A stretch of DNA of 64,000 nt, taken from Curtobacterium flaccumfaciens (lineage in GTDB: Bacteria; Actinomycetota; Actinomycetes; Actinomycetales; Microbacteriaceae). Where the stretch lies: the NCBI RefSeq assembly GCF_004361695.1, contig NZ_SNVW01000006.1, positions 1-64,000 of the forward strand. The letters are read 5' to 3'. Both the position numbers and the translations under genes were made by a program. The notes beneath the pieces are model-generated. The model did not search any database. It saw only the letters and a program-made list of their open reading frames with translations, and was not told where the DNA came from. How positions within the stretch are numbered: position 1 is the first letter of the stretch; each line of letters begins with the position of its first letter. Positions 1 to 64,000 of this stretch are shown piece by piece.

Positions 1-128
1 CAGGGCCCCCCCCCCGCCCCGCCCGCGCGCCCCCGGGCCCCCCCGCCCCCCCCCCCCCCCCCCCCCCCGGCGGCGGGGGCCCCCCCCCCCCCCCCCCCCG
101 GGCGGGGGGGGGGGGGGCCCGCGGCCCC
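1..128. other. G/C homopolymer block, probable sequence artefact
   Basis: Apart from a single A at position 2 this stretch contains only G and C, arranged as long C runs and G runs. It encodes nothing recognisable and is unlike every other intergenic region here. Directly after it comes the right arm of the dispersed palindrome (129-144), whose left arm would be expected here. A polymerase or basecalling failure in a strong hairpin at a contig end is the simplest reading. Confidence 0.7.
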
Positions 129-144
129 CGCGCCTCCAGGCCGT
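129..144. repeat. Half-copy of dispersed palindrome (right arm)
   Basis: CGCGCCTCCAGGCCGT matches exactly the right arm of the 46-bp palindrome at 41521-41566. The left arm is missing or hidden in the preceding G/C block. It lies just beyond the stop codon of the IclR gene, a typical place for this element. Between it and that stop, GTCAGTGCG occurs three times (143, 173, 188) as short direct repeats. Confidence 0.7.
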
Positions 145-189
145 CAGTGCGTCACCGTGCGATCACGCGAGTCGTCAGTGCGTGAGTCG

Positions 190-966
190 TCAGTGCGCGA
201 CGGCGCTGATCATGCCGAGGCCGACGCTGATGCGGTCGGCCACCTCGATGAGGTCCTCGGCGAGGGAGTCCATGTCGCGGTCGCGCAGCTGCGTCACGCG
301 CCCCGAGATCGACAGCGCGGCCACGATGCGCCCCGAGGCGTTCCGGATCGGTGCCGCGATGCAGAACCGGCCGAGCGCGACCTCCTGGTTCTCGACGCAC
401 CAGCCGCGCTTCGCCGACGCCTCGAGGTCCGCGGTCAGGGCCTCGTGTGACGTGATCGTGTGGTCGGTGTACCGGGGGAGCACCTCGCCGAGCAGGGCGA
501 TCCGCTCCGCCTGCGACATGTCGAGCATGAGCGCCTTGCCGAGCGCCGAGGCGTGCAACGGCTGCCGCATGCCGATCATGGTGTGGGACTTCGGGGCGAG
601 CGAGCCCTCGAAGTGGCAGAGGTAGATGCAGGCCGTGTCGTCCTGCACGCCGACGTTGGCAGTGAGGCCGATGCGGTGCGCGAGGTCCTGCGCCGCCGCC
701 CGGCTCTCGCGGTGGACGGGGTTGTGGTTGAGCCCCTGGCTGGCGAGCTCGAGAACGGCACGGCCGACGGAGTAGCCCTGCGTCTCGGCGTCGCGACGCA
801 CGTACTCGAGCGACTCGAGCGTGGCGAGGAGCCGTCCGGTCGTCGAGGTCCCGAGGCCGATCGCCCGCGCGATGTCGGAGGCGCGCATCGCCCCGTCGGC
901 AGCACCGAGCGCGCCGAGGACAGCCGCGGCGCGCTCGATGCTCTGGTTCGGAGGGGTGGTGGCCAT
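190..966 (-). CDS. IclR-family transcriptional regulator
   Basis: This 258-aa protein has the IclR layout: an N-terminal winged helix (about residues 8-70, from SIERAAAVLGAL to LLATLESLEYVRR) and a C-terminal ligand-binding domain (about 80-250, including HASALGKALM and AAPIRNASGRIVAALSISG). Family members sense small carboxylates or aromatic compounds. ATG at 966 gives the usual length; a -10-like CAGAAT sits 6 nt upstream, so it may have its own leaderless promoter as well as read-through from upstream. It is the last gene of a three-gene minus-strand cluster with a secreted glycosidase and a flavoprotein, so it probably controls that cluster and the divergent transporter. The effector is unknown; uronate or oligosaccharide is a guess. 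Confidence 0.9.
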   Translation of the reverse strand: MATTPPNQSIERAAAVLGALGAADGAMRASDIARAIGLGTSTTGRLLATLESLEYVRRDAETQGYSVGRAVLELASQGLNHNPVHRESRAAAQDLAHRIGLTANVGVQDDTACIYLCHFEGSLAPKSHTMIGMRQPLHASALGKALMLDMSQAERIALLGEVLPRYTDHTITSHEALTADLEASAKRGWCVENQEVALGRFCIAAPIRNASGRIVAALSISGRVTQLRDRDMDSLAEDLIEVADRISVGLGMISAVAH

Positions 967-992
967 CCGCCCATTCTGTCCCGTGGAGTCGA

Positions 993-2429
993 TCAGGACA
1001 CCGTGACACCGGTGACGAACTGGTTCGTCCGGACCTGGGCCGCGGTGAGGGGGACGCCGCCGAGCACGACGTCCTCGAACGCGACGTCCGACACCCCGTG
1101 CGTGGCGTCCCATCCGGACAGCGTCACGGGGTCGGCCGCGACGTCGGTGAAGTCGCGGATCGTGATGCCCGTGATCCGACCGCGCTCGTCGCGGTACCCG
1201 GTGTCGTTCGAGTACTGCCCCTTGAGGACCTGCAGCACGATCGCCTGCTTGCCGACCGGCTGCGACTCCACGTGGAAGCCGTCCACGGTGACGTCCGAGA
1301 CCGTCGCCCAGTCCTGCACGTCGAACTTCAGGGCGACCTCCTTCGCGCGGAGCACGTACGACTGCGTGATCGAGATGTCCGTGAAGCGCGAGGTCTCCAT
1401 CGAGGAGCCGAACCGGACCGGGTTGCCGCCGGTGACGTTCCAGAACGTGGTGTCCGTCGCGTGCAGCCCGCGGGTCTCCGGCTCGCCGTTCGTGGCCGCG
1501 TCGAGGGCGTGCCAGCCGAACCCGTCGTCGCCGCTCATCACGAAGTCGTGCTCGACGGTCATGTCCTGCACGCCGTCGGTGTCGATGCCGTCGTTGTTGA
1601 TGAGCGTGCCCATCAGGTTCATCCAGGACACGTGGATCCCCGAGGAGCGGATGTAGAGGGTCTGCCACCACTGGGCGTTGCGGACGCCGATGCCGGACAC
1701 CGTGACGTCCGAGCTGTCGTGGAACCGGATCGCCATCGTCTTGTCGGTCCGTGACGTGTCCGACCCGGCGTCGAGGATCCCGCGCCCGAGCACCTGCACC
1801 CCGGTGACACCGTCGCCGTCGATGCGGCCGTGGACGAGCGCGCCCGGCGCGAGGTAGACGGTCTGGCCGGACACCGGACGGATCACGCCGGCATCGTGCT
1901 CGCCCGGACCGAAGTACAGGACGTTCGGGTCGGTGGCGGACGGCACCGTGGTCTCCGACGGCGTGACGAAGAGGAACAGGGCGCGGACGCCCGGCGTCTC
2001 GACGACGAGCGGGTGCGGGTCACGGATGGTGAACGTCACGGTGTCGCCGGACCGGCTGGTGGCGATGGCGAGCGCGCGCGGCGTCACGACGGGTGTGGCC
2101 GATGCGGCGAGCCCGGGCATCGTGACGCTGACGGTCGCGGGCCCCGTCCCCTTGGCGAACATCGCGACGTCGTGCGAGGTGCCGCTGACCGACTCGGCCT
2201 TGACCGGCACGGCGGTGCCGTTGACCGACACGGTGTGCGCGGTCGCGGTGGGCGACGTCGGGTTGCCGGGGTTCGCCTGGATCGCGGCGGTGCCGGTGGC
2301 GGTCGTGGCGGTACCGGTGGTGCTGGTGGTGGCCGCGGCGCCCGACGCGACGGCCGCCGGGCCGACGGCCCCGATGGTGGTGAGTGTGAGCGCGACGGCC
2401 GTCGCGATCGTGAACGCGCGCAGGCGCAT
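993..2429 (-). CDS. Secreted right-handed beta-helix glycosidase (GH28/GH49-like)
   Basis: The 478-aa protein starts with a signal peptide (residues 1 to about 30) and a Thr/Ala-rich linker. A beta-helix domain follows, with YFGPGEHDAGVI near 172-183 and VYLAPGALVHGRI near 191-203. NNDGID (278-283) and SGDD (299-302) place three Asp residues (280, 301, 302) with the 21/22 spacing of the GH28 catalytic triad. The GHG and RIK motifs of polygalacturonases are not evident, so GH49-type or divergent GH28 activity is equally possible. It probably cleaves a plant or fungal polysaccharide outside the cell. A GGGAGA ribosome site precedes ATG 2429. It lies 46 bp downstream of the FAD oxidoreductase gene, presumably in the same operon. 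Confidence 0.8.
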   Translation of the reverse strand: MRLRAFTIATAVALTLTTIGAVGPAAVASGAAATTSTTGTATTATGTAAIQANPGNPTSPTATAHTVSVNGTAVPVKAESVSGTSHDVAMFAKGTGPATVSVTMPGLAASATPVVTPRALAIATSRSGDTVTFTIRDPHPLVVETPGVRALFLFVTPSETTVPSATDPNVLYFGPGEHDAGVIRPVSGQTVYLAPGALVHGRIDGDGVTGVQVLGRGILDAGSDTSRTDKTMAIRFHDSSDVTVSGIGVRNAQWWQTLYIRSSGIHVSWMNLMGTLINNDGIDTDGVQDMTVEHDFVMSGDDGFGWHALDAATNGEPETRGLHATDTTFWNVTGGNPVRFGSSMETSRFTDISITQSYVLRAKEVALKFDVQDWATVSDVTVDGFHVESQPVGKQAIVLQVLKGQYSNDTGYRDERGRITGITIRDFTDVAADPVTLSGWDATHGVSDVAFEDVVLGGVPLTAAQVRTNQFVTGVTVS

Positions 2430-2475
2430 GGCGATCTCCCTTGATCGGTGGTGGTGCTGCGGATGGTGCGGTCGG

Positions 2476-4719
2476 TCAGCGGACCGTCACGGCGCTCGCC
2501 GTGACGAACGGCGAGCCGTTCGTGGCGGTGACGACGACGCGGAGCGACGCGGTCCGCGTCGGCGCGACGTCGTGCACGCGGTGCCGGTGCCGGTTGTCGG
2601 TGACGGTCGCGAGTTCCTGCCACGATCCGTCGACGCACGCCTCGATCCGGTAGTCACGGGCGAGCGTCGGGACGGCGTCCCAGTGGGTGCGGTGGTGGTG
2701 CAGGTTGATGAGGTCGGCGTCGACGTCGTCGTTCCACACGATCCGGACCTCGTGCACGTCGACCGGATCGTCCCAGTCGAGCGTGAGGGCGGCCGAGCCG
2801 TCGCCGGCCGCGGACGACCACATGTGCGGGCCCCCGAACGGACGCTGGTAGCCGTCGGCCACCCTGGAGGCGCGCCACGCGTCCGACGTGCCAGCTGCGG
2901 TGAACGCGAAGGAGCGTCCGCGCAGGGCACGCGCTTCCCAGTCGGTCACGGGCTGGTCGGACTCCTCGGGGATGTGGTCGTCGAACTGCTCGTCGTCGGC
3001 CGTGCGGGCGCGGAGCGCCAGGACCCCGTACGGGTGCCCGTCGGTGAGCACCAGGCGGACGCCCGGTGCGCGACGGACGACGACGACCGCGTTGCACGGC
3101 TCGTCGGGGCGGAAGGCCAGGTCGACCAGCGCGTCACCGGTTCCGGCGCCCACGGTCGCAGTGTGCGTCGACACGTGCTCGATCGGGGCGTAGTTCTGCG
3201 GCTTCCCCGTGGTCCAGAGCTCGATCGTGAGCTCGGTGGCCTCGTCGGCGACGGTGCGGAGGGCGAAGGCCCCGAGCGCGGGGTCGGCGGGCAGGACGAC
3301 CGCGACGTCCCGGTCGAGCACGAAGGTGTCGTCGGTCGTCCACGGCGTCGTGTCGAGCGCCGTGAGTTCGCTGCTCGCGCTGATCCGCGCGCGCTGCACG
3401 AGGTCGGCGCCGTCGACGGCTCGGACCCCGACGAGCGGAGCGTCCTCGCGCAGCAGCGTCTGCTGGAGCATCGCGACGTGGTCGGTGCCGAGCTCGCGCG
3501 GCGTGGTGCCGTGCCGGGCGACGAGGTGCGCGGCCGTGCCGGCGGCCTGGCCCTGGGTGGCGCAGGTGGCCATCACCCGCGTGGACCCGAAGGCCACGTG
3601 CGAGGCGGAGACGTTCCGGCCGGCGAAGAGCAGGTTCGCGACGTCCGCCGAGTAGAGGGAGCGGAACGGGATGTCGTAGGTGCCGTCGGTGTACCGCTGC
3701 TGGGCGCCGGGGGTCTCGGCGTAGACGCCCTCGACGGGGTGCAGGTCGATCGACCACCCGCCGTACGCGACCGTGTCCGGGAAGGTCCGCTGCGACAGCA
3801 GGTCCTGCTGCGTGAGGGTGTGGTCGCCGACGAAGCGGCGGTACTCGCGCTTGCCGGGGATCGCGCCGACCCAGTCGAGCGTGAGGGTGTCGGCGTCGAA
3901 CGACCCGGAGTTCTTGATGTGGTCCCAGACGCCGTACACGACGCCCCAGAGCTCGTCGCGGATGCGCTCGTTCTCGGTGACGGTGTCGAGTTCGCCGCCC
4001 CACTCGATCCACCAGTAGTTGCAGCCGTTGTCGCCCGTCGTGATGGCGCGGTTCGCCAGGATCGGGGTCGCCGCCAGGTCGACTGCGATGGACGGCGGCA
4101 CGAACTTCTCCGGGCGCCCGGTGTCGTGCGTGGAGAAGAAGATCGAGCTGCCGAGCAGTTCGTCGTCGGGCTGCTCGGGTGCCCACTCCTCCCCGTACTC
4201 GTCACGACCCTCGCGACCGATCCGGTACGAGGCGCCGGCGAGGGCGCCGACGAGGCCGTCGCCCGTGCAGTCGAGGAACACCGGTGCGGTGAACGTCGTC
4301 TCGAGCTCGGAGCCCATGGTCCAGCCGGTGACGCTCGTGATGCGGGTGGCGCCGTCGTCGTCCGTGGTCTGCACGGTCCGGACGTCGGTGTTGAGGTGCA
4401 GGTGCACGTTCGGCTCGGCGCGGACGAGGTCGAGCACGACCTGGTCCCAGTAGACCGCGTTGCCCTGCGGGTTCCGGTACTGGTTCTCGAGGAAGAGCTC
4501 GCCCATGATCCCGGTCTCGCGGGCGAACCGCTGCGTGCCGTGTGCGGTCGCGCCGACCACCCACACCCGGATCTCGCTCGACGAGTTGCCGCCGAGCACG
4601 GGCCGGTTGGTCACGAGGGCGACGCTGGAGCCGAGGCGAGCGGCGGCGACCGCGGCGCTGACGCCGGCGAGACCGCCTCCGACGACCACGACGTCGTGGT
4701 GTTCTTCACGGGACTGCAT
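2476..4719 (-). CDS. FAD-dependent oxidoreductase with discoidin-like C-terminus
   Basis: This 747-aa protein opens with a dinucleotide-binding fold (VVVVGGGLAGVSAA near residues 10-23, then VLGGNSSSEIRV), typical of the FAD-dependent oxidoreductases (PF12831-like) common in polysaccharide-use loci. The core runs to about residue 480. The last 150 residues or so (SDAWRASRVADGYQ onward, with W/D-rich beta segments) look like an F5/8-type C carbohydrate-binding module, an unusual tail for a protein with no signal peptide. The true substrate is unknown; a sugar or sugar acid is likely from the neighbours. The start is ATG 4719, with TACCGT ending 7 nt upstream, which suggests leaderless mRNA. 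Confidence 0.8.
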   Translation of the reverse strand: MQSREEHHDVVVVGGGLAGVSAAVAAARLGSSVALVTNRPVLGGNSSSEIRVWVVGATAHGTQRFARETGIMGELFLENQYRNPQGNAVYWDQVVLDLVRAEPNVHLHLNTDVRTVQTTDDDGATRITSVTGWTMGSELETTFTAPVFLDCTGDGLVGALAGASYRIGREGRDEYGEEWAPEQPDDELLGSSIFFSTHDTGRPEKFVPPSIAVDLAATPILANRAITTGDNGCNYWWIEWGGELDTVTENERIRDELWGVVYGVWDHIKNSGSFDADTLTLDWVGAIPGKREYRRFVGDHTLTQQDLLSQRTFPDTVAYGGWSIDLHPVEGVYAETPGAQQRYTDGTYDIPFRSLYSADVANLLFAGRNVSASHVAFGSTRVMATCATQGQAAGTAAHLVARHGTTPRELGTDHVAMLQQTLLREDAPLVGVRAVDGADLVQRARISASSELTALDTTPWTTDDTFVLDRDVAVVLPADPALGAFALRTVADEATELTIELWTTGKPQNYAPIEHVSTHTATVGAGTGDALVDLAFRPDEPCNAVVVVRRAPGVRLVLTDGHPYGVLALRARTADDEQFDDHIPEESDQPVTDWEARALRGRSFAFTAAGTSDAWRASRVADGYQRPFGGPHMWSSAAGDGSAALTLDWDDPVDVHEVRIVWNDDVDADLINLHHHRTHWDAVPTLARDYRIEACVDGSWQELATVTDNRHRHRVHDVAPTRTASLRVVVTATNGSPFVTASAVTVR

Positions 4720-4749
4720 GGCGGCGACGGTATCACCCTATGGTGCCTC

Positions 4750-4768
4750 TTTCCCACTGTGTGGCAAA
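4750..4768. promoter_or_regulatory. Candidate IclR operator in divergent promoter
   Basis: TTTCCCACTGTGTGGCAAA is an inverted repeat with 8-bp arms (7/8 matching) around TGT. It lies between the divergent flavoprotein and transporter genes, about 30 bp from the flavoprotein's -10-like TACCGT and just upstream of the transporter's -10-like TATCTT (4786-4791). A regulator bound here could control both sides. Assigning it to the IclR protein at 190-966 is inference. Confidence 0.5.
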
Positions 4769-4828
4769 GTGTGCCCGACAAGTGCTATCTTCAACGAACT
4801 CTCGACAACGAAGTGTGAGGTCACCCCC

Positions 4829-6178
4829 ATGAGCGACGGAACCGGAACGCGCATCAGCGCCGACGCCGCCAGCACCCCAGACGTCCAGGCAGCACTGGGC
4901 GACGACGCACGCCGCCAGAGCATGCGGAAGGTGATCGTCGCCGCGGGCGTCGGCCACTTCGTCGAGTGGTTCGACTTCGGCCTGTACGGCACCCTGGCCA
5001 CCGTCATCTCGCTGTACTTCTTCAAGCAGGGCGATCCGCAGGTGGCGCTGCTCTCCGCGTTCGCGGTGTTCGGCGCCGGCTTCGTGATGCGCCCGCTCGG
5101 TGGCCTGTTCTGGGGCTCGCTCGGGGACCGCGTCGGCCGGAAGACCACGCTCGCGACCGTCATCCTCATCACGAGCGGTGCGACCGCGGTGATGGGCATC
5201 CTGCCGACGTACCAGAGCGTCGGACTCCTCGCGCCGATCCTGCTCGTCGTGGTCCGCCTCGTGCAGGGCTTCGCGGCCGGTGGTGAGGGAGCGGGCGCCA
5301 CCACGCTCCTCGCCGAGTTCGCCCCGTCGAACCGACGCGGCTTCGTCACGAGCTTCATCGACGTCTTCGGCTTCGCGGCCTTCATCGTCGGCGGCGGCCT
5401 GGTGTTCCTCTTCACGGCGCTCGCGGGTGGCGACGCCCTCGAGTCGTGGGGCTGGCGCGTCCTGTTCCTCATCGCGCTGCCGCTCGGCCTGGTCGGGCTG
5501 TACCTCCGGTCGAAGCTCGAGGACACCCCGGAGTTCCGTGCCCTCAAGGCCAAGGGGGAACTCGCGAAGAACCCGCTCCGCCGCTCGTTCCGGACCGGGT
5601 GGAAGGCGCTGCTCTTCTGCGTCGGGTTCGTCGTGCTGAAGGCCGTCGGGCACTGGATCCTGCAGACGTTCATGCCGTCCTACCTGCAGGCCGACCTCGG
5701 CTACTCGCCGCTCGTGTCGTACGGCGTGGTGGTCATCGGCTTCATCGTGATCGCCGCCCTGGTGCCGTTCTTCGGGCTGCTGTCGGACACGATCGGCCGG
5801 AAGCCGGTGATGCTGGCCGGTTGCGCCGGGTTCCTCGTCCTCACCTACCCCACGCTCATGCTCATGGACGCGGGCAACTTCTGGGCCGCGGCCGGGGCGA
5901 TGATGCTCCTCGGGCTCTTCATGGCGGCGTTCGACGGTGCGGTGAGCGCATCGATGGCGGAGCTGTTCCCGACCGCGATCCGCTACGGCTCGATGGGCAT
6001 CGCCTACAACATCAGCGTCGCCCTGTTCGGCGGCATCACGCCGTACTTCGCCACCTGGCTCATCAGTGCGACCGGCAACACGTTCGCGCCGGCGTTCTAC
6101 GTGATGGCGGCGGCGGCGATCACCGGGATCACCGTGCTCCGGGCGCGCGAGACGTACAAGGGGAAGCTGCCGTCCTGA
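4829..6178 (+). CDS. MFS transporter, metabolite:H+ symporter (MHS) family
   Basis: The 449-aa protein has about 12 membrane segments and the MHS-family hallmarks: GVGHFVEWFDFGLYG before helix 1 and the loop 2-3 signature GDRVGRKTTL. A second copy, SDTIGRKPVML, follows in the second half. Relatives import organic acids, osmolytes or shikimate-like compounds by proton symport. ATG 4829 is chosen because conservation starts nearby; the frame is open further upstream, but that part overlaps the promoter region. It is divergent from the glycosidase/flavoprotein operon and shares its control region, so it probably imports the product released or oxidised by that system. The exact substrate cannot be read from the sequence. 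Confidence 0.88.
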   Translation: MSDGTGTRISADAASTPDVQAALGDDARRQSMRKVIVAAGVGHFVEWFDFGLYGTLATVISLYFFKQGDPQVALLSAFAVFGAGFVMRPLGGLFWGSLGDRVGRKTTLATVILITSGATAVMGILPTYQSVGLLAPILLVVVRLVQGFAAGGEGAGATTLLAEFAPSNRRGFVTSFIDVFGFAAFIVGGGLVFLFTALAGGDALESWGWRVLFLIALPLGLVGLYLRSKLEDTPEFRALKAKGELAKNPLRRSFRTGWKALLFCVGFVVLKAVGHWILQTFMPSYLQADLGYSPLVSYGVVVIGFIVIAALVPFFGLLSDTIGRKPVMLAGCAGFLVLTYPTLMLMDAGNFWAAAGAMMLLGLFMAAFDGAVSASMAELFPTAIRYGSMGIAYNISVALFGGITPYFATWLISATGNTFAPAFYVMAAAAITGITVLRARETYKGKLPS

Positions 6179-6192
6179 GTCGTCACCACGGG

Positions 6193-6236
6193 CGGACGGG
6201 AGGCGCGGTGCCAGCTGGCACCGCGCCTCCCGTCCG
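6193..6236. terminator. 44-bp perfect palindrome (dispersed element), terminator-like
   Basis: The arms are 22 bp each and pair without mismatch around the central AGCT. It starts 15 bp after the transporter stop codon. The inner 32 bp, from GGAGGCGCGG to CCGCGCCTCC, are identical to the palindrome at 41521-41566. It has no T tract, so it may act as a strong hairpin stop or as a repetitive extragenic element. Confidence 0.75.
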
Positions 6237-6337
6237 TCGTCCACTGCCGTCTCGACCGCCGCGGGTGTCGGCGGAATCGCGGCCACCTGTCAGGGCCGTC
6301 GGATGTCCGCTCCGCGCGCTGCGGTTATGGTTTCGGG

Positions 6338-7855
6338 GTGAGCAACGAACCCGAGGAGACGACGCGCCGCGCCCGCCGCGGCTTCGTGCCGCCGCGCCAC
6401 GGCCGCCAGAAGCGACGCTCCGGGGTGGTCTTCCCCGCCGTCGCGGGCGTGCTCACGATGGCGCTGCTGCTCAGCGGTGGCTACGCCGCCTACGCCTACG
6501 GCCGGCTCTCGACCGGCGTGACGAAGATCGACGCGATCACCGGGAACACGTCCGACGAGGACGACGTCGACGGTCAGGCGCAGAACATCCTGCTGGTCGG
6601 TGACGACCACCGGCCGGACAACGCGACGCCCGAGCAGATGGCGGAGCTGAGCACCGAGTCCGACGGCGGTGCGACGAACACCGACACGATGATCGTGCTG
6701 CACATCAACGCGGACGGCTCGCAGGCGACGATGATCTCGTTCCCCCGCGACTCGTACGTCGACATCCCCGGCGTCGGCAAGGGCAAGCTCAACAGCGCCT
6801 TCTACTTCGGCACGCTCAACGGCAGGGGCGACACCGGCGGCGCGAAGCTGCTCATCCAGACGATCCAGAACCTCAGCGGCCTGACGATCGACCACTACGT
6901 GCGCGTCTCGCTGCTCGGCTTCTACCAGGTCGTCAAGGAGCTCGGTCCGGTCGACGTCTGCCTGAACCAGGCGACCAAGGACCCGTACTCGGGCGTCGAC
7001 CTGCCGGCGGGCAAGTCCACCCTCGACGCGAAGCAGGCGCTCTCGTTCGTCCGCCAGCGGCACGGCCTGCCGAACGGCGACCTCGACCGCAACGTCCGCC
7101 AGCAGTACTTCCTGTCGCAGGAAGCGCGCAAGGTGCTCTCCGCGGGGACGCTGCTCAACCCCGTGAAGATGGGCAACATCCTCGGCGCGGTCGGCGGCTC
7201 GATCCAGACCGACACCGACCTGGTCAGCCTCGCCACCCAGCTCCGGAACCTGCGCCCGGGCAACATCCAGTCCGCGACGATCCCGACCCTGGGGACGCCG
7301 ACCATCTACGTGAACGGCTCCGCCCTGTCCATCGTCGAGGTCGACACCGTGGGACTCCCCGCGTTCGTGCAGGGCCTGATCGGCGAGCCCGAGGAGTACA
7401 CGAAGGCGACGGCGGCCCAGCCCGCGGCCACGACCGTCACCGTGCTGAACGGCAGCGGGGTCACCGGTGCCGCGGGTGCCGCCGGGCAGGTGCTCACCGC
7501 TCGCGGCTTCCAGGTCGGCGCCCCCGGGTCGTCCGACTCCACGAAGGCGACGCAGGTGCAGTACCCCGCCGGGATGGAGGCGCAGGCCAAGGCCGTCGCC
7601 GCCGTCGTGCCGGGTGCCCTCCCCGTGCGGAGCACCGCGGTCACGGGCGTCACGCTCGTGCTCGGCTCCGACGGCAAGACCGCCACGCCCGTCCCTGCGG
7701 CCGGTGGCGCCGCGTCGACCCCGGCCGACGGGTCCGCCTCCGGTTCGTCGGACGCCGGGGCCGCCGCGAAGCCGTCGCGGTCCGCCTCGTCCGAGCCGAA
7801 GCCGTCGTCGACGGACGTCAAGACCTACGGCAAGGACGGCGTCTGCATCAACTGA
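6338..7855 (+). CDS. LytR-CpsA-Psr (LCP) family cell-wall ligase with LytR_C domain
   Basis: This 505-aa envelope protein has an Arg/Lys-rich cytoplasmic head, one membrane helix (about 30-55), an LCP domain (about 80-260; ILLVGDDHRPD, TDTMIVLHIN, SFPRDSYVDIPG) and a LytR_C domain (about 362-440; TVTVLNGSGVTGAAG). LCP enzymes transfer undecaprenyl-linked glycopolymers, such as arabinogalactan, teichoic or capsular polymers, onto peptidoglycan. The Arg and Asp residues that bind the pyrophosphate lipid are present. The GTG start at 6338 follows TATGGT by 6 nt, indicating a leaderless transcript. The tail is Ser/Ala/Pro-rich. Its 3' end overlaps the convergent TetR gene by 8 bp. Confidence 0.93.
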   Translation: MSNEPEETTRRARRGFVPPRHGRQKRRSGVVFPAVAGVLTMALLLSGGYAAYAYGRLSTGVTKIDAITGNTSDEDDVDGQAQNILLVGDDHRPDNATPEQMAELSTESDGGATNTDTMIVLHINADGSQATMISFPRDSYVDIPGVGKGKLNSAFYFGTLNGRGDTGGAKLLIQTIQNLSGLTIDHYVRVSLLGFYQVVKELGPVDVCLNQATKDPYSGVDLPAGKSTLDAKQALSFVRQRHGLPNGDLDRNVRQQYFLSQEARKVLSAGTLLNPVKMGNILGAVGGSIQTDTDLVSLATQLRNLRPGNIQSATIPTLGTPTIYVNGSALSIVEVDTVGLPAFVQGLIGEPEEYTKATAAQPAATTVTVLNGSGVTGAAGAAGQVLTARGFQVGAPGSSDSTKATQVQYPAGMEAQAKAVAAVVPGALPVRSTAVTGVTLVLGSDGKTATPVPAAGGAASTPADGSASGSSDAGAAAKPSRSASSEPKPSSTDVKTYGKDGVCIN

Positions 7856-8513
7856 CGCCCGTCGCGGGTGCGTCCGCGACCCGAGCGTCGGTCGCGTGCC
7901 GTCGGATCGCCGCGACGGCGGTGTCGAGTCCGATCGCCAGCGGTCGGACGTCCCGCTGGACCTGGGCGAGGAGCAGTCCCCCCTGCAGCGCGACCATCAC
8001 CCCGGTCGCCAGGGCGTGCGGGTCCGCCGCTGCGTCCAGCAGCCCGCGGTCCCGCATGGCTGCGATGCCGTCGCGGAAGCCCTGCTCCCAGCGGGCGAAG
8101 CCGGCGGCGACGAGGTCACGCGCGTCGACGTCCCGCTCCGCGAGTTCGGTGCCGAGGGACCCGAGCGGACAGCCGCCGACGCAGTCCCCGGCGTCGGCGT
8201 CGGCCACGGCACGGTCGCGCCAGCGCTGCCAGGCGTCCCACGTCGTGAGGTCGCCGTAGTCCGGCCCCTGGTGCGCGATGATCGCGTCGGTCTGCTGCCG
8301 GACGACGTCGCGGACGAGCTCGCCCTTGTCGGCGAAGTAGTGGTACATCTGCGACCGTCCGACGGTGGCGGCCGCGCCGATGTCGTCGAGCGTGGTGCCG
8401 GCGACGCCCCGGGTGAGCATGAGATCGGCCGCGGTCGTCACGATCCGGTTGCGCGTCGCCAGTCCTTTCGGCGTCGTGCGTCGAAGGGTCTTCGGGGCGT
8501 GTTCGGGGCGCAT
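7848..8513 (-). CDS. TetR-family transcriptional regulator
   Basis: The 221-aa protein has a TetR helix-turn-helix at about residues 20-65 (TRNRIVTTAADLMLTRG, then the recognition part VGRSQMYHYFADKGELV) and a variable ligand domain. TetR proteins usually repress efflux or catabolic genes until a ligand binds. TACACT lies 6 nt before ATG 8513, so the transcript is probably leaderless, and that -10 overlaps the inverted repeat at 8522-8537, which fits autoregulation. It is divergent from an ECF sigma gene and may control it. The ligand is unknown. Confidence 0.9.
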   Translation of the reverse strand: MRPEHAPKTLRRTTPKGLATRNRIVTTAADLMLTRGVAGTTLDDIGAAATVGRSQMYHYFADKGELVRDVVRQQTDAIIAHQGPDYGDLTTWDAWQRWRDRAVADADAGDCVGGCPLGSLGTELAERDVDARDLVAAGFARWEQGFRDGIAAMRDRGLLDAAADPHALATGVMVALQGGLLLAQVQRDVRPLAIGLDTAVAAIRRHATDARVADAPATGVS

Positions 8514-8521
8514 GCTCAGAG

Positions 8522-8537
8522 TGTACTTGCGAGTACA
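8522..8537. promoter_or_regulatory. Inverted-repeat operator between tetR and sigma gene
   Basis: TGTACT-TGCG-AGTACA has perfect 6-bp arms. It overlaps the TACACT -10 element of the TetR gene and lies 24 bp before the sigma factor start, so one site could control both. This position is the classical one for a TetR autoregulator. Confidence 0.6.
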
Positions 8538-8561
8538 TTCTGCTCATGTGACATTCTCCCC

Positions 8562-9122
8562 ATGGACGATGCCCTCCTCGCTCGGCGCGACGAAGAACGC
8601 GCCCTCCTGCTCGCCGTCGCGGTCGGCGACCGACGAGCCTTCGAGCGCCTGTACGTGCGCTTCCGCCCCCTGGTCGAGCGGTACGTCCGGCACCAGCTCG
8701 TCGACCCCTGGCAGGCGGAGGAGGTCGTGCAGGACGTCTTCCTCGAGATCTGGCAGATCGCGGACCGGTTCGACCCGCAGCACGCCGCCATCGCCTGGAT
8801 CCGGACGATCGCCCAGCGTCGCGCGATCGACCGCGTGCGGAAGAGCAGCGCCGACCGTGACCGCGACCTGCGGATCGGCGCGCGGGACCACGAGCCGGTC
8901 GACCACGCCGGCACGGAACGGGCCGAGAGCGTCCTCGAGCGTGCCGAGCTCCACCGGGCGGTCGCCGCACTGCCCGTTCGACAGCGCGAGGCCGTGGCCC
9001 TGCGCTACCTGGTCGGCATGACCGGACCGGAGGTCGCGACGTCGCTCGGTGTGCCGGTCGGCACCGCGAAGACCCGTGCACGGGACGGCGTCACCGCACT
9101 GCGGCGGGTCATGGTCCCGTGA
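8562..9122 (+). CDS. ECF-type RNA polymerase sigma factor
   Basis: The 186-aa protein has sigma region 2 (about 18-90: AFERLYVRFRPLVERYV, AEEVVQDVFLEIWQ, AIAWIRTIAQRRAIDRVR) and region 4 (about 125-180: LPVRQREAVALRYLVGMTGPEVA, then a helix-turn-helix). It should direct polymerase to a small stress or envelope regulon. ATG 8562 is the first start that leaves region 2 intact. No anti-sigma gene is adjacent: the next gene encodes a phosphodiesterase. Control may instead be transcriptional, through the neighbouring TetR protein. Confidence 0.9.
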   Translation: MDDALLARRDEERALLLAVAVGDRRAFERLYVRFRPLVERYVRHQLVDPWQAEEVVQDVFLEIWQIADRFDPQHAAIAWIRTIAQRRAIDRVRKSSADRDRDLRIGARDHEPVDHAGTERAESVLERAELHRAVAALPVRQREAVALRYLVGMTGPEVATSLGVPVGTAKTRARDGVTALRRVMVP

Positions 9123-9147
9123 TGCCGTCGGTCAGTACGGTCGAGGG

Positions 9148-9930
9148 GTGAGCAACGCAGCGCGGCCGATCACCCTCATGACCTACAACATCAAGAACCC
9201 GGACCCCGCGCACGACTGGCCGGCCCGACTGCCGGTGCTGCTCGACATCGTCCGGCGGCACGACCCCGACCTGCTGTGCGTGCAGGAGGCCTTCGACCAC
9301 CAGATGGACGACCTCCGCGCCGGGCTCCCCGACCACGTCGACGTCGGACAGGGACGCGAGGGTGGGACGGCCGGTGAGCACGCCGCGGTGTTCTTCCGTC
9401 GCAGCCGCTTCCGGCCGGCCGACGAGGGCACGTTCTGGCTGTCGGACACCCCTGACGAACCGGTCTCGAACACCTGGGGCAGCGTGTTCCCGCGGGTCGC
9501 GAACCACGCCCGGTTCCTCGACGTCGACGGGCCGGCGTTCACCCTGCTCACCACGCACCTCGACCACGAGGTGGGGCCGCACGGCGACGAGGTCCGCGCC
9601 AAGAGCGCTGCGCTCATCGCCGAGCGGCTGCGCGGCACCGACGGACCGGTGATCGTGGCGGGCGACTGCAACGAGCCGGCCGGGGCGGGTGCGGCGTCGC
9701 GGGTGCTCACGGACGCGGGGTTCGACGACGCCTGGGTCCTCGCGGGGGACCCCGCGGACCGGACCGCGACGTTCAACGACTGGCAGCCGCCGCTGGACTC
9801 GGGGGAGCGGATCGACTGGGTGTTCACGCGGGGGATCGCCGGCGTGGACCGTGTCGTGATCGACCACGATGGACCGGAGACCTGGTTCGCGAGCGACCAC
9901 TTCCCGGTGGTGGCGACGCTGCGGGTCTGA
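9148..9930 (+). CDS. Endonuclease/exonuclease/phosphatase (EEP) family protein
   Basis: The 260-aa protein carries the EEP-fold metal and catalytic motifs in order: MTYNIKN (residues 11-17), DLLCVQEAF (metal-binding Glu), TTHLDHE, VIVAGDCNE (Asp/Asn pair) and the C-terminal SDHFPVV (catalytic His). Members cleave phosphodiester bonds in nucleic acids or lipids. With no signal peptide or membrane segment it should be cytoplasmic. The GTG start at 9148 follows the sigma gene by 25 bp and the two may be co-transcribed. Which ester it cleaves cannot be inferred. Confidence 0.85.
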   Translation: MSNAARPITLMTYNIKNPDPAHDWPARLPVLLDIVRRHDPDLLCVQEAFDHQMDDLRAGLPDHVDVGQGREGGTAGEHAAVFFRRSRFRPADEGTFWLSDTPDEPVSNTWGSVFPRVANHARFLDVDGPAFTLLTTHLDHEVGPHGDEVRAKSAALIAERLRGTDGPVIVAGDCNEPAGAGAASRVLTDAGFDDAWVLAGDPADRTATFNDWQPPLDSGERIDWVFTRGIAGVDRVVIDHDGPETWFASDHFPVVATLRV

Positions 9931-10000
9931 CCGGTCTGCGCAGCCTCCGGCGGGGCCGGGCACGCCGGGGCCTGCGGGGCAGGTCCGGACGGGTCCGGTG

Positions 10001-10849
10001 TCAGCAGGTGCGCTGGGCGTGGACCGGCATCGGCGAGCCGAGCACCGTGACCGTGGTGTCGTCGGTCAGGGCGGAGACGCCGTTCGTGCCGCGCTCGACC
10101 TCGGAGTCGTCGTCCGCGGTCGCACCCGACGCGTGGCCGTCTGCTGCGCCGTCGTCCGTCGCGTGGCCGTCTGCCGCGTCGTCGCCCGCCGCGTGGTCGT
10201 CCGCCGAGCCGTCGGTCCGGGGTTCGTCGGGCGTGTTCCAGCCCGCGCCGAGCAGGAGCTGCCACGCCTTGGTGTCGTCGGACCCGTAGGAGACCCGTTC
10301 GGACTTCGGGGCGTCGGCGATGGCGTCCTCGATGTCGTCTCCGACCTGCACGCCGCCCGGCCCGCTCAGCTCGACGTCGACACCGGAGCGCGTGCGCACG
10401 GCATCGCGGAGGATGCGGATCTCGACGGCGTTGCCGGCCCGGGCGGGCGTCGACAGCGCGGCGACGCGGACCGCTCCGCCCCAGGTGTACGTGGTGCCGG
10501 CCGGGAAGCACGCCCCGCCGTCGCCCTCGGCGGTCTGCGTGCGCGAGGGTGTGCCGAGCAGGCGGTTCAGCAGCGACACCGTGGTGACGGAGTCGCGCAT
10601 CGAGACCTCGGTCACGGTCTTCGAGCCCTTCCGGAACACGAGCGACTCGGCGTCGAGCTCGATGGCGTCGACGCGCTTGAGCTTCGCGGTGCTGACCCGC
10701 ACGGGCTGCTCGTGCGCCGAGACGTCGGCGGGGAGCTCGGCCGCCGCCGCGGACGCTGGACCGGTTCCGGGGGTGCCGCCGACGACGATCGTGCCGGCCA
10801 CGAAGGCCAGCACGGCGGCGCTCGACGCCAGGACGGTCCGGAAGGTCAC
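10001..10849 (-). CDS. Secreted protein of unknown function with Asp/Ala/His-rich repeats
   Basis: The 282-aa product has a signal peptide or N-terminal anchor (about 1-35, ending in an Ala-rich stretch) followed by a beta-rich region (40-200) that I cannot place in a family. Residues 210-239 or so are a low-complexity run of three 10-residue repeats containing DDHA and DGHA, encoded by a 30-bp tandem repeat (10131-10220). Such a tail could bind metal or act as a spacer. A Cys is the final residue. GTG 10849 is preceded by TACCGT at 6 nt, so it is probably leaderless. No functional partner is adjacent. Confidence 0.7.
   Translation of the reverse strand: MTFRTVLASSAAVLAFVAGTIVVGGTPGTGPASAAAAELPADVSAHEQPVRVSTAKLKRVDAIELDAESLVFRKGSKTVTEVSMRDSVTTVSLLNRLLGTPSRTQTAEGDGGACFPAGTTYTWGGAVRVAALSTPARAGNAVEIRILRDAVRTRSGVDVELSGPGGVQVGDDIEDAIADAPKSERVSYGSDDTKAWQLLLGAGWNTPDEPRTDGSADDHAAGDDAADGHATDDGAADGHASGATADDDSEVERGTNGVSALTDDTTVTVLGSPMPVHAQRTC
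10131..10220. repeat. 30-bp in-frame tandem repeat, three copies
   Basis: Units beginning GCGTGGCCGT (10131, 10161) and GCGTGGTCGT (10191) are imperfect 30-bp copies inside the coding sequence of the secreted protein. The unit is a multiple of three, so copy-number change would add or remove 10 residues without a frameshift. Confidence 0.75.
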
Positions 10850-11212
10850 CAGACGACGGTACGACGCTGCGACCGGTTGGACGACGGGTGTTACCGAATC
10901 GGGGCCGGGTCGTCACCGGACCGTGACATTCGCCGGCGGGCCACGCGGACCCGGCCACCCACCGGCGGCGAGGTGTCTGCGGGGCGCGTGGCGTGCCTCC
11001 AGGCCCGGTCCCGCCCGGCGGTCGACGCAAGCCGGTCTGCGCGCCGACGGACGACGCAGGCCCGGTCCCGCCCTGCGGTCGACGCAAGCCGGTCTGCGCG
11101 CCGACGGACGACGCAGGCCCGGTCCCGCCCTGCGGACGACGCAGGCCGGTCCGCGCGCCGGGGGACAGGCTGCTGGACGGCCCGTGGTGACCCCCTGCGT
11201 ACCGTCGGGGAC
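10850..11212. other. Intergenic region containing minisatellite and palindrome half-copy
   Basis: This 363-bp divergent region holds the leaderless promoter of the secreted protein (ACGGTA, 10856-10861, read on the minus strand) and a half-copy of the dispersed palindrome (GCCTCCAGGCC near 10995). It also holds the 57-bp tandem repeat and the SDR promoter TACCGT (11200-11205). I see no gene. Confidence 0.6.
11001..11166. repeat. 57-bp tandem repeat (minisatellite), about 2.9 copies
   Basis: Units start with AGGCCCGGTCCCGCC at 11001, 11058 and 11115, a period of exactly 57 bp. Copies 1 and 2 differ at about one base; copy 3 diverges towards its end. The array abuts a palindrome half-copy (GCCTCCAGGCC) at its left end, so the repeat may have grown from that element. 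It lies 34 bp before the promoter of the following SDR gene. Confidence 0.9.
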
Positions 11213-12124
11213 ATGACGGACCAGCAGATCGACCAGTACGCAATGCAGGACCCGACGAAGATGTACGCCGACAAGAAGCCCGACGAGCAGTACCTCGAGG
11301 GTGCCGGCACCGACGCCGAGATGGCGGAGAACGTCCCCGCCGACCACGGCGAGGACACCTACCGCGGCTCCGGACGACTCGAGGGCCGCAAGGCGCTCGT
11401 CACCGGCGGCGACTCGGGGATCGGCGCCGCCGTGGCCATCGCCTACGCCCGCGAGGGCGCCGACGTCGCCATCTCGTACCTGCCCGAGGAGCAGGAGGAC
11501 GCCGACCGCATCGTCGCGCTCATCGAGGCAGCCGGTCGCAAGGCCGTCGCGCTGCCCGGCGACATCACGTCGCTCGCGGTCTGCGAGCAGATCGTCGCCG
11601 ACACCGTCGCCCAGCTCGGCGGGCTCGACATCCTGGTGAACAACGCCGGCAAGCAGCAGAACGTCTCCTCGATCGAGGACATCTCCGACGAGGAGTTCGA
11701 CGAGACCTTCAAGACGAACGTCTACGCGACGTTCCGGATCACGAAGGCCGCCGTGCCGCACCTCGCGCCCGGCTCCACGATCATCAACACCACGTCGATC
11801 CAGGCGTACGCGCCGTCGCCGCACCTGGTGCACTACGCGGCCACGAAGGCGACCGTGAACAACCTGGCGAAGGGCCTCGCGGCGCAGCTCGCGCCGAAGG
11901 GGATCCGCGTGAACGCCGTCGCACCGGGTCCGATCTGGACGCCGCTGCAGCCGGCCGGCGGTCAGCCGCCGGAGGCCCTGCCGTCCGCGGGCGAGCAGAC
12001 CTACCTGGGCCGCTGGGGCCAGCCCGCCGAGCTCGCGCCGGCCTACGTGTTCCTGGCGAGCGGAGAGTCGTCGTACGTCGTCGGCGAGACGCTGCACGTC
12101 GACGGCGGGATGCCGACGCCGTAG
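11213..12124 (+). CDS. Short-chain dehydrogenase/reductase (YhdF/GSP39-like)
   Basis: The 303-aa SDR has a roughly 50-residue N-terminal extension (YADKKPDEQYLEGAG) typical of the general-stress SDR subgroup. The NAD(P) motif TGGDSGIG is at about 64-71, NNAG at about 143-146, and the catalytic YxxxK (HYAATKATV) near 209. The C-terminus reads HVDGGMP. Relatives are induced by general stress in Bacillus and probably reduce aldehydes or sugars with NADPH. ATG 11213 follows TACCGT by 7 nt, suggesting leaderless mRNA. A second paralogue is encoded at 48948-49838 within the NHEJ locus. Confidence 0.9.
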   Translation: MTDQQIDQYAMQDPTKMYADKKPDEQYLEGAGTDAEMAENVPADHGEDTYRGSGRLEGRKALVTGGDSGIGAAVAIAYAREGADVAISYLPEEQEDADRIVALIEAAGRKAVALPGDITSLAVCEQIVADTVAQLGGLDILVNNAGKQQNVSSIEDISDEEFDETFKTNVYATFRITKAAVPHLAPGSTIINTTSIQAYAPSPHLVHYAATKATVNNLAKGLAAQLAPKGIRVNAVAPGPIWTPLQPAGGQPPEALPSAGEQTYLGRWGQPAELAPAYVFLASGESSYVVGETLHVDGGMPTP

Positions 12125-12144
12125 GGCTCCCCGGACGGGCGTCT

Positions 12145-12184
12145 GACGGGAGGCGCGGTGCCGGTGGGCGCCGCGCCTCCCGTC
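12145..12184. terminator. Palindrome of the dispersed family after SDR gene
   Basis: The arms 12145-12162 and 12167-12184 pair over 18 bp with one T-G wobble around a GGTG loop. The outer 14 bp, GACGGGAGGCGCGG, match the copy at 6193-6236. It sits 20 bp after the SDR stop and faces the convergent permease gene, so it may terminate both. Confidence 0.75.
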
Positions 12185-12236
12185 GTGCGCGTGGCCGGGC
12201 TCGCGGGCCGCGGTCGCGCCGGTGGTCCGAGGCGCG

Positions 12237-14225
12237 TCAGCGGGACGCGCGCGGGGTCCGCAGCAGCAGCCAGATGAAGTACGGCGTCCCCACCACGGCG
12301 GTGAGGATGCCCGCGCCGAGCTGTGCCGGCGCGATCACCGTGCGGCCGAGCAGGTCGCCGAGGCAGACGAGCAGCGCGCCGAGCACCACCGCGACCGGCA
12401 CGACCCGGGCGTGCGCGCGGCCGACCAGCGACCGCGCGAGGTGCGGCGCGACCAGCCCGACGAACCCGATCGTGCCGACCGCGGCGATCGCGGTCGCGGT
12501 CAGCAGCACCGAGAGCGCCAGGAACCCGAGCCGGGTACGGCCGAGCGGGACGCCGAGCAGGCGCGGTGTGTCCTCGTCGAGGGAGACCAGGTCGAGTTCG
12601 CGGGTGCGCGTGGTGACGAGCACGAGCGACACCGCCAGGACGATCGCGACCGGCAGTGAGTCCTGCCAGGTGCGGCCGTACGTGGAGCCCGACAGCCAGG
12701 TCAGCGCCTTGTTCGCGTTGAACGGGTCCGTGACGACGATGAGCAGGCTGATCAGGGCCGTCAGACCCGCCGAGACGCCGACACCGACCAGGACGAGCCG
12801 GTTCTGCCGGAAGCCGCCACGGGCCGCGAAGCCGAACACGACCAGCGCGGCGACCGCTGCGCCGACGAACGCGGCCCCGGCGACGGACCAGCTCGTCGCC
12901 GCCGGGACGAGCGTCACGACGAGCACGGCACCGAGACCGGCACCGCTCGAGACGCCGAGGACCCCGGGGTCGGCGAGCGGGTTGCGCGTCACACCCTGCA
13001 CGAGGGTGCCGGCGAGGGCCAGCGCGGCCCCCGCGAGCAGCGCCGCCGAGACCCGGGGCACGCGGGTGTCGAGGATGAACGAGATCGCCTGGTTCGCCCG
13101 GCCGGTCAGCCAGTTCGTCACGTCACCGAGCAGGAGCTTCGCGTCGCCGAGCAGGACGGAGGCGATCACGACGCCCACGAGCACCGCCACGAGCACCACA
13201 ACGGTGACGGCCACGGTGGTGCGGCCCGGGATCCGGTGCACCTCGAGGGGCGTGGTCTGCCCGGCGTCGCGGGCGCGGACGGCCAGCACCACGAGGAAGA
13301 CCGCACCGAGGACGCTCGTCACGACCCCCGTCGGCACCGAGACGGCCCGATCGCCGGTGACCACGGCGCGGAGCAGCACGTCGGCCGCCAGCACGATGCC
13401 GGCGCCGACGAGCCCGGCGACGAGGAACATCGCCCACGAGCGGTGCAGCGACGGGAAGCGTCGGGCGAGCGGACGGACCAGGGCGGGTGCGCACAGGCCG
13501 ACGAAGCCGATCGGGCCCGCGATGGTGACCGCCGCGGCCGAGAGCAGCACGGCGAGCACGACGGCGACGATCCGGGTGCCGCGGACCGGCACGCCGAGTC
13601 CGCGCGCGGCGTCGTCGCCGAGCGCGAGGACGTCGACGCGGTGCGAGAGCAGGACGAACCCGACGACGCCGACGGCCAGCACGGGGAGCATCGGCACGAC
13701 CGTGGCGAACCCGTTCTGCGCGATGCCGCCCTGGTTCCACGCGTAGAGGCCCTGGGTCTGCTGCGGGAACAGCAGGATGAGCGCCTGGGTGATCGACCCG
13801 AGGCCGAGCGCGAGGGCGGTGCCGGCCAGGACGAGCCGGACCGTGCCGCTGCCGAGCCCGGACAGCGCGAGCACGAGTGCGGCGGCGCCGAGGCCGCCGA
13901 GGAACGCGACGGCACCCTGCGCGACGACCGGCAGACCGACACCCGCGACCGACACGACGCCGAGCGCCAGGTACGCGCCGGCGTTCACGGCGAGGGTGTC
14001 GGGTGCCGCGAGGACGTTCCGGCTGACCGCCTGCATCGCGGCGCCCGCCACCCCGAGCGCGAAGCCGACGAGCAGCCCCGCGGCCGCACGGGGGAACCGC
14101 GACGCGGCGACGACCGACGCGTCGGAGCGGTCCGCCTGCCCGAGCACCGCCTTCCAGACGTCGGCCGCCCCGACGTGCGCGGTGCCCTGCGTCACGTCGA
14201 CCGCCGCGAGCACCGCGACGAGCAC
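12237..14225 (-). CDS. Iron-siderophore ABC transporter permease, fused double FecCD (FhuB-like)
   Basis: The protein is two FecCD permease halves joined head to tail, about 660-690 aa with some 18-20 membrane helices. The coupling motif GFVGL-AP occurs in each half (GPIGFVGLCAPALVRPL and GTIGFVGLVAPHLARSL). It forms the membrane channel for siderophore-bound iron with the lipoprotein and ATPase encoded just upstream. The start is uncertain. The first ordinary start codon in frame is GTG 14225, which would clip helix 1. Similarity to the family and open frame continue back to about 14324, next to the lipoprotein stop, but no ATG, GTG or TTG is there. A rare start codon or a sequence error is possible. 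Confidence 0.9.
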   Translation of the reverse strand: MLVAVLAAVDVTQGTAHVGAADVWKAVLGQADRSDASVVAASRFPRAAAGLLVGFALGVAGAAMQAVSRNVLAAPDTLAVNAGAYLALGVVSVAGVGLPVVAQGAVAFLGGLGAAALVLALSGLGSGTVRLVLAGTALALGLGSITQALILLFPQQTQGLYAWNQGGIAQNGFATVVPMLPVLAVGVVGFVLLSHRVDVLALGDDAARGLGVPVRGTRIVAVVLAVLLSAAAVTIAGPIGFVGLCAPALVRPLARRFPSLHRSWAMFLVAGLVGAGIVLAADVLLRAVVTGDRAVSVPTGVVTSVLGAVFLVVLAVRARDAGQTTPLEVHRIPGRTTVAVTVVVLVAVLVGVVIASVLLGDAKLLLGDVTNWLTGRANQAISFILDTRVPRVSAALLAGAALALAGTLVQGVTRNPLADPGVLGVSSGAGLGAVLVVTLVPAATSWSVAGAAFVGAAVAALVVFGFAARGGFRQNRLVLVGVGVSAGLTALISLLIVVTDPFNANKALTWLSGSTYGRTWQDSLPVAIVLAVSLVLVTTRTRELDLVSLDEDTPRLLGVPLGRTRLGFLALSVLLTATAIAAVGTIGFVGLVAPHLARSLVGRAHARVVPVAVVLGALLVCLGDLLGRTVIAPAQLGAGILTAVVGTPYFIWLLLRTPRASR

Positions 14226-14320
14226 GATGCCGCCGACCAGCAGGGCGACGCCGAGCGCGGGCCGGACGACGATGCTGCGTCGCCCGGCCCGCGCCGGTGC
14301 CGTCGTGGTGTCGATGACCG

Positions 14321-15304
14321 CTACTTCGTGAGCGCGGCGACGGTGGCGTCGATGTACGCCTCCATCGAGCCGGGACCGCCGAACATCCAGATGCCGTCGG
14401 CGAGACGGTGCACGTCGCCGTCCTGCACGAAGGGCAGGCCCTTCCAGACCGCGTTCGAGGCGAGGGTCTTCGCGAACACGTCGTCGCCGTCCACGTCGTT
14501 GCCGATGTACAGGAACTCGGTGTCGTCGGGCAGGCCGGTCAGGCCCTCGACGTCGGTCGAGCCGAGTCCGTAGGCGGCGTCGCCCTTCACGTCGGTCGAC
14601 GCCCACGCGTCCTTCAGGCCGAGTTCCCCGTTGATCGTCCCGATGAGCGACGAACTCGTGTACGGACGGATCGTGACCTGGTTCGACAGCACGTAGGCGT
14701 CGGCGAACGCCACCTCGGTGCCGTCCTTGCCGGCCTTCGCGAGCTGCTCCTTGCCGTCGGCGATCGCGTCCTCGAGGCCGTTCCAGACCGACTTCGCCTT
14801 CGCGGTGGTGCCGGTGGCCTCGGCGATGAGGTCGAGCGTCGCCTTGGTCGTGCCGAGCTGGTCGCTGCCCTTCGCCGAGGAGACGACGATCGTCGGCGCG
14901 ATCTTCCGGAGCTGCGCGACGACGGAGTCCTTCAGGTCGTCGGTGGCCACGATGAGGTCCGGGGCGATCGACGCGATGGTGTCCGTGCTCGGCTCACCGC
15001 GGGTCCCGATGTCCTTCGGCTTGCCCGTCAGCGGCACGGCCGAGTCCCACGCGGAGTAGCCCTTCACGTCGGCGACACCGGCGGGCGAGACACCGAGGGT
15101 CTCGAGGTCCTCGACGACGTTCCACTCGGTGCCGACGACCTTCTTCGCCGGACCGTCGAGCGTGACCTTCGTGCCGGTCGCGTCGGTCACGGTGATGCGC
15201 GACGCCGAGGACGTCTCGTCGGAGGCCGCCTGCGTCGAGCCGCACGCGGTCAGGCCGAGGGCAGCGGTGGCGGCGATGGCGGTGGCGGCGAGGAGTCGTC
15301 TCAT
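14321..15304 (-). CDS. Siderophore ABC transporter substrate-binding lipoprotein
   Basis: The 327-aa lipoprotein has a signal sequence ending in the lipobox LTAC (acylated Cys about residue 21) and a periplasmic-binding-protein fold of the iron-siderophore (FepB/FhuD) class. Typical segments are VVGTEWNVVEDLETLGV, SIAPDLIVATDD and the C-terminal WMFGGPGSMEAYID. It captures ferric siderophore outside the membrane and hands it to the FecCD permease. Its start overlaps the ATPase stop as ATGA (15301-15304), and the permease follows immediately, giving an ATPase-lipoprotein-permease operon under a DtxR-type box. Confidence 0.92.
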   Translation of the reverse strand: MRRLLAATAIAATAALGLTACGSTQAASDETSSASRITVTDATGTKVTLDGPAKKVVGTEWNVVEDLETLGVSPAGVADVKGYSAWDSAVPLTGKPKDIGTRGEPSTDTIASIAPDLIVATDDLKDSVVAQLRKIAPTIVVSSAKGSDQLGTTKATLDLIAEATGTTAKAKSVWNGLEDAIADGKEQLAKAGKDGTEVAFADAYVLSNQVTIRPYTSSSLIGTINGELGLKDAWASTDVKGDAAYGLGSTDVEGLTGLPDDTEFLYIGNDVDGDDVFAKTLASNAVWKGLPFVQDGDVHRLADGIWMFGGPGSMEAYIDATVAALTK

Positions 15305-16206
15305 GAGCTGGCGTGGAGCCTTTCGATGGTGTGGTGCGCGCCGGTGTCGGACGCGGTCCGGGTGTGGTGCCGACCGATCGCGCGGGTGCGCAGCCGGCCG
15401 GTGGAGGGGTCGTGGTCGACGTCGACGCGGATGCCGTAGACGTCGGTGAGGCGGTCCGACTCGAGGACCTCCTCGGGGGAGCCGTCGGCGACGACGACCC
15501 CGGCGCGGAGCAGGACGACGCGGTCGGCGACGGCGGCGGCCTGGTCGAGGTCGTGCAGGACCACGCCGACGGCGATGCCCCGCTCGTCGGCGAGGTCGCG
15601 GACCAGGTCGAGCAGCTCCACCTGGTAGCGGAGGTCGAGGTAGGTGGTCGGCTCGTCGAGCAGCAGGACGCCGGTCTCCTGCGCCAGGCAGCTGGCCAGC
15701 CAGACGCGCTGGAGCTGGCCGCCGGAGAGTTCGTCGGCGGGTCGGTCGGCGAGCGGCGTGAGCCCCGTGACGTCGAGGGCGTGCGCGACGGCAGCGGCGC
15801 CGTCGGGGTCCTGGCCGCCGAAGCGCGAGCGGTACGGGTAGCGACCGAAGGTCACGAGGTCGCGGACGCGCAGCCCGCCGGGGACCGGCCGGCCCTGGGT
15901 GAGCAGGGCGACCTGGCGGGCGAAGGCCTTGGGGGAGAGGGCGAGTCCGTCGAGGTCCGCGCCGGCGTCACCGACGGCGCCTTCTGCGCCGGCGTGGTCG
16001 TCCTCGCCGGCGACGCCCCGCAGGGTCACGTCGCCGGACCGCGGGGCCTGGAGGCGCGCGATGGTCCGCAGGAGCGTGGACTTCCCGGAGCCGTTCGGTC
16101 CGACCAGCGCGGTCACCTTCCCGGCGACGAGCTCCAGGGAGGCAGCGTGCACGACGGGGTCGCCGTGGTACCCCACGGTGACGGAACGCGCATCAAGATC
16201 GACCAC
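15301..16206 (-). CDS. Siderophore ABC transporter ATP-binding protein
   Basis: The 301-aa ATPase has Walker A GPNGSGKST (about 36-44), the ABC signature LSGGQLQRVW, Walker B VLLLDEPTTYLD and the switch His in VVLHDLDQAA, as in FepC/FhuC. An acidic insert of about 22 residues (GEDDHAGAEGAVGDAGADLD) lies between Walker A and the Q-loop and is unusual. The GTG start at 16206 is the only one that keeps the N-terminal strand. TACCCT lies 6 nt upstream, inside the DtxR-type box, so transcription probably starts at the start codon and is blocked by the iron repressor. Confidence 0.92.
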   Translation of the reverse strand: MVDLDARSVTVGYHGDPVVHAASLELVAGKVTALVGPNGSGKSTLLRTIARLQAPRSGDVTLRGVAGEDDHAGAEGAVGDAGADLDGLALSPKAFARQVALLTQGRPVPGGLRVRDLVTFGRYPYRSRFGGQDPDGAAAVAHALDVTGLTPLADRPADELSGGQLQRVWLASCLAQETGVLLLDEPTTYLDLRYQVELLDLVRDLADERGIAVGVVLHDLDQAAAVADRVVLLRAGVVVADGSPEEVLESDRLTDVYGIRVDVDHDPSTGRLRTRAIGRHHTRTASDTGAHHTIERLHASS

Positions 16207-16210
16207 GAGG

Positions 16211-16229
16211 TAAGGGTAGCCTCACCTTT
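16211..16229 (-). promoter_or_regulatory. DtxR/IdeR-type iron box overlapping leaderless promoter
   Basis: TAAGGGTAGCCTCACCTTT matches the IdeR consensus TTAGGTTAGSCTAACCTAA at 14 of 19 positions, including the TAG core. On the minus strand it contains the -10-like TACCCT (16213-16218), 6 nt from the GTG of the ATPase. Iron-loaded repressor would cover the promoter, giving expression of the importer only under iron limitation. Confidence 0.8.
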
Positions 16230-16239
16230 CCTCGAATCC

Positions 16240-16560
16240 CTAACGTGTGACGGTTCCTGCCGCGAGCCGCTCGAGGAGCTCGCGGGCGGAGAGTGCCGCG
16301 GCCAGCTCGACCTCGACCGGGTTGATCCCGACGGCCCGCTCGAACTCGCGCCGACGTGCCTGGTCGGCGATCGGGACCTCGGGGCGCTGCGGCAGCACGG
16401 CGATCGCTCGCGCGGCGGCGTCGAACGCACCGGCCGGCCGGCCGAGCTGCTCCCACATCGTCCGGACGTCGTGCGCGACCTGGTCCGGGTCGCCGCCGAA
16501 CTCGAACCCGGCCGAGGCCATGGTCGCCAGTCCCTGTGCGGTGGGGTCGTTCGGGGTCAT
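16240..16560 (-). CDS. Hypothetical protein, 106 aa
   Basis: A small soluble protein with no family I recognise. It begins MTPNDPTAQGLATMASAGFE, is Ala/Arg/Glu-rich and is probably helical, with no signal or membrane segment. Its stop lies 33 bp before the ATPase start, and the iron box occupies that gap, so it is upstream of rather than part of the iron-regulated unit. Codon use matches the neighbours, supporting a real gene. An unrelated function is as likely as a link to iron. Confidence 0.65.
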   Translation of the reverse strand: MTPNDPTAQGLATMASAGFEFGGDPDQVAHDVRTMWEQLGRPAGAFDAAARAIAVLPQRPEVPIADQARRREFERAVGINPVEVELAAALSARELLERLAAGTVTR

Positions 16561-16728
16561 CCCGGCATCGTCACACGGATCGCCGCGAGTGTCCTGCGAG
16601 ATCCCGCTTGTCCCCCGACATGCCGACACCCGGACCGGGGATGCTGGTGGACCCCGATCTCCACTTGGATGGACGTGCCCCTTCGCGGGGTGACGCGGAC
16701 AGGACGTCCGGGACCGACGGAGGGCACG

Positions 16729-17403
16729 ATGCTCGAACACACCAGCGCGGACACGCACGCGGCAGCCGCCGCGGCCGCCACCCTGCACCTGCGGATCACG
16801 ATCGTGGGAGCCACCGTCGACCTGCTGCGGGACGTCCCGTTCCACGAGGCCCACGCCGCGCTCGTCGCCGAACGCCTGGGGATCTCCGTCGAGGAACTCC
16901 ACCAGCACTTCCCGTCGTGGGACGGCCTGGTCCTCGCCGCCGTCGACCGCTGGAACGGTGCCCGGATGGACGAGGTCACGCGCGAGGTCGGGGACGGCTC
17001 GACCGTGCAGCTCCTCCGCGCCATCGTCGCGTCGAACGCCGAGGACCCCGCGCTCATGCGGCTCCTCGTCGCGCTGCTGTCCGTCGCCGGCAACCCGCAG
17101 CACCCGATGGCGACGTACCTCCGCTCGCGGTACCAGCTCTTCTACGCGCAGATCAAGCGTGGCCTCGAGCACGACGTCGCGGTCGGCCGGGCCCCGCACA
17201 CCATGGACCCCCGTCGCGGTGCCGAGCAGCTGATCGCCCTCTACGAGGGGCTGCAGCTGCAGGCGCTCCTGCGCTCGGACCTCGACCTCGTGCCGGCGTT
17301 CGACCGTGCGGTCGCGCGACTCGAACGCGGCTGGATGGAGCGCTACGAGCCCCAGGCGGCACGGCGCCTGTCCACCTGGAGCGACGGCGGCTGGGAGCTC
17401 TGA
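16729..17403 (+). CDS. TetR-like regulator
   Basis: The 224-aa protein has a degenerate TetR-type DNA-binding domain near residues 20-68 (ATVDLLRDVPFHEAHAALVAERLG, then ISVEELHQHFPSWDGLV) and a helical C-terminal domain with the TetR_C-like run LIALYEGLQLQALL. It probably represses a nearby or distant transporter. A GGAGGGCACG ribosome site precedes ATG 16729. It is convergent with the ThrE-type exporter gene (34-bp gap), and no clear operator was found. The ligand is unknown. Confidence 0.8.
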   Translation: MLEHTSADTHAAAAAAATLHLRITIVGATVDLLRDVPFHEAHAALVAERLGISVEELHQHFPSWDGLVLAAVDRWNGARMDEVTREVGDGSTVQLLRAIVASNAEDPALMRLLVALLSVAGNPQHPMATYLRSRYQLFYAQIKRGLEHDVAVGRAPHTMDPRRGAEQLIALYEGLQLQALLRSDLDLVPAFDRAVARLERGWMERYEPQAARRLSTWSDGGWEL

Positions 17404-17437
17404 GCCGAAAGCGGCTGGGAGCGCTGTCCCCACGGCG

Positions 17438-18946
17438 TCAGCGCGCCCGGGCGCCCCGCGGCGTCGAGCCGTTGCCCGGGTCGTAGCCCGAGTCGCGGAT
17501 GACCGGGATCGCGGTGGTGTCGTTGTGCACCGAGTGCACGACCACCCGCCGCGACCGGCGCAGGGCGCGACGGGCACCCGGCGTGGCCACGAGCCCGCCG
17601 AGCACGAGTCCCGCGCCGATCCCGAGCGCGACCGACACGGCGGCGACGAAGTCGAGCGCGGCGCTCGACGACCCGGACATGAAGTTGAGCAGCGCGTTCG
17701 ACACCGCGACCCCGGGCAGGAGTGCGCCGCAGAACGCCGGGACCGCGATCGCCGCGACCGCCGTCCGCATCCGCGCTGCGGCGATGGTGGACAGCACGCC
17801 GAGGAGCACGGCGGCGAGGAACGTCGCCCCGAGCAGCGGCAGCCCGGCCTCGCGGAGCCCCCGGAGTGCGGCGCCGGCGGCCACGGAGAACACCACGGCC
17901 ACCGGGATCACCCGCGCGCTCGCCTGCTGCACGAAGCAGTTCGCCGCGGCGGACACCACGGTCAGCGCGAGCGAGGCCCAGAGCGGCAGGACCGGCAGGA
18001 CGATGCCGGACGGGTCGACCTCGATGTGCAGCCACTTCGTCACGGCGATGCCGGCGGGCACCCCGACCACGATCGCCGCGATGACGAGCCCGATGTAGAA
18101 CGCCCGGGCCACCGCCATCGCGCGGAACCCGGAGATCGCGTCCTGCGCCCACGTCACGAGTGACGGGTGCGGCAGCAGGAGCACCACGAGCGCCGCCACC
18201 ATCGTCGCCGCCTGCCCGGGGTGCAGGATGCCGGCCCAGATCGCGAGCGTGCCGATCGCCGACGCGACGGCTCCCTGGGCGCCGGAGACGAAGAACTGCG
18301 GGAAGCCCCGGCCGGTCAGCCACCGGCCGGACACGATGATGCCGAGCATGAGGACGAACGCGCCGAGTCCGGCGCGCCAGCCACCGCCGGCCTGCATCGC
18401 GATCGAGATGCCGAGGATCGACAGGCCGACGTCGGCCAGCCAGGTCGGCCAGCGCGGGGGCAGCCGGAGGACCGCGACCAGGGCGCTCACGGCCGAGGTC
18501 ATGTCGCGTTCGTCGTGGACGAGGTCGTCGACGATCTGGTTCGCCCGTGCCAGGCGGTCGAGGTCGGACCCGTCGGACTGCACGGTGCGGACCTTCACGA
18601 GTGGTGGCGCGTCGGACGGGGCGTACTGGATCGTCACCGAGCTGCCGGAGAAGTCCAGGTCGAGCGGTGCGAGGTTCCACTTCGTGGACACCGCGACCAC
18701 GGCGGTCTCGACGCTCCGGGTGTCCGCTCCGGAGGCGAGCATCACCTCGGCGAGGTCGAGGCAGAAGTCGACGATCTGCACCGGCGAGTACTGCTCGCGG
18801 GCTCGGGTGTCCGGCGAGACGTCCTCGTAGATCGTGCCGCGGAGTCGTGCGCGGGCGTCGCGGATGTCGTGCTGTGCGAGGTTGCGGACGCGGGGCCGGT
18901 GTGGGCGCCCCGGTCGCGGCGCACCGGGGAGGAACTGCTCGGCCAT
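17438..18946 (-). CDS. Threonine/serine exporter, ThrE family
   Basis: This 502-aa protein has the two-part ThrE structure. A cytoplasmic N-terminal region (about 55-160; FCLDLAEVMLASGADTRSVE, then SSVTIQYAP) is followed by about 10 membrane helices, first the ThrE part (GISIAMQAGGGWRAGLGAF) and then a second five-helix unit. The Corynebacterium ThrE exporter moves threonine and serine out using the proton gradient. Full length and a single polypeptide match that type. ATG 18946 gives the usual cytoplasmic head. The gene stands alone, convergent with a TetR-like gene and followed upstream by a perfect palindrome. Confidence 0.9.
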   Translation of the reverse strand: MAEQFLPGAPRPGRPHRPRVRNLAQHDIRDARARLRGTIYEDVSPDTRAREQYSPVQIVDFCLDLAEVMLASGADTRSVETAVVAVSTKWNLAPLDLDFSGSSVTIQYAPSDAPPLVKVRTVQSDGSDLDRLARANQIVDDLVHDERDMTSAVSALVAVLRLPPRWPTWLADVGLSILGISIAMQAGGGWRAGLGAFVLMLGIIVSGRWLTGRGFPQFFVSGAQGAVASAIGTLAIWAGILHPGQAATMVAALVVLLLPHPSLVTWAQDAISGFRAMAVARAFYIGLVIAAIVVGVPAGIAVTKWLHIEVDPSGIVLPVLPLWASLALTVVSAAANCFVQQASARVIPVAVVFSVAAGAALRGLREAGLPLLGATFLAAVLLGVLSTIAAARMRTAVAAIAVPAFCGALLPGVAVSNALLNFMSGSSSAALDFVAAVSVALGIGAGLVLGGLVATPGARRALRRSRRVVVHSVHNDTTAIPVIRDSGYDPGNGSTPRGARAR

Positions 18947-18988
18947 CCCGCCATGGTGCCAGTCGCGATCTCCACGTCACCAGAACAC

Positions 18989-19030
18989 GGACTGGAGGCC
19001 CGTGGCGGCGTCGCCACGGGCCTCCAGTCC
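18989..19030. terminator. Hairpin of the dispersed family, 19-bp perfect arms
   Basis: GGACTGGAGGCCCGTGGCG (18989-19007) pairs perfectly with 19012-19030 around loop GCGT. It lies between the 5' end of the ThrE gene and the 3' end of the OsmC gene, so it probably terminates OsmC transcription. It is the CTGGAGGC variant of the family, also seen at 63030-63071. Confidence 0.75.
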
Positions 19031-19062
19031 GCCGGGTGGTGCGGTCTCCCGCACCTGGCCGG

Positions 19063-19503
19063 TTACTGCTCGAACGTCGCGTTGAGCGTGATGTCGACGC
19101 CGGTCAGCGCCTTGCTGACGGGGCAGGTCGCCTTCGCCTCGTCGGCGGCCGCGAGGAAGGTCGCCTCGTCGATGCCGGAGACCTCACCGGTGACGGTGAG
19201 GACGATGCCGGTGAGCTTGAAGCCCCCGGCGCTGTCCGGGCCGAGTGAGACGTCGGCCTTGACGTCGAGGGCCTCGACCGTGCCGCCGGCCTCACCGAGC
19301 ACGGCGGAGAACTGCATCGCGTAGCAGGCGGAGTGTGCTGCGGCGATGAGCTCCTCGGGGCTGGTGGTGCCACCGGCGTCGTCGGCGGCGCGCTTCGGGA
19401 ACGAGACGTCGTAGGTGCCGACCTTCGAGCTGGAGAGTTCGACCTGGCCGGAGCCGTCGTTGAGGCCGCCGTTCCAGGCGGTACGTGCGGTGCGCGTGGG
19501 CAT
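19063..19503 (-). CDS. OsmC/Ohr-family peroxiredoxin-like protein
   Basis: The 146-aa protein is full length for OsmC. It has the two conserved redox cysteines, Cys60 in HSACYAM and Cys127 in ATCPVSKAL, and the TSPEELIAAAHSAC helix. OsmC proteins reduce organic hydroperoxides in the cytosol and are induced by oxidative or osmotic stress. ATG 19503 is preceded by a GAAAGGAG ribosome site. It is divergent from the zinc dehydrogenase at 19679, with two palindromes in the shared 175-bp promoter region. Confidence 0.92.
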   Translation of the reverse strand: MPTRTARTAWNGGLNDGSGQVELSSSKVGTYDVSFPKRAADDAGGTTSPEELIAAAHSACYAMQFSAVLGEAGGTVEALDVKADVSLGPDSAGGFKLTGIVLTVTGEVSGIDEATFLAAADEAKATCPVSKALTGVDITLNATFEQ

Positions 19504-19562
19504 GGCCGCTCCTTTCGTGTGGGGACCGGACCCGAGCGGGACCGTCGCAGCCGAGTCAAGCG

Positions 19563-19632
19563 GAGAACGACCGTTCTCGCAACCGGCTCTCGGGGAAGAC
19601 GCAGGATCAGCCACGCTCGTCAACACGTGTTG
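19563..19632. promoter_or_regulatory. Two operator-like palindromes between osmC and dehydrogenase
   Basis: GAGAACG-AC-CGTTCTC (19563-19578) and CAACACGTGTTG (19621-19632) are perfect inverted repeats in the divergent promoter region. A related half-site, CAACAGGTG, follows at 19650. No regulator gene is adjacent, so the binding protein is unknown. Confidence 0.45.
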
Positions 19633-19678
19633 CGGAGGGCAACAGGTGTAGTCTTGGGGTGGATCAAAGGAGAGACAC

Positions 19679-20722
19679 ATGCGTGCCGTCGTGTTCGAGC
19701 AGTACCAGACCTTCCCGTCCCTGACGGAGGTCCCGAAGCCCACACCCGGGCCGGGGGAGGTGCTCCTCAAGGTCGCCGGTGCGGGTGCCTGCCACTCCGA
19801 CGTCGCCGTGTACCGCGAGTTCCAAGAGGGGCAGCCGGGCGCGCAGGCCCCGTCCTTCGTGCTCGGCCACGAGAACTCCGGCTGGGTCGAGGAAGTCGGC
19901 GACGGTGTCAGCGGCTTCACGAAGGGCGACGCGTACCTGGTCTACGGCCCGGTCGGCTGCGGGCACTGCTCGTACTGCTCCAAGGGGCAGGACACCTACT
20001 GCGAGAACGCCGCCACGAACCCGTACATGGGCATCGGCCTCGGGCGCGACGGCGGGATGGCCGAGTACGTGACCGTCCCCGCCCGCAACCTCGTGCCGCT
20101 CGGCGACGCCGACCCGATCGCGGCCGCACCCCTCAGCGACGCCGCGCTCACGCCGTACCACGCGATCAAGAACTCCCTGCCGAACCTGGCGGGCGGGGGC
20201 AAGTACGCCCTCGTCGTCGGGCTCGGTGGCCTCGGGCAGATCGCCGTCCAGATCCTCACGGCGCTCACCGGCGCGACGGTCATCGCGACGGACATGAAGC
20301 AGGACGCGATGGACCGCGCTGCCGAGCGTGGCGCGATCACCGTTCCCGGTGGCCCGGACCAGGTCGCCGCCATCCGCGAGATCACCGGCGGTCGCGGGGT
20401 CGACGCCGCGTTCGACTTCGTCGGCGCCACTCCGACGATCACGACGGCCCAGGCGTCGATGGCCATCGGTGGACGCTGCACCGTCGTCGGGATCGCCGGC
20501 GGGACCACCGAGTGGAACTTCTTCTCCACGCCGTACGAGTCGACCATCACGAACACGTACTGGGGCACGATCGAGGACCTGCACGAGGTCGTCGCGATGT
20601 ACCGCGCCGGACAGATCGTCCCCGACGTCGAGCGGTACGCGCTGTCGGACGCGCTCGAGGCCTACCGGAAGCTCGAGGCCGGCGAACTGTCCGGTCGCGC
20701 GGTCGTGGTGCCGACCGCCTGA
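19679..20722 (+). CDS. Zinc-dependent NAD(P) alcohol dehydrogenase
   Basis: This 347-aa medium-chain dehydrogenase has the catalytic zinc ligand Cys38 (GACHSD) and His64-Glu65 (GHENSG). The structural zinc cysteines are 94, 97, 100 and 108 (CGHCSYC and the downstream Cys), and the Rossmann motif is GLGGLGQ. It should interconvert a primary or secondary alcohol and its aldehyde or ketone. AAAGGAGAG precedes ATG 19679. Divergence from the OsmC gene suggests a shared stress-responsive promoter. The substrate cannot be determined. Confidence 0.9.
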   Translation: MRAVVFEQYQTFPSLTEVPKPTPGPGEVLLKVAGAGACHSDVAVYREFQEGQPGAQAPSFVLGHENSGWVEEVGDGVSGFTKGDAYLVYGPVGCGHCSYCSKGQDTYCENAATNPYMGIGLGRDGGMAEYVTVPARNLVPLGDADPIAAAPLSDAALTPYHAIKNSLPNLAGGGKYALVVGLGGLGQIAVQILTALTGATVIATDMKQDAMDRAAERGAITVPGGPDQVAAIREITGGRGVDAAFDFVGATPTITTAQASMAIGGRCTVVGIAGGTTEWNFFSTPYESTITNTYWGTIEDLHEVVAMYRAGQIVPDVERYALSDALEAYRKLEAGELSGRAVVVPTA

Positions 20723-20812
20723 GATCGGTTCGGTAACGGTTCCCGCCGCCGTTCCCGCCCGTGGGTATCGTGAGGACACGGTGCGAGGGGCGCGCCGGGT
20801 GGGGAGCGGACC

Positions 20813-21247
20813 ATGGTGAACGCACGCGAGTCCGACCAGGTGAACCAGCAGGACCTGTACCGGCCGAAGCTGCCGTACCGCGCCCCGGAGTACACCGAGG
20901 CGGTCGCACGACCGCGTCCGGGCAGCGACGGCGGCACCGGCATGACGATGGGCATCCCCTACGACGCCCCGACCGCCGGAGCCGGAGCGTCCGACTCCGT
21001 CCCCGTGACCCGGGCCGGGCTCGCGTGGCGGATCGTCGCGTCGCTCGTGCTGGCCGCCGTCGGCGTCAACGCGATCGTGCGCTCCGTCCCGCTGTGGCAG
21101 AGCGCCAACGTCGACCCCACGAGCGGTGCATGGGTCGGGGCGGTCGCGCTGCTCATCCTGGCCGGGCTCGCCCTCGCCTACCCGATCGTGAACCTCGTGC
21201 GCTGGGTCCGAACGGCCCGCAGTCGGCGTCAGCGACCGGCCGCGTAG
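20813..21247 (+). CDS. Small two-helix membrane protein, unknown function
   Basis: The 144-aa protein has a polar N-terminal half (about 1-65) and two predicted membrane helices (about 70-90, WRIVASLVLAAVGVNAIV, and 105-125, VGAVALLILAGLALAYPIV), ending in an Arg-rich tail. I recognise no family. ATG 20813 follows a GGGGAG ribosome site. The last 19 bp overlap the convergent gamma-glutamyltransferase gene. Actinobacteria carry many such small membrane proteins of unknown role. Confidence 0.75.
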   Translation: MVNARESDQVNQQDLYRPKLPYRAPEYTEAVARPRPGSDGGTGMTMGIPYDAPTAGAGASDSVPVTRAGLAWRIVASLVLAAVGVNAIVRSVPLWQSANVDPTSGAWVGAVALLILAGLALAYPIVNLVRWVRTARSRRQRPAA

Positions 21248-23100
21248 CCCTGCGCCCCGCGGGAGTTCGCCGCAGCGCCGAGCACGCCGGTCTCCGGGTC
21301 CCGCGTCACGCACGTCAGCCGGCCGAGTGACCAGTCGCCCGCGCGCGTGACGACGTGGCCGCGAGCCTCGAGCCCGGCGATGACGTCGTCGCCGAGCCGG
21401 TCCTCGACCACGAGTCCCGCCGGCTCCCACGTGCGCGGCCAGAACGATCCCGGGAACGACGTCGTGTGCAGCGCCGGGGCGTCGATCGCCTGCTGCGGGG
21501 AGTACCCGCCGACGATCCAGCGCAGCAGGAACAGCAACTGCCACTGGTCCTGCTGGTCGCCGCCGGGCGAGCCGAGGGCCGCCACGGGGGCACCGTCGCG
21601 CAGGACGAGCGTGGGCGTCAACGTCGTGCGCGGGCGCTCGCCGGGCCGAAGCGTCGACGCCGTGCCCTCTTCCAGCCAGGTCATCTGCAGCCGGGTGCCC
21701 AGGCAGAAGCCGAGCTCGGGGATCGTCGGCGAGGACTGGAGCCAGCCGCCGGACGGGGTCGCGCTGACGATGTTGCCCCAGCGGTCCACGACGTCGATGT
21801 GGACCGTGTCGCCGCGGGTCTCGCCGTCCGGGGCGACGAAGGGTTCGCCGCGGTCCTCGACGGGCACAGCGGTCGCCGTGTCCCGAGCCACCTGGACGGT
21901 CGGTTCGCCGACGCTCCCGACGGCTCCGGCGCCCGCTGCCTCCGCCGCCGTGCGCACCGCGGGCAGCGAGTGCGCGACCCCGGCGACCGTGCCCGGGCGG
22001 AGTTCGGCGGACGCCCGGTCGCCGATCAGGGCCCGTCGCTCGTCGGTGTACGCGTCCGACAGCAGCACGTCGAGCGGGACGTCGCCGTCGCCGTAGAACG
22101 CCTCGCGGTCGGCGAGGGCGAGCTTCAGGGCCTCGGCGATGGTGTGCGCGCCGACCTCGGTGGCGGGGTCGAGCATGGCGTCGTCGAACGGCTCGAGCAG
22201 TCGCAGGGTCTGCAGGAGCGCCGGACCCTGCCCCCACGGCCCGGTCTTCGCGATCGTGCACCCGCGGAACTCGGCGGTCGTCGCCGGTTCGTACGAGGCC
22301 CGGAACGCGGCGAGGTCGGACGCCCGGAGCACCCCGGCGTGGTCGGTGCCCGACGAGTGCCGGTGCGGTTCGCGGATGAACCGGTCGATCGCCTCGGCGA
22401 CGAAGCCCTCCGCCCACTCGGTCCGGGCAGCGTCGATCCGGCCGCTCCGGCTGCCCGCTCCGTCACCGGCTGCCACGAGCCGGTCGAACACCGAGGCGAG
22501 CGCCTCGTTGCGCACCAGGTCTCCGGGAACCGGCACCGCGCCTCCCGGCAGCCACTGCGTGGCGGAGGTGGGCCAGTGCTCCTCGAAGAGTCCCTGCACG
22601 GCACCGATGGTGCGGACCACGGCGGGGGCGACCGGATGGCCGTCGCGGGCGAAGCCGATCGCCGGGGCGAGCACGTCCGCGAGCTCCCACGTGCCGTGGT
22701 CGCGCAGGAGCAGGAGCCAGGCGTCGACCGCGCCCGGCACCGCGGCTGCCAGGGCGCCGGACCCCGGGACGAGGTCCAGCCCCTCGGCGAGGTAGTGCTC
22801 CGGTGTCGCGCCCTGCGGCGCCGGTCCCTGACCGACGAGCACGATCGGTGTCGGGTCGGTCGCGGTCGCGAACACCGCGGTGAGGTCCCCGCCGGGGCCG
22901 TTCAGGTGCGGTTCCACGACGTGCAGCACGAACGCGCCGGCCGTCGCCGCGTCGAACGCGTTCCCACCCCGCTCGAGCACGGACTGCGCCACCGCCGTGG
23001 CGATCCAGTGCGTCGACCCCACGGCGCCGAACGTGCCGCGGATGTCCGGTCGTGTGGTGTGGGCAACAGGTGCGGTGAAGGCGGGGTTCGGCGTCGACAT
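21229..23100 (-). CDS. ggt: Gamma-glutamyltransferase family protein
   Basis: The 623-aa protein has the GGT Ntn-hydrolase fold. The nucleophile is probably Thr about 431 in GDTVHIDVVDRWGN, which becomes the N-terminus of the small subunit after self-cleavage. Large-subunit motifs (GGNAFDAATAGAFVLHVVEP, LNGPGGD) and the small-subunit GSPGGD oxyanion region are visible. GGT transfers or hydrolyses gamma-glutamyl groups of glutathione-like peptides or polyglutamate. No signal peptide is seen, so it is probably cytoplasmic, or the substrate differs from the exported enzymes. A half-copy of the dispersed palindrome (22532-22547) forms part of its coding sequence. Confidence 0.88.
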   Translation of the reverse strand: MSTPNPAFTAPVAHTTRPDIRGTFGAVGSTHWIATAVAQSVLERGGNAFDAATAGAFVLHVVEPHLNGPGGDLTAVFATATDPTPIVLVGQGPAPQGATPEHYLAEGLDLVPGSGALAAAVPGAVDAWLLLLRDHGTWELADVLAPAIGFARDGHPVAPAVVRTIGAVQGLFEEHWPTSATQWLPGGAVPVPGDLVRNEALASVFDRLVAAGDGAGSRSGRIDAARTEWAEGFVAEAIDRFIREPHRHSSGTDHAGVLRASDLAAFRASYEPATTAEFRGCTIAKTGPWGQGPALLQTLRLLEPFDDAMLDPATEVGAHTIAEALKLALADREAFYGDGDVPLDVLLSDAYTDERRALIGDRASAELRPGTVAGVAHSLPAVRTAAEAAGAGAVGSVGEPTVQVARDTATAVPVEDRGEPFVAPDGETRGDTVHIDVVDRWGNIVSATPSGGWLQSSPTIPELGFCLGTRLQMTWLEEGTASTLRPGERPRTTLTPTLVLRDGAPVAALGSPGGDQQDQWQLLFLLRWIVGGYSPQQAIDAPALHTTSFPGSFWPRTWEPAGLVVEDRLGDDVIAGLEARGHVVTRAGDWSLGRLTCVTRDPETGVLGAAANSRGAQGYAAGR

Positions 23101-23188
23101 GGTCCCATCCTGTCCCGCTTGCCCCCGGAACTGGGGTTCCCCGCCGACATGTCAAGGGGTTGTGATCGCTCGCAGAAACAGTGACCAT

Positions 23189-23223
23189 CGTTCGGCGGCC
23201 CGGACAGGGCGGGTCGCCGAACG
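23189..23223 (+). other. Leader hairpin before lectin/M23 gene
   Basis: CGTTCGGCG (23189-23197) pairs with CGCCGAACG (23215-23223), about 60 nt before the chosen GTG start. The 185-bp upstream region also holds GGAAC-TGGG-GTTCC near 23128. I compared it with the c-di-AMP riboswitch known upstream of such genes and see no match. Confidence 0.4.
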
Positions 23224-23285
23224 TTCCGGCCAGGGGGCCGACACCCGCGACCCGCGGGACCACACCGAGCAGGGGACCTCTCTTC

Positions 23286-24440
23286 GTGCGCAGCACCATC
23301 ACCACACGGCTCGCCGCCGTCCTGACGGCCGTCGTCGTCGCCGTCACCGGCAGCATCGCCTTCGCAGCACCCGCCAGCGCCGTCACCACCGTCGGCGCGG
23401 CACGGGTCGGCACCTGGCTGCACCCCGGGGACTCGCTCACCTCGCGGAACGGCCAGTTCCAGCTGATCATGCAGGGCGACGGCAACCTCGTCGAGTACGG
23501 CATCGGCCGCAAGGTGCTCTGGGCCTCCAGCACCACGAGGGCACCCGGATCCAGCGCCGTCGTCAACCCCGACGGCCGCATCACCATCGTGCAGAACGGC
23601 AAGCTCATCGCGCGCTGGGGCGTCGCCGGACGCGTCGGCAAGCAGCTGCAGATCGGCGCCGACGGTGCGATCACCTCGCTCGACACCTCGGGCGGGATCG
23701 TCTGGCAGGCCGCGACGTTCCAGGACCAGGTCGCCGCCGGGTCGCTCATCGCCTCCGGCACCGTGCTGCGCTCGGACGCCTCCAACGCGCGCCGGCTCAC
23801 CATGCAGGGTGACGGCAACCTCGTGCAGACCGTGAACGGTTCGCCCGTGTGGAGCTCCCGCACCGGCGGGCACCCGGGCGCCTACGCCGCCGTGCAGACC
23901 GACGGCAACCTCGTCGTCTACGGCACCGACAAGAAGGCGCTCTGGGCCTCGAACACCAGCCGCGCGGGCGCCGGGCAGCTCCTCGTGCAGGTCGACGCGA
24001 ACGTCGTGCTCTACGGCAAGACCGACACCCGGGCGTGGTCGACACGGAAGGTCACCGGCCTCGCCTGGCCGGTCGCGAGCACGAAGATCTCCGGCAAGTA
24101 CAACGACGACCGCGGCGCCGGGCACGTCCCGCGCTACCACCAGGGCACCGACGCGGCGGTCGGCACCGGCACGCCGGTCTACGCCTCGGGGACCGGAACC
24201 GTGACCGAGGCCACGAGCTCGGCCTCGTACGGCAACTACGTGGTCGTGAAGTACGGCGTGACGACGGTGCTCACGGCGCACCTCAGCTCCATCGGGGTGA
24301 AGAAGGGGCAGATCGTGTCCGTCAAGCAGCAGATCGCGAAGTCGGGCAACACCGGGCAGTCGACCGGGCCGCACGTGCACGTCGAGGTCCGGCAGGGCGG
24401 GACGCTCGTCAACCCGTTGACGACGCTGCACTTCCGCTGA
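23286..24440 (+). CDS. Secreted lectin-like/M23 peptidase
   Basis: The 384-aa secreted protein has a signal peptide (to about residue 32, ...APASA). Bulb-lectin-type repeats follow (MQGDGNLVEYG, MQGDGNLVQT, VQTDGNLVVYG, and a degenerate VQVDANVVLYG). The C-terminus is an M23/LytM metallopeptidase domain with zinc motifs HQGTD (about 285) and HVHVEV (about 362). M23 enzymes cut peptidoglycan cross-bridges, and the mannose-lectin repeats may bind sugars in the wall or on a rival's surface. The GTG start at 23286 places the signal peptide at the N-terminus; the frame is open further upstream without a signal. It could act in wall remodelling or as a bacteriocin-like lysin. Confidence 0.88.
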   Translation: MRSTITTRLAAVLTAVVVAVTGSIAFAAPASAVTTVGAARVGTWLHPGDSLTSRNGQFQLIMQGDGNLVEYGIGRKVLWASSTTRAPGSSAVVNPDGRITIVQNGKLIARWGVAGRVGKQLQIGADGAITSLDTSGGIVWQAATFQDQVAAGSLIASGTVLRSDASNARRLTMQGDGNLVQTVNGSPVWSSRTGGHPGAYAAVQTDGNLVVYGTDKKALWASNTSRAGAGQLLVQVDANVVLYGKTDTRAWSTRKVTGLAWPVASTKISGKYNDDRGAGHVPRYHQGTDAAVGTGTPVYASGTGTVTEATSSASYGNYVVVKYGVTTVLTAHLSSIGVKKGQIVSVKQQIAKSGNTGQSTGPHVHVEVRQGGTLVNPLTTLHFR

Positions 24441-24447
24441 CGCAGGA

Positions 24448-24507
24448 CGGGGGCGGCAGCCGCCCCCGAGTACACCCACGCCCGGCGCCTCCGCGAGGTG
24501 CCGGGCG
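24448..24507 (+). terminator. Two consecutive terminator hairpins
   Basis: CGGGGGCGG-CAG-CCGCCCCCG (24448-24468) is followed by a 13-bp stem with one G-T pair (24479-24507, loop CGC). They start 8 bp after the M23 gene stop. Neither has a T tract. A half-copy of the dispersed palindrome (CGCGCCTCCCGTCC) follows at 24548. Confidence 0.65.
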
Positions 24508-24679
24508 CGTGGCGTCGACGGCCGACGGGTGCGCGAACGGCCGGTGTCGCGCCTCCCGTCCTCCGACGGCGCAGCGTGACCGACGTGGCGGGCCCGCCGG
24601 GTCCGCGACCCGGACGGCGGGCACCGTCACGTCCGATCCGGTGCTTGCGCGATCCCTCGCGCGGGTGCATGATGAACGC

Positions 24680-24697
24680 ATCGGTTAATTAACCGAT
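24680..24697. promoter_or_regulatory. 18-bp perfect palindrome, ArsR operator
   Basis: ATCGGTTAATTAACCGAT is a perfect palindrome 20 bp before the ArsR-type gene. It is strikingly AT-rich for this genome and is placed where an autorepressor would bind. The extended match to ArsR-family operators (imperfect 12-2-12 repeats with ATTAA cores) is approximate. Confidence 0.7.
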
Positions 24698-24717
24698 CAG
24701 TTCACCAGGAGGCGACG

Positions 24718-25095
24718 ATGGAGACCGACCGCATCGACGCCGTCCTGTCGGCGCTCGCCGACCCGATCCGCCGCCGCATCGTCGAACGACTCGGCAAGGG
24801 CGAGGCGACCGTCACCGACCTCTCCGGCCCGTTCGACGTCAGCGCACCGGCGATCTCCCGACACCTCGGCATCCTCGAACGCGCAGGCCTCATCACCCGG
24901 GAACGGCACGGTACCTGGCGCACGTGCCGTCTCCGGCCAGAGGCCGTCGACGAGCTCGGCGCGTGGCTGGGCGGGCTCCGGCCCGTCTGGGACCGCCGGT
25001 TCGACAGCCTGGAGGCAGTGCTCGCCTCCCAGCGTGACCACACTCCCGTGGCGCACGCGTCCAGTGCCACCACCGACCCACAGGAGCAGTCATGA
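24718..25095 (+). CDS. ArsR-family winged-helix repressor
   Basis: The 125-aa protein has an ArsR winged helix over residues 5-90 (ALADPIRRRIVERLGKGEATVTDL, SAPAISRHLGILERAGLI, RHGTWRTCRL). It lacks the metal-binding Cys motif of arsenic sensors and belongs to the subgroup paired with SRPBCC genes. AGGAGG lies 5 nt before ATG 24718. A perfect palindrome just upstream suggests autoregulation. It is translationally coupled (ATGA) to the next gene, whose product may bind or modify the inducing ligand. Confidence 0.9.
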   Translation: METDRIDAVLSALADPIRRRIVERLGKGEATVTDLSGPFDVSAPAISRHLGILERAGLITRERHGTWRTCRLRPEAVDELGAWLGGLRPVWDRRFDSLEAVLASQRDHTPVAHASSATTDPQEQS

Positions 25096-25568
25096 CCGAA
25101 CAGTTCACCGCCCACACCACGCACCGGTTCGCGTACCCCGTCACCGACGTGTACCGCGCATTCGTCGACCCCGCCCAGCTCGCGCTGTGGTTCGGACCCC
25201 TCGGCTTCCACGTCCCCGCGGCCACCGTCGAGGTCGACGCCCGCGTCGGCGGCGCCTGGAACCTGACGATGGTGAGCAACGACAACCCCGAGTGGTCCTC
25301 CGGTGTGACCTCGACCCTCGAACAGATCGAGGAGAACCGGATCATCGTCGGCACCGAGACCGCCAACGGCATCCCCGGCATCGAGGACGGGACGCAGCTG
25401 TCCCTCACGCTCGAGTTCGCCGAGGACGGCGACGGCACGATCGTCACCCTCACGCAGGGCCCCTTCCCGGAGTTCATGCGCGACATGAACATCGCCGGCT
25501 GGACGCAGTCGTTCCACAAGCTCGAGGCGCTGCTCGCCACGCCGAAGGAGTTCTTCCAGATGCCGTGA
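25092..25568 (+). CDS. SRPBCC (AHSA1/START-like) domain protein
   Basis: This 158-aa protein has the AHSA1-type SRPBCC fold: VYRAFVDPAQLALWFGP near the N-terminus, central VGGAWNLTM, and the C-terminal GWTQSFHKLEALL. The fold encloses a hydrophobic ligand pocket. Pairs of an ArsR regulator followed by such a gene are common, but the ligand is generally unknown. ATG 25092 overlaps the ArsR stop. A strong bidirectional terminator follows at 25598-25624. Confidence 0.88.
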   Translation: MTEQFTAHTTHRFAYPVTDVYRAFVDPAQLALWFGPLGFHVPAATVEVDARVGGAWNLTMVSNDNPEWSSGVTSTLEQIEENRIIVGTETANGIPGIEDGTQLSLTLEFAEDGDGTIVTLTQGPFPEFMRDMNIAGWTQSFHKLEALLATPKEFFQMP

Positions 25569-25597
25569 CGCCTCGGTCGTGGCGCAGTCGACCGGAA

Positions 25598-25624
25598 CGG
25601 CCCGCACCCATCGGGTGCGGGCCG
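25598..25624. terminator. Bidirectional terminator hairpin, 12-bp perfect arms
   Basis: CGGCCCGCACCC pairs perfectly with GGGTGCGGGCCG around loop ATC. It lies between the convergent SRPBCC gene (ends 25568) and the small membrane protein gene (ends 25631). Confidence 0.8.
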
Positions 25625-25630
25625 CCTGTC

Positions 25631-25741
25631 TCAGTCCTTCCGCCAGACGTCGAGCACGAGCCTGGTGACCGCCACGAGCAAGCTCGCGACCCCCAACCAG
25701 GACACTCGACGCCTGGGCTCGGACCCGTTGTCGTTCGACAT
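25631..25741 (-). CDS. Small single-helix membrane protein, 36 aa
   Basis: A 36-aa product: a short charged head (MSNDNGSEPRRR), one hydrophobic segment (VSWLGVASLLVAVTRLVL) and a charged tail (DVWRKD). The main support is an excellent GGAGGT ribosome site 7 nt before ATG 25741 and a terminator just past the stop. It has no recognisable family. A longer frame starting at 25870 lacks a ribosome site and is not preferred. Confidence 0.55.
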   Translation of the reverse strand: MSNDNGSEPRRRVSWLGVASLLVAVTRLVLDVWRKD

Positions 25742-26121
25742 CGAGACCACCTCCGGTGTCTGCGCCGGCGGACACGAGGAGCGGAAGCGCCGAGGGGCGC
25801 AGGCGTGACCGGGGTCACGTATGCTTGAACCGAGCGTTTGCGCTCGGGACGTTTGCGGTCCCTCTGGCACTCCACTCGGAGAGCAACTCGAAGCCCATCA
25901 CCGTTGCCGCGGTGGTGGGCTTCAACCTTGCCCGGGGTCCTCGCCCGGCGACGCGCGACCCCGGGGCAAGTCTACGAGGCGTGATACTCCATCGTGTGGA
26001 ACGTCACAGTTGATGTTCCGCATCGAGTACGGTGTCAGGACCACCCACGAAGTGGGGTGGTCGACGAGTCCCGATGGTGACGGGTCGTCAATTACGGTTG
26101 CAACGACCCAGGGGAGGAACA
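25742..26121. other. Hairpin-rich intergenic region upstream of HsdR-N gene, possible structured RNA
   Basis: The 380-bp stretch has no convincing gene but a striking run of inverted repeats. GTGACC-GG-GGTCAC is at 25805-25818 and CCGAGCG-TTTG-CGCTCGG at 25830-25847. GGGAC/GTCCC follows at 25846-25862, then a 14-bp stem with one wobble at 25890-25923 and a 13-bp stem at 25927-25970. CCACCC/GGGTGG closes the run near 26041-26060. A -10-like TATGCT (25820-25825) stands before the first stem-loops. This could be a small RNA with a terminator, an attenuating leader, or several terminators. Base composition from 25975 on is less GC-rich than elsewhere. Confidence 0.5.
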
Positions 26122-27219
26122 GTGGAGTTCGAAGAGCGTCTCGCCGCGCTGGCCACGAAGGTGCAGAACCAGCGCGAGGCCATCCAGACCGAGGAAGCGA
26201 CGAAGAACGCGTTCGTCATGCCGTTCATCTCGACGATCCTCGGCTACGACGTGTTCAACCCGCTTGAGGTCGTGCCGGAGTTCACTGCCGACGTCGGCGT
26301 CAAGCGCGGCGAGAAGGTCGACTACGCGATCATGCGCGACGGCGAGGTGCAGATCCTCATCGAGTGCAAGAAGTCGACGGAACCGCTGAAGATCGAGCAT
26401 GCATCGCAGCTCTTCCGGTACTTCTCGGTGACGAATGCGCGCATCGCAGTCCTGACCAACGGCGAGGTCTACAACTTCTACACCGACCTCGATGCGCCGA
26501 ACAAGATGGACGACCGCCCGTTCCTGGTCCTCGATCTCGCCGACATCGACGAGACCCTCCTGCCGGAGCTCCGCAAGCTCACGAAGGACGTGTTCGACCT
26601 CGACTCCGTGATCAGCGCGGCGGAGGAGCTCAAGTACGTCGGCGCCATCAAGCGAGCGATCGCAGCGCAGTTCCGCGAGCCCGAGGAGGACTTCGTCCGT
26701 CTCTTCGCCTCGCGTGTCTACGACGGACGCTTCACGCAGGAGGCGCGGACCCAGTTCACGACCCTCGTCGCCAAGGCGTCGAAGCAGTTCCTGAACGAGC
26801 AGGTCAACGACCGCCTCAAGACCGCTCTCGGCGCCTCGTACAGCGCCCCGGTCGGTGCCGAGGCGCCAGCAGACGCAGTGACGAGTGAGCCCGTCGCAGA
26901 GGGAGACCTCGACCGCGACACCGAGATCGAGACCACGCTCGAAGAACTCGAGGGTTACCAGATCGTCAAGGCGATCGCGTGCAGCGAGGTCAAGCCGGAC
27001 CGCATCGCCCACCGCGACCAGAAGTCGTACTTCGCGGTCCTGCTCGACGACAACAACCGGAAGCCGATCGCCCGGCTCTGGTTCAACGGCAAGAAGCAGA
27101 AGTACCTCGGGCTCTTCGACGAGAGCAAGGTCGAGACGAAGCACCCGATCGAGTCGCTCGACGACATCTACCTGCACGCCGCGTCGATCCGCGAGGCTGC
27201 TCAGCGGTTCTCGGCCTGA
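26122..27219 (+). CDS. HsdR N-terminal (type I restriction-like) nuclease-domain protein, orphan
   Basis: The 365-aa protein has an N-terminal PD-(D/E)XK nuclease domain of the HSDR_N type. VDYAIMRDGEVQILIECKK supplies Asp67, Glu81 and Lys83, preceded by EEATKNAFVMPFISTILGYD. The rest (about 150-365) is a helical region plus a C-terminal beta-rich domain (QKSYFAVLLDD, RLWFNGKKQKYLGLF). There is no helicase/translocase domain and no hsdM or hsdS nearby, so it is not a classical restriction subunit. Such solitary proteins are widespread and may act in defence or nucleic-acid repair. The GTG start at 26122 follows a strong GGGGAGGAACA site. Confidence 0.85.
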   Translation: MEFEERLAALATKVQNQREAIQTEEATKNAFVMPFISTILGYDVFNPLEVVPEFTADVGVKRGEKVDYAIMRDGEVQILIECKKSTEPLKIEHASQLFRYFSVTNARIAVLTNGEVYNFYTDLDAPNKMDDRPFLVLDLADIDETLLPELRKLTKDVFDLDSVISAAEELKYVGAIKRAIAAQFREPEEDFVRLFASRVYDGRFTQEARTQFTTLVAKASKQFLNEQVNDRLKTALGASYSAPVGAEAPADAVTSEPVAEGDLDRDTEIETTLEELEGYQIVKAIACSEVKPDRIAHRDQKSYFAVLLDDNNRKPIARLWFNGKKQKYLGLFDESKVETKHPIESLDDIYLHAASIREAAQRFSA

Positions 27220-27257
27220 GGCGACTCCGCCGACGTGCCGGCCGTAGGGTTGGCGAG

Positions 27258-28061
27258 ATGGAGAAGCGCGGCGGACAGGTGATCGTGCTGGTCGCGATCG
27301 GGATCGTCGCCGGCGTGCTCTCCGGCCTGTTCGGGGTCGGCGGCGGCGTGATCGTCGTGCCGGCCCTCATGGCCTTCCTGCACCTCGACCAACGCCGGGC
27401 GTCGGCGACGTCCCTCGTGGCGATCGCTCCCGCAGCCGTCGTCGGGGCGATCACCTACGCCGTGCAGGGCGAGGTGCACTGGCTCGCGGCGCTGACGCTG
27501 GCGGTGGGCAGCGTCATCGGTGCGCCGATCGGAGCGCGGCTCCTGCGGGCGCTGCCGCTCCGGGTGCTGCCGTGGATCTTCGTCGGGTTCATCGCCGTCG
27601 TGCTCGTCTCGCTGTTCACCAGCGTCCCGACCCGTGGCGGCGACGTGCACTTCGGCATCGTCGAGGCGATCGTGCTCCTGCTGCTCGGCCTGCTCTCCGG
27701 CGTGCTGTCCGGGCTCGTGGGTGTCGGCGGCGGGGTCGTCATCGTGCCGGGGCTCGAGGTCGTCCTCGGCGCGGGCGACCTGCTCGCGAAGGGCACGTCG
27801 CTCCTCACGATGGTGCCGACGTCGGTGTCCGGCACGGTCGCGAACCTCCGCCGACGCGCGGTGGACCTGCGCATCGGGTTGACGGTCGGCATAACGGCCG
27901 CGATCTGCTCACCGGGCGGAGCGGTGATCGCGCGCCTGCTCGACCCGCAGGTGGCGACCTGGCTCTTCGCCGGCTTCCTCGTGGTCGTGGCGGTCATCGT
28001 CCTGGTGCGGGGTCGCCGGGCTGCACCGCGGGACGAGGCGACCGCCGGGGAGGTCGCGTGA
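27258..28061 (+). CDS. TauE/SafE family sulfite/anion exporter
   Basis: The 267-aa protein has about eight membrane helices in two repeats, each starting with the glycine-rich family signature: GVLSGLFGVGGGVIVVPAL near residue 20 and GVLSGLVGVGGGVVIVPGL near 150. Members move sulfite, sulfoacetate or other sulfur-containing anions across the membrane. ATG 27258 follows TAGGGT by 7 nt, so a leaderless promoter lies in the 38-bp gap after the HsdR-like gene. The GTGA overlap with the following AlkD-like gene suggests coupled translation. Confidence 0.9.
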   Translation: MEKRGGQVIVLVAIGIVAGVLSGLFGVGGGVIVVPALMAFLHLDQRRASATSLVAIAPAAVVGAITYAVQGEVHWLAALTLAVGSVIGAPIGARLLRALPLRVLPWIFVGFIAVVLVSLFTSVPTRGGDVHFGIVEAIVLLLLGLLSGVLSGLVGVGGGVVIVPGLEVVLGAGDLLAKGTSLLTMVPTSVSGTVANLRRRAVDLRIGLTVGITAAICSPGGAVIARLLDPQVATWLFAGFLVVVAVIVLVRGRRAAPRDEATAGEVA

Positions 28062-28693
28062 CGTCCCTCCGTGGTCAGGGCGACGCCGAGGCGGTGCTCG
28101 CGGCCTTCGCCCGGACGTCCGGTGACGTGCCGGCCGCCCGGAGGGTCGCGCGACAGTTCGCCGGCCTCGACGACGGGGAGCGTTCGGCGTTGCTCTGGAG
28201 CGAGGACGCGGGGGCCCGGCTCGTCGCGGTGCTGCTGCTCGTCCAGGCGATGCGGGAGCGGCCGGACCCAGAGTTCACCGACGAGTACCTGTCGGCGGCG
28301 AAGACCGAACGGTTCGAGGACACCGCGCTGGTCGACCTGGCGGCCGAGGAGCTCGTGGGCGCGCCGCTCGTCGGCGGCTCGACCGGGCCGCTGTTCGCGC
28401 TAGTGAAGTCCGACGTCGCGATGGTGCGGCGGATCGCGGTCGTGGCGACGCTGGCGTTCGTGAAGCAGGGCGACGCCGAGGTGCCGCTCGCGATCGCCGG
28501 TCGGCTGGTGCGGGAGCGCAGCGAGACGGTGCAGTCCGCGCTCGGATGGGTGCTCCGTGAGACCGGCAAGCGCGCGTCGGAGCCGGCGCTCATCGCGTTC
28601 CTCGAGCGCAGCGGTCGCTTCCTGACTCCCGCTGCGCTGCGAACGGCGACCGAGCACCTGCCCACGGCCGAACGGGACCGGCTGCGCGGCTGA
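28058..28693 (+). CDS. DNA alkylation repair (AlkD-like, HEAT-repeat) protein
   Basis: The 211-aa all-helical protein resembles AlkD/AlkC HEAT-repeat glycosylases: VARQFAGLDDGERSALLWSED in the N-terminal helices, LVDLAAEELVG, and FALVKSDVAMVRRIAVVATL. AlkD-type enzymes excise positively charged alkyl-purines without flipping the base. The conserved Trp and Asp of the active cleft seem to have counterparts, but I cannot align them with certainty. It overlaps the upstream TauE gene by GTGA. A 68-bp hairpin (28702-28769) follows its stop. Confidence 0.78.
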   Translation: MTSLRGQGDAEAVLAAFARTSGDVPAARRVARQFAGLDDGERSALLWSEDAGARLVAVLLLVQAMRERPDPEFTDEYLSAAKTERFEDTALVDLAAEELVGAPLVGGSTGPLFALVKSDVAMVRRIAVVATLAFVKQGDAEVPLAIAGRLVRERSETVQSALGWVLRETGKRASEPALIAFLERSGRFLTPAALRTATEHLPTAERDRLRG

Positions 28694-28701
28694 CGCGCAC
28701 C

Positions 28702-28769
28702 GACTTCACGCGCGTAGCGACAGATCACGCGCTCGCACGCGCGTGATCTGTCGCTCAGCGCGTGAAGTC
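28702..28769. repeat. Long inverted repeat, second hairpin family (copy 1)
   Basis: Arms of 31 bp (28702-28732 and 28739-28769) pair with only two mismatches around a 6-nt loop. The core AGCGACAG-ATCACGCGC recurs at 41608-41648 with the same flank GCGCGTGA. It is found between convergent genes, 9 bp after the AlkD-like stop, and may serve as a terminator or be a repetitive extragenic palindrome. Confidence 0.8.
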
Positions 28770-28811
28770 GCGAGCGACGCGAGCCGCGCGAGCGACGCGC
28801 GCCCCGCGCTC

Positions 28812-29189
28812 CTAGACCGCGCGCTCGGCCTCGTCCGGCTCCGCCAGCACCGTCGTCAGCGCGACGACGACGCCGTCGCGGACCTCGACCACGTCGATGC
28901 CCCGCACGGCGGGCGACCCGACCGGGCCGAACCCCCACGCGAGCGCACCGTGCGAGTCCGACACGTAGCGGCGGCCCTCCTCGACGAACTGGAACCCGGC
29001 CGGCACCGACGCGAGGAGCCCGGCGGCCTTCTGCTCGAGGGCATCCCACCCGACGACGGTGCCCTCGGGGTCGGTGAACACCACGTCGGACGCGTAGGTG
29101 CGCTCGATCGCAGCGCGACGGGAGGCGGCGTCGGTGTTGCCGAAGACGTCGTGGAGGTTCGCGGAGAGGAGCTCGGAGACGGTGGACAT
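28812..29189 (-). CDS. NTF2-like (SnoaL-type) protein
   Basis: The 125-aa protein has an NTF2-like cone fold: FGNTDAASRRAAIERTYASDVVFTDPEGTVVGWDAL in the N-terminal half and alternating strands with GIDVVEVRDGVVVALTT in the second. Members of this size are ligand-binding or small isomerase-like proteins. The start at 29189 lies only 22 bp from the divergent phosphotransferase start, leaving no room for a conventional leader. The function cannot be assigned further. Confidence 0.85.
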   Translation of the reverse strand: MSTVSELLSANLHDVFGNTDAASRRAAIERTYASDVVFTDPEGTVVGWDALEQKAAGLLASVPAGFQFVEEGRRYVSDSHGALAWGFGPVGSPAVRGIDVVEVRDGVVVALTTVLAEPDEAERAV

Positions 29190-29211
29190 GCCCGGAGCCT
29201 AACCTGGGCCC

Positions 29212-30219
29212 ATGCACACCGAGGTGCCCTCCATCGACGACGCGCTGGTCCGCCGGCTCCTCGCGTCGCAGTTCCCGGAGTGGGCGTCCCTGCCGGTGCG
29301 CGAGGTCGACCACCAGGGCTGGGACAACCGCACCTTCCGCCTCGGCGACGAGCTGGCCGTCCGGCTGCCGAGCGCCGAAGGGTACGTGCCCGCTGTGGAG
29401 AAGGAACAGGACGTGCTCCCGTACCTCGCGGGGCGGCTCGACATCGCGGTGCCGGAACCGGTGGCACTCGGCGAACCGGCCGTCGGGTACCCGTTCCCGT
29501 GGTCCGTCCGACGCTGGCTCGACGGCACCGTCGCCGAGCACGCCGAGGGGCTCGACACCGACCGCTTCGACACCGACCGCTTCGCCGCCGACGTCGGCGC
29601 GGTGCTCCGGCAGCTCCGGAGCATCCCGGCCGCCGGTGGACCGGCAGCGGGAGCGCACTCGTTCCAGCGGGGAGCGCACCCGTCGGTCTACTCCGACGAG
29701 GTCGTCGCAGCACTCGACACGCTCGGCGGCAGCGTCGACCGCGTCGCCTGCGAACGGGTCTGGGACGCCGCCACCGCGACGGCGTGGAACCATCCGGCCG
29801 TGTGGTTCCACGGGGACGTCGCACCGGGCAACCTGCTCGTCGACGGGGACGGACGACTCAGCGCGCTCATCGACTTCGGCACGTGCGGCGTCGGGGACCC
29901 GGCGTGCGACCTCGTGCTCGCGTGGACGTTCCTGGCGGGCGACGCGCGACGGGCCTTCCACGAGGCCGCCGAGCTCGACGCCGACACCTGGGCACGCGCG
30001 CGCGGCTGGGCGCTCTGGAAGTCGCTCATCATGCTGGCCGGCAGCGCCGGCCCCGGGGACCGGGCGGGACACGAGCGGGTGCTCGCGTCCGTCCTCGCGG
30101 ATCCGGTCGCGTGCGCGGCGACGGCGGGCCTGGAGGCACGGAGCACCGCCGCCACGGACCGCGCGGACGGCCCGCGGCTGGGAACGCACCACGGGGCGGG
30201 GGCGTACCGACGACGGTGA
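29212..30219 (+). CDS. Aminoglycoside/choline phosphotransferase-family kinase
   Basis: The 335-aa protein has the APH kinase core: DHQGWDNRTFRLGDELAVRLP for nucleotide binding, the catalytic loop WFHGDVAPGNLLV near residues 198-210, and the metal Asp in ALIDFGTCGVGDPACDL. Substrates of this superfamily include antibiotics, sugars and choline, so resistance cannot be claimed. TAACCT ends 6 nt before ATG 29212, a leaderless arrangement. The last 30 or so residues (from GLEARSTAATDRADG) are low complexity, and their DNA contains a half-copy of the dispersed palindrome at 30126-30141, suggesting the tail was added by the repeat. Confidence 0.85.
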   Translation: MHTEVPSIDDALVRRLLASQFPEWASLPVREVDHQGWDNRTFRLGDELAVRLPSAEGYVPAVEKEQDVLPYLAGRLDIAVPEPVALGEPAVGYPFPWSVRRWLDGTVAEHAEGLDTDRFDTDRFAADVGAVLRQLRSIPAAGGPAAGAHSFQRGAHPSVYSDEVVAALDTLGGSVDRVACERVWDAATATAWNHPAVWFHGDVAPGNLLVDGDGRLSALIDFGTCGVGDPACDLVLAWTFLAGDARRAFHEAAELDADTWARARGWALWKSLIMLAGSAGPGDRAGHERVLASVLADPVACAATAGLEARSTAATDRADGPRLGTHHGAGAYRRR

Positions 30220-30270
30220 CGTGAGTCGCGCCTCCCGGCCGGCTCGAAGCGACCACGAGAGGAACGCGAC

Positions 30271-31464
30271 GTGCGCGCACTGACCTGGCAGGGCACCGAG
30301 AAGGTGTCCGTCGAGACCGTCCCCGACCCGACCATCCAGGAGCCGACCGACGCGGTGGTGCGGATCACCTCCACCGCGATCTGCGGCTCCGACCTGCACC
30401 TGTACCGGGTGCTCGGCCCGTACATCGACAAGGGGGACGTCCTCGGCCACGAGCCGATGGGCATCGTCGAGGAGGTCGGCAGCGCCGTCACGAACCTCAC
30501 GGTCGGCGACCGCGTCGTCATCCCGTTCAACATCTCGTGCGGCCACTGCTGGATGTGCCAGCACGGCCTGCAGTCGCAGTGCGAGACGACCCAGGTGCGC
30601 GAGTACGGCACCGGGGCGTCCCTGTTCGGCTACACGAAGATGTACGGCCAGGTCCCCGGCGGCCAGGCCGAGTACCTGCGCGTGCCGCACGCCGACTACG
30701 GCCCGATCGTCGTGCCGGACGACGGCACGCCGGACGAGCGCTGGCTGTTCCTCAGCGACATCCTGCCCACCGCGTGGCAGGCCGTGCAGTACGCGCAGGT
30801 GCCCGAGGGCGGCACGCTCGCGGTGCTCGGCCTCGGCCCGGTCGGCCAGTTCGCCGCCCGCATCGGCAAGCACCTCGGCTACCGGGTCCTCGCCGTCGAC
30901 CCGGAGCGGGTCCGCCGCGACCTCGGCGCGAAGCACGGTGCCGAGGTCTTCGACCTGACGAAGGACGTCGTGCCCGAGCTCGTCGACCTGACCGACGGCC
31001 GGGGCCCCGACGGGGTCGTCGACGCCGTCGGCATGGAGGCCCACGGCAACCCGTTCGCAGGGTTCGCCCAGCGCGCCGCCGGACTGCTGCCCGACAAGCT
31101 CGCGCAGAAGGCGATCGAGACCGCCGGTGTCGACCGGCTCGCTGCGGTGCACGCCGCGATCGACCTCGTCCGCCGGGGTGGCACGGTCTCACTGAGCGGC
31201 GTCTACGGGGGCATGGCCGACCCGATGCCGATGATGACCCTGTTCGACAAGCAGATCACCATCCGCGAGGGACAGTGCAACGTGAAGCGCTGGATCGACG
31301 ACATCATGCCGCTCGTGCAGGACCCGTCGGACCCACTCGGCACGCTCGACCTCACGACGCACCGGGTGTCCCTCGAGGAGGCCCCGCACATGTACGAGGT
31401 GTTCCAGAAGAAGGAGGACGGCTGCGTGAAGGTCGTGCTCGACCCGGCACTGGCCGCCGCCTGA
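30271..31464 (+). CDS. Zinc-dependent alcohol/formaldehyde dehydrogenase-like protein
   Basis: The 397-aa medium-chain dehydrogenase has the zinc ligand Cys38 (AICGSD), His60-Glu61 (GHEPMG), structural zinc Cys90, 93, 96 and 104, and the NAD motif LGLGPVGQFAARIG. Its length and the internal extension after GVVDAVGMEAHGNP match the glutathione-independent formaldehyde dehydrogenase-like subgroup, which is larger than ordinary alcohol dehydrogenases. GTG 30271 follows a GAGAGGAAC site. It overlaps the epimerase gene by TGATG, so the two act or are expressed together. Confidence 0.9.
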   Translation: MRALTWQGTEKVSVETVPDPTIQEPTDAVVRITSTAICGSDLHLYRVLGPYIDKGDVLGHEPMGIVEEVGSAVTNLTVGDRVVIPFNISCGHCWMCQHGLQSQCETTQVREYGTGASLFGYTKMYGQVPGGQAEYLRVPHADYGPIVVPDDGTPDERWLFLSDILPTAWQAVQYAQVPEGGTLAVLGLGPVGQFAARIGKHLGYRVLAVDPERVRRDLGAKHGAEVFDLTKDVVPELVDLTDGRGPDGVVDAVGMEAHGNPFAGFAQRAAGLLPDKLAQKAIETAGVDRLAAVHAAIDLVRRGGTVSLSGVYGGMADPMPMMTLFDKQITIREGQCNVKRWIDDIMPLVQDPSDPLGTLDLTTHRVSLEEAPHMYEVFQKKEDGCVKVVLDPALAAA

Positions 31465-32522
31465 TGCGGATCGTCGTCGTCGGCGCGACCGGCAACGTCG
31501 GGACGGCGGTGCTCCGGCGGCTCGCCGAGGCACGGCTCAGCGGGGACGGAGGTGCCGGGAGCTCGGAGGGCCTCGAGGTGATCGGCGTCGCACGGCGGCT
31601 GCCCGATGCCCGGGTCGCGCCGTACGACGTCGCCTCCTGGAAGGCCGTCGACGTCGGTGGCCCGTCCGCCGTGGACGAGCTCGTCGCGGTGTTCGAGGGC
31701 GCCGACGCCGTCGTGCACCTGGCGTGGGCGCTGCAGCCGACGCACGACATCCCCGCGCAGCACCGGACGAACGTCACCGGGACGGCGAACGTCCTCGACG
31801 CCGTCGCCCGTGCCGGTGTCCCGCAGGTCGTCGTCGCGTCGTCGGTCGGCACCTACCGGGGCGTCGACGTGGACGGCAAGCGCACTCCGGTCGACGAGAC
31901 CTGGCCGGCGACGGGCATCCCCACCGCCACCTACTCGATCCACAAGGCCGCGAACGAGGCCGCGATGGACGCGTTCGAAGCCCAGCACCCGTCGGTCGTC
32001 GTCACGCGTCTCCGGCCCGGGCTGATCTTCCAGCGGGGCGCCGCCGCCGAGATCCGCGGGCTCTTCCTCGGACCGTTCGTGCCGATGTCGATCGTCCGCT
32101 GGATCCGGTGGGCCGTCCTGCCGCTGCCGTTGCCGTTCGTGTTCCAGGCCGTGCACGCCGACGACGTCGCCGATGCCTCCTGGCGGGCGATCGACCGACG
32201 CGCGGGCGGTGCGTTCAACATCGCCGCGTCGCCGGTGCTCAACCCGCCGCGGATGGCGCGGGCGTTCGGGATGCTCGGCGCGGTCCGGGTGCCGCTCCGG
32301 CTCGTCCGCGGGGTCGTCACGCTGACCTGGCGGCTGCGCCTGCAACCGACGGACGCCGGGTGGGTGGACATCGCGGCGGGCGTGCCGATCATGCGGACCG
32401 ACCGAGCACGCGCCGAGCTCGGGTGGGTGCCGCGGCACACGGCCGACGAGGCCCTGCGCGACCTCGTGTCGGGGTTCGCCGACGGCGCGAACGTCCCCGC
32501 GTCGGGGCCGCTGCGCGGCTGA
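31464..32522 (+). CDS. NAD-dependent epimerase/dehydratase family protein
   Basis: The 352-aa extended SDR starts with the NAD motif VVVGATGNVGTAVLRRL (residues 4-20). It has a catalytic-type YSIHKAANE (Tyr and Lys, near 155-160) and an HADDVADASWRAI segment. A loop after strand 2 (DGGAGSSEGLEV) is longer than usual. The substrate could be a nucleotide sugar or another NAD-linked compound. ATG 31464 overlaps the dehydrogenase stop, indicating translational coupling. Confidence 0.88.
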   Translation: MRIVVVGATGNVGTAVLRRLAEARLSGDGGAGSSEGLEVIGVARRLPDARVAPYDVASWKAVDVGGPSAVDELVAVFEGADAVVHLAWALQPTHDIPAQHRTNVTGTANVLDAVARAGVPQVVVASSVGTYRGVDVDGKRTPVDETWPATGIPTATYSIHKAANEAAMDAFEAQHPSVVVTRLRPGLIFQRGAAAEIRGLFLGPFVPMSIVRWIRWAVLPLPLPFVFQAVHADDVADASWRAIDRRAGGAFNIAASPVLNPPRMARAFGMLGAVRVPLRLVRGVVTLTWRLRLQPTDAGWVDIAAGVPIMRTDRARAELGWVPRHTADEALRDLVSGFADGANVPASGPLRG

Positions 32523-32590
32523 GGCTCGCGCGGGGTGGGGCGCGCGTGGCGGGCGTCGTCGGCGTCGTGGGCGTCGGGTCGTTCCGCGCG

Positions 32591-32655
32591 TGGGAGGCGG
32601 AATCGCTCGTAGGGAGCAGGAAGTTCCGGCACCCTAAGCGCGGATCTGCCTCCCA
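32591..32655. other. 65-bp composite imperfect hairpin upstream of SHOCT gene
   Basis: TGGGAGGCGGA (32591-32601) pairs with TCTGCCTCCCA (32645-32655) with one mismatch. Inside, CGCT..TAGGG pairs with CCCTAAGCG across a CG bulge. It lies in a 178-bp gap and ends 34 bp before the SHOCT gene's -10-like TACTGT (32689-32694). Its outer arms share GGGAGGCG/GCCTCCC with the dispersed palindrome but the inside is different. Confidence 0.5.
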
Positions 32656-32700
32656 TTGCGGGGGTGATGGGAGAGATCGGCCGCGCGCTACTGTCGCGTC

Positions 32701-33051
32701 ATGGTGTTCAGCGGGATGGCGTTCGGCGACTTCGACGACCCGGGTGTGTCCGACGGGTTCGGCGGGGGCGATGCGTTCGGCGCGTTGTTCGGGGTCGTCG
32801 CGGTCGTGATCGGTCTCGGCATCGTGTCGACGATCGTCCTCACGATCTACCGGGCGAAGCGGATGGCCGACCGTGGGCAGAACCCGCTCACCGTGCAGGA
32901 GGACATCGCGTACCAGGCGATGCAGAGCCGCACCCTCGCGGCGGACAAGTCGCTCGAACAGCGGCTCGCCGAGCTCGACGACCTGCACCGGCGAGGAGTC
33001 ATCACCGACGACGAGCACCGCACCGCACGAGCCGAGGCCCTGCGCGGTTAG
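32701..33051 (+). CDS. SHOCT-domain small membrane protein
   Basis: The 116-aa protein has a Gly-rich head, one membrane helix (about 27-50, ALFGVVAVVIGLGIVSTIVL) and a C-terminal SHOCT motif (about 84-114: LEQRLAELDDLHRRGVITDD and EHRTARAEAL). SHOCT motifs are short helical hairpins found at the ends of many small membrane proteins and are thought to mediate oligomerisation. TACTGT lies 6 nt before ATG 32701. The role is unknown. Confidence 0.85.
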   Translation: MVFSGMAFGDFDDPGVSDGFGGGDAFGALFGVVAVVIGLGIVSTIVLTIYRAKRMADRGQNPLTVQEDIAYQAMQSRTLAADKSLEQRLAELDDLHRRGVITDDEHRTARAEALRG

Positions 33052-33060
33052 CCTGGGACG

Positions 33061-33480
33061 GTGCTGCTGCCGACGGACCTGCTGGGGGTGTGGGAGCTCC
33101 GACGGACGGTGGACGACCGGCTCGCCGGCCAGCGCAAGACCGTCGTGGGCACCACGACCCTGACGAGCACCGGCCCGGACGAGGTGCGGTGGGACGAAGC
33201 GGGCACGATGCACTTCGACGGCCGCGCGACCCCGGTGTCCCGGACACTGTCGGTGCGCCGCGCTCCGGACGGTCGCTGGACCGTGCACTTCGTCGACGGA
33301 CGGGTGTTCCACGACTGGGCGTGGGGTGACCGCGTCGAGCACCCGTGCGCCCCGGACGACTACGCGGGCGTGCTCGCCGGGGACGCCGAGCACTGGACGG
33401 TCCGGTGGGAAGCCCACGGTCCCGCGAAGGACTACGTGCTCGTCAGCGACCTGCGACGTCGGTCCCACGCGGCAGACTGA
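33061..33480 (+). CDS. DUF6314-like protein
   Basis: The 139-aa protein is a single beta-rich domain with pattern DLLGVWELRRTVDDRLAG, ...VSRTLSVRRAPDGRWTVHFVDG, ...HPCAPDDYAGVL and ...HWTVRWEAHGPAKDY, which I recognise as DUF6314. The fold is lipocalin- or nitrobindin-like, and the function is unknown. GTG 33061 is preceded 6 nt upstream by TAGCCT, whose TAG is also the stop codon of the SHOCT gene, so a leaderless promoter may overlap that stop. Confidence 0.75.
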   Translation: MLLPTDLLGVWELRRTVDDRLAGQRKTVVGTTTLTSTGPDEVRWDEAGTMHFDGRATPVSRTLSVRRAPDGRWTVHFVDGRVFHDWAWGDRVEHPCAPDDYAGVLAGDAEHWTVRWEAHGPAKDYVLVSDLRRRSHAAD

Positions 33481-33484
33481 TCGC

Positions 33485-34150
33485 ATGGCCCGCTCCTCCG
33501 GTACCGACGCTCCGCGCATCACCCTGACCGAACCCGCCGACCTCGACGACTGGACCCCTGCTCCCGGCGACGTCCTGACCGGCGATCGCATCGAGGGCAA
33601 GCGCATCGAGACCTTCGACCTCGCCGGTGAGCGGCTGCCGGACCTCGAGATCGAGGAGAGCGTGATCGGGACGCTCCGGGCCGACGGCGCCGACCTCCGC
33701 GGGCTCCGGGTGCGCGACTCGGTCGTCGAGGTGCTCGACGCGCCCGTGTTCAAGGCCTCCAGCAGCACGTGGCGCGAGGTCCGGATCGCCGGCGGTCGCG
33801 TCGGCTCGGCGGAGCTCTACGACGCCGGGCTGAACGGGGTCGAGTTCGTCGGCATGAAGCTCGGGTTCGTGAACCTCCGCGGCTCGACGCTCACCGACGT
33901 CGTGTTCCGCGACTGCGTCATCGACGAGCTCGACATCGCAGACGCCCGACTGCTGCGGGTGTCGTTCGACGGCAGCCGGATCCGTGCGGCCGAGGGGTCG
34001 AACACGCGGATCGACCACGTGGACCTGCGCGGTGCCGACCTCGACCGGGTGGAGCGGCTCGAGGGGTTCCGCGGGGCGACGATCGGCTCCGACCAGCTCT
34101 ACACCCTGGCCCCGCTCCTCGCTGCCCAGGCGGGCTACCGCGTCGACTGA
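33485..34150 (+). CDS. Pentapeptide-repeat protein
   Basis: The 221-aa protein contains a run of pentapeptide-type repeats (A/x-(D/N)-L-x-x) between about residues 55 and 200, for example ADLRGLRVRDS, FVNLRGSTLTDVVF, ELDIADARLLRVSF and VDLRGADLDRVERL, forming a four-sided beta-helix. Some members mimic DNA and protect gyrase from quinolones; most are uncharacterised. It follows the DUF6314-like gene by 4 bp and is probably co-transcribed. I see no feature that would prove a gyrase role. Confidence 0.85.
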   Translation: MARSSGTDAPRITLTEPADLDDWTPAPGDVLTGDRIEGKRIETFDLAGERLPDLEIEESVIGTLRADGADLRGLRVRDSVVEVLDAPVFKASSSTWREVRIAGGRVGSAELYDAGLNGVEFVGMKLGFVNLRGSTLTDVVFRDCVIDELDIADARLLRVSFDGSRIRAAEGSNTRIDHVDLRGADLDRVERLEGFRGATIGSDQLYTLAPLLAAQAGYRVD

Positions 34151-34165
34151 CCCTCGCACCGAACG

Positions 34166-35161
34166 TCAGGCCATCCCCGCACCCGCACCCGCACCCGCGC
34201 CCACCCGCGCCAGCGCCGCCGCCAAGTCAGCCTGCACCAGGTCGCCGTGCACCGCGGCGCCCGCCTGCGTCCCGGCAGCGGCCGACGCGATGACGGTGGC
34301 CATCGGGGACGCCACGTTCCCCGCCGCGTACACCCCGCGCACGCTCGTCTGCCCGGCGGCGTCCACGGTCAGCGCACCCCCGACGCGGAAGTCGCCGATC
34401 ACCTGGTCCGAGGCGACGAGCCCGAGCCCGGACAGGAAGCCGACCCGCGCCTCGGCGGTGCTCGCGGCCGCGAGGGCATCGAGTTCTACGACCTCGCCCG
34501 TCGCCAGTTCGACGCCCGTCAGCACACCGTCGGACGACCGCACCCGAGCCACCGATTCGTCTACGACCTTGATCCCACGTGCTGCGAAACCTGCACGGGT
34601 GGTGTCGTCGACGAGCTCGGGATCGGCGACGAACGCCGTCACGTCCTCGCTCAGCGCCCGGAACATGAGCGCGTGGTGCGCGCCGAACGGAGTCGTCACC
34701 AGGACGCCGATGCGGCGGTCGCGCACCTCCCATCCGTGGCAGAACGGGCAGTGCACGACCCCGCGACCCCATTGCTCCGCGAGCCCCGGGACCTCGGGCA
34801 GCACGTCGACGGCGCCGGAGGCGACGACCAGCCTGCGTGCGGTGACGACCGCGCCGGAGTCGGTGGTGACCGAGAACCCGACCGGGTCGACGCCGTCGCC
34901 GCCCGTGGCGGACGCGGCCACGATCCTCCCGGCCGTCACCTCGACCCCGTAGGCGGCGACCTCGTCGCGACCGACGCGGGCCAACTCGGCCGGCGCGGCG
35001 CCTTCGCGGCCCAGGTAGTTGTGCACGCCCTCGGCGGGCGCGTTGCGGGGCTCGCCCGCGTCGATGACGAGGACCGATCGTCGCGAACGACCGAGGATGA
35101 GGGCGGCGGACAGGCCGGCGGCTGCTCCGCCGATGACGATGACGTCGTAGTGATCACGCAT
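34166..35161 (-). CDS. Thioredoxin reductase-like NAD(P)/FAD oxidoreductase
   Basis: The 331-aa flavoprotein has FAD-binding VIVIGGAAAGLSAAL (residues 7-21), an active-site CPFCHGWE (Cys138 and Cys141), the second nucleotide fold, and a C-terminal FAD motif GVYAAGNVASPMATV. It resembles low-molecular-weight thioredoxin reductases, though CPFC replaces the usual CATC, as in diverged relatives that reduce other disulfides. The C-terminus is a Gly-Ala run encoded by a hexanucleotide repeat (34176-34199). It is divergent from the XRE-cupin regulator, with a perfect palindrome at 35204-35218 between them. Confidence 0.88.
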   Translation of the reverse strand: MRDHYDVIVIGGAAAGLSAALILGRSRRSVLVIDAGEPRNAPAEGVHNYLGREGAAPAELARVGRDEVAAYGVEVTAGRIVAASATGGDGVDPVGFSVTTDSGAVVTARRLVVASGAVDVLPEVPGLAEQWGRGVVHCPFCHGWEVRDRRIGVLVTTPFGAHHALMFRALSEDVTAFVADPELVDDTTRAGFAARGIKVVDESVARVRSSDGVLTGVELATGEVVELDALAAASTAEARVGFLSGLGLVASDQVIGDFRVGGALTVDAAGQTSVRGVYAAGNVASPMATVIASAAAGTQAGAAVHGDLVQADLAAALARVGAGAGAGAGMA

Positions 35162-35203
35162 GCGTGCATCCTGCGGAACCGGGAGCCGGCCTGGCAAAGA
35201 AGA

Positions 35204-35218
35204 TTGCCGGTACGGCAA
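35204..35218. promoter_or_regulatory. Operator palindrome between trxR-like gene and XRE-cupin gene
   Basis: TTGCCG-GTA-CGGCAA is a perfect inverted repeat ending 1 bp before the ATG at 35220. A partly overlapping pair, GGCAA/TTGCC, lies 5' of it (35193-35208). Placement at the very start of the regulator gene, 43 bp from the divergent start, suggests one site represses both. Confidence 0.65.
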
Positions 35219-35219
35219 A

Positions 35220-35873
35220 ATGGCGGTCATGGGCAGCACAGCGCACGACCATGGCCGGGAGGAACGGATCACCCCGCGTACGACGGCGCAGGTGGTCGAC
35301 GCGGTCGGCCCGCGACTCCGCGCGCTCCGGGCCCGGCGGGACGTCACGCTCGCCGCCCTCGCGACCGAGACGGGGATCTCCGTGTCCACGCTGTCACGGC
35401 TCGAGTCGGGGCAGCGGAAGCCGACCCTCGAACTCCTGCTCCCGCTGGCCCGGGCGTACCAGGTGCCGCTCGACGACCTCGTCGGGGCGCCTGCGACGGG
35501 TGACCCGCGCGTGCACCTCCGCCCGGAGTCGCACGGCGGCCGCGTCGTCATCCCACTCACCCGCCGGACCGGAGGGGTGCGCTCGTTCAAGCAGCTGTTC
35601 CCGCCGAACTCGCCCGGTGGCGAGCCGACACTGAAGACCCACGAGGGCTACGAGTGGCTCTACGTCCTCTCCGGGCGGCTCCGGCTGCTGCTCGGCGAGC
35701 ACGACCTCGACCTCGGGCCGGGCGAGGTCGTCGAGTTCGACACCCACACCCCGCACTGGATCGGGAACGTCACCGACGAGGTCACCGAGGTGCTGTGCCT
35801 GTACGGGCCGCAGGGGGAGCGGGCGCACGTGCGGTCGCGCCCGGTCGCCGCGGAGCGCGAGGGCGAGCGATAG
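35220..35873 (+). CDS. XRE-family regulator with cupin domain
   Basis: The 217-aa protein has an XRE helix-turn-helix (about 30-85: LRALRARRDVTLAALATETGISVSTLSRLESGQRKP) followed by a C-terminal cupin sensor domain (about 115-205: THEGYEWLYVLSGRLRLLLGE, PGEVVEFDTHTPHWIGN). Such proteins sense small molecules, often linked to redox or polyamine metabolism. Two starts are possible, ATG 35220 and ATG 35229. Neither has a ribosome site, and the operator touches the first, so a leaderless message is likely. It probably controls the divergent flavoprotein and itself. Confidence 0.88.
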   Translation: MAVMGSTAHDHGREERITPRTTAQVVDAVGPRLRALRARRDVTLAALATETGISVSTLSRLESGQRKPTLELLLPLARAYQVPLDDLVGAPATGDPRVHLRPESHGGRVVIPLTRRTGGVRSFKQLFPPNSPGGEPTLKTHEGYEWLYVLSGRLRLLLGEHDLDLGPGEVVEFDTHTPHWIGNVTDEVTEVLCLYGPQGERAHVRSRPVAAEREGER

Positions 35874-35899
35874 GGCGAGCGACAGCGATGGCGCGAGCG

Positions 35900-36661
35900 C
35901 TAGCGCCGGGTCCAGCGTGCGGCCGCCCGCCGGCGCGCCTCGACGCGGGAGCGCCGGGCCCAGCGCCGCACCGGGTTCGCCCGCCGTCCGTTCACGCGGA
36001 ACGTGTGGAACGCGCGTCGCGTCCGCAGCAGGACGGACGGGAGGCCCGAGAACGGTCGCGCGGACACCTGCACCGTGAGCGCACGGTCGGCCAGCACCCG
36101 CCACCCCGGGTCGAGCTGCATGCTCAGGTCGACGTCGTCGTGCACCTCGGCGTCGCGGCGGTGCGCACGCCAGCGGACCACGAGCCACGTCTCGCGACGC
36201 ATCGCCATCGCCGAGCCGAACAGCGGCGGTCGCCCGAGCGCGGCCCACATGAGGACGAAGTACGGGCGCATGTAGACCGCGTCCCACACCCGCCGGACCA
36301 CGGGGCCGCCGTCGTGGGGGCGACCGGGGCCGGTGACGGCGACCACCTCCGGGTCGGCGAGCAGCCGGAGTGCGTCGGCGATCCACTCGTGCGGCGGGAC
36401 GGAGTCGGCGTCGAGCCGCACGAGCACGTCGCCGGACGCGTGGTCGTAGCCGCGCGCCGAGGCCCGCGCGATGCCGCGCACGGGTTCGGTGAGGACCGTC
36501 GCGCCGGCTGCCCGTGCGACGGCGGCGCTGTCGTCGCGGCTGCCGTTGTCCACGACCACCACCTCGTCGGGGCGCACCGACTGGGTCGCCAGTGCGTCGA
36601 GGCACCGGCGGAGGTGCTCGGCGTCGTCCAGCACCGGGACGACGACGGAGACGGTGGGCAT
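35900..36661 (-). CDS. Family 2 glycosyltransferase
   Basis: The 253-aa protein has the GT2 GT-A fold: SVVVPVLDDAEHLRRCL, VVVVDNGSRDDSA (substrate nucleotide), VLVRLDADS (DxD), and a later HDDVDLSMQL acidic acceptor motif. No membrane helices are obvious except one short hydrophobic segment (YFVLMWAALG). It transfers a sugar to a lipid, polysaccharide or protein acceptor. The Arg-rich C-terminus is probably membrane-associating. It stands alone, convergent with the XRE-cupin gene and divergent from a MarR gene. Confidence 0.9.
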   Translation of the reverse strand: MPTVSVVVPVLDDAEHLRRCLDALATQSVRPDEVVVVDNGSRDDSAAVARAAGATVLTEPVRGIARASARGYDHASGDVLVRLDADSVPPHEWIADALRLLADPEVVAVTGPGRPHDGGPVVRRVWDAVYMRPYFVLMWAALGRPPLFGSAMAMRRETWLVVRWRAHRRDAEVHDDVDLSMQLDPGWRVLADRALTVQVSARPFSGLPSVLLRTRRAFHTFRVNGRRANPVRRWARRSRVEARRRAAARWTRR

Positions 36662-36733
36662 CCCTCGATCCAACCGGAACGGCGCTGGACGGACGTGCGG
36701 TCGGTGGAGGGGCACGCGGTAGCGTTGGCCGAC

Positions 36734-37159
36734 ATGGACCCGATCGAGGAGCTCGCCGCGGAGCTGCGGCAGTCCATCGGACGCGTGGTCCGAGCCGTGC
36801 GACGCGAGACGGACGCGCTCCCTGCCACCCACACGGCCACCCTGGGCTTCCTGCGGCGCGAAGGCCCCATGACGATCGCCGACCTCGCCCGGCGCCGCGG
36901 GGTCAAGCACCAGGGGCAGTCGCGCACGGTCGGCGAGCTCGCGGACCTCGGGTACGTCGAGCGGACCGTGTCGGAGACCGATCGCCGGGTGTCGGTGATC
37001 CGGATCTCCCCGGCCGGGCAGCAGGCGCTGCAGCGCGACACGGACGCCCGGACCGACTGGCTCGCCGCCGGCATCCGCGAGGAGCTCGACGACGAGGAAC
37101 GGGCCGTGCTCGCCCGGCTGCCGGAGCTGTTCGAACGCGTCGCGCGCCGAGCCGACTGA
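36734..37159 (+). CDS. MarR-family transcriptional regulator
   Basis: The 141-aa protein has the MarR winged helix: TLGFLRREGPMTIADLARRRGVKHQGQSRTVGELADLGYVERTV, followed by the wing SETDRRVSVIRIS and dimerisation helices. MarR proteins respond to phenolic or oxidant ligands. TAGCGT lies 8 nt before ATG 36734 (leaderless). The best binding site in the area, CTACAAC-ACG-GTTGTAG, lies just downstream in front of the MBL-fold gene, so that gene is its likely target. Confidence 0.9.
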   Translation: MDPIEELAAELRQSIGRVVRAVRRETDALPATHTATLGFLRREGPMTIADLARRRGVKHQGQSRTVGELADLGYVERTVSETDRRVSVIRISPAGQQALQRDTDARTDWLAAGIREELDDEERAVLARLPELFERVARRAD

Positions 37160-37189
37160 GCGCTTCCTCACCCGGTCACCGCGACAGAA

Positions 37190-37206
37190 CTACAACACGG
37201 TTGTAG
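37190..37206. promoter_or_regulatory. MarR operator before MBL-fold gene
   Basis: CTACAAC-ACG-GTTGTAG has perfect 7-bp arms, typical of MarR sites. It overlaps the gene's -10-like TAGTGT (37204-37209), 7 nt before ATG 37217, so binding would block a leaderless promoter. Confidence 0.75.
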
Positions 37207-37216
37207 TGTTGTCGGC

Positions 37217-37858
37217 ATGGAGCTGACGAAGTACAACCACGCCACCGTCGTCCTCGAGCAGGACGGCGCCACCCTCGTGATCGACCCGGGCACCTTCACG
37301 CCCGAGGCTGCTGACCTCGCCCGCGCAGCCGCCGCCGTGCTCGTCACTCACGAGCACTTCGACCACCTCGACGTCGAGGCCGTCCGCTCGGCGCTCGCCG
37401 CGAACGACGCCCTGGTCGTCCGTGGCCCCGAGGCGATCGTCGAGCAGCTCGGCGCCCACGACGGCCGTGTCGCCGCCGTCCACGCCGGGGACTCCTTCGA
37501 GGTCGGTCCGTTCTCGGTGCAGGTCTTCGGCGAGGAGCACGCGGTCATCCACCGCGACGTCCCCACCGTCGCCAACGTCGGCTACCTCGTGAACGGCGCC
37601 GTCTTCCACCCGGGCGACGCGTACCTCGAGCCCGGTGTCCCCGTGCAGACCCTGCTGCTGCCGACCAGCGGCCCGTGGACGAACACCGCGGCGGCCGTCG
37701 ACTACGTCCGGGCCGTCGCACCGGAGCGTGCCGTCCAGATCCACGAGGCGATGCTCAGCGAGGTCGGGCAGCAGTCGACCGCGCGCTTCCTCGGGTCGGA
37801 CGGGCTCGGACCGGTGCCGGTCCAGATCCTGGCCGCCGGGGAGTCGACCACCGTCTGA
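37217..37858 (+). CDS. MBL-fold metallo-hydrolase
   Basis: The 213-aa protein has the metallo-beta-lactamase metal motif THEHFDHLD (about 44-52), an early Asp (VIDPGTF), later His residues (EEHAVIH, HPGDAYL) and a C-terminal IHEAMLSE. Its size matches the UlaG/RomA-like small hydrolases, which act on lactones or phosphodiesters. Repression by the adjacent MarR protein suggests it responds to a toxic or phenolic compound. The exact substrate is unknown. Confidence 0.88.
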   Translation: MELTKYNHATVVLEQDGATLVIDPGTFTPEAADLARAAAAVLVTHEHFDHLDVEAVRSALAANDALVVRGPEAIVEQLGAHDGRVAAVHAGDSFEVGPFSVQVFGEEHAVIHRDVPTVANVGYLVNGAVFHPGDAYLEPGVPVQTLLLPTSGPWTNTAAAVDYVRAVAPERAVQIHEAMLSEVGQQSTARFLGSDGLGPVPVQILAAGESTTV

Positions 37859-37940
37859 CGGCGGCGACCCACGATCTGACGGTCTGACGGCCGCGACCCA
37901 CGGCCCGGCGGCGGCGACCCCCTGTCGTCGCGACGCTGCG

Positions 37941-37967
37941 CCTGGGAGGCGACCCGCGCCTCCCGGG
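37941..37967. terminator. Short hairpin of the dispersed family
   Basis: CCTGGGAGGCG pairs with CGCCTCCCGGG (10 of 11) around a 5-nt loop. It lies 14 bp before the HAD gene start, in a 122-bp gap that also contains three GGCsGCGACCC direct repeats (37862-37921). Its position so close to a start codon means it may act on translation of the HAD gene. Confidence 0.5.
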
Positions 37968-37980
37968 CCAGCATGGGGTG

Positions 37981-38658
37981 ATGTCCGCCGCGCCCACGAC
38001 CGCAGTCCTGTTCGACATCGACGGCCCCCTCGCCGACTCCAACTACGCGCACATCGACGCGTGGTGGCGGGCGTTCCTCGCCGCCGGTGAGTCCGTCGAC
38101 GCCTGGCGGATCCACCGCGCCATCGGCATGGACTCCGCGAAGCTGCTCGAGGAGCTCCTGCCGGACGCCTCCGACGAGACCCGCGACACCGCGAAGCAGT
38201 TCCACACCGCGTACTACGCCGAGCAGATGCCCCGCCTCCGACTGCTCCCCGGCGCACGTGACCTGCTCCGCGCCGTCGCCGAGGCCGGGCACGCGGTGGT
38301 GCTCGCGACGAGTGCGCCCGAGAACGAGCTCGCGCGGCTCCGCGAACTGCTCGGCGCCGAGGAGTGGCTCACCGCGGTGACGAGCTCCGAGGACGTCGAG
38401 CAGGCGAAGCCCGACCCCGGCATCATCGAGGTGGCGCTCGACAAGGTGGGTGTGTCCGCGGACGCCGCCGTGATGGTCGGCGACGCGATGTGGGACGTCG
38501 AGTCCGCCGGACGGGTCGGCCTGCCGTGCGTCGCGGTGATGACCGGGGGCATCGGTGGGGACGAACTCCGCGGTGCCGGCGCCGCCGAGGTGTACGACGA
38601 CGCGGCTGCCGTGCTCGCGGCGTTCCGGGCCGGCGAGGGCCCCATCGCCGCGCTCTGA
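37981..38658 (+). CDS. HAD-superfamily hydrolase (PGP-like subfamily)
   Basis: The 225-aa HAD protein has motif I LFDIDGPLADSNY, an alpha-helical cap (residues 20-85), motif II VLATSAP, motif III lysine in EQAKPDPG and motif IV VMVGDAMWDVE. In motif I the usual DGT/DGV is DGP; Pro at this position is uncommon and may affect selectivity. It probably dephosphorylates a small metabolite such as a sugar phosphate or phosphoglycolate. A GTG three bases earlier (37978) is an equally possible start. Confidence 0.9.
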   Translation: MSAAPTTAVLFDIDGPLADSNYAHIDAWWRAFLAAGESVDAWRIHRAIGMDSAKLLEELLPDASDETRDTAKQFHTAYYAEQMPRLRLLPGARDLLRAVAEAGHAVVLATSAPENELARLRELLGAEEWLTAVTSSEDVEQAKPDPGIIEVALDKVGVSADAAVMVGDAMWDVESAGRVGLPCVAVMTGGIGGDELRGAGAAEVYDDAAAVLAAFRAGEGPIAAL

Positions 38659-38684
38659 CGGCATCCGTGACAGGATCGTCGATC

Positions 38685-41508
<2,824 letters not shown>

Positions 41509-41520
41509 ACGCAACCACCC

Positions 41521-41566
41521 ACGGCCTGGAGGCGCGGTGCCAGCTGGCACCGCGCCTCCAGGCCGT
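41521..41566. terminator. 46-bp perfect palindrome (dispersed element)
   Basis: Arms of 23 bp (41521-41543, 41544-41566) pair perfectly around AGCT. It starts 13 bp after the exporter stop codon, the usual position of a terminator. It shares its inner 32 bp with 6193-6236; only the outer flank changes, GGCCTGG here against GGACGGG there. Confidence 0.8.
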
Positions 41567-41607
41567 CGTCGGGTCGCGCTCACTGCCGCGGCCGGCGTTT
41601 CGTGCTG

Positions 41608-41648
41608 AGCGACAGTTCACGCGTTGCAGCGCGCGTGAGCTGTCGCTG
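41608..41648. repeat. Long inverted repeat, second hairpin family (copy 2)
   Basis: AGCGACAGTTCACGCG (41608-41623) pairs with CGCGTGAGCTGTCGCT (41633-41648) with one wobble. The arm matches the core of copy 1 at 28702-28769 apart from one base, and both are followed by GAGCGCGTGA or CAGCGCGTGA. Here it lies between the exporter and the 3' end of the LacI gene. Confidence 0.75.
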
Positions 41649-41675
41649 AGCGCGTGAGGTTGCGGTGACCCGGCG

Positions 41676-42674
41676 CTACGCGCCGGTGCTCGCGCGCGGC
41701 ACGAGCCGCGTCGGCAGGGCCGCGGGCTCGGCGGCCGTGCCGTCGAGCGTCGCGAGGAGGCGGAGGGCTGCGGCGCGCCCGAGTTCGGCTCCCGGCAGGG
41801 CCACGCTCGTCAGGGCGGGCGCGGTGACGGACGACGACGGCAGGTCGTCGAAGCCGGCGACCGCCAGCTCCCCGGGGACGGCGATCCCCAGCCGACCCGC
41901 GGTCCGGAGCACGCCGTACGCCAGGGTGTCGGCGGCCGCGACGACGGCGGTGACGTCGTCCTCCTGCCAGGCCTCGATGACGTGCTCGGTGGCCGATGCC
42001 GCGGCGTCCACGGTGAGATCGGCGCGCGCCGTGACCTCGGACACCGTGATGCCGGCGGCGGTGCACTCTTGCTCGAAGAGCTCGCGGCGGACGCCGAACG
42101 TCGTCGCACGCGAGGTCCCGTCGAGGTACCCGACTCGGCGGTGCCCCTGTTCGTGCAGGTGCGCCACCAGGTCGTGCACGCCGGTGGAGAGGTCGTAGTT
42201 GACGGCCTCGAGACCGCCGGGTGCGTCGAGCAGCACCACCGGCACGCTCGCGGACATCGGTTCACCGGCGGCCGGTGCGTCGACGAGGATCCCCGCGGGC
42301 CTGAGGCGTTCGAAGCGCCGGACGTCGGCGGCGACGGGCTGGGCGCCCCGCTCGGTGACGGAGAGCACGAGCTGGAACCGGTCGCCGATGGTGTCCCGCA
42401 CGCCACGGATGACCTCCGCGAAGAACGGGTTCGACAGGTCCGGCGCGACGAGCACGACGAGGTCGCCGCTGCCCCGCGCCAGGGAGCTCGCCGCGTGGTC
42501 GACGACGTAGCCGAGCTCCTCGACGGCGTCGCGCACCCGTGAGGCGATGGGTGCGGAGACCCGGCCCCGCTCCTTGCCGTTCACGACGAGGGACACCGTG
42601 GCGATGCTCGTGCCCGCACGCTCGGCCACCATCGCGGCGGTCACACGGCGGCCGGGCACGGCGGAGGATGGCAC
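41676..42674 (-). CDS. LacI-family transcriptional regulator
   Basis: The 332-aa protein has the LacI DNA-binding domain (about 10-65: VTAAMVAERAGTSIATVSLVVNGKERGRVSAPIASRV, hinge VVDHAASSLARG) and a periplasmic-binding-protein-like domain (VLVAPDLSNPFFAEVIRGV, AVAGFDDLPSS, PALTSVALPG). The GTG start at 42674 is preceded 6 nt upstream by TAGCAT (leaderless). It is divergent from the nucleoside hydrolase operon, whose promoter carries two LacI-type operators, so it probably represses ribonucleoside uptake and breakdown until a nucleoside or sugar ligand binds. Confidence 0.92.
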   Translation of the reverse strand: MPSSAVPGRRVTAAMVAERAGTSIATVSLVVNGKERGRVSAPIASRVRDAVEELGYVVDHAASSLARGSGDLVVLVAPDLSNPFFAEVIRGVRDTIGDRFQLVLSVTERGAQPVAADVRRFERLRPAGILVDAPAAGEPMSASVPVVLLDAPGGLEAVNYDLSTGVHDLVAHLHEQGHRRVGYLDGTSRATTFGVRRELFEQECTAAGITVSEVTARADLTVDAAASATEHVIEAWQEDDVTAVVAAADTLAYGVLRTAGRLGIAVPGELAVAGFDDLPSSSVTAPALTSVALPGAELGRAAALRLLATLDGTAAEPAALPTRLVPRASTGA

Positions 42675-42730
42675 GCTCCGATGCTACCGACGGCGGCCCG
42701 CGTGTACCCGCGGCGCGTCGCGCGCTTGAC

Positions 42731-42768
42731 GTCAAACGCTTGACGTGGTTCCATGTCAAACGCTTGAC
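42731..42768. promoter_or_regulatory. Tandem LacI operators upstream of nucleoside-salvage operon
   Basis: GTCAAACGCTTGAC occurs twice (42731-42744 and 42755-42768), centres 24 bp apart, and an extra half-site CGCTTGAC lies at 42723-42730. Each is a LacI-type palindrome with central CG. Two sites roughly two helical turns apart favour cooperative binding on one DNA face. They lie 57 bp from the LacI start and about 90 bp before the hydrolase start. Confidence 0.8.
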
Positions 42769-42855
42769 GTGCCGCACCGGGACTTGATCCTCCGACGGTG
42801 CGGTCCCCACCACGTCGGGCCCAGACCCCATCCCCGACGAAGTGGAGCACCTCGC

Positions 42856-43875
42856 GTGTCCGAAGCGAACCAGCCAGCGAAGATCATCCTCGACTGCGAC
42901 CCCGGCCACGACGACGCCGTCGCCATCCTGCTGGCCCACGGCAACCCGGACATCGAGCTCCTGGCCGTCACCACGGTGGTCGGCAACCAGACGCTGCCGA
43001 AGGTCACCCGCAACGCCCTCGCCGTCGCGCGCATCGCCGGGATCACGGGCGTGCCCTTCGCCGCCGGCGCCGACCGTCCGCTCCTCCGCCAGATCGAGGT
43101 CGCCCCGTCGATCCACGGTGAGAGCGGCCTGGACGGGCCGATGCTGCCCGAGCCGTCGTTCGCCCTCGACGAGCGGCACGCGGTCGACCTCATCATCGAC
43201 ACCGTCATGGCGCACGAGCCCGGCACCGTCACCCTCGTGCCGACCGGCGGCCTGACGAACATCGCCCTCGCCGCCCGCAAGGAACCCCGCATCGTCGAGC
43301 GCGTCAAGCAGGTCGTCCTCATGGGCGGCGGCGTGCACGTCGGCAACTGGAGCCCGGTCGCCGAGTTCAACATCGTCATCGACCCCGAGGCCGCGTCGAT
43401 CGTCTTCGACGCCGGCTGGGACGTCGTGATGGTCGGTCTCGACCTCACCCACCAGGCACTCGCCACGCCGGAGGTCGCCGCGCGGATCGCCGCCGTCGGC
43501 ACCGGGCCGGCCGCGTTCGTCGGCGAGCTCCTCGACTTCTTCGGCCAGACCTACAAGGACGCGCAGGGCTTCGACGCCCCGCCGGTGCACGACCCCTGCG
43601 CCGTCGCCTACGTCATCGACCCGACCGTCGTCCGCGCCGTGAAGGTGCCGATCCACATCGAGACGCAGGGCACCCTGACCCTCGGCATGACCGTCGCCGA
43701 CTTCCGCGCCCCCGCGCCGGAGGACTGCCGCACGAGCGCCGCGATGAAGCTCGACCACGCGCGCTTCTGGGACCTCGTCGTCGACGCCCTCGAGCGCATC
43801 GGCGAGACCCCCGACACCGGCTGGACCCCGCGCCCCGCCACGACCGCCACGACCACCACCTCGACGGAGATCTGA
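42856..43875 (+). CDS. Nucleoside hydrolase
   Basis: The 339-aa enzyme has the calcium-binding signature ILDCDPGHDDAVAILLA (residues 11-27), LVPTGGLTNIALAA, VLMGGGVHVGN and the late motif VHDPCAVAYVID carrying the catalytic/metal His-Asp. It splits ribonucleosides into base and ribose. The HDPCAV sequence resembles pyrimidine-preferring RihA/RihB-type enzymes, though specificity cannot be fixed. The C-terminus is a Thr-rich tail (ATTATTTTSTEI). GTG 42856 follows a GTGGAGCACC site. The downstream MFS transporter and ribokinase supply uptake and phosphorylation of the ribose. Confidence 0.92.
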   Translation: MSEANQPAKIILDCDPGHDDAVAILLAHGNPDIELLAVTTVVGNQTLPKVTRNALAVARIAGITGVPFAAGADRPLLRQIEVAPSIHGESGLDGPMLPEPSFALDERHAVDLIIDTVMAHEPGTVTLVPTGGLTNIALAARKEPRIVERVKQVVLMGGGVHVGNWSPVAEFNIVIDPEAASIVFDAGWDVVMVGLDLTHQALATPEVAARIAAVGTGPAAFVGELLDFFGQTYKDAQGFDAPPVHDPCAVAYVIDPTVVRAVKVPIHIETQGTLTLGMTVADFRAPAPEDCRTSAAMKLDHARFWDLVVDALERIGETPDTGWTPRPATTATTTTSTEI

Positions 43876-43880
43876 GCACC

Positions 43881-45311
43881 ATGACCACCACATCGACGAA
43901 GAAGTCGATCGGCGCCCTCACCGCCGCGCTCCTCGCCGCCTGCATCGCGTTCCAGCTGAACGCGAGCATGCTCAGCCCCGCCCTCGTCACCATGGCGCGG
44001 GAGCTCAACACCGACGACGCGACGATCGGGCTGTCGCAGACGCTGTACTTCACGCTCGCGGCCCTGTTCTCGCTGTTCCTGCCGCGCCTGTCCGACATCG
44101 TCGGCCGCAAGCGCGTCCTGCTCGGCATGCTCGCCGTGATGCTCGTCGGCAGCATCGTCGCCGCACTCGCGGTCAACGTGCCGATGCTGTTCACCGGTCG
44201 CATCATCCAGGGCGTCACCGGCCCGGTCGTCCCGATCTGCCTGCTCGTGCTCCGCAACGAGATCAGCGACCCGAAGCGCTACGGCGCCGCCCTCGGGCTG
44301 CTCACCGCGGTCAACGGCGGCATCGCCGGCGTCGACGCACTCGCCGGTGGCTGGATCGCGACGAACTTCGGCTTCCGAGGCATCTTCTGGGTGATCGCCG
44401 TCGTCACGGTGATCGCGCTGGCGCTCGTCGCCGTGTGGGGCGTCGAGTCGAAGCCGTCCGCCGGCACCCGGATGGACTGGATCGGCGTCGTGCCCCTCGT
44501 CGTGAGCGTCGGTGCCCTGCTCACCGCCTTCAACGAGGCGGGCAAGCTCGGCGCCGCGAACCCGGTCGTCGTGGTCGGCGGGATCGTCGTCGCCCTCGCC
44601 GCGTTCGCCGTGTTCTGGGCCGTCGAGTCGCGCGTGAAGGAACCCCTCGTCGAGACCCGGTTCCTGAAGCGTCGCGGCACGTGGGCGCTCCTCGCCACGA
44701 CCTTCCTCACGATGACCGGTGTGTTCGCCGTCGTGAACGGCCTCGTCACCAGCCTCGCGCAGAACCACGACGCCGGGTTCGGGATGGAGGCGGACCTCGC
44801 CTCGCTCGTGTTCCTCACGCCGTACGCGCTGGTCGGCTGGATCGTCGGACCCTTCGCCGGCCGGCTCGCCCCGACCATCGGGTACCGCGCGGTCCTCCGC
44901 GTCGGCCTGATCGGCAGCATCGTCGCGACGCTCCTGATGGCGTTCGTCGGCGTGCACTCGCTGCCCGTGCTCGTCACCGCGACCGTGCTCATCGGCATCA
45001 CCTACGCCGGCATCGCGAACATCATCCTCAACGGCCTCGGGATCGTCCTGTCGCCGGACTCCAACCCCGGCTTCCTGCCCGGGCTGAACGCCGGTGCGTT
45101 CAACCTCGGTGCCGGTGTCAGCTTCGCCGTCCTGCCGGCGCTCCAGATCGCGCTCGGGGTCGGCGGGTCCGCGGGCACCGCCGGCTACTCGGGTGGCATG
45201 CTGCTCGGTGCCGCGATCACGATCGGCGCCCTCGCGATGTCGTTCCTCATCCCGCGTCCCTCGAGCGCCGAGACGACCTCGGCCGCCCCGCAGAAGGAGT
45301 CCGTCCGTTGA
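43881..45311 (+). CDS. MFS transporter, probable nucleoside importer
   Basis: The 476-aa protein has 14 predicted helices and motif A-like LPRLSDIVGRKRVLLG. It begins 5 bp after the nucleoside hydrolase stop and is coupled to a ribokinase, which makes a nucleoside or ribose the likely cargo. The specificity is inference from context. The C-terminal tail after the last helix is short and polar. Its final bases overlap the TTG start of the ribokinase. Confidence 0.85.
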   Translation: MTTTSTKKSIGALTAALLAACIAFQLNASMLSPALVTMARELNTDDATIGLSQTLYFTLAALFSLFLPRLSDIVGRKRVLLGMLAVMLVGSIVAALAVNVPMLFTGRIIQGVTGPVVPICLLVLRNEISDPKRYGAALGLLTAVNGGIAGVDALAGGWIATNFGFRGIFWVIAVVTVIALALVAVWGVESKPSAGTRMDWIGVVPLVVSVGALLTAFNEAGKLGAANPVVVVGGIVVALAAFAVFWAVESRVKEPLVETRFLKRRGTWALLATTFLTMTGVFAVVNGLVTSLAQNHDAGFGMEADLASLVFLTPYALVGWIVGPFAGRLAPTIGYRAVLRVGLIGSIVATLLMAFVGVHSLPVLVTATVLIGITYAGIANIILNGLGIVLSPDSNPGFLPGLNAGAFNLGAGVSFAVLPALQIALGVGGSAGTAGYSGGMLLGAAITIGALAMSFLIPRPSSAETTSAAPQKESVR

Positions 45312-46165
45312 ACACCATCGTCGTCGTCGGCTCGCTCAACGCGGACCTCGTGGTCCGCACGGAGCGCTTCCCGAAGCCCGGTGAGACCCTCCAGGGGTCG
45401 GACCTGCAGACCCTGCCCGGTGGCAAGTCCGCCAACCAGGCGGTGGCTGCCGGGAGGCTCGGGGGCACCGTGCGCATGATCGGTGCGGTCGGCGACGACG
45501 GGAACGGTGCACTGCTCCGCGACTCCGTCGCGGCGGCGGGTGTCGACACGACGCACGTCGCCGTCCGAGAGGGCGTGGCCACCGGCACCGCCGTCATCAC
45601 GGTCGACGGCGCCGGGGAGAACACGATCGTGATCTCCGGCGGCGCGAACGCCACGCTCACGCCGGCGGACGTCCCCGCCGACGCGTTCGACGGTGCCGCG
45701 GTGCTCGGCCTCTGCCTCGAGGTCTCGATCGACGTCGTCCTCGCCGCCGCACGTGCCGCGCACGCCGCCGGCGTCACGGTGCTGACGAACCTGTCACCCT
45801 TCGGCGCGGTCCCCGCCGAGCTGCTCGAGCTGACCGACGTCCTGCTCGTGAACGAGCACGAGGCCGCCGAGCTCGGGGACCACGGTGTCCGGCGTTCGAT
45901 CGTCACCCGGGGCGGCGCGGGCTGCACCGTCCACGACGGCGGCGACGACCCGGTGTCGATCGACGCCGTGCGCGTCGAACCCGTCGACACCACGGGGTGC
46001 GGCGACGCGTTCATGGGTGCCGTGGCCCTCCGGCTCGCGGCGGGGGACTCCCTCGTCGACGCGGCCCGGTTCGCCGTGGGTGTCGGGGCGTACGCCGCGA
46101 CCAAGGTGGGCGCACAGGCCTCGTACCCGACCACCGCGGAACTGGAGCAGTTCCTGCGGGCCTGA
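45308..46165 (+). CDS. rbsK: Ribokinase (PfkB family)
   Basis: The 285-aa kinase has the PfkB signatures: N-terminal [22 protein letters not shown], glycine-rich [18 protein letters not shown] (about 37-54) and C-terminal [20 protein letters not shown], with the catalytic Asp in GCGD (normally GAGD). It phosphorylates ribose to ribose 5-phosphate, completing nucleoside salvage. The start is TTG 45308, overlapping the transporter stop as TTGA. That is rare in this genome but strongly supported by the family N-terminus beginning there. Confidence 0.93.
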
Positions 46166-46166
46166 G

Positions 46167-46183
46167 CCGCGCCTCCAGGCCGT
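46167..46183. repeat. Half-copy of dispersed palindrome after ribokinase
   Basis: CCGCGCCTCCAGGCCGT, directly after the ribokinase TGA (46163-46165), equals the right arm of the 41521-41566 palindrome. The next bases, TAGCGT (46184-46189), serve as the likely -10 of the Ppx/GppA gene, so the repeat adjoins a promoter. Confidence 0.75.
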
Positions 46184-46196
46184 TAGCGTTGTCCCC

Positions 46197-47132
46197 ATGC
46201 GCGTGGGAGTCCTCGACATCGGTTCCAACACCGGCCACCTGCTGGTGGTCGACGCCCACGGCGGCGCCGCGCCGCTGCCGGCGTCGTCGTTCAAGCAGCC
46301 CCTGCGGCTCGCCGAGCACCTCGACGACGCCGGCGCGGTGACGGAGGCCGGGGTCGACGCCCTCACCGCCTTCGTCGCCGACGCCGTCCAGGTCGCCGAG
46401 GAACGCGGCTGCGAGGACATGCTCGCCTTCGCGACCTCGGCGGTCCGCGACGCCGTGAACTCCGAGGCGGTGCTCGCCCACGTCGAGGCGTCCACCGGCG
46501 TCGAGCTCGCCGTGCTGTCCGGCTCGGACGAGGCGCGGCTCACCTTCCTGGCCGTGCGCCGCTGGTTCGGCTGGTCGGCCGGACGGCTCGCGGTGTTCGA
46601 CATCGGTGGCGGCTCGCTCGAGATCGCCGGTGGCGGCGACGAGGCGCCGGACGTCGCGTGGTCGATGCCGATCGGTGCCGCACGCCTCGCCCGCTCGTAC
46701 TTCGCCGCGGGCACGCCCTCCGAGGACGACGTCCGCCGGATCCGGCACGAGATCCGCGTCGAGATCGCCCGCGACGCCGGACTGCTGCTCCGCGCCGGAC
46801 GCCCCGACCGTGCCGTGGCGACCTCGAAGACGTTCCGCTCGATCGCCCGGATCTGCGGTGCCGCGCCGTCCGGTGCCGGACCGCTCGTGCCGCGTCTGCT
46901 CGACGGTGCCGTCCTGCGGGCGAAGCTGCCGTCGCTGCTGTCGATGACGGTCGACGAGCTCGCGACGCTCCCCGGGGTGTCCGCCAGCCGCGCGCACCAG
47001 GTCGTCCCGGGGGCGCTCGTCGCCGAGGCGTGCCTCGACATCTTCGACCTGCCCGCGCTGGAGATCTGCCCGTGGGCGCTCCGCGAGGGCGTGATCCTCG
47101 GGCGGCTCGACCAGCTGTCGGTGCTCGGCTAG
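46197..47132 (+). CDS. Ppx/GppA-family phosphatase
   Basis: The 311-aa protein is an actin-fold exopolyphosphatase/pppGpp phosphatase: phosphate-1 loop [16 protein letters not shown] (residues 4-19), catalytic region [13 protein letters not shown], phosphate-2 [14 protein letters not shown] (about 137-150) and the adenosine-like motif [15 protein letters not shown]. It degrades polyphosphate or pppGpp in stress. The length fits the short actinobacterial Ppx, without the C-terminal HD domain. TAGCGT 7 nt before ATG 46197 suggests a leaderless transcript. Confidence 0.92.
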
Positions 47133-47136
47133 GGCG

Positions 47137-47742
47137 TCACGCGCTGCGCGGGGGCGCCAGGAGCCACGGCCGGATCAGCTTCGTCACGAACGGCAGCACC
47201 CAGAACGTCATGATCGGGGTGAGCACGAGGGTCGTGAGGAGCACCCGGGGCAGGACCGGCAGCGCGCCGAAGGCCGGCACGAGCCAGCCGACCAGGTACG
47301 TGAACGCCAGGTTCACCGGGAAGAAGCCGAGCCAGATGCTCACGGCCTGCTTCCAGCGCGGCGGGGCGCTCGACGCCGGGGCGTCCTGCGGTGCGTCGAA
47401 CCACCCCTCGATCCCGGTCCGCTTCTCGACGCGGTGCTCCACCACGAGGTCACGGCCGAGGTCGAGCCACCGCAGCCGGTCGTCGGAGTTCTCCCACGTG
47501 GCCAGTGAGTCGTGGTCGGCGAACCGGTAGAGCATGTGCCACTCGCGGCTCGACGCGTGCGACCGCACCCACCCGGAGCCGAGGAAGCCCGGGTAGCGGT
47601 TCGCCAGGTTGACGCCGGACTGCACCCAGCGGGTGACGTCGGGGATGCGGTCGGGTTCGACCAGTCGGGTGATGGAGACGGTGACGGGCGGGCCATCGGT
47701 CGCGGGTGGCGACGACAAGGCCCCAGGCTCTTCTGGAGTCAT
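47137..47742 (-). CDS. Antibiotic-biosynthesis monooxygenase-like domain fused to membrane helices
   Basis: The 201-aa protein has an N-terminal ABM-type ferredoxin-like domain (about 20-110: VTVSITRLVEPDRIPDVTRWVQSGVNL, REWHMLYRFADHDSLATWENSDDRLRW) and two or three membrane helices at the C-terminus (about 130-190: IWLGFFPVNLAFTYLVGWLVP, LLTTLVLTPIMTFWVLPFV). This fusion is common in actinobacteria and proteobacteria; the enzymatic role is unknown. It is convergent with the Ppx/GppA gene (4-bp gap). Confidence 0.85.
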   Translation of the reverse strand: MTPEEPGALSSPPATDGPPVTVSITRLVEPDRIPDVTRWVQSGVNLANRYPGFLGSGWVRSHASSREWHMLYRFADHDSLATWENSDDRLRWLDLGRDLVVEHRVEKRTGIEGWFDAPQDAPASSAPPRWKQAVSIWLGFFPVNLAFTYLVGWLVPAFGALPVLPRVLLTTLVLTPIMTFWVLPFVTKLIRPWLLAPPRSA

Positions 47743-47813
47743 GGGTCCAGTGTCCCGCAGGCGTGTTACCGGCTCGTGTCGGGCGGTTCCGACCCCGTCG
47801 TGGGCTCGGGTCG

Positions 47814-48842
47814 CTAGCTCGCCTGCTTCTTCGCGGCGGGCTTCTTGGCCGGGGCCTTCTTGGCGGGCGCCTTCTTCGCCGGGGTCTTCTTCGTGGTCGA
47901 CGACGACGAGGACGATGCCTTCGCAGCGGCGGGCTTCTTCGCCGCCGGCTGCTCGTCGTCGTCCTCGGCGGAACCCGACGACGACCGCGAGCCAGAGGAC
48001 GAACGCGACCCCGTGCCTCCAGTCCGTGACGACGAACCGGACGACGACCGCGACCGCTTCTTGTCCACCGACGCCCGCAGGGCGGCCATCAGGTCGATGA
48101 CGTCGCCGCCCTCACCCTCGTCGTCGTCCTCCGCGCGCTCCCCGAACGTCTTCTCGGTGTCGACGTCGTCGCCGGCCTCGAGCTTCGCGTCGATGAGCTG
48201 CTGCAGCTCCGCCTGGTACTCGTCCGTGTAGCGGTCCGGGTCGAAGTCGGTGGACATGCTGTCGACGAGCGACGACGACATCTTCAGCTCCGTCGCGCTG
48301 ACCTTCACCGAGGCGTCGAGGGCCGTGAAGTCGGCAGCACGGACCTCGTCGCCCCAGAGCAGGCCCTGCAGCAGGATGACGTCGTCGTTGACCCGGAGGA
48401 CGCCGAGCCGGGTCTTCTGGCGGAGCGTGAACTGCACGATCGCCAGGCGGTCGGTCTTCGCCAGGGTCTCGCGGAGCAGCACGTACGCCTTGGGGGAGCG
48501 GGAGTCCGGCTCGAGGTAGTACGACTTCTCGAACATCATCGGGTCGACCTGCTCGACGGGCACGAACTCGAGGACCTCGATCTCGTGCGACTGCTCCTCC
48601 GGCAGCTGCTTGAAGTCGTCGGCGGTGAGCACCACGGTCTTCTCGCCGTCGTCGTAGGCACGCTGGATGTCGGCGTACTCGACCTCGTGCCCGAACTCGC
48701 ACACCCGCTTGTACCGGATCCGACCCTTGTCCTCGTCGTGGACCTGGTGCAGGGAGACGTCGTGGGTCTCGGTCGCGGCGTAGACCTTGATCGGCACGTT
48801 GACCAGCCCGAACGCGATGGAGCCCTTCCAGATCGACCTCAT
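47814..48842 (-). CDS. ku: Ku protein for non-homologous end joining
   Basis: The 342-aa Ku has the bacterial core (residues 1-255): SIWKGSIAFGLVNVPIKVYAATE, the ring residues with CEFGHEVEY, and KSYYLEPDSRSPKAYVLLRETL. It threads onto DNA ends and recruits LigD. The C-terminal 90 residues are a Ser/Arg then Lys/Ala/Pro-rich tail (PAKKAPAKKAPAKKPAAKK), like the extended Ku of mycobacteria, which helps DNA binding. A half-copy of the dispersed palindrome (48011-48030) encodes part of this tail. It is divergent from the SDR-ligD operon, so both share a 105-bp promoter region. Confidence 0.95.
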   Translation of the reverse strand: MRSIWKGSIAFGLVNVPIKVYAATETHDVSLHQVHDEDKGRIRYKRVCEFGHEVEYADIQRAYDDGEKTVVLTADDFKQLPEEQSHEIEVLEFVPVEQVDPMMFEKSYYLEPDSRSPKAYVLLRETLAKTDRLAIVQFTLRQKTRLGVLRVNDDVILLQGLLWGDEVRAADFTALDASVKVSATELKMSSSLVDSMSTDFDPDRYTDEYQAELQQLIDAKLEAGDDVDTEKTFGERAEDDDEGEGGDVIDLMAALRASVDKKRSRSSSGSSSRTGGTGSRSSSGSRSSSGSAEDDDEQPAAKKPAAAKASSSSSSTTKKTPAKKAPAKKAPAKKPAAKKQAS

Positions 48843-48947
48843 GCGCTCATGATGCCCGTCCGTGCACAGGAGCGCTCGCAGTCGCGGGTTCTCCACAGAT
48901 CCGACTTCGCTGGACCGGCCCGCGGGCGGAACGAGCACGATGGGCCC

Positions 48948-49838
48948 ATGAGCCAGCTCGACAAGCAGGATCCGCGCGACCAGTTCCCCCGCCCGCCGTT
49001 CCCCGCGCAGACGCAGCAGGGCTCCGGGCTGGCCAGCGCGATGGACCCGGCCCCCGACCACGGCGAGACGAGCTACCTCGGCACGGGCCGGATGCCCGGC
49101 TACCGGGTGCTCGTCACCGGCGCGGACTCCGGCATCGGTCGTGCTGCGGCGATCGCGATGGCGAAGGAGGGCGCGGACGTCGCCCTGAACGCCCTGCCCG
49201 AGGAACGCGAGGACCTCGAAGCCGTCCGCGACGTCGTCGGCGACCTCGGCCGCAAGGCGGTGCTGCTGCCGGGCGACCTCACCGACGAGGCGTTCTGCGA
49301 CGTGCTGGTGCGCGACGCCGTCAGCGAGCTCGGCGGGCTCGACGCGCTCGTCCTGGTGGCGGGGCACCAGCAGGTGCACGAGGACATCACCCGACAGAGC
49401 ACCGAGGACTTCGACCGGACGATGAAGGTCAACCTCTACTCGCTGTTCTGGCTGGTCCGGGCCGCCGTGCCGCACATGGCGCCGGGCAGCGCGATCGTGA
49501 CCACCAGCTCGGTCTCGGCGTACCAGCCGCAGGACCGGATGATCGACTACGCGGCGACGAAGGCCGCGATCATCACGTACACGAACGGGCTGGCCCGACA
49601 GCTCGCGTCGCGGGGCATCCGCGCGAACACGGTCGTGCCGGGCCCGGTGTGGACGCCCCTGCAGCCGATCAGCTACCCCGGTGACGAGATCGCCGCGTAC
49701 GGGCAGGACACCCCGTTCGGCCGGCCCGCGCAGCCGGTGGAACTCGGCGGCGCGTACGTCTACCTGGCCGGGCCGGAGTCCTCGTACACGTCCGGCTCGA
49801 CCCTCACCGTGGCGGGAGCGACCGGGGTGGCGTTGTGA
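48948..49838 (+). CDS. SDR oxidoreductase in the NHEJ locus
   Basis: The 296-aa SDR belongs to the same N-terminally extended subgroup as 11213-12124: YLGTGRMPGYRVLVTGADSGIG (NAD motif) and the catalytic YAATKAA (IDYAATKAAIITYTNG). It differs at its C-terminus (SGSTLTVAGATG instead of HVDGGMP) and has LVAGHQQ in place of NNAGKQQ, both of which normally line the cofactor and substrate site. It precedes ligD with a GTGA overlap. NHEJ loci do not need an SDR, so this may be a stress enzyme co-regulated with repair. Confidence 0.88.
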   Translation: MSQLDKQDPRDQFPRPPFPAQTQQGSGLASAMDPAPDHGETSYLGTGRMPGYRVLVTGADSGIGRAAAIAMAKEGADVALNALPEEREDLEAVRDVVGDLGRKAVLLPGDLTDEAFCDVLVRDAVSELGGLDALVLVAGHQQVHEDITRQSTEDFDRTMKVNLYSLFWLVRAAVPHMAPGSAIVTTSSVSAYQPQDRMIDYAATKAAIITYTNGLARQLASRGIRANTVVPGPVWTPLQPISYPGDEIAAYGQDTPFGRPAQPVELGGAYVYLAGPESSYTSGSTLTVAGATGVAL

Positions 49839-52357
49839 GTCCCGCATCGCGCAAGACCGTCGTGCTGGTCGGCGACCGGCGACTCGCGCTCACCAACACC
49901 GACAAGGTGCTCTACCCGGAGACCGGCACGACCAAGGGCCGCGTGATCGAATACTACGAGCGGGTGGCGCCGTGGATGATCCCGCACGTGAAGGACCGGC
50001 CGGTGACCCGGAAGCGCTGGGCGAACGGCGTCGAGGGCAAGGTCTTCTTCGAGAAGAACCTGCCCGACTCGGCGCCCGACTGGGTCCGGCACCACACCAT
50101 CCACCACTCCGAGCACGACAACGAGTACCCGATCGTCGACGACCTGCCGACGCTGGTCTGGATGGCGCAGCAGGCCGCCCTCGAACTGCACGTGCCGCAG
50201 TGGCGCTTCGGTCCCCGGGGTGCGCAGCAGAACCCGGACCGGCTCGTGCTCGACCTCGACCCCGGCGACGGCGTCGGCCTGCCGGAGTGCGTCGAGGTGG
50301 CGGTCGCCGCGCGTGAGGTCCTGCACGGCATGGGCCTCGACCCGTACCCGGTGACCTCCGGCTCGAAGGGCATCCACCTCTACGCCGCCCTCGACGGGAA
50401 GGCCACCACCACGCAGGTGTCCGAGGTCGCGCACGAACTCGCGAAGTCGCTCGAACAGGACCTGCCGGACCTCGTGCTGTCGTCGATGAGCCGGGCTGAG
50501 CGGACGGGCAAGGTCTTCGTCGACTGGTCGCAGAACAACGGGAACAAGACGACGATCGCCCCGTACTCCCTGCGCGGCCGCGAACGGCCGACGGTCGCCG
50601 CACCCCGCACCTGGAAGGAGCTCGAGGAACGCGGGCTCGCCCAGCTCACGTTGGACGAGGTGCTCGAACGCCTGGAGGCCCGTGGCGACTTCCTGCACCC
50701 GGTCGCCTCCGCCTCGTTGGCCGTCGGACGACCGGACCACGGTCACTGGGACAGCGACCGGACCCAGCGCGCGAACGACGCGGAGCAGCCCGGGCGGGAC
50801 CGCCTCGCGGCCTACCGTGCGAAGCGCGACGCCTCGAAGACACCGGAGCCGGTCCCCGAGGACGCTCCGACGGTCCGGAGGGACGGCACCCCGACGTTCG
50901 TCATCCAGGAGCACCACGCGACCCGGGACCACTACGACTTCCGGCTGGAGCACGAGGGCGTGCTCGTCAGCTGGGCGCTGCCGAAGGGCGAGCCGACCGA
51001 CCCGGGGAAGAACCACCTGGCGGTGCAGACCGAGGACCACCCGCTCGAGTACGGCGCGTTCGAGGGCACGATCCCGAAGGACGAGTACGGCGGCGGCACG
51101 GTCACGATCTGGGACGACGGCACGTACGAGCTCGAGAAGTGGCGCGAGGGCGAAGAGGTCATCGTCACGCTGCACGGTCGGACCGGTGGCGCTCGCCGTC
51201 TGGCGCTCCTGCACACCAGGGGGCGCGGACGCGGGCGCGAGGGCGACGCGAAGAACTGGCTCATCCACCGCACCAAGGACCAGCCGGACCGCCTGGCAGA
51301 AGGGGGCGACGGGGCGGCGGCGAGCCGTGCCTCCCGGCCGTCGACCGCACCACGGGACGGACAGGAGCGCATCGAGGGGGCCGCGGCCGCGGACACCGCG
51401 CCCTCGGAGCGCCGGACGATGCAGGCCTCCCTGGCGAAGGGCGAACCCGTCCTCGACCCGGCCGACTGGGCGTTCGAGATGAAGTGGGACGGCATCCGTG
51501 CCCTCTGCACCGTGCGGGACGGCTCGGTGACCCTGCGCAGCCGCAACGACAACGACCTCACCGACCAGTACCCGGAGCTCCAGGAGCTCGGCGAACGAGC
51601 GGGCGTCGACGGGGTGTTCGACGGCGAGATCGTGGCGCTCGACGACCGCGGTCGACCGTCGTTCCAGCTGCTGCAGAACCGGATGGGGCTCACGAAGCAC
51701 CGCGAGGTCGAAGCGGCCCGCGCGCAGACCCCGGTCCGCCTGCTGCTCTTCGACGTGCTCGAGGCAGACGGACACGAGCTGACCCGGCTCGGGTACGACG
51801 CCCGGCGCCAGGCGCTGGAGACGGTCGTCGAACCCGGCGGCGCGATCGACGTCCCCGCCGCGTACCAGGGCGACCTGGCGCGGGCGATGGCGGACTCGAA
51901 GGAGCAGGGGCTCGAGGGCGTGGTCGCGAAGAAGCGGTCGTCGAAGTACGCCGAAGGGCGTCGGTCCGAGGCGTGGTTGAAGCTCAAGCACCACGCCACG
52001 CAAGAGGTCGTGGTGGGTGGCTGGAAGCCCGGCAGCGGTCGACGTGCCGGCGGTGTCGGCTCCCTGCTGCTCGGTGTGCCCGGCCCGGACGGACTCGAGT
52101 ACGTCGGCAAGGTCGGCACCGGGTTCCGCGACCGCGACCTCGACGAGATCGGTGCCACGCTCGGTGCGCTGGAGCGGAAGACCTCGCCGTTCGTCGACGT
52201 CCCGCGGCCCGATGCCCGTGACGCGCACTGGGTGACGCCGAAGCGGGTCGGCGAGGTCGAGTTCGCCGAGTGGACCTCCGACGGCCGGTTGCGGCAGCCG
52301 TCGTGGCGAGGGTGGAGGGTGGACAAGGACCCGTCGGACGTCGTTCGCGAAGGCTGA
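49835..52357 (+). CDS. ligD: Multifunctional NHEJ DNA ligase D (Pol-PE-Lig)
   Basis: The 840-aa LigD has three domains in the mycobacterial order. The polymerase/primase (about 10-300) has metal Asp residues in LVLDLDPGDG near 143 and a VTSGSKGIHLYA loop. The 3'-phosphoesterase (about 345-500) has HHATRDHYDFRLEHEGV. The ATP-dependent ligase (about 530-835) has Lys about 549 in EMKWDGIRAL, DGEIVALD, EGVVAKK and LKLKHH. It fills, trims and seals broken ends held by Ku. The GTG start at 49835 overlaps the SDR stop. The linker between PE and ligase (about 490-520) contains a palindrome half-copy (51325-51340). Confidence 0.97.
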   Translation: MSPASRKTVVLVGDRRLALTNTDKVLYPETGTTKGRVIEYYERVAPWMIPHVKDRPVTRKRWANGVEGKVFFEKNLPDSAPDWVRHHTIHHSEHDNEYPIVDDLPTLVWMAQQAALELHVPQWRFGPRGAQQNPDRLVLDLDPGDGVGLPECVEVAVAAREVLHGMGLDPYPVTSGSKGIHLYAALDGKATTTQVSEVAHELAKSLEQDLPDLVLSSMSRAERTGKVFVDWSQNNGNKTTIAPYSLRGRERPTVAAPRTWKELEERGLAQLTLDEVLERLEARGDFLHPVASASLAVGRPDHGHWDSDRTQRANDAEQPGRDRLAAYRAKRDASKTPEPVPEDAPTVRRDGTPTFVIQEHHATRDHYDFRLEHEGVLVSWALPKGEPTDPGKNHLAVQTEDHPLEYGAFEGTIPKDEYGGGTVTIWDDGTYELEKWREGEEVIVTLHGRTGGARRLALLHTRGRGRGREGDAKNWLIHRTKDQPDRLAEGGDGAAASRASRPSTAPRDGQERIEGAAAADTAPSERRTMQASLAKGEPVLDPADWAFEMKWDGIRALCTVRDGSVTLRSRNDNDLTDQYPELQELGERAGVDGVFDGEIVALDDRGRPSFQLLQNRMGLTKHREVEAARAQTPVRLLLFDVLEADGHELTRLGYDARRQALETVVEPGGAIDVPAAYQGDLARAMADSKEQGLEGVVAKKRSSKYAEGRRSEAWLKLKHHATQEVVVGGWKPGSGRRAGGVGSLLLGVPGPDGLEYVGKVGTGFRDRDLDEIGATLGALERKTSPFVDVPRPDARDAHWVTPKRVGEVEFAEWTSDGRLRQPSWRGWRVDKDPSDVVREG

Positions 52358-52492
52358 GCATGCGTCCGCATCGGGTCCGCCCCAGGCGAACTTCCGTCCC
52401 CCGTTCCGACACCGTCCGGGGGACGATTCCGTGCCGTCCGCCCGCGATGCCGCCACGGCCTGTTACGTTCGCCGGGACGAAAGGGCGTGAGC

Positions 52493-52648
52493 ATGAGCGC
52501 GAGCAAGTACCTGCCCCCGTTCACCACGGAGGAGCGCGGCACGATCGCTGCGGACCCGTCGGTGCAGATGCCGGTCGACCCGGGCGCGGTGCTGTCCGAG
52601 CCCGAGGTCACCTACGCGGACTTCCTCGGCGACGAGGTCGACGAGTAG
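52493..52648 (+). CDS. Small acidic protein, 51 aa
   Basis: The 51-aa acidic product begins MSASKYLPPFTTEER and ends in DFLGDEVDE, with no membrane segment. Support comes from AAAGGG 8 nt before ATG 52493, a TACGTT-type -10 about 25 nt upstream, and a hairpin (52659-52687) after the stop. An in-frame GTG at 52487 is an alternative. I recognise no family. Codon use is typical of the genome. Confidence 0.6.
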   Translation: MSASKYLPPFTTEERGTIAADPSVQMPVDPGAVLSEPEVTYADFLGDEVDE

Positions 52649-52658
52649 GAGAAGGCGA

Positions 52659-52687
52659 CCCGTGCGCCGGATCAGGGAACGCACGGG
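52659..52687 (+). terminator. Hairpin after 51-aa gene
   Basis: CCCGTGCG (52659-52666) pairs with CGCACGGG (52680-52687) 10 bp after the stop codon. A terminator is likely, but no T tract is present. Confidence 0.5.
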
Positions 52688-52784
52688 CCGCCGTCAGAGC
52701 GCCGCGACCGGCCGTTCAGGGATGACCGGCCGCGACGCGCTCTGCGCCAGCAGCGAGCGATGCTCCTGGCAGGCACGTACAGAA

Positions 52785-52813
52785 GACGTGACGAACGACC
52801 GGTTCGTCACGTC
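52785..52813. promoter_or_regulatory. Perfect 12-bp-arm inverted repeat upstream of sigma/Asp23 operon
   Basis: GACGTGACGAAC-GACCG-GTTCGTCACGTC lies 30 nt before the GAGGAG ribosome site of the sigma gene. It is not followed by a T run and may be an operator, an autoregulatory sigma-dependent element or an attenuator hairpin. The pairing is perfect, which is unlikely by chance. Confidence 0.65.
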
Positions 52814-52856
52814 CGGACCCGGAATTCCCCCGCCGGGCTGACCTGAGGAGCAGACC

Positions 52857-53414
52857 CTGAGCGACGCTGACGCCCTGGCGTCCCTGTCGGACGCCTCCCT
52901 CGTCGAACGCAGCGCCGACGGTGACACCGTCGCGTTCGGTGTGCTCATCCGCCGGTACGGCCCGCACATGCGGGCCTACGCGGCCCGCATCCTCGGTCAC
53001 GGGGACGGCGAGGCGGACGACGCCGTGCAGGAGGCCGCGCTGCAGGCCTGGCAGCGCATCGACCGGGTCGACGATCCGGACCGGGTGCGCAACTGGCTGT
53101 TCCGCATCGCCGCCAACAAGGCGCTCGACCGTCTCCGACGTCGTCACCCCCACCTCGACCTGGAGGCAGTGGCCGAGTCCTCAGACGACCGTCCGGTCGA
53201 CGAGGTGGTCGCGACACGGCTCCAGGTCCAGGAACTCGCGCGTATCGTGCAGGCTCTCCCCGATGCACCGCGTGCGGTGTGGGTGATGCGGGAGATCGGC
53301 GGGGCGTCGTACGCCGAGATCGCCGAGGCGACGGGGATGTCGCAGGCGACGGTGCGGGGGGTCCTGGCACGTGCGCGTCGACGAGTACTCGAGCAGATGG
53401 AGGGGTGGCGATGA
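52857..53414 (+). CDS. ECF sigma factor with probable CTG start
   Basis: The sigma factor contains region 2 (ADGDTVAFGVLIRRYGPHMRAYA, AVQEAALQAWQRIDRVDDPDRVRNWLFRIAANKALDRLR) and region 4 (LPDAPRAVWVMREIGGASYAEIAEATGMSQATVRGVLARARRRV). The first ordinary start, GTG 52941, would remove the beginning of region 2. The frame opens at 52842 with no ATG, GTG or TTG before 52941, but CTG 52857 sits 6 nt after a perfect GAGGAG site and gives a complete 185-aa protein starting LSDADALASLSDASLVERS, as in related sigma factors. Its stop overlaps the following gene (ATGA). Confidence 0.85.
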   Translation: MSDADALASLSDASLVERSADGDTVAFGVLIRRYGPHMRAYAARILGHGDGEADDAVQEAALQAWQRIDRVDDPDRVRNWLFRIAANKALDRLRRRHPHLDLEAVAESSDDRPVDEVVATRLQVQELARIVQALPDAPRAVWVMREIGGASYAEIAEATGMSQATVRGVLARARRRVLEQMEGWR

Positions 53415-53989
53415 CCGACGACGAACGCTTCGGTGCCTTCACCCTCGAGGAGCTCTCCGACTACCTCGACGCCGGGCGGCACCCGGTCCGACCGGACATC
53501 GAGGGCGACCCGGAGGCACGCGCTGCACTCGGCCGACTCGAGAGCCTGCGGACGGCCTCACTCGACCTGCTCGACGCCGACGTGTCCGGCGCGGACGACT
53601 CCTGGATCGCCGGTGTCCTCACCTCGATCCGGACGACGGCGCACGCGGGACGGGACATTCCGGTGCCCGACGACGACCCGTCCTCGACGCTCGTCGTGAC
53701 CGAAGGGGCGCTCCGTGGACTCGTGCGGGCACTCGGCGACGACGTCCCCGGGCTGGTCGTCCGCCGCACGCGCATCACGGGCGACGTCACGGTGCCGGGT
53801 GGCGCGGTGGACGTCGAGGTCACGGTCGCGGTGACCGCCGACGGGCCCGTCCACGCCCGGACGGAAGCGCTGCACGTGGCGGTCGCGGTCGCCCTCGGCG
53901 CGCACGCGCCGTTCGCCGTGCAGTCGGTCGTGGTGCGGGTGGTCGACCTCATCGACCCCACCGAACCCAGCCACGGAGGAGACGCATGA
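53411..53989 (+). CDS. Asp23/Gls24-like domain protein with anti-sigma-like N-terminus
   Basis: The 192-aa protein has an acidic helical N-terminal part (about 1-60; ERFGAFTLEELSDYLDAGRHPV, the segment where many ECF-associated proteins carry an anti-sigma helix) and a C-terminal Asp23/Gls24-like domain (about 95-185; GALRGLVRALGDDVPGL, VDVEVTVAVTADGPVHARTEALH). No membrane helix is evident. It is coupled at both ends by ATGA overlaps to the sigma gene and to another Asp23-like gene. A role as the sigma factor's partner in envelope or alkaline stress is likely but not proven by sequence. Confidence 0.7.
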   Translation: MTDDERFGAFTLEELSDYLDAGRHPVRPDIEGDPEARAALGRLESLRTASLDLLDADVSGADDSWIAGVLTSIRTTAHAGRDIPVPDDDPSSTLVVTEGALRGLVRALGDDVPGLVVRRTRITGDVTVPGGAVDVEVTVAVTADGPVHARTEALHVAVAVALGAHAPFAVQSVVVRVVDLIDPTEPSHGGDA

Positions 53990-54315
53990 TCGCCGACACC
54001 CGGACCCTGTCCCGCCGGCTGACCGAGGTCGCGCTCGCCGTGCCGGGCGTCCGGTCCGTGCTGCCGCCGGGTCCGAAGCTCGCCACGCTCGTGCGGGACG
54101 TCCGGACCGTGCTCGACCTGCCGCGGGACGGCGGCGCGGTGCTCGTGCAGGACCAGCCGGGCGGTGCACGCATCCGCGTGGTCGTCACCACCGGACGCGC
54201 CGTCCCCACGGTGGCGCTGCTGCGGGACGTGCGCGACGCAGTCGTGCGGGCCGCGGTGGACGCCCTGGGTCAGCGACCGGCGGACGTCACCGTGCGGGTC
54301 GTCGAGATCGACTGA
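53986..54315 (+). CDS. Asp23/Gls24-like small protein
   Basis: The 109-aa protein is almost entirely a single Asp23/Gls24-like domain (RRLTEVALAVPGVRSVLPPG, then RIRVVVTTGRAVPTVALLRDVRDAVVRAAVDAL). It resembles the C-terminal half of the preceding gene's product and may be its partner or paralogue. The pattern of strands and the paired VPG segments agree with the family, but overall similarity is low. Its start overlaps the preceding stop, making a three-gene translationally coupled operon. Confidence 0.68.
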   Translation: MIADTRTLSRRLTEVALAVPGVRSVLPPGPKLATLVRDVRTVLDLPRDGGAVLVQDQPGGARIRVVVTTGRAVPTVALLRDVRDAVVRAAVDALGQRPADVTVRVVEID

Positions 54316-54318
54316 GCC

Positions 54319-54495
54319 TCAGGCAGCGGGTGCGGGGCCGTCGGCGGGCTCCGCGTCGTCGGGGACGGGGAGGTCCTCCGCGATGAGCTCGTCCTCGTCC
54401 GGCTCCGCCACTTCCGCCGCTGCCGCCTTCGCCTCGTCGATGGCCTCCTGCGAGCGGCGGAGGAGGCCGTCGTCGTGTGCTGCGTGGTCCGTCAT
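54319..54495 (-). CDS. Small acidic protein, 58 aa
   Basis: A 58-residue acidic protein (MTDHAAHDDGLLRRSQEAIDEAKAAAAEV..., then ...DEDELIAEDLPVPDD) with a helical N-terminal part and an Asp/Glu/Ala/Pro-rich tail. It is convergent with the Asp23-like operon (3-bp gap) and 10 bp downstream of the TIM-barrel gene on the same strand, so it may be co-transcribed with that gene. No family is recognised. Confidence 0.55.
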   Translation of the reverse strand: MTDHAAHDDGLLRRSQEAIDEAKAAAAEVAEPDEDELIAEDLPVPDDAEPADGPAPAA

Positions 54496-54505
54496 GGGGC
54501 CGACG

Positions 54506-55489
54506 TTACGCGGGAGTGCCTGTGTCGGCATCCCGTCGGCGGACGCCGTGCGCGCCGTCCTGTCGGGCGTCCGGACCCTGCGCCGGAGGCTCGAAGTCGA
54601 CGGCCGACGTCGGCGCGGGAGTGGTCGGCATCGCCGGAGCCGCCGGTGTGCCGTACGCGTCCGCGGCGTCGAGCACGGCACGGGTGGCAGCGGCCGCGGT
54701 GCGCAGGGCGTCCTCGAGCGGCATCGCCCGGTGCGCCGCCGTCCGGACCTCGACGCCCCACGGTTCGTCGTGGCCGAGGTCCCGCACGGTGCGGATGAAC
54801 CCCGGCAGGTCCCATGCCCCGGCACCCGGCAGGTAGCGGGCCTCGCGGGACTCCTCGGACAGGGTCATCCCCGACGGGGTGTGCAGCAGCCCGTCGCTGA
54901 GCTCGACCGCTGCGAGCGTGTTCGACGCCACGCCCTGCTGGATCGACGCGAGCGTGGACCCGCCGCGGAGGGCGTGCATGGCGTCGACGAGCAGCCCGCC
55001 GTTCGGGTGCCCGGCCGCGGCGACGAACCGGGAGGCCCGCTCGACCGTCGGCAGATTGGACCACGGCTCCGGCTCGAGCACCAGCTGGGCGCCGACCTTC
55101 GCGGCCTGTCCGGCGAGGTCGACCCAGTCGTCGACCATGGCGGCGGGGGAGATCCCGGGGAGCGTCGTGTCGGCCCGGGTGACGACCTGCCACGCGCCGA
55201 GCATCGCGGCGGCCTCCAGAACGACGCCGCGATCCGCCTCTTGGTCGGGCGTCCGGTTCGCGCACGTCCACCAGCGTTCGAGCGGCCCGAGCTGCACCCA
55301 GACGATGCCGGCACCGTCGAGCACCCGGCGGAGTGCGGCGAAGCCGATGGTCGCCCGGACCTCGTGGAGGTCACCGAGCGAGAGCGACAGTCCTGCGAAG
55401 CCGGCGGCCCCGACGGCGCGGATGCGCTCGTCGATCGGTGCGGTGCCAGCCCAGGTCCAGGACGTCGCGAGCAGGTCGTGTTCCTGCAC
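54506..55489 (-). CDS. Sugar phosphate isomerase/epimerase (xylose-isomerase-like TIM barrel)
   Basis: The 327-aa protein has AP-endonuclease-2-type TIM-barrel features: TSWTWAG, AVGAAGFAGLSLSLGDL, the metal Glu in LVLEPEPWSNLPTVE and the late Asp/Glu residues in LLVDAMHAL and PWGVEVRT. Members are isomerases or epimerases of sugars and inositols, or hydrolases. GTG 55489 is chosen because GGAGGT lies 5 nt upstream; an ATG at 55519 has no ribosome site. The C-terminal 45 residues are low complexity. Confidence 0.83.
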   Translation of the reverse strand: MQEHDLLATSWTWAGTAPIDERIRAVGAAGFAGLSLSLGDLHEVRATIGFAALRRVLDGAGIVWVQLGPLERWWTCANRTPDQEADRGVVLEAAAMLGAWQVVTRADTTLPGISPAAMVDDWVDLAGQAAKVGAQLVLEPEPWSNLPTVERASRFVAAAGHPNGGLLVDAMHALRGGSTLASIQQGVASNTLAAVELSDGLLHTPSGMTLSEESREARYLPGAGAWDLPGFIRTVRDLGHDEPWGVEVRTAAHRAMPLEDALRTAAAATRAVLDAADAYGTPAAPAMPTTPAPTSAVDFEPPAQGPDARQDGAHGVRRRDADTGTPA

Positions 55490-55647
55490 GGCACACCTCC
55501 GTTGTCCGGACACGTCCACACGCCCCGTCGCGCCCGGTGTGTCCCCTTGGTCAGACGCCGCCGTTCCCCCAGCAGCGTCGAGACATTGCTACCCGCTGCG
55601 CCTGCGAGCGCTCCCAGCACGGGGACACACCCGTGAAACGCAGGTGA

Positions 55648-56331
55648 TCAGACGATGCGCGTCCGGACCGAGCCGACGCCCGCGATCGTGCCGTCGAGGA
55701 CGTCTCCCCGTTCGAGGACACCGACCCCCTCGGGCGTTCCCGTCATCAGGAGGTCGCCCGGTGCGAGTGCCACGAACCGCGACAGCTCGGCGATCGTCTC
55801 CGCCACCGACCAGATCTGGTCGGCCAGGTCGCCGGACTGTCGGAGGGCACCGTTCACCCGGAGCTCGATCGCGCCCACGGTCGGGTCGACGTCGGCCGCC
55901 GGGACGATCACGCCGACAGGTGCCGAGGCGTCGAACCCCTTTGCGGTGTCCCACGGCCGACCGAGCCGCTTCGCCTCGGCCTGCAGGTCGCGGCGGGTCA
56001 GGTCGATGCCGACGGCGTAGCCCCACACGTGCGTGAGGGCGTCGTCCACCGTGATCTCGCTGCCGCCGGTCCCGATCGCCACGACCAGCTCGACCTCGTG
56101 CTCGAGCTGCTCCGTCATCGTCGGGTACGGGGTGTCGGTGTCATCCGGCACCACGGCGTCGGCCGGCTTCGTGAAGAAGAACGGCGGTTCGCGGTCCGGG
56201 TCGTGTCCCATCTCGCGCGCGTGCGCGGCGTAGTTGCGGCCCACGCAGAACACCCGACGGACGGGGAAGCGCCCGCCCGTCGATGTCGGGACAGTGGACG
56301 GGGTCGGCGCCGGGAGCACGAGATCGGTCAC
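55648..56331 (-). CDS. Fumarylacetoacetate hydrolase (FAH) family protein
   Basis: The 227-aa enzyme has the FAH C-terminal-domain fold: VFCVGRNYAAHAREMG, PPFFFTKPADAVV, the metal ligands EHEVELVVAIG (Glu-x-Glu) and GYAVGIDLTRRDLQ (Asp), and LMTGTPEGVG. Such enzymes hydrolyse or decarboxylate beta-diketo acids such as acylpyruvates and oxaloacetate. The start is GTG 56331, and the size matches YcgM-like acylpyruvase. It is separated from the TIM-barrel gene by 158 bp. Confidence 0.92.
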   Translation of the reverse strand: MTDLVLPAPTPSTVPTSTGGRFPVRRVFCVGRNYAAHAREMGHDPDREPPFFFTKPADAVVPDDTDTPYPTMTEQLEHEVELVVAIGTGGSEITVDDALTHVWGYAVGIDLTRRDLQAEAKRLGRPWDTAKGFDASAPVGVIVPAADVDPTVGAIELRVNGALRQSGDLADQIWSVAETIAELSRFVALAPGDLLMTGTPEGVGVLERGDVLDGTIAGVGSVRTRIV

Positions 56332-56355
56332 CCGTCCAGCGTGGCACGCCGCCGG

Positions 56356-56568
56356 TCAGTCCGCGAAGGACGCCTCTTCGCGGAGCTTCCGTGCGCGGGC
56401 CCGCTCCTGCCGTTCGCGCCACTCGATCCGCATCTGCTCGAGTTCCTCCTCAGCGCCCTGGGCGCGGAGGATCGGCCCGTAGTGCGCGCTGGCGAGCAGC
56501 CGTGCGGTGGTGAGTTCGCGGAGTTCGAGTCGCCGTTTGAACTCCTGGTCACCCATCTTCGAGATCAT
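56356..56568 (-). CDS. Hypothetical protein, 70 aa, charged helical
   Basis: A 70-aa highly charged, probably helical protein (KMGDQEFKRRLELRELTTARLL, ...EELEQMRIEWRERQERARARKLREEASF). It may be a small coiled-coil protein. It overlaps the upstream gene's 3' end by 20 bp, which suggests coupled translation. A Met at residue 5 is an alternative start. I find no family. Confidence 0.55.
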   Translation of the reverse strand: MISKMGDQEFKRRLELRELTTARLLASAHYGPILRAQGAEEELEQMRIEWRERQERARARKLREEASFAD

Positions 56569-56905
56569 CGCCGTTCCCTTCGTTCGTCTTGTCGCCCGGT
56601 GCCTGCTGCGCGGAGAACCGCTCGAGCGCGTGGAACATCCACGTGTCGTCCTCGGTCGTCCACGTACGGGTCACGAGGGCAGCGGCCATCACGGACGCGG
56701 CGGCGCGACCCGAGTCGTCGTCCGACGTCGCTCGGTCGGCGACCCACGACCAACGCTGCCACCACATGTCCCGGTGCCCCAAGAACTCTGTATTCCGCCG
56801 TGCTGCGCGCCCCTCGCGCACCGTGACGACCAGCGCCGCGACCGCGCCGCACGCACCGATCGCCGAGATGACTGCGCCGGTCACCGCGGCCCATGTTCCG
56901 TCCAT
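56549..56905 (-). CDS. Hypothetical protein with N-terminal membrane helix, 118 aa
   Basis: A membrane helix near the N-terminus (about 7-28, AVTGAVISAIGACGAVAALVVTV) is followed by a soluble helical part (residues 30-118) with many Arg, Trp and Asp residues and no family I know. The layout is typical of small phage- or plasmid-derived membrane proteins, but there are no other such genes nearby. It overlaps the following 70-aa gene by 20 bp, and the pair are probably one unit. Confidence 0.6.
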   Translation of the reverse strand: MDGTWAAVTGAVISAIGACGAVAALVVTVREGRAARRNTEFLGHRDMWWQRWSWVADRATSDDDSGRAAASVMAAALVTRTWTTEDDTWMFHALERFSAQQAPGDKTNEGNGDDLEDG

Positions 56906-56969
56906 GCCGCAACCCTCGCGCAGCAGGACCGGCCACGCGACGAGCGTGACCGGTCCTGTGGAGGGCGAT

Positions 56970-56983
56970 CCGCGCCTCCAGGC
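56970..56983. repeat. Half-copy of dispersed palindrome between phosphoketolase and the small-gene pair
   Basis: CCGCGCCTCCAGGC matches the right arm of the element at 41521-41566. It lies 15 bp downstream of the phosphoketolase stop codon on the minus strand. No left arm is nearby. Confidence 0.7.
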
Positions 56984-56998
56984 TGTGGAGGAGGGACC

Positions 56999-59470
56999 CT
57001 ACCGACCGGGCGCCGCCCCCTCCGTCTCACCCAAGCCGGGGTCGCCACCGGTCCCACCGGAGGCCGGCTCGTCCTGCGGCCACCCCGCGAACTCCCACCC
57101 GCCCACCGACGGGTGGTCCTCGCCCCTGCTGTAGGCGTACTCGCGGGCGGCGTCACGGGCCTCGGACAGCTTGCCGAGCAGCTCCTCGTGGGCATCGGCG
57201 TCGACCCGGGTGAGGGCGTCGTGGGCGAGCGCGAACCGGTCCATCTCGTTGCGCATGAGCATGTCGAACGGCGACGTCGTCGTGCCCCGCTCGAGGAACC
57301 CGTGGACGTGCAGGTCGTCGTGCCCGTTCCGGCGGTAGGTGAGCTGGTGCACGAGCGACGGGTAGCCGTGGAAGGCGAACACCGCCGGGGTGCCGGGCAG
57401 GAACAGCTCGTCGTAGCGCTCGTCCCGCATCGGGTGCTCGTGCTTCCGCGGGTCACCGAGTGCGAGCAGGTCGACGACGTTCACGACGCGCACGCCCACA
57501 TCCGGCGCGTGCTTCCGGATGATGTCGGCGGCCGCGACGGTCTCGACGGTCGGCACGTCGCCGGCGCAGACGAGCACGACGTCCGCACGACCGATGGCGT
57601 CCTCGGTGCCCGCCCAGCCCCAGACGCCTGCGCCGGCGTCGACGTGCGCGACGGCGTCCTCGAGCGACAGGAACACCGGCTCGGGGTGCTTGCCCGCGAC
57701 GATCACCTCGATGCGGTCCGTCGTCTCCATGGCATGCGCGGCCACGGCGAGCAGCGTGTTGGCGTCCGCCGGCAGCTTGATCCGCACGAGGTCCTGCTGC
57801 TTCGACGCGACGACGTCGAGGAACCCCGGGTCCTGGTGCGAGAACCCGTTGTGGTCCTGCCGCCAGACGTGCGACGACAGCAGGATCGACAGGTTCGACA
57901 CCGGTGCCCGCCAGTCGATGTCGGTCGAGGACTCGAGCCACTTGGCGTACTGGCCGACCATCGAGTCGATGATGTGGGCGAAGGCCTCGTAGGTGTTGAG
58001 GAGTCCGTGCCGTCCACTCAGCACGTAGCCCTCGAGCATGCCCTCGAGCAGGTGCTCGGAGAGGACCTCGGTCACCCGGCCCTGCGCACCGAGGTGCTCG
58101 TCACCGACGCCGCGTTGCGCGCGCCAGACCCGGGTCGTGACGTCGAACACCGCATCGAGCTTGTTCGAGATCGTCTCGTCGGGGCCGAACAGGCGGAACG
58201 TCGACGGGTTCCGCTGGATGAGCGCGGCGAGCCACGGGCCCAGGGTGCCGGTGGCGCTCGCGGTCCCGCCGACCTCCGCGGCGAACTCGGCGAGTGCGGG
58301 GCGGTCGAGCGCGGTGCGGATCCGGCCGCCGTTCGCGTGCGGCGTCGCGCTCATCCGGTGGTCGCCGCTCGGTCGGATGGTGGTGAGGATGCCGATCGGC
58401 TGGCCGTCCTCGTCGAAGAGCTCCTCCGGGCGGTAGGAGCGCATCCACTCCTCGAGCTGCCGGCGGTGTGCATCGTTCTCGCGCACCCCGGGCAGCGGGA
58501 CCTGGTGGGCACGGAAGGTGCCCTCGACCTGCTGCCCGTCGACCTCCTTCGGTCCGGTCCACCCCTTCGGGGTCCGGAGCACGATCATCGGCCACCGCGG
58601 GCGCAGGTCGGATGCACCGGCCGGCTGTCCCGCGGCCGCACGCTGGGCCTGCGCACGGGCAGACGCCTGGATGTCGTCGATCGTCGCCATCGCGCGGCGG
58701 AGCGCGCCGTCGAACAGCGCGTGCACGGCGAAGGGGTCGTCGCCGACCCGGGCGGAGTCGACCACGACGGGCTCGTACCCCAGCCCGCGGAAGTACGAGG
58801 TGAGGTCCTCGTCGGGGATGCGGGCGAGGACCGTCGGGTTCGCGATCTTCCACCCGTTGAGGTTGAGGATCGGCAGCACCGCCCCGTCGTGCACCGGGTC
58901 GAGGAAGGTGTGCGCCTGCCACGAGGCAGCGAGCGGCCCCGTCTCGGCCTCGCCGTCGCCGACGACGCACGCCACGACGAGGTCGGGGTTGTCGAGCGCC
59001 GCCCCGTACGCGTGCGCGAGGGAGTATCCGAGCTCGCCGCCCTCGTTGATCGAGCCCGGGGTCTCCGGGGCCGCGTGCGACGGGATCCCACCGGGGAAGG
59101 AGAACTGCCGGAAGAACTGCTGCAGCCCGGCCGGGTCCGGCGTGATCGACGGGTAGAGCTCGCCCCACGTGCCCTCGAGCCACGCGTTCGCGTTCATCGC
59201 GGGCCCGCCGTGCCCCGGGCCGCAGATGTACAGCAGGTCGCGGTCGGTCTCGGTGATGAGCGCGTTGAGGTGCGCGTACACGAGGCTCAGCGCCGGCGAG
59301 GTGCCCCAGTGGCCGAGCAACCGGGGCTTGATGTCGTCGGGGTCGATCGGGCGCGTGAGGAGGGGGTTGTCGAGCAGGTAGATCTGCCCGACGGTGAGGT
59401 AGTTCGCGGCGCGCCACCAGGCGTCGATCGCGCGGATCCGGTCGGTGCTCGTGGTGCGTGCGGTGGACAT
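56999..59470 (-). CDS. xfp: Phosphoketolase (xylulose-5-P/fructose-6-P)
   Basis: The 823-aa thiamine-diphosphate enzyme is full length for phosphoketolase. It contains GHWGTSPALSLVYAHLN, the family signature INEGGELGYSLAHAYG and the ThDP motif GDGEAETGPLAASW (about 167-180), plus the QDHNGFSHQDPGFLD segment. It splits xylulose 5-phosphate with phosphate into acetyl phosphate and glyceraldehyde 3-phosphate, and often fructose 6-phosphate too, feeding pentose sugars into acetate metabolism. TAGCGT lies 6 nt before ATG 59470 (leaderless). No acetate kinase is adjacent. Confidence 0.96.
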   Translation of the reverse strand: MSTARTTSTDRIRAIDAWWRAANYLTVGQIYLLDNPLLTRPIDPDDIKPRLLGHWGTSPALSLVYAHLNALITETDRDLLYICGPGHGGPAMNANAWLEGTWGELYPSITPDPAGLQQFFRQFSFPGGIPSHAAPETPGSINEGGELGYSLAHAYGAALDNPDLVVACVVGDGEAETGPLAASWQAHTFLDPVHDGAVLPILNLNGWKIANPTVLARIPDEDLTSYFRGLGYEPVVVDSARVGDDPFAVHALFDGALRRAMATIDDIQASARAQAQRAAAGQPAGASDLRPRWPMIVLRTPKGWTGPKEVDGQQVEGTFRAHQVPLPGVRENDAHRRQLEEWMRSYRPEELFDEDGQPIGILTTIRPSGDHRMSATPHANGGRIRTALDRPALAEFAAEVGGTASATGTLGPWLAALIQRNPSTFRLFGPDETISNKLDAVFDVTTRVWRAQRGVGDEHLGAQGRVTEVLSEHLLEGMLEGYVLSGRHGLLNTYEAFAHIIDSMVGQYAKWLESSTDIDWRAPVSNLSILLSSHVWRQDHNGFSHQDPGFLDVVASKQQDLVRIKLPADANTLLAVAAHAMETTDRIEVIVAGKHPEPVFLSLEDAVAHVDAGAGVWGWAGTEDAIGRADVVLVCAGDVPTVETVAAADIIRKHAPDVGVRVVNVVDLLALGDPRKHEHPMRDERYDELFLPGTPAVFAFHGYPSLVHQLTYRRNGHDDLHVHGFLERGTTTSPFDMLMRNEMDRFALAHDALTRVDADAHEELLGKLSEARDAAREYAYSRGEDHPSVGGWEFAGWPQDEPASGGTGGDPGLGETEGAAPGR

Positions 59471-59691
59471 GCCCCCACGCTACGGAGGACCGACCCGCGC
59501 CGTCCCAGGGAGCGCGCCCGAAAAACTTCTCGACGACTTCCAAACCGTTTCCGAGGGGGTGCCGAATGCAGTGCACAAGGGCAAACGCCCAGGGCGCTCT
59601 CCGGTCGGATTCGGCCGGTATTCAGCGTGCGCACAGAAGCGTCGTTCGGCCGCCAGCCGGAGTGCCCGTCACAGCAAAGGACTGAAGACCA

Positions 59692-60369
59692 ATGCGCAAG
59701 TCACTCAAGACCTCGATCACCCTCGCCACGACCGGCGCGCTCGTGCTCGGTGGTGCAGCGTTCGGTGTCTCGGCCGCGCAGGCCGACGGCTCCGTGCACA
59801 CCGTGTCGTCGAGCTCGTCGAAGATCCCCGGCCCCGTCGCCTCGGTCCCCGAGGTCCTCGGTGGCGACACCGCGGTGAAGCTCGACTCGGGCTTCACGGA
59901 CGCGCTGACCGCGTTGAAGCTGACCCCGGGTGTGTCCGGCAACGCCAAGCTCGCCGATGGTTCGGTGTCGTTCCCGATCACGTCGGGTTCGGTGACGTAC
60001 TGGTCGCCCGACGGCAACTACCGTCCGTACGTGCAGGGCCTGCTGAACCACGACGACTCGGGGCTGACCCTCTCCGCCGGTGACACGACGGTGACGCTGG
60101 AGAACTTCGTGGTGAACCCGGGTTCGTCGAAGCTCTACGGTGACGTCCTGGTCAACGGCAAGGTCGCCGTCGCGAACGCGTACCTGTTCTCCCTGCACGG
60201 TGGCACGCTCAAGCCGCTGCAGCTCGAGGGTGACAACGCGATCCTGACCGGCACCACGGTGCACGTCTCCGCGGACGCCGCGAAGCTGCTCAACAGCACC
60301 TTCAAGACCGACGCCGTCAAGGCCAACCTCCTCGTGGGCGTCGCGACCATCACCGCCAAGATCAAGTAA
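59692..60369 (+). CDS. Secreted actinobacterial protein of unknown function
   Basis: The 225-aa protein has a clear signal peptide (about 1-31, ending SAAQA). A beta-rich domain follows, with TAVKLDSGFTDALTALKLTPGVSG, DGSVSFPITSGSVTYWSPDG and LSAGDTTVTLENFVVNPGSS, a pattern found in many secreted actinobacterial proteins of unknown role. No catalytic residues or cysteines stand out. GCAAAGGACTGAAGACCA precedes ATG 59692. The upstream 220 bp are less GC-rich than the rest and probably contain its promoter. A strong terminator follows. Confidence 0.8.
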   Translation: MRKSLKTSITLATTGALVLGGAAFGVSAAQADGSVHTVSSSSSKIPGPVASVPEVLGGDTAVKLDSGFTDALTALKLTPGVSGNAKLADGSVSFPITSGSVTYWSPDGNYRPYVQGLLNHDDSGLTLSAGDTTVTLENFVVNPGSSKLYGDVLVNGKVAVANAYLFSLHGGTLKPLQLEGDNAILTGTTVHVSADAAKLLNSTFKTDAVKANLLVGVATITAKIK

Positions 60370-60385
60370 CCACTCCGCCAGGGAC

Positions 60386-60419
60386 AGGACGGCACCACGC
60401 GATCGCGTGGTGCCGTCCT
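60386..60419 (+). terminator. Perfect 34-bp palindrome terminator with T tail
   Basis: AGGACGGCACCACGCGA and its exact complement form 17-bp arms, followed by TTCTG. It starts 16 bp after the secreted-protein stop codon. This is the most conventional intrinsic terminator in the window and is unrelated to the dispersed GCGCCTCC family. Confidence 0.9.
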
Positions 60420-60447
60420 TCTGCGCTGTCCGAGTCCGGTGCGCGGG

Positions 60448-60462
60448 GGCCTGGAGGCGCGG
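60448..60462. repeat. Half-copy of dispersed palindrome before DUF1992 stop
   Basis: GGCCTGGAGGCGCGG equals the left arm of the element at 41521-41566. It lies just 3' of the DUF1992 gene, which reads on the minus strand and ends at 60469. No right arm is nearby. Confidence 0.7.
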
Positions 60463-60468
60463 ATCACC

Positions 60469-61071
60469 TCACCGACGCCGGCGCCACCACCGACGCGGCC
60501 GGTTCGCCGACTCCGCTGCGGCTTCCGCCGCCGCCCGCGCGGCCGCCGCGAAGCGCTCCTCGCGCCGGTCCCGCCAGCGCGCGACCTCGTCGTCGACCTC
60601 GCGCAACGGGGTCACGACCGGTGGGCCACCGAGCAGCTGCCGACGGGCTTCCTTCACGCGGGCGTTGAAGTCCTCGAGCACGTCACGGACGTCGGTCTCC
60701 ACCGTCAGGGCGTCGAGGGCGTCGTCGAGTTCGGCGTCCTCCGTCCGGAGGGCGAGGGCCGGCGGGGCGATGCCGCGGATGTCCTCGCGCTCGATCTTCG
60801 ACTTGATCCACCAGTCCGGGTCGTGCTGGCCGTCGTTCCCCGGCAGGGGCTTGCCATGGTACGGGTTCCCCTCGAACACCCCGCGCCGTTCGGCTTCCTC
60901 GATCTGCGCCCGCGCGTGCGCCGCGACGTCGGCGGCCTTCAGCAGCCGACGTTCCTCGCGGACCTCGTCCGGGTCGAGGGAGCCGCGTTCGATCTCGCTC
61001 TCCACGAGCTGCTGGTACCGGTAGCGGGCGGCCCTCCGGAGCCGGTCCATCCGTGCGTCGACGTCGTTCAT
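60469..61071 (-). CDS. DUF1992 (DnaJ-homologue C28-type) protein
   Basis: The 200-aa protein carries the DUF1992 core (about 60-110: ARAQIEEAERRGVFEGNPYHGKPLPG), seen in DnaJ-subfamily C28-like proteins without a J domain. The rest is charged and helical, ending in an Arg-rich tail (NRPRRWWRRRR) that could bind nucleic acid or phospholipid. The function is unknown. It is downstream of the GH15 gene on the same strand (38-bp gap). Confidence 0.85.
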   Translation of the reverse strand: MNDVDARMDRLRRAARYRYQQLVESEIERGSLDPDEVREERRLLKAADVAAHARAQIEEAERRGVFEGNPYHGKPLPGNDGQHDPDWWIKSKIEREDIRGIAPPALALRTEDAELDDALDALTVETDVRDVLEDFNARVKEARRQLLGGPPVVTPLREVDDEVARWRDRREERFAAAARAAAEAAAESANRPRRWWRRRR

Positions 61072-61109
61072 CGTCAGACCATGATGCGCCCGACGTCCGA
61101 CGTCGTCGC

Positions 61110-62927
61110 TCAGGACTCCTCGGCGACCTCCTCGATCGTCAGCGCGGCCTGGATGAGCGCCAGGTGCGACAGCCCCTGCGGCAGGTTGCCCATGAACGAG
61201 CCGTCCTCGCTGATCATCTCGCTGAACAGGCCGACGTCGTTCCCCTGCGCGACCGCGTCGTCCATCAGGGTGCGGGCGTCGTCCACCCGACCGACGCACG
61301 CCATGGCGGCGGCGAGCCAGAACGAGCACGCGACGAACGGCGACTCCTCGTCCTCGATGCCCGAGTAGCGGTACACGAGCGGGCCGCGCTGCAGCTGCTC
61401 CTCGACCGCCCGGATGGTGGACTGCATCCGGGGGCCCCGGTCGAACGCGCTCATCGCGTGCAGGAGGATCGACGTGTCCAGCGCGTCGGACCCCGGGTAC
61501 ATCACGTAGTGCCCGCGCTCCTCGTCCCAGCCGTTCTCGGCCACCCACTGCTCGATGAGCTCGCGGTTCTCGACCCACTTGTCGCGGGGTCCGTCGATCA
61601 TGCCGGCGTCGTGCAGCTCGACCGCAGCGTCGAGCGCCTGCCAGCAGCCGATCTTGCTCGACACGTAGTGCTGCGTGTCCTCGAGCTCCCACATGCCCGA
61701 GTCCGCTTCCTCCCACCGGTGGCAGGCGTCGTCGGCGAGCTCCTGCAGCACGGCGGCGGTCTTCCGGTCGAGGACGTTGCCGGCGCGGACGTACTGCCGC
61801 AGGATCTCGAACACGTCGCCCCAGACGCCGAGCTGCAGCTGGTCGCCGGCGCGGTTCCCGATCGTCACCGGGCCGATGCCGTTCCAGCCCGGGACGTCCC
61901 GTTCCTCGACGCCGTCGCTCTTGGAGCCGTCCAGCTCGTAGAAGATCGGCATGTCCTCGTCGTGCTCGGCGATGGTGCGCATCACCCAGGACACCGCGGC
62001 GTGTGTCTCCTCGCGCAGCCCGAACCGGGCGAGCGCGTGCACCGTGTACGACAGGTCGCGCACCCAGGCGAACCGGTAGTCCCAGTTCTTGCCGCCCGTC
62101 CGGTCCTCGGGCAGGCTCGTCGTCGGCGCCGCCGCGATCGCCCCGGTGGGCGAGTAGATGAGCAGCTTCAGGGCGAGCGCGCTCCGCTGCACGGCGTCCG
62201 ACCAGGGGCCGTCGTACGAGAACTCCTCGGACCAGGTGGCCCAGTTCGCGATCGTGCGATCAATCGCGGCGAGTGCGCTCTCCGGCCGCGGCATGAAGAT
62301 CGGTTCGTCGTGGGTCCCGACGATCGTCAGGATGTGCTTCGAGCCCTCGGTGGTGCGGTACCGCCCGGAGAACCTCGGGCCGTCGTCGTGCACCGGCTCG
62401 AACCCCTGCTCGACGATCGCGATCGTGATGCCGTCGATGCCGATCACCGCGCCGTTCGCGGTGTCGAGGCGCTTCGGTTCGGCGGTCTGCAGCAGGGTGC
62501 CGGGGATCACCGCCCACTCCATCTCGACGGTGCCCCGGACGCCCTGGACGCACCGGGCGACCTCGGCCCACGGCAGGCGGCCGGCGACGCCGGTGACCAT
62601 CGCGTCCGTCACGGTGGCTGCACCGTCGGGTGTCGTCCAGGTCGTGACGAGCACGTTCGTCCCGGGCATGTAGGTGCGGGATGCCTCGGCCCGCGGGTCG
62701 ACCGGCCGGAGTGCGACGTGGCCGCCGTGCTCGGCGTCGACGATGCTCGCGAACACCGGCGGCGAGTCCATCGACGGGATCGGCAGCCAGTCGATCCGGC
62801 CGTCCAGCGCGATGAGGGCGACCGTGCGCCCGTCCCCGATCGCGCCGTAGGAGCGGAGCGGGACGTAGCCGTCGGTGCGCTGCTCGTTCTCGGTCGCGTC
62901 GGGGGTGTCTCGGGTCCGTTCGGTCAT
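61110..62927 (-). CDS. GH15-family glycoside hydrolase (glucoamylase or trehalase type)
   Basis: The 605-aa protein matches the actinobacterial GH15 group (trehalase/glucoamylase-like). The N-terminal beta-sandwich starts LRSYGAIGDGRTVALIALDGRIDWLP, and the (alpha/alpha)6 barrel includes NWDYRFAWVRDLSYTVHAL, IFYELDGSK and VACSFWLAAAMACVGRVDDA. In mycobacteria this family includes a cytoplasmic trehalase, so trehalose or a short alpha-glucan is the likely substrate. No signal peptide is present. ATG 62927 starts at the family's usual N-terminus; an upstream ATG (62948) adds only 7 residues. Confidence 0.9.
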   Translation of the reverse strand: MTERTRDTPDATENEQRTDGYVPLRSYGAIGDGRTVALIALDGRIDWLPIPSMDSPPVFASIVDAEHGGHVALRPVDPRAEASRTYMPGTNVLVTTWTTPDGAATVTDAMVTGVAGRLPWAEVARCVQGVRGTVEMEWAVIPGTLLQTAEPKRLDTANGAVIGIDGITIAIVEQGFEPVHDDGPRFSGRYRTTEGSKHILTIVGTHDEPIFMPRPESALAAIDRTIANWATWSEEFSYDGPWSDAVQRSALALKLLIYSPTGAIAAAPTTSLPEDRTGGKNWDYRFAWVRDLSYTVHALARFGLREETHAAVSWVMRTIAEHDEDMPIFYELDGSKSDGVEERDVPGWNGIGPVTIGNRAGDQLQLGVWGDVFEILRQYVRAGNVLDRKTAAVLQELADDACHRWEEADSGMWELEDTQHYVSSKIGCWQALDAAVELHDAGMIDGPRDKWVENRELIEQWVAENGWDEERGHYVMYPGSDALDTSILLHAMSAFDRGPRMQSTIRAVEEQLQRGPLVYRYSGIEDEESPFVACSFWLAAAMACVGRVDDARTLMDDAVAQGNDVGLFSEMISEDGSFMGNLPQGLSHLALIQAALTIEEVAEES

Positions 62928-62993
62928 GCACCCAGCCTGCCCCGGCAACGGGCGCGACCATCAGGCGGACGTACCCCTCGTGGACGACGGACG

Positions 62994-63071
62994 CCGCGCC
63001 TCCCGTCTGTGGAGAACCAGCGACACGCCGGACTGGAGGCGCGTGGCGGGCCCGCGCCGCGCCTCCCGTCC
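62994..63071. repeat. Dispersed palindrome copy plus flanking half-copy
   Basis: CCGCGCCTCCCGTC (62994-63007) is a half-copy. A complete hairpin follows at 63030-63043 and 63058-63071, whose 14-bp arms, GGACTGGAGGCGCG and CGCGCCTCCCGTCC, have one mismatch. Together they make a tandem of the same element in the 210-bp gap between the divergent GH15 and DUF1206 genes. Confidence 0.7.
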
Positions 63072-63136
63072 GACAGGCGGCCGGGACCACGGCCCCCTGC
63101 CGGACACAGCGCGCTCCGTCGGGCACGCTCGATGGG

Positions 63137-63970
63137 GTGAGTGAGCAGGCGGAACAGGCGGCCCGGAAGACCGGACGCGAAGCGAAGCGAGTGGCCGACA
63201 GCCGGTGGTTCGAGCTGACCGCTCGCGGCGGGTTCGTCGGGAGTGGTGTCGTCCACCTGCTCATCGGGTACCTGGCGATCCTGCTCGGTGTCGGCAACGC
63301 GTCGTCGAGCGGGGAGACGGACCAGTCCGGAGCGCTGCAGCAGATCGCGGAGGTCCCCGGCGGTGTCGTGCTGCTCTGGCTCGTCGCGATCGGCACCGCG
63401 GCGCTGACCATCCGACTCGTCGTCGAAGCCGTCGTCGGTGGGCGGACCGACAGCGCCCGGGCCTGGGGCAACCGGTTGAAGAACATCGGCAAGGCCGTGG
63501 TCTACGGGGTGATCGCGTACTCGGCCGCGTCGTACGCCCTCGGCGCCGGCAAGAGCTCGAGCGGGTCGAGCCGGAGTGCGGCGGCGAAGGCGCTCGCGAC
63601 CCCGGGCGGGGTGTTCCTCCTGCTGCTGGTCGCCGCCGTCGCGATCGCGATCGGGATCGGCCTCGTGGTGATCGGCTGCCGGCGCTCGTTCTGGAAGCAG
63701 CTCGTGCGCCCGCCGCAGCAGGTCGAGCGGGTCGTCACCGTGCTCGGGGTCGTCGGCTACGTGCTCAAGGGGATCGCCGTGGTGATCGTCGGCGTGCTCA
63801 TCGCGGTCGCCGGCTTCCGGAGCGACCCCGACCAGGCGACCGGTCTCGACGGGGCGTTCGACGCGCTGCGGAGCATGCCGGGCGGGGTGTTCGTCCTCGT
63901 GGCGATCGGCATCGGGTTCCTGGCCTTCGGCGTCTACAGCTTCTTCCGCGCGCGGTACGCCCGCCTCTGA
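63137..63970 (+). CDS. DUF1206 membrane protein
   Basis: The 277-aa protein has about six membrane helices in three similar pairs, each with the DUF1206 pattern of Gly-rich helices: RGGFVGSGVVHLLIGYLAIL, KNIGKAVVYGVIAYSAASYA and GVVGYVLKGIAVVIVGVLIAV. Each pair includes a GG-V motif such as PGGVVLLWLVAIG or PGGVFVLVAIGIG. The function of DUF1206 is unknown. GTG 63137 is the likely start; the preceding repeat cluster separates it from the GH15 gene. Confidence 0.9.
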   Translation: MSEQAEQAARKTGREAKRVADSRWFELTARGGFVGSGVVHLLIGYLAILLGVGNASSSGETDQSGALQQIAEVPGGVVLLWLVAIGTAALTIRLVVEAVVGGRTDSARAWGNRLKNIGKAVVYGVIAYSAASYALGAGKSSSGSSRSAAAKALATPGGVFLLLLVAAVAIAIGIGLVVIGCRRSFWKQLVRPPQQVERVVTVLGVVGYVLKGIAVVIVGVLIAVAGFRSDPDQATGLDGAFDALRSMPGGVFVLVAIGIGFLAFGVYSFFRARYARL

Positions 63971-64000
63971 GGCCGCCCCGATGCCGCGCACGCGCCTGAG

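Follow-up and report, generated by a model that had tools for sequence, protein, structure and literature searches.

The described systems closest to the locus analyzed here are the ECF286 and ECF292 sigma factors, for which soluble partners of the Asp23 family have been predicted to act as anti-sigma factors (PMC8999054, citing Casas-Pastor et al. 2021). In the passage of that review dealing with these groups, activation of Asp23-linked ECF sigma factors is described as being without experimental data, and no mention is made of a zinc-derived N-terminus, a second Asp23-like gene, a promoter motif or an RNA. Within the part of the open literature searched, no other work was found to name ECF286 or ECF292 sigma factors. 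The locus described here lies within the first 64,000 nucleotides (hereafter the window) of a Curtobacterium flaccumfaciens contig, where an ECF sigma gene likewise adjoins a soluble Asp23-family gene with a predicted anti-sigma role, a likeness of gene arrangement. The initial annotation had presented an Asp23-type anti-sigma factor as a distinct regulatory design; because the passage already gives this prediction for ECF286 and ECF292, the design itself is not new, and the new part lies outside the genes, in a divergent promoter and a conserved structured RNA.

Zinc anti-sigma (ZAS) factors such as RsrA, ChrR and RslA are defined by an HxxxCxxC zinc motif. The second gene of the operon (gene 2) resembles them in its N-terminal helical domain and in having relatives that carry HxxxCxxC at the aligned place, whereas gene 2 of the window has no such ligands and ends in an Asp23-like domain. 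MicA and RybB are sigma-E-dependent regulatory RNAs, and the RNA described below is similarly preceded by a predicted ECF-type promoter. With the actinobacterial 6C RNA, whose C-rich loops pair with ribosome-binding sites according to a title cited in PMC8628891, it has in common C-rich hairpin loops that could form such pairs. Unlike 6C RNA, MicA and RybB, it has no Rfam match, its loops read CCCUGA rather than runs of C, and it is confined to one genus so far.

Table 1 Features of the operon and its upstream region (window coordinates).
Feature	Position	Strand	Description
Small conserved ORF	52493..52648	+	51 aa; no Pfam match; end meets 3' end of RNA gene
Three-hairpin RNA gene	52654..52784	-	model R1, 134.5 bits; true 5' and 3' ends inferred
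RNA hairpins	SL1 ~52744-52774, SL2 ~52697-52742, SL3 ~52654-52692	-	
Perfect inverted repeat	52785..52813		two 12-nt arms, 5-nt centre; two overlapping motif copies
ECF-type promoter GTGACGAA-N14-CGTC, predicted	52785..52810	-	conserved direction, away from sigma, into RNA
Same motif towards sigma gene	52788..52813	+	exact in window
ECF sigma gene	52857..53414	+	185 aa; Pfam Sigma70_r2 and Sigma70_r4_2
Gene 2	53411..53989	+	192 aa; N-terminal helical domain and C-terminal Asp23-like domain
Gene 3	53986..54315	+	109 aa; stand-alone Asp23-like domain; model pLDDT 82.6

The sigma operon and its Asp23-like genes

Three ORFs lie in tandem on the plus strand (52857-54315), each overlapping the next by ATGA (at positions 53411 and 53986; Table 1), which bears out the annotated coupling of an ECF sigma gene to a second gene and of the second to a third. 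The first product belongs to the ECF sigma factors, as regions 2 and 4 both exceeded their Pfam cut-offs (Sigma70_r2, E 4.5e-17, 62.1 bits against a cut-off of 24; Sigma70_r4_2, E 2.3e-11, 43.6 bits against 25.7). No in-frame ATG, GTG or TTG was found upstream of region 2, and the first usual start codon (GTG 52941) already falls within this region, which makes CTG 52857-52859 a plausible start. This codon, which has GAGGAG (52845-52850) six bases before it and an in-frame TGA stop at 52839-52841 upstream, was kept in all 14 window-type loci whose sigma gene is complete, only 4 of which offer an alternative GTG 57 bases upstream, and it is the probable start of the sigma gene. The G018 genome (L011/L173) has a sigma gene without region 2, apparently owing to an in-frame deletion; its promoter, RNA, gene 2 and gene 3 are retained.

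A survey of gene neighbourhoods, set beforehand as the test that could overturn the proposed association, instead revealed strong co-occurrence of these genes across several genera, as well as a second copy of the operon (the paralogue) on contig C2 of the same genome. Relatives of gene 2 were detected in 36 of 59 related genomes searched (35/36 of the same genus, 1/23 of the others); searching the order with the paralogue brought up relatives in 32 of 248 genomes. None were found in the viral contigs searched. Sixty loci were taken, of which 53 parsed as sigma plus gene 2 (6 were without a sigma match and 1 was truncated at the end of its contig), and removal of one unrelated locus (L066) left the 52 loci that underlie all counts with this denominator; gene 3 was chosen in each by a nearest-ORF rule. 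The overlap between sigma gene and gene 2 was exactly 4 bp in 50/52 loci from several genera, which is more than chance, and a 4-bp overlap between genes 2 and 3 was present in 39/52. In the tree of gene 2 proteins, the window-type members formed a single clade (15 rows, support 100/100).

Searches with Asp23 models left the window proteins themselves unmatched: neither gene 2 nor gene 3 produced a Pfam or NCBIfam match up to E 10, and neither reached the curated cut-off of PF03780. Their families, however, did match PF03780, with 37/52 gene 2 members (best E 8.4e-9) and 12/52 gene 3 members (best E 2e-4) at E 0.1 or better, and the paralogue from the same genome reached the cut-off (28.1-29.2 bits against 28). 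Alignment of family profiles to classic Asp23 by hhalign gave probabilities of 96 for gene 2 (E 3.9e-9) and 95 for gene 3 (E 3.9e-8), although E-values from such single comparisons are rough. As homology was established for the families and the cut-off was missed by the window proteins, both genes are called Asp23-like rather than Asp23. They resemble the Asp23/Gls24 envelope stress proteins (PF03780) in that classic profiles align with gene 3 over its full length and with gene 2 over its C-terminal domain, and differ in being too divergent for the Pfam model and tied to a sigma factor. An AlphaFold2 model of gene 2 (pLDDT 84.4) contained helices at residues 12-20, 28-31, 34-56 and 64-76 followed by an alpha/beta domain, with the helical domain spanning approximately residues 10-76 and the Asp23-like domain 95-182. 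Together with the family-level matches, this upholds the architectures annotated initially, namely a helical N-terminus plus an Asp23-like domain for gene 2 and the same domain alone for gene 3.

Structural comparison using VIA-align matched gene 2 residues 95-181 (Z 9.8, rmsd 2.4, 78 aligned) and gene 3 (Z 12.1, rmsd 1.9, 77 aligned) to the C-terminal domain of MamM, followed by PrgK and EscJ (Z 8.4 and 8.2 for gene 2; 9.7 and 9.5 for gene 3). Kinship with cation transporters was rejected, and the MamM match was read as a shared common fold. A Foldseek search of the gene 2 model against the PDB returned no match at E 0.001 or better, and no anti-sigma structures appeared in the VIA-align or Foldseek lists, where the N-terminal part of gene 2 was barely covered.

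The N-terminus of gene 2 aligned with that of relatives bearing HxxxCxxC, a motif present in 10/52 gene 2 N-termini against 0.02 expected on shuffling; CxxC was present in 13/52, and the bearers of either motif are relatives from other genera. In the window, this region contains neither HxxxCxxC nor CxxC and all zinc ligands are missing, which places it outside the ZAS factors as defined by their motif; from the alignment, it looks like a zinc anti-sigma domain whose ligands have been lost. PDB sequence searches gave no significant match. For the N-terminus, the single match for query A1 was the anti-sigma factor DdvA (E 1.1), and the best for query A3 was 3hug_B (presumably RslA; E 0.046), closely followed by unrelated zinc fingers. 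The best match for query A2 was a designed protein (E 0.026). Matches of gene 2 N-termini to zf-HC2 were weak (5/13, best E 0.015), so that the PDB and zf-HC2 results are only suggestive of zinc anti-sigma descent.

Overall, gene 2 is a candidate and probable anti-sigma factor, a role made likely by the finding that other genomes, too, couple two Asp23-like genes to an ECF sigma gene. The suggestion that an Asp23-type protein serves as partner or anti-sigma factor is thus retained as to role but revised as to the part involved, since the sigma-binding region is most likely the N-terminal helical domain, with its HxxxCxxC relatives, and not the Asp23 domain itself. Genes 2 and 3 might instead be co-expressed envelope effectors that leave the sigma factor under transcriptional control only, as could be expected of Asp23-family proteins, which are envelope proteins, and of a window N-terminal domain without any zinc ligand. 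This we consider unlikely in view of the translational coupling of gene 2 to the sigma gene in nearly all loci, its HxxxCxxC relatives, and the published ECF286/ECF292 prediction.

A structured RNA upstream of the operon

The region upstream of the operon, folded as minus strand, reached a minimum free energy of -82.3 kcal/mol (z -5.45) and forms three hairpins, the SL2 and SL3 loops each containing CCCUGA. In an alignment of 35 RNAs built on sequence only, 96.7% of cells pair and 18/36 pairs showed changes on both sides; none of 500 shuffles reached 18 pairs and slid versions gave at most 6, so that covariation exceeded both controls, as for a structured RNA. The alignment also contained 190 G-U against 8 A-C cells, which fixes the RNA strand as minus. 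No Rfam family, 6C RNA included, matched in the window, L163 or L187; only chance-level matches were obtained at E up to 10. The covariance model recovered the RNA at E below 1e-3 in 42/60 genomes of the genus. Across the family, it gave matches in 3/150 genomes, two of which were of the same genus and one a weak match (E 0.004). The RNA is therefore described as a candidate new family, conserved and structured; within the part of the open literature covered by our search, no paper linked Curtobacterium with an RNA of such kind.

An ECF-type motif accompanied the RNA at all 36 loci examined, which come from 36 of the 42 genomes of the genus that passed the E threshold of 1e-3. The distance between motif and RNA was 0-1 nt in 31/36 (zero by construction in the 13 training rows in which the RNA model was trimmed at the motif) and 22-28 nt in 4, and in L197 the motif fell inside the matched span. 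A window-type sigma gene adjoined the RNA in 23/30 loci checked and was absent in 7/30, from which it follows that another sigma factor can serve the RNA and that the RNA belongs to a regulon rather than to this operon. The 51-aa ORF on its other side was found beside the RNA in 28/30 loci by tblastn and is a neighbour, not part of the switch proposed below. LigD (primase-polymerase, phosphoesterase and ligase domains; window 49835-52357), which precedes the RNA locus, adjoined the RNA in 29/30 loci, the exception (L180) being cut by a contig end; a phosphoketolase (XFP) gene lies at 56999-59470 on the minus strand.

Several variants were observed. L185 (G022) has both RNA and motif, with no gene 2 relative or C7-type Asp23 gene (see below) detected, and its SL2 loop is without CCCUGA, which may reflect relaxed constraint. 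In L009 and L197, only the last hairpin is left behind the promoter and may be a minimal unit. A 108-nt region at G000:C3:203934-204041, with similar regions in many genus genomes, scored approximately 30 bits with the RNA model, and no Rfam family was found there.

If the hairpins acted as a bidirectional terminator, or attenuated expression of the small ORF, and no regulatory RNA was made, this could account for SL3 ending where that ORF ends, for its being the one hairpin left in L009 and L197, and for the folding of the plus strand as well (z -2.85). Such a reading appears improbable, however, given that three helices covary, that the G-U excess and the lower z-score both point to the minus strand, that a promoter faces in the RNA direction at 36/36 loci, and that constant CCCUGA loops would be superfluous in a terminator.

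The palindromic element and related promoter motifs

The initial annotation also described a perfect 29-bp inverted repeat preceding the operon. A perfect repeat is present, and its core (TGACGAAC-N5-GTTCGTCA) is the sole zero-mismatch site in the genome, but it is not a separate element, being perfect because the motif in the window reads both ways. In orthologues the perfect symmetry is lost and the promoter-like pair within the repeat is conserved, with the minus-strand orientation found by script in 14/14 window-type loci and, including L011 by reading, in 15/15. Rather than an element in front of the operon, it is a predicted promoter whose conserved direction leads away from it, into the RNA gene. 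The motif facing the sigma gene was exact in 1/14 window-type loci scanned, the window alone, which indicates that autoregulation of the operon is not conserved; the plus-strand motif may be an autoregulatory promoter confined to this genome.

At the paralogous operon and its orthologues, GTGACG-N16-CGTC pointed towards the sigma gene in 10/13 loci, and 5/13 carried the motif in both directions; no such motif was detected at the operon of the f6 loci (L049-L054). In the corresponding region of L007 (8877-9150; C2 operon), a 50-aa ORF without Pfam match lies between promoter and paralogous sigma gene. Genome-wide, exact TGTGACG-N16-CGTC occurred at three sites (0 in the reversed control), located in front of the paralogous operon, 57 bases upstream of the start codon (ATG) of a classic Asp23 gene (C7), and in an apparently coding position. 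With one mismatch, 258 matches were obtained against 75 in the reversed control, and these were set aside, those listed being mostly GGTGACG or CGTGACG. Exact GTGACGAW-N14-CGTC occurred at 17 sites (reversed control, 1), most of them apparently within coding ORFs, as judged roughly from the G+C content at third positions. The background of GTGACG-N16-CGTC in the fetched contexts was 29 per 609,060 strand positions, true sites included.

Across the genus, 27/34 C7-type Asp23 genes carried GTGACG-N16-CGTC upstream at a near-constant distance, as opposed to 0/6 other Asp23 genes; the remaining 7/34 were without the exact motif. The 34 C7-type genes were picked by eye from a second Asp23-like match ~2.4 kb on, and one of them (L282 in G034) had no second match among the matches listed. 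The second full-length Asp23 gene in the genome of the window (C16) had no such motif upstream. In other genera, a classic Asp23 gene lay near the sigma operon in 18/20 contexts (the match in L215 being weak), and in L044, L045 and L055 it was divergent from the operon with the motif facing Asp23. One of the 17 GTGACGAW-N14-CGTC sites, GTGACGAT-N14-CGTC at G000:C2:338200-338225, lies 42 bases upstream of the start codon (ATG) of a gene of the Holin-X family (PF07332), which on this basis is a possible further target.

That the palindrome is an operator for a dimeric repressor, its -35/-10 resemblance accidental, would suit the perfect repeat of the window and the two-way motifs of the paralogue-type loci but is very doubtful, as a palindrome needs CGTCAC and Asp23 promoters read CGTCTC in 26/27, CGTC is followed by T at 24/36 RNA promoters, and the motif stands at promoter distance before RNA and Asp23 in their direction. 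The repeat as an isolated operator was likewise set aside owing to the asymmetry of its halves elsewhere.

A proposed envelope-stress switch

Taking the directly computed domain families, conserved operon, motif sites, and RNA structure, strand and conservation together, we consider the best reading of the whole to be an envelope-stress switch that would control Asp23 and a new RNA (probability approximately 0.6). Gene 2 would inhibit the sigma factor by holding it through the N-terminal helical domain, with gene 3 as an Asp23-like helper. With the zinc ligands lost, zinc/thiol sensing would be gone and the signal would have to enter through the C-terminal Asp23-like domain of gene 2, which probably pairs with gene 3 and a membrane-side layer of classic Asp23. 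We infer that the signal is envelope stress, which would release the sigma factor. Sigma factors of this family would read GTGACGAA-N14-CGTC, presumably including the window sigma factor itself rather than its paralogue, and activity of these promoters would raise classic Asp23 and the RNA, whose CCCUGA loops may pair with purine-rich ribosome-binding sites and so lower translation of other genes.

A more specific form of this switch is offered tentatively, as possible rather than probable: the anti-sigma factor, having given up zinc sensing, would instead detect the Asp23 layer via Asp23-Asp23 pairing; the regulon would have two arms, one of protein (the classic Asp23 cluster) and one of RNA, the latter genus-wide and repressing translation via two CCCUGA loops; and a single palindromic two-way promoter would be common to RNA gene and switch in the window lineage.

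Curtobacterium is a genus known for drought tolerance. In C. aetherium, one Asp23/Gls24 gene and two sigma factor genes, unspecified in the passage concerned, were up at all desiccation stages (PMC12029717), a hint of outside support for the switch. For experimenters, the analysis, which is computational throughout, supplies a likely sigma-binding domain, a promoter motif and a short list of targets, consisting of the classic Asp23 cluster, the paralogous operon and the RNA. The gene 2 family also offers a natural gradation of anti-sigma domains, from those that bear zinc ligands to those that have none. Finally, the candidate new RNA family has a clear stress promoter and would add to the Actinobacteria an envelope-stress RNA comparable to those of enterobacteria.
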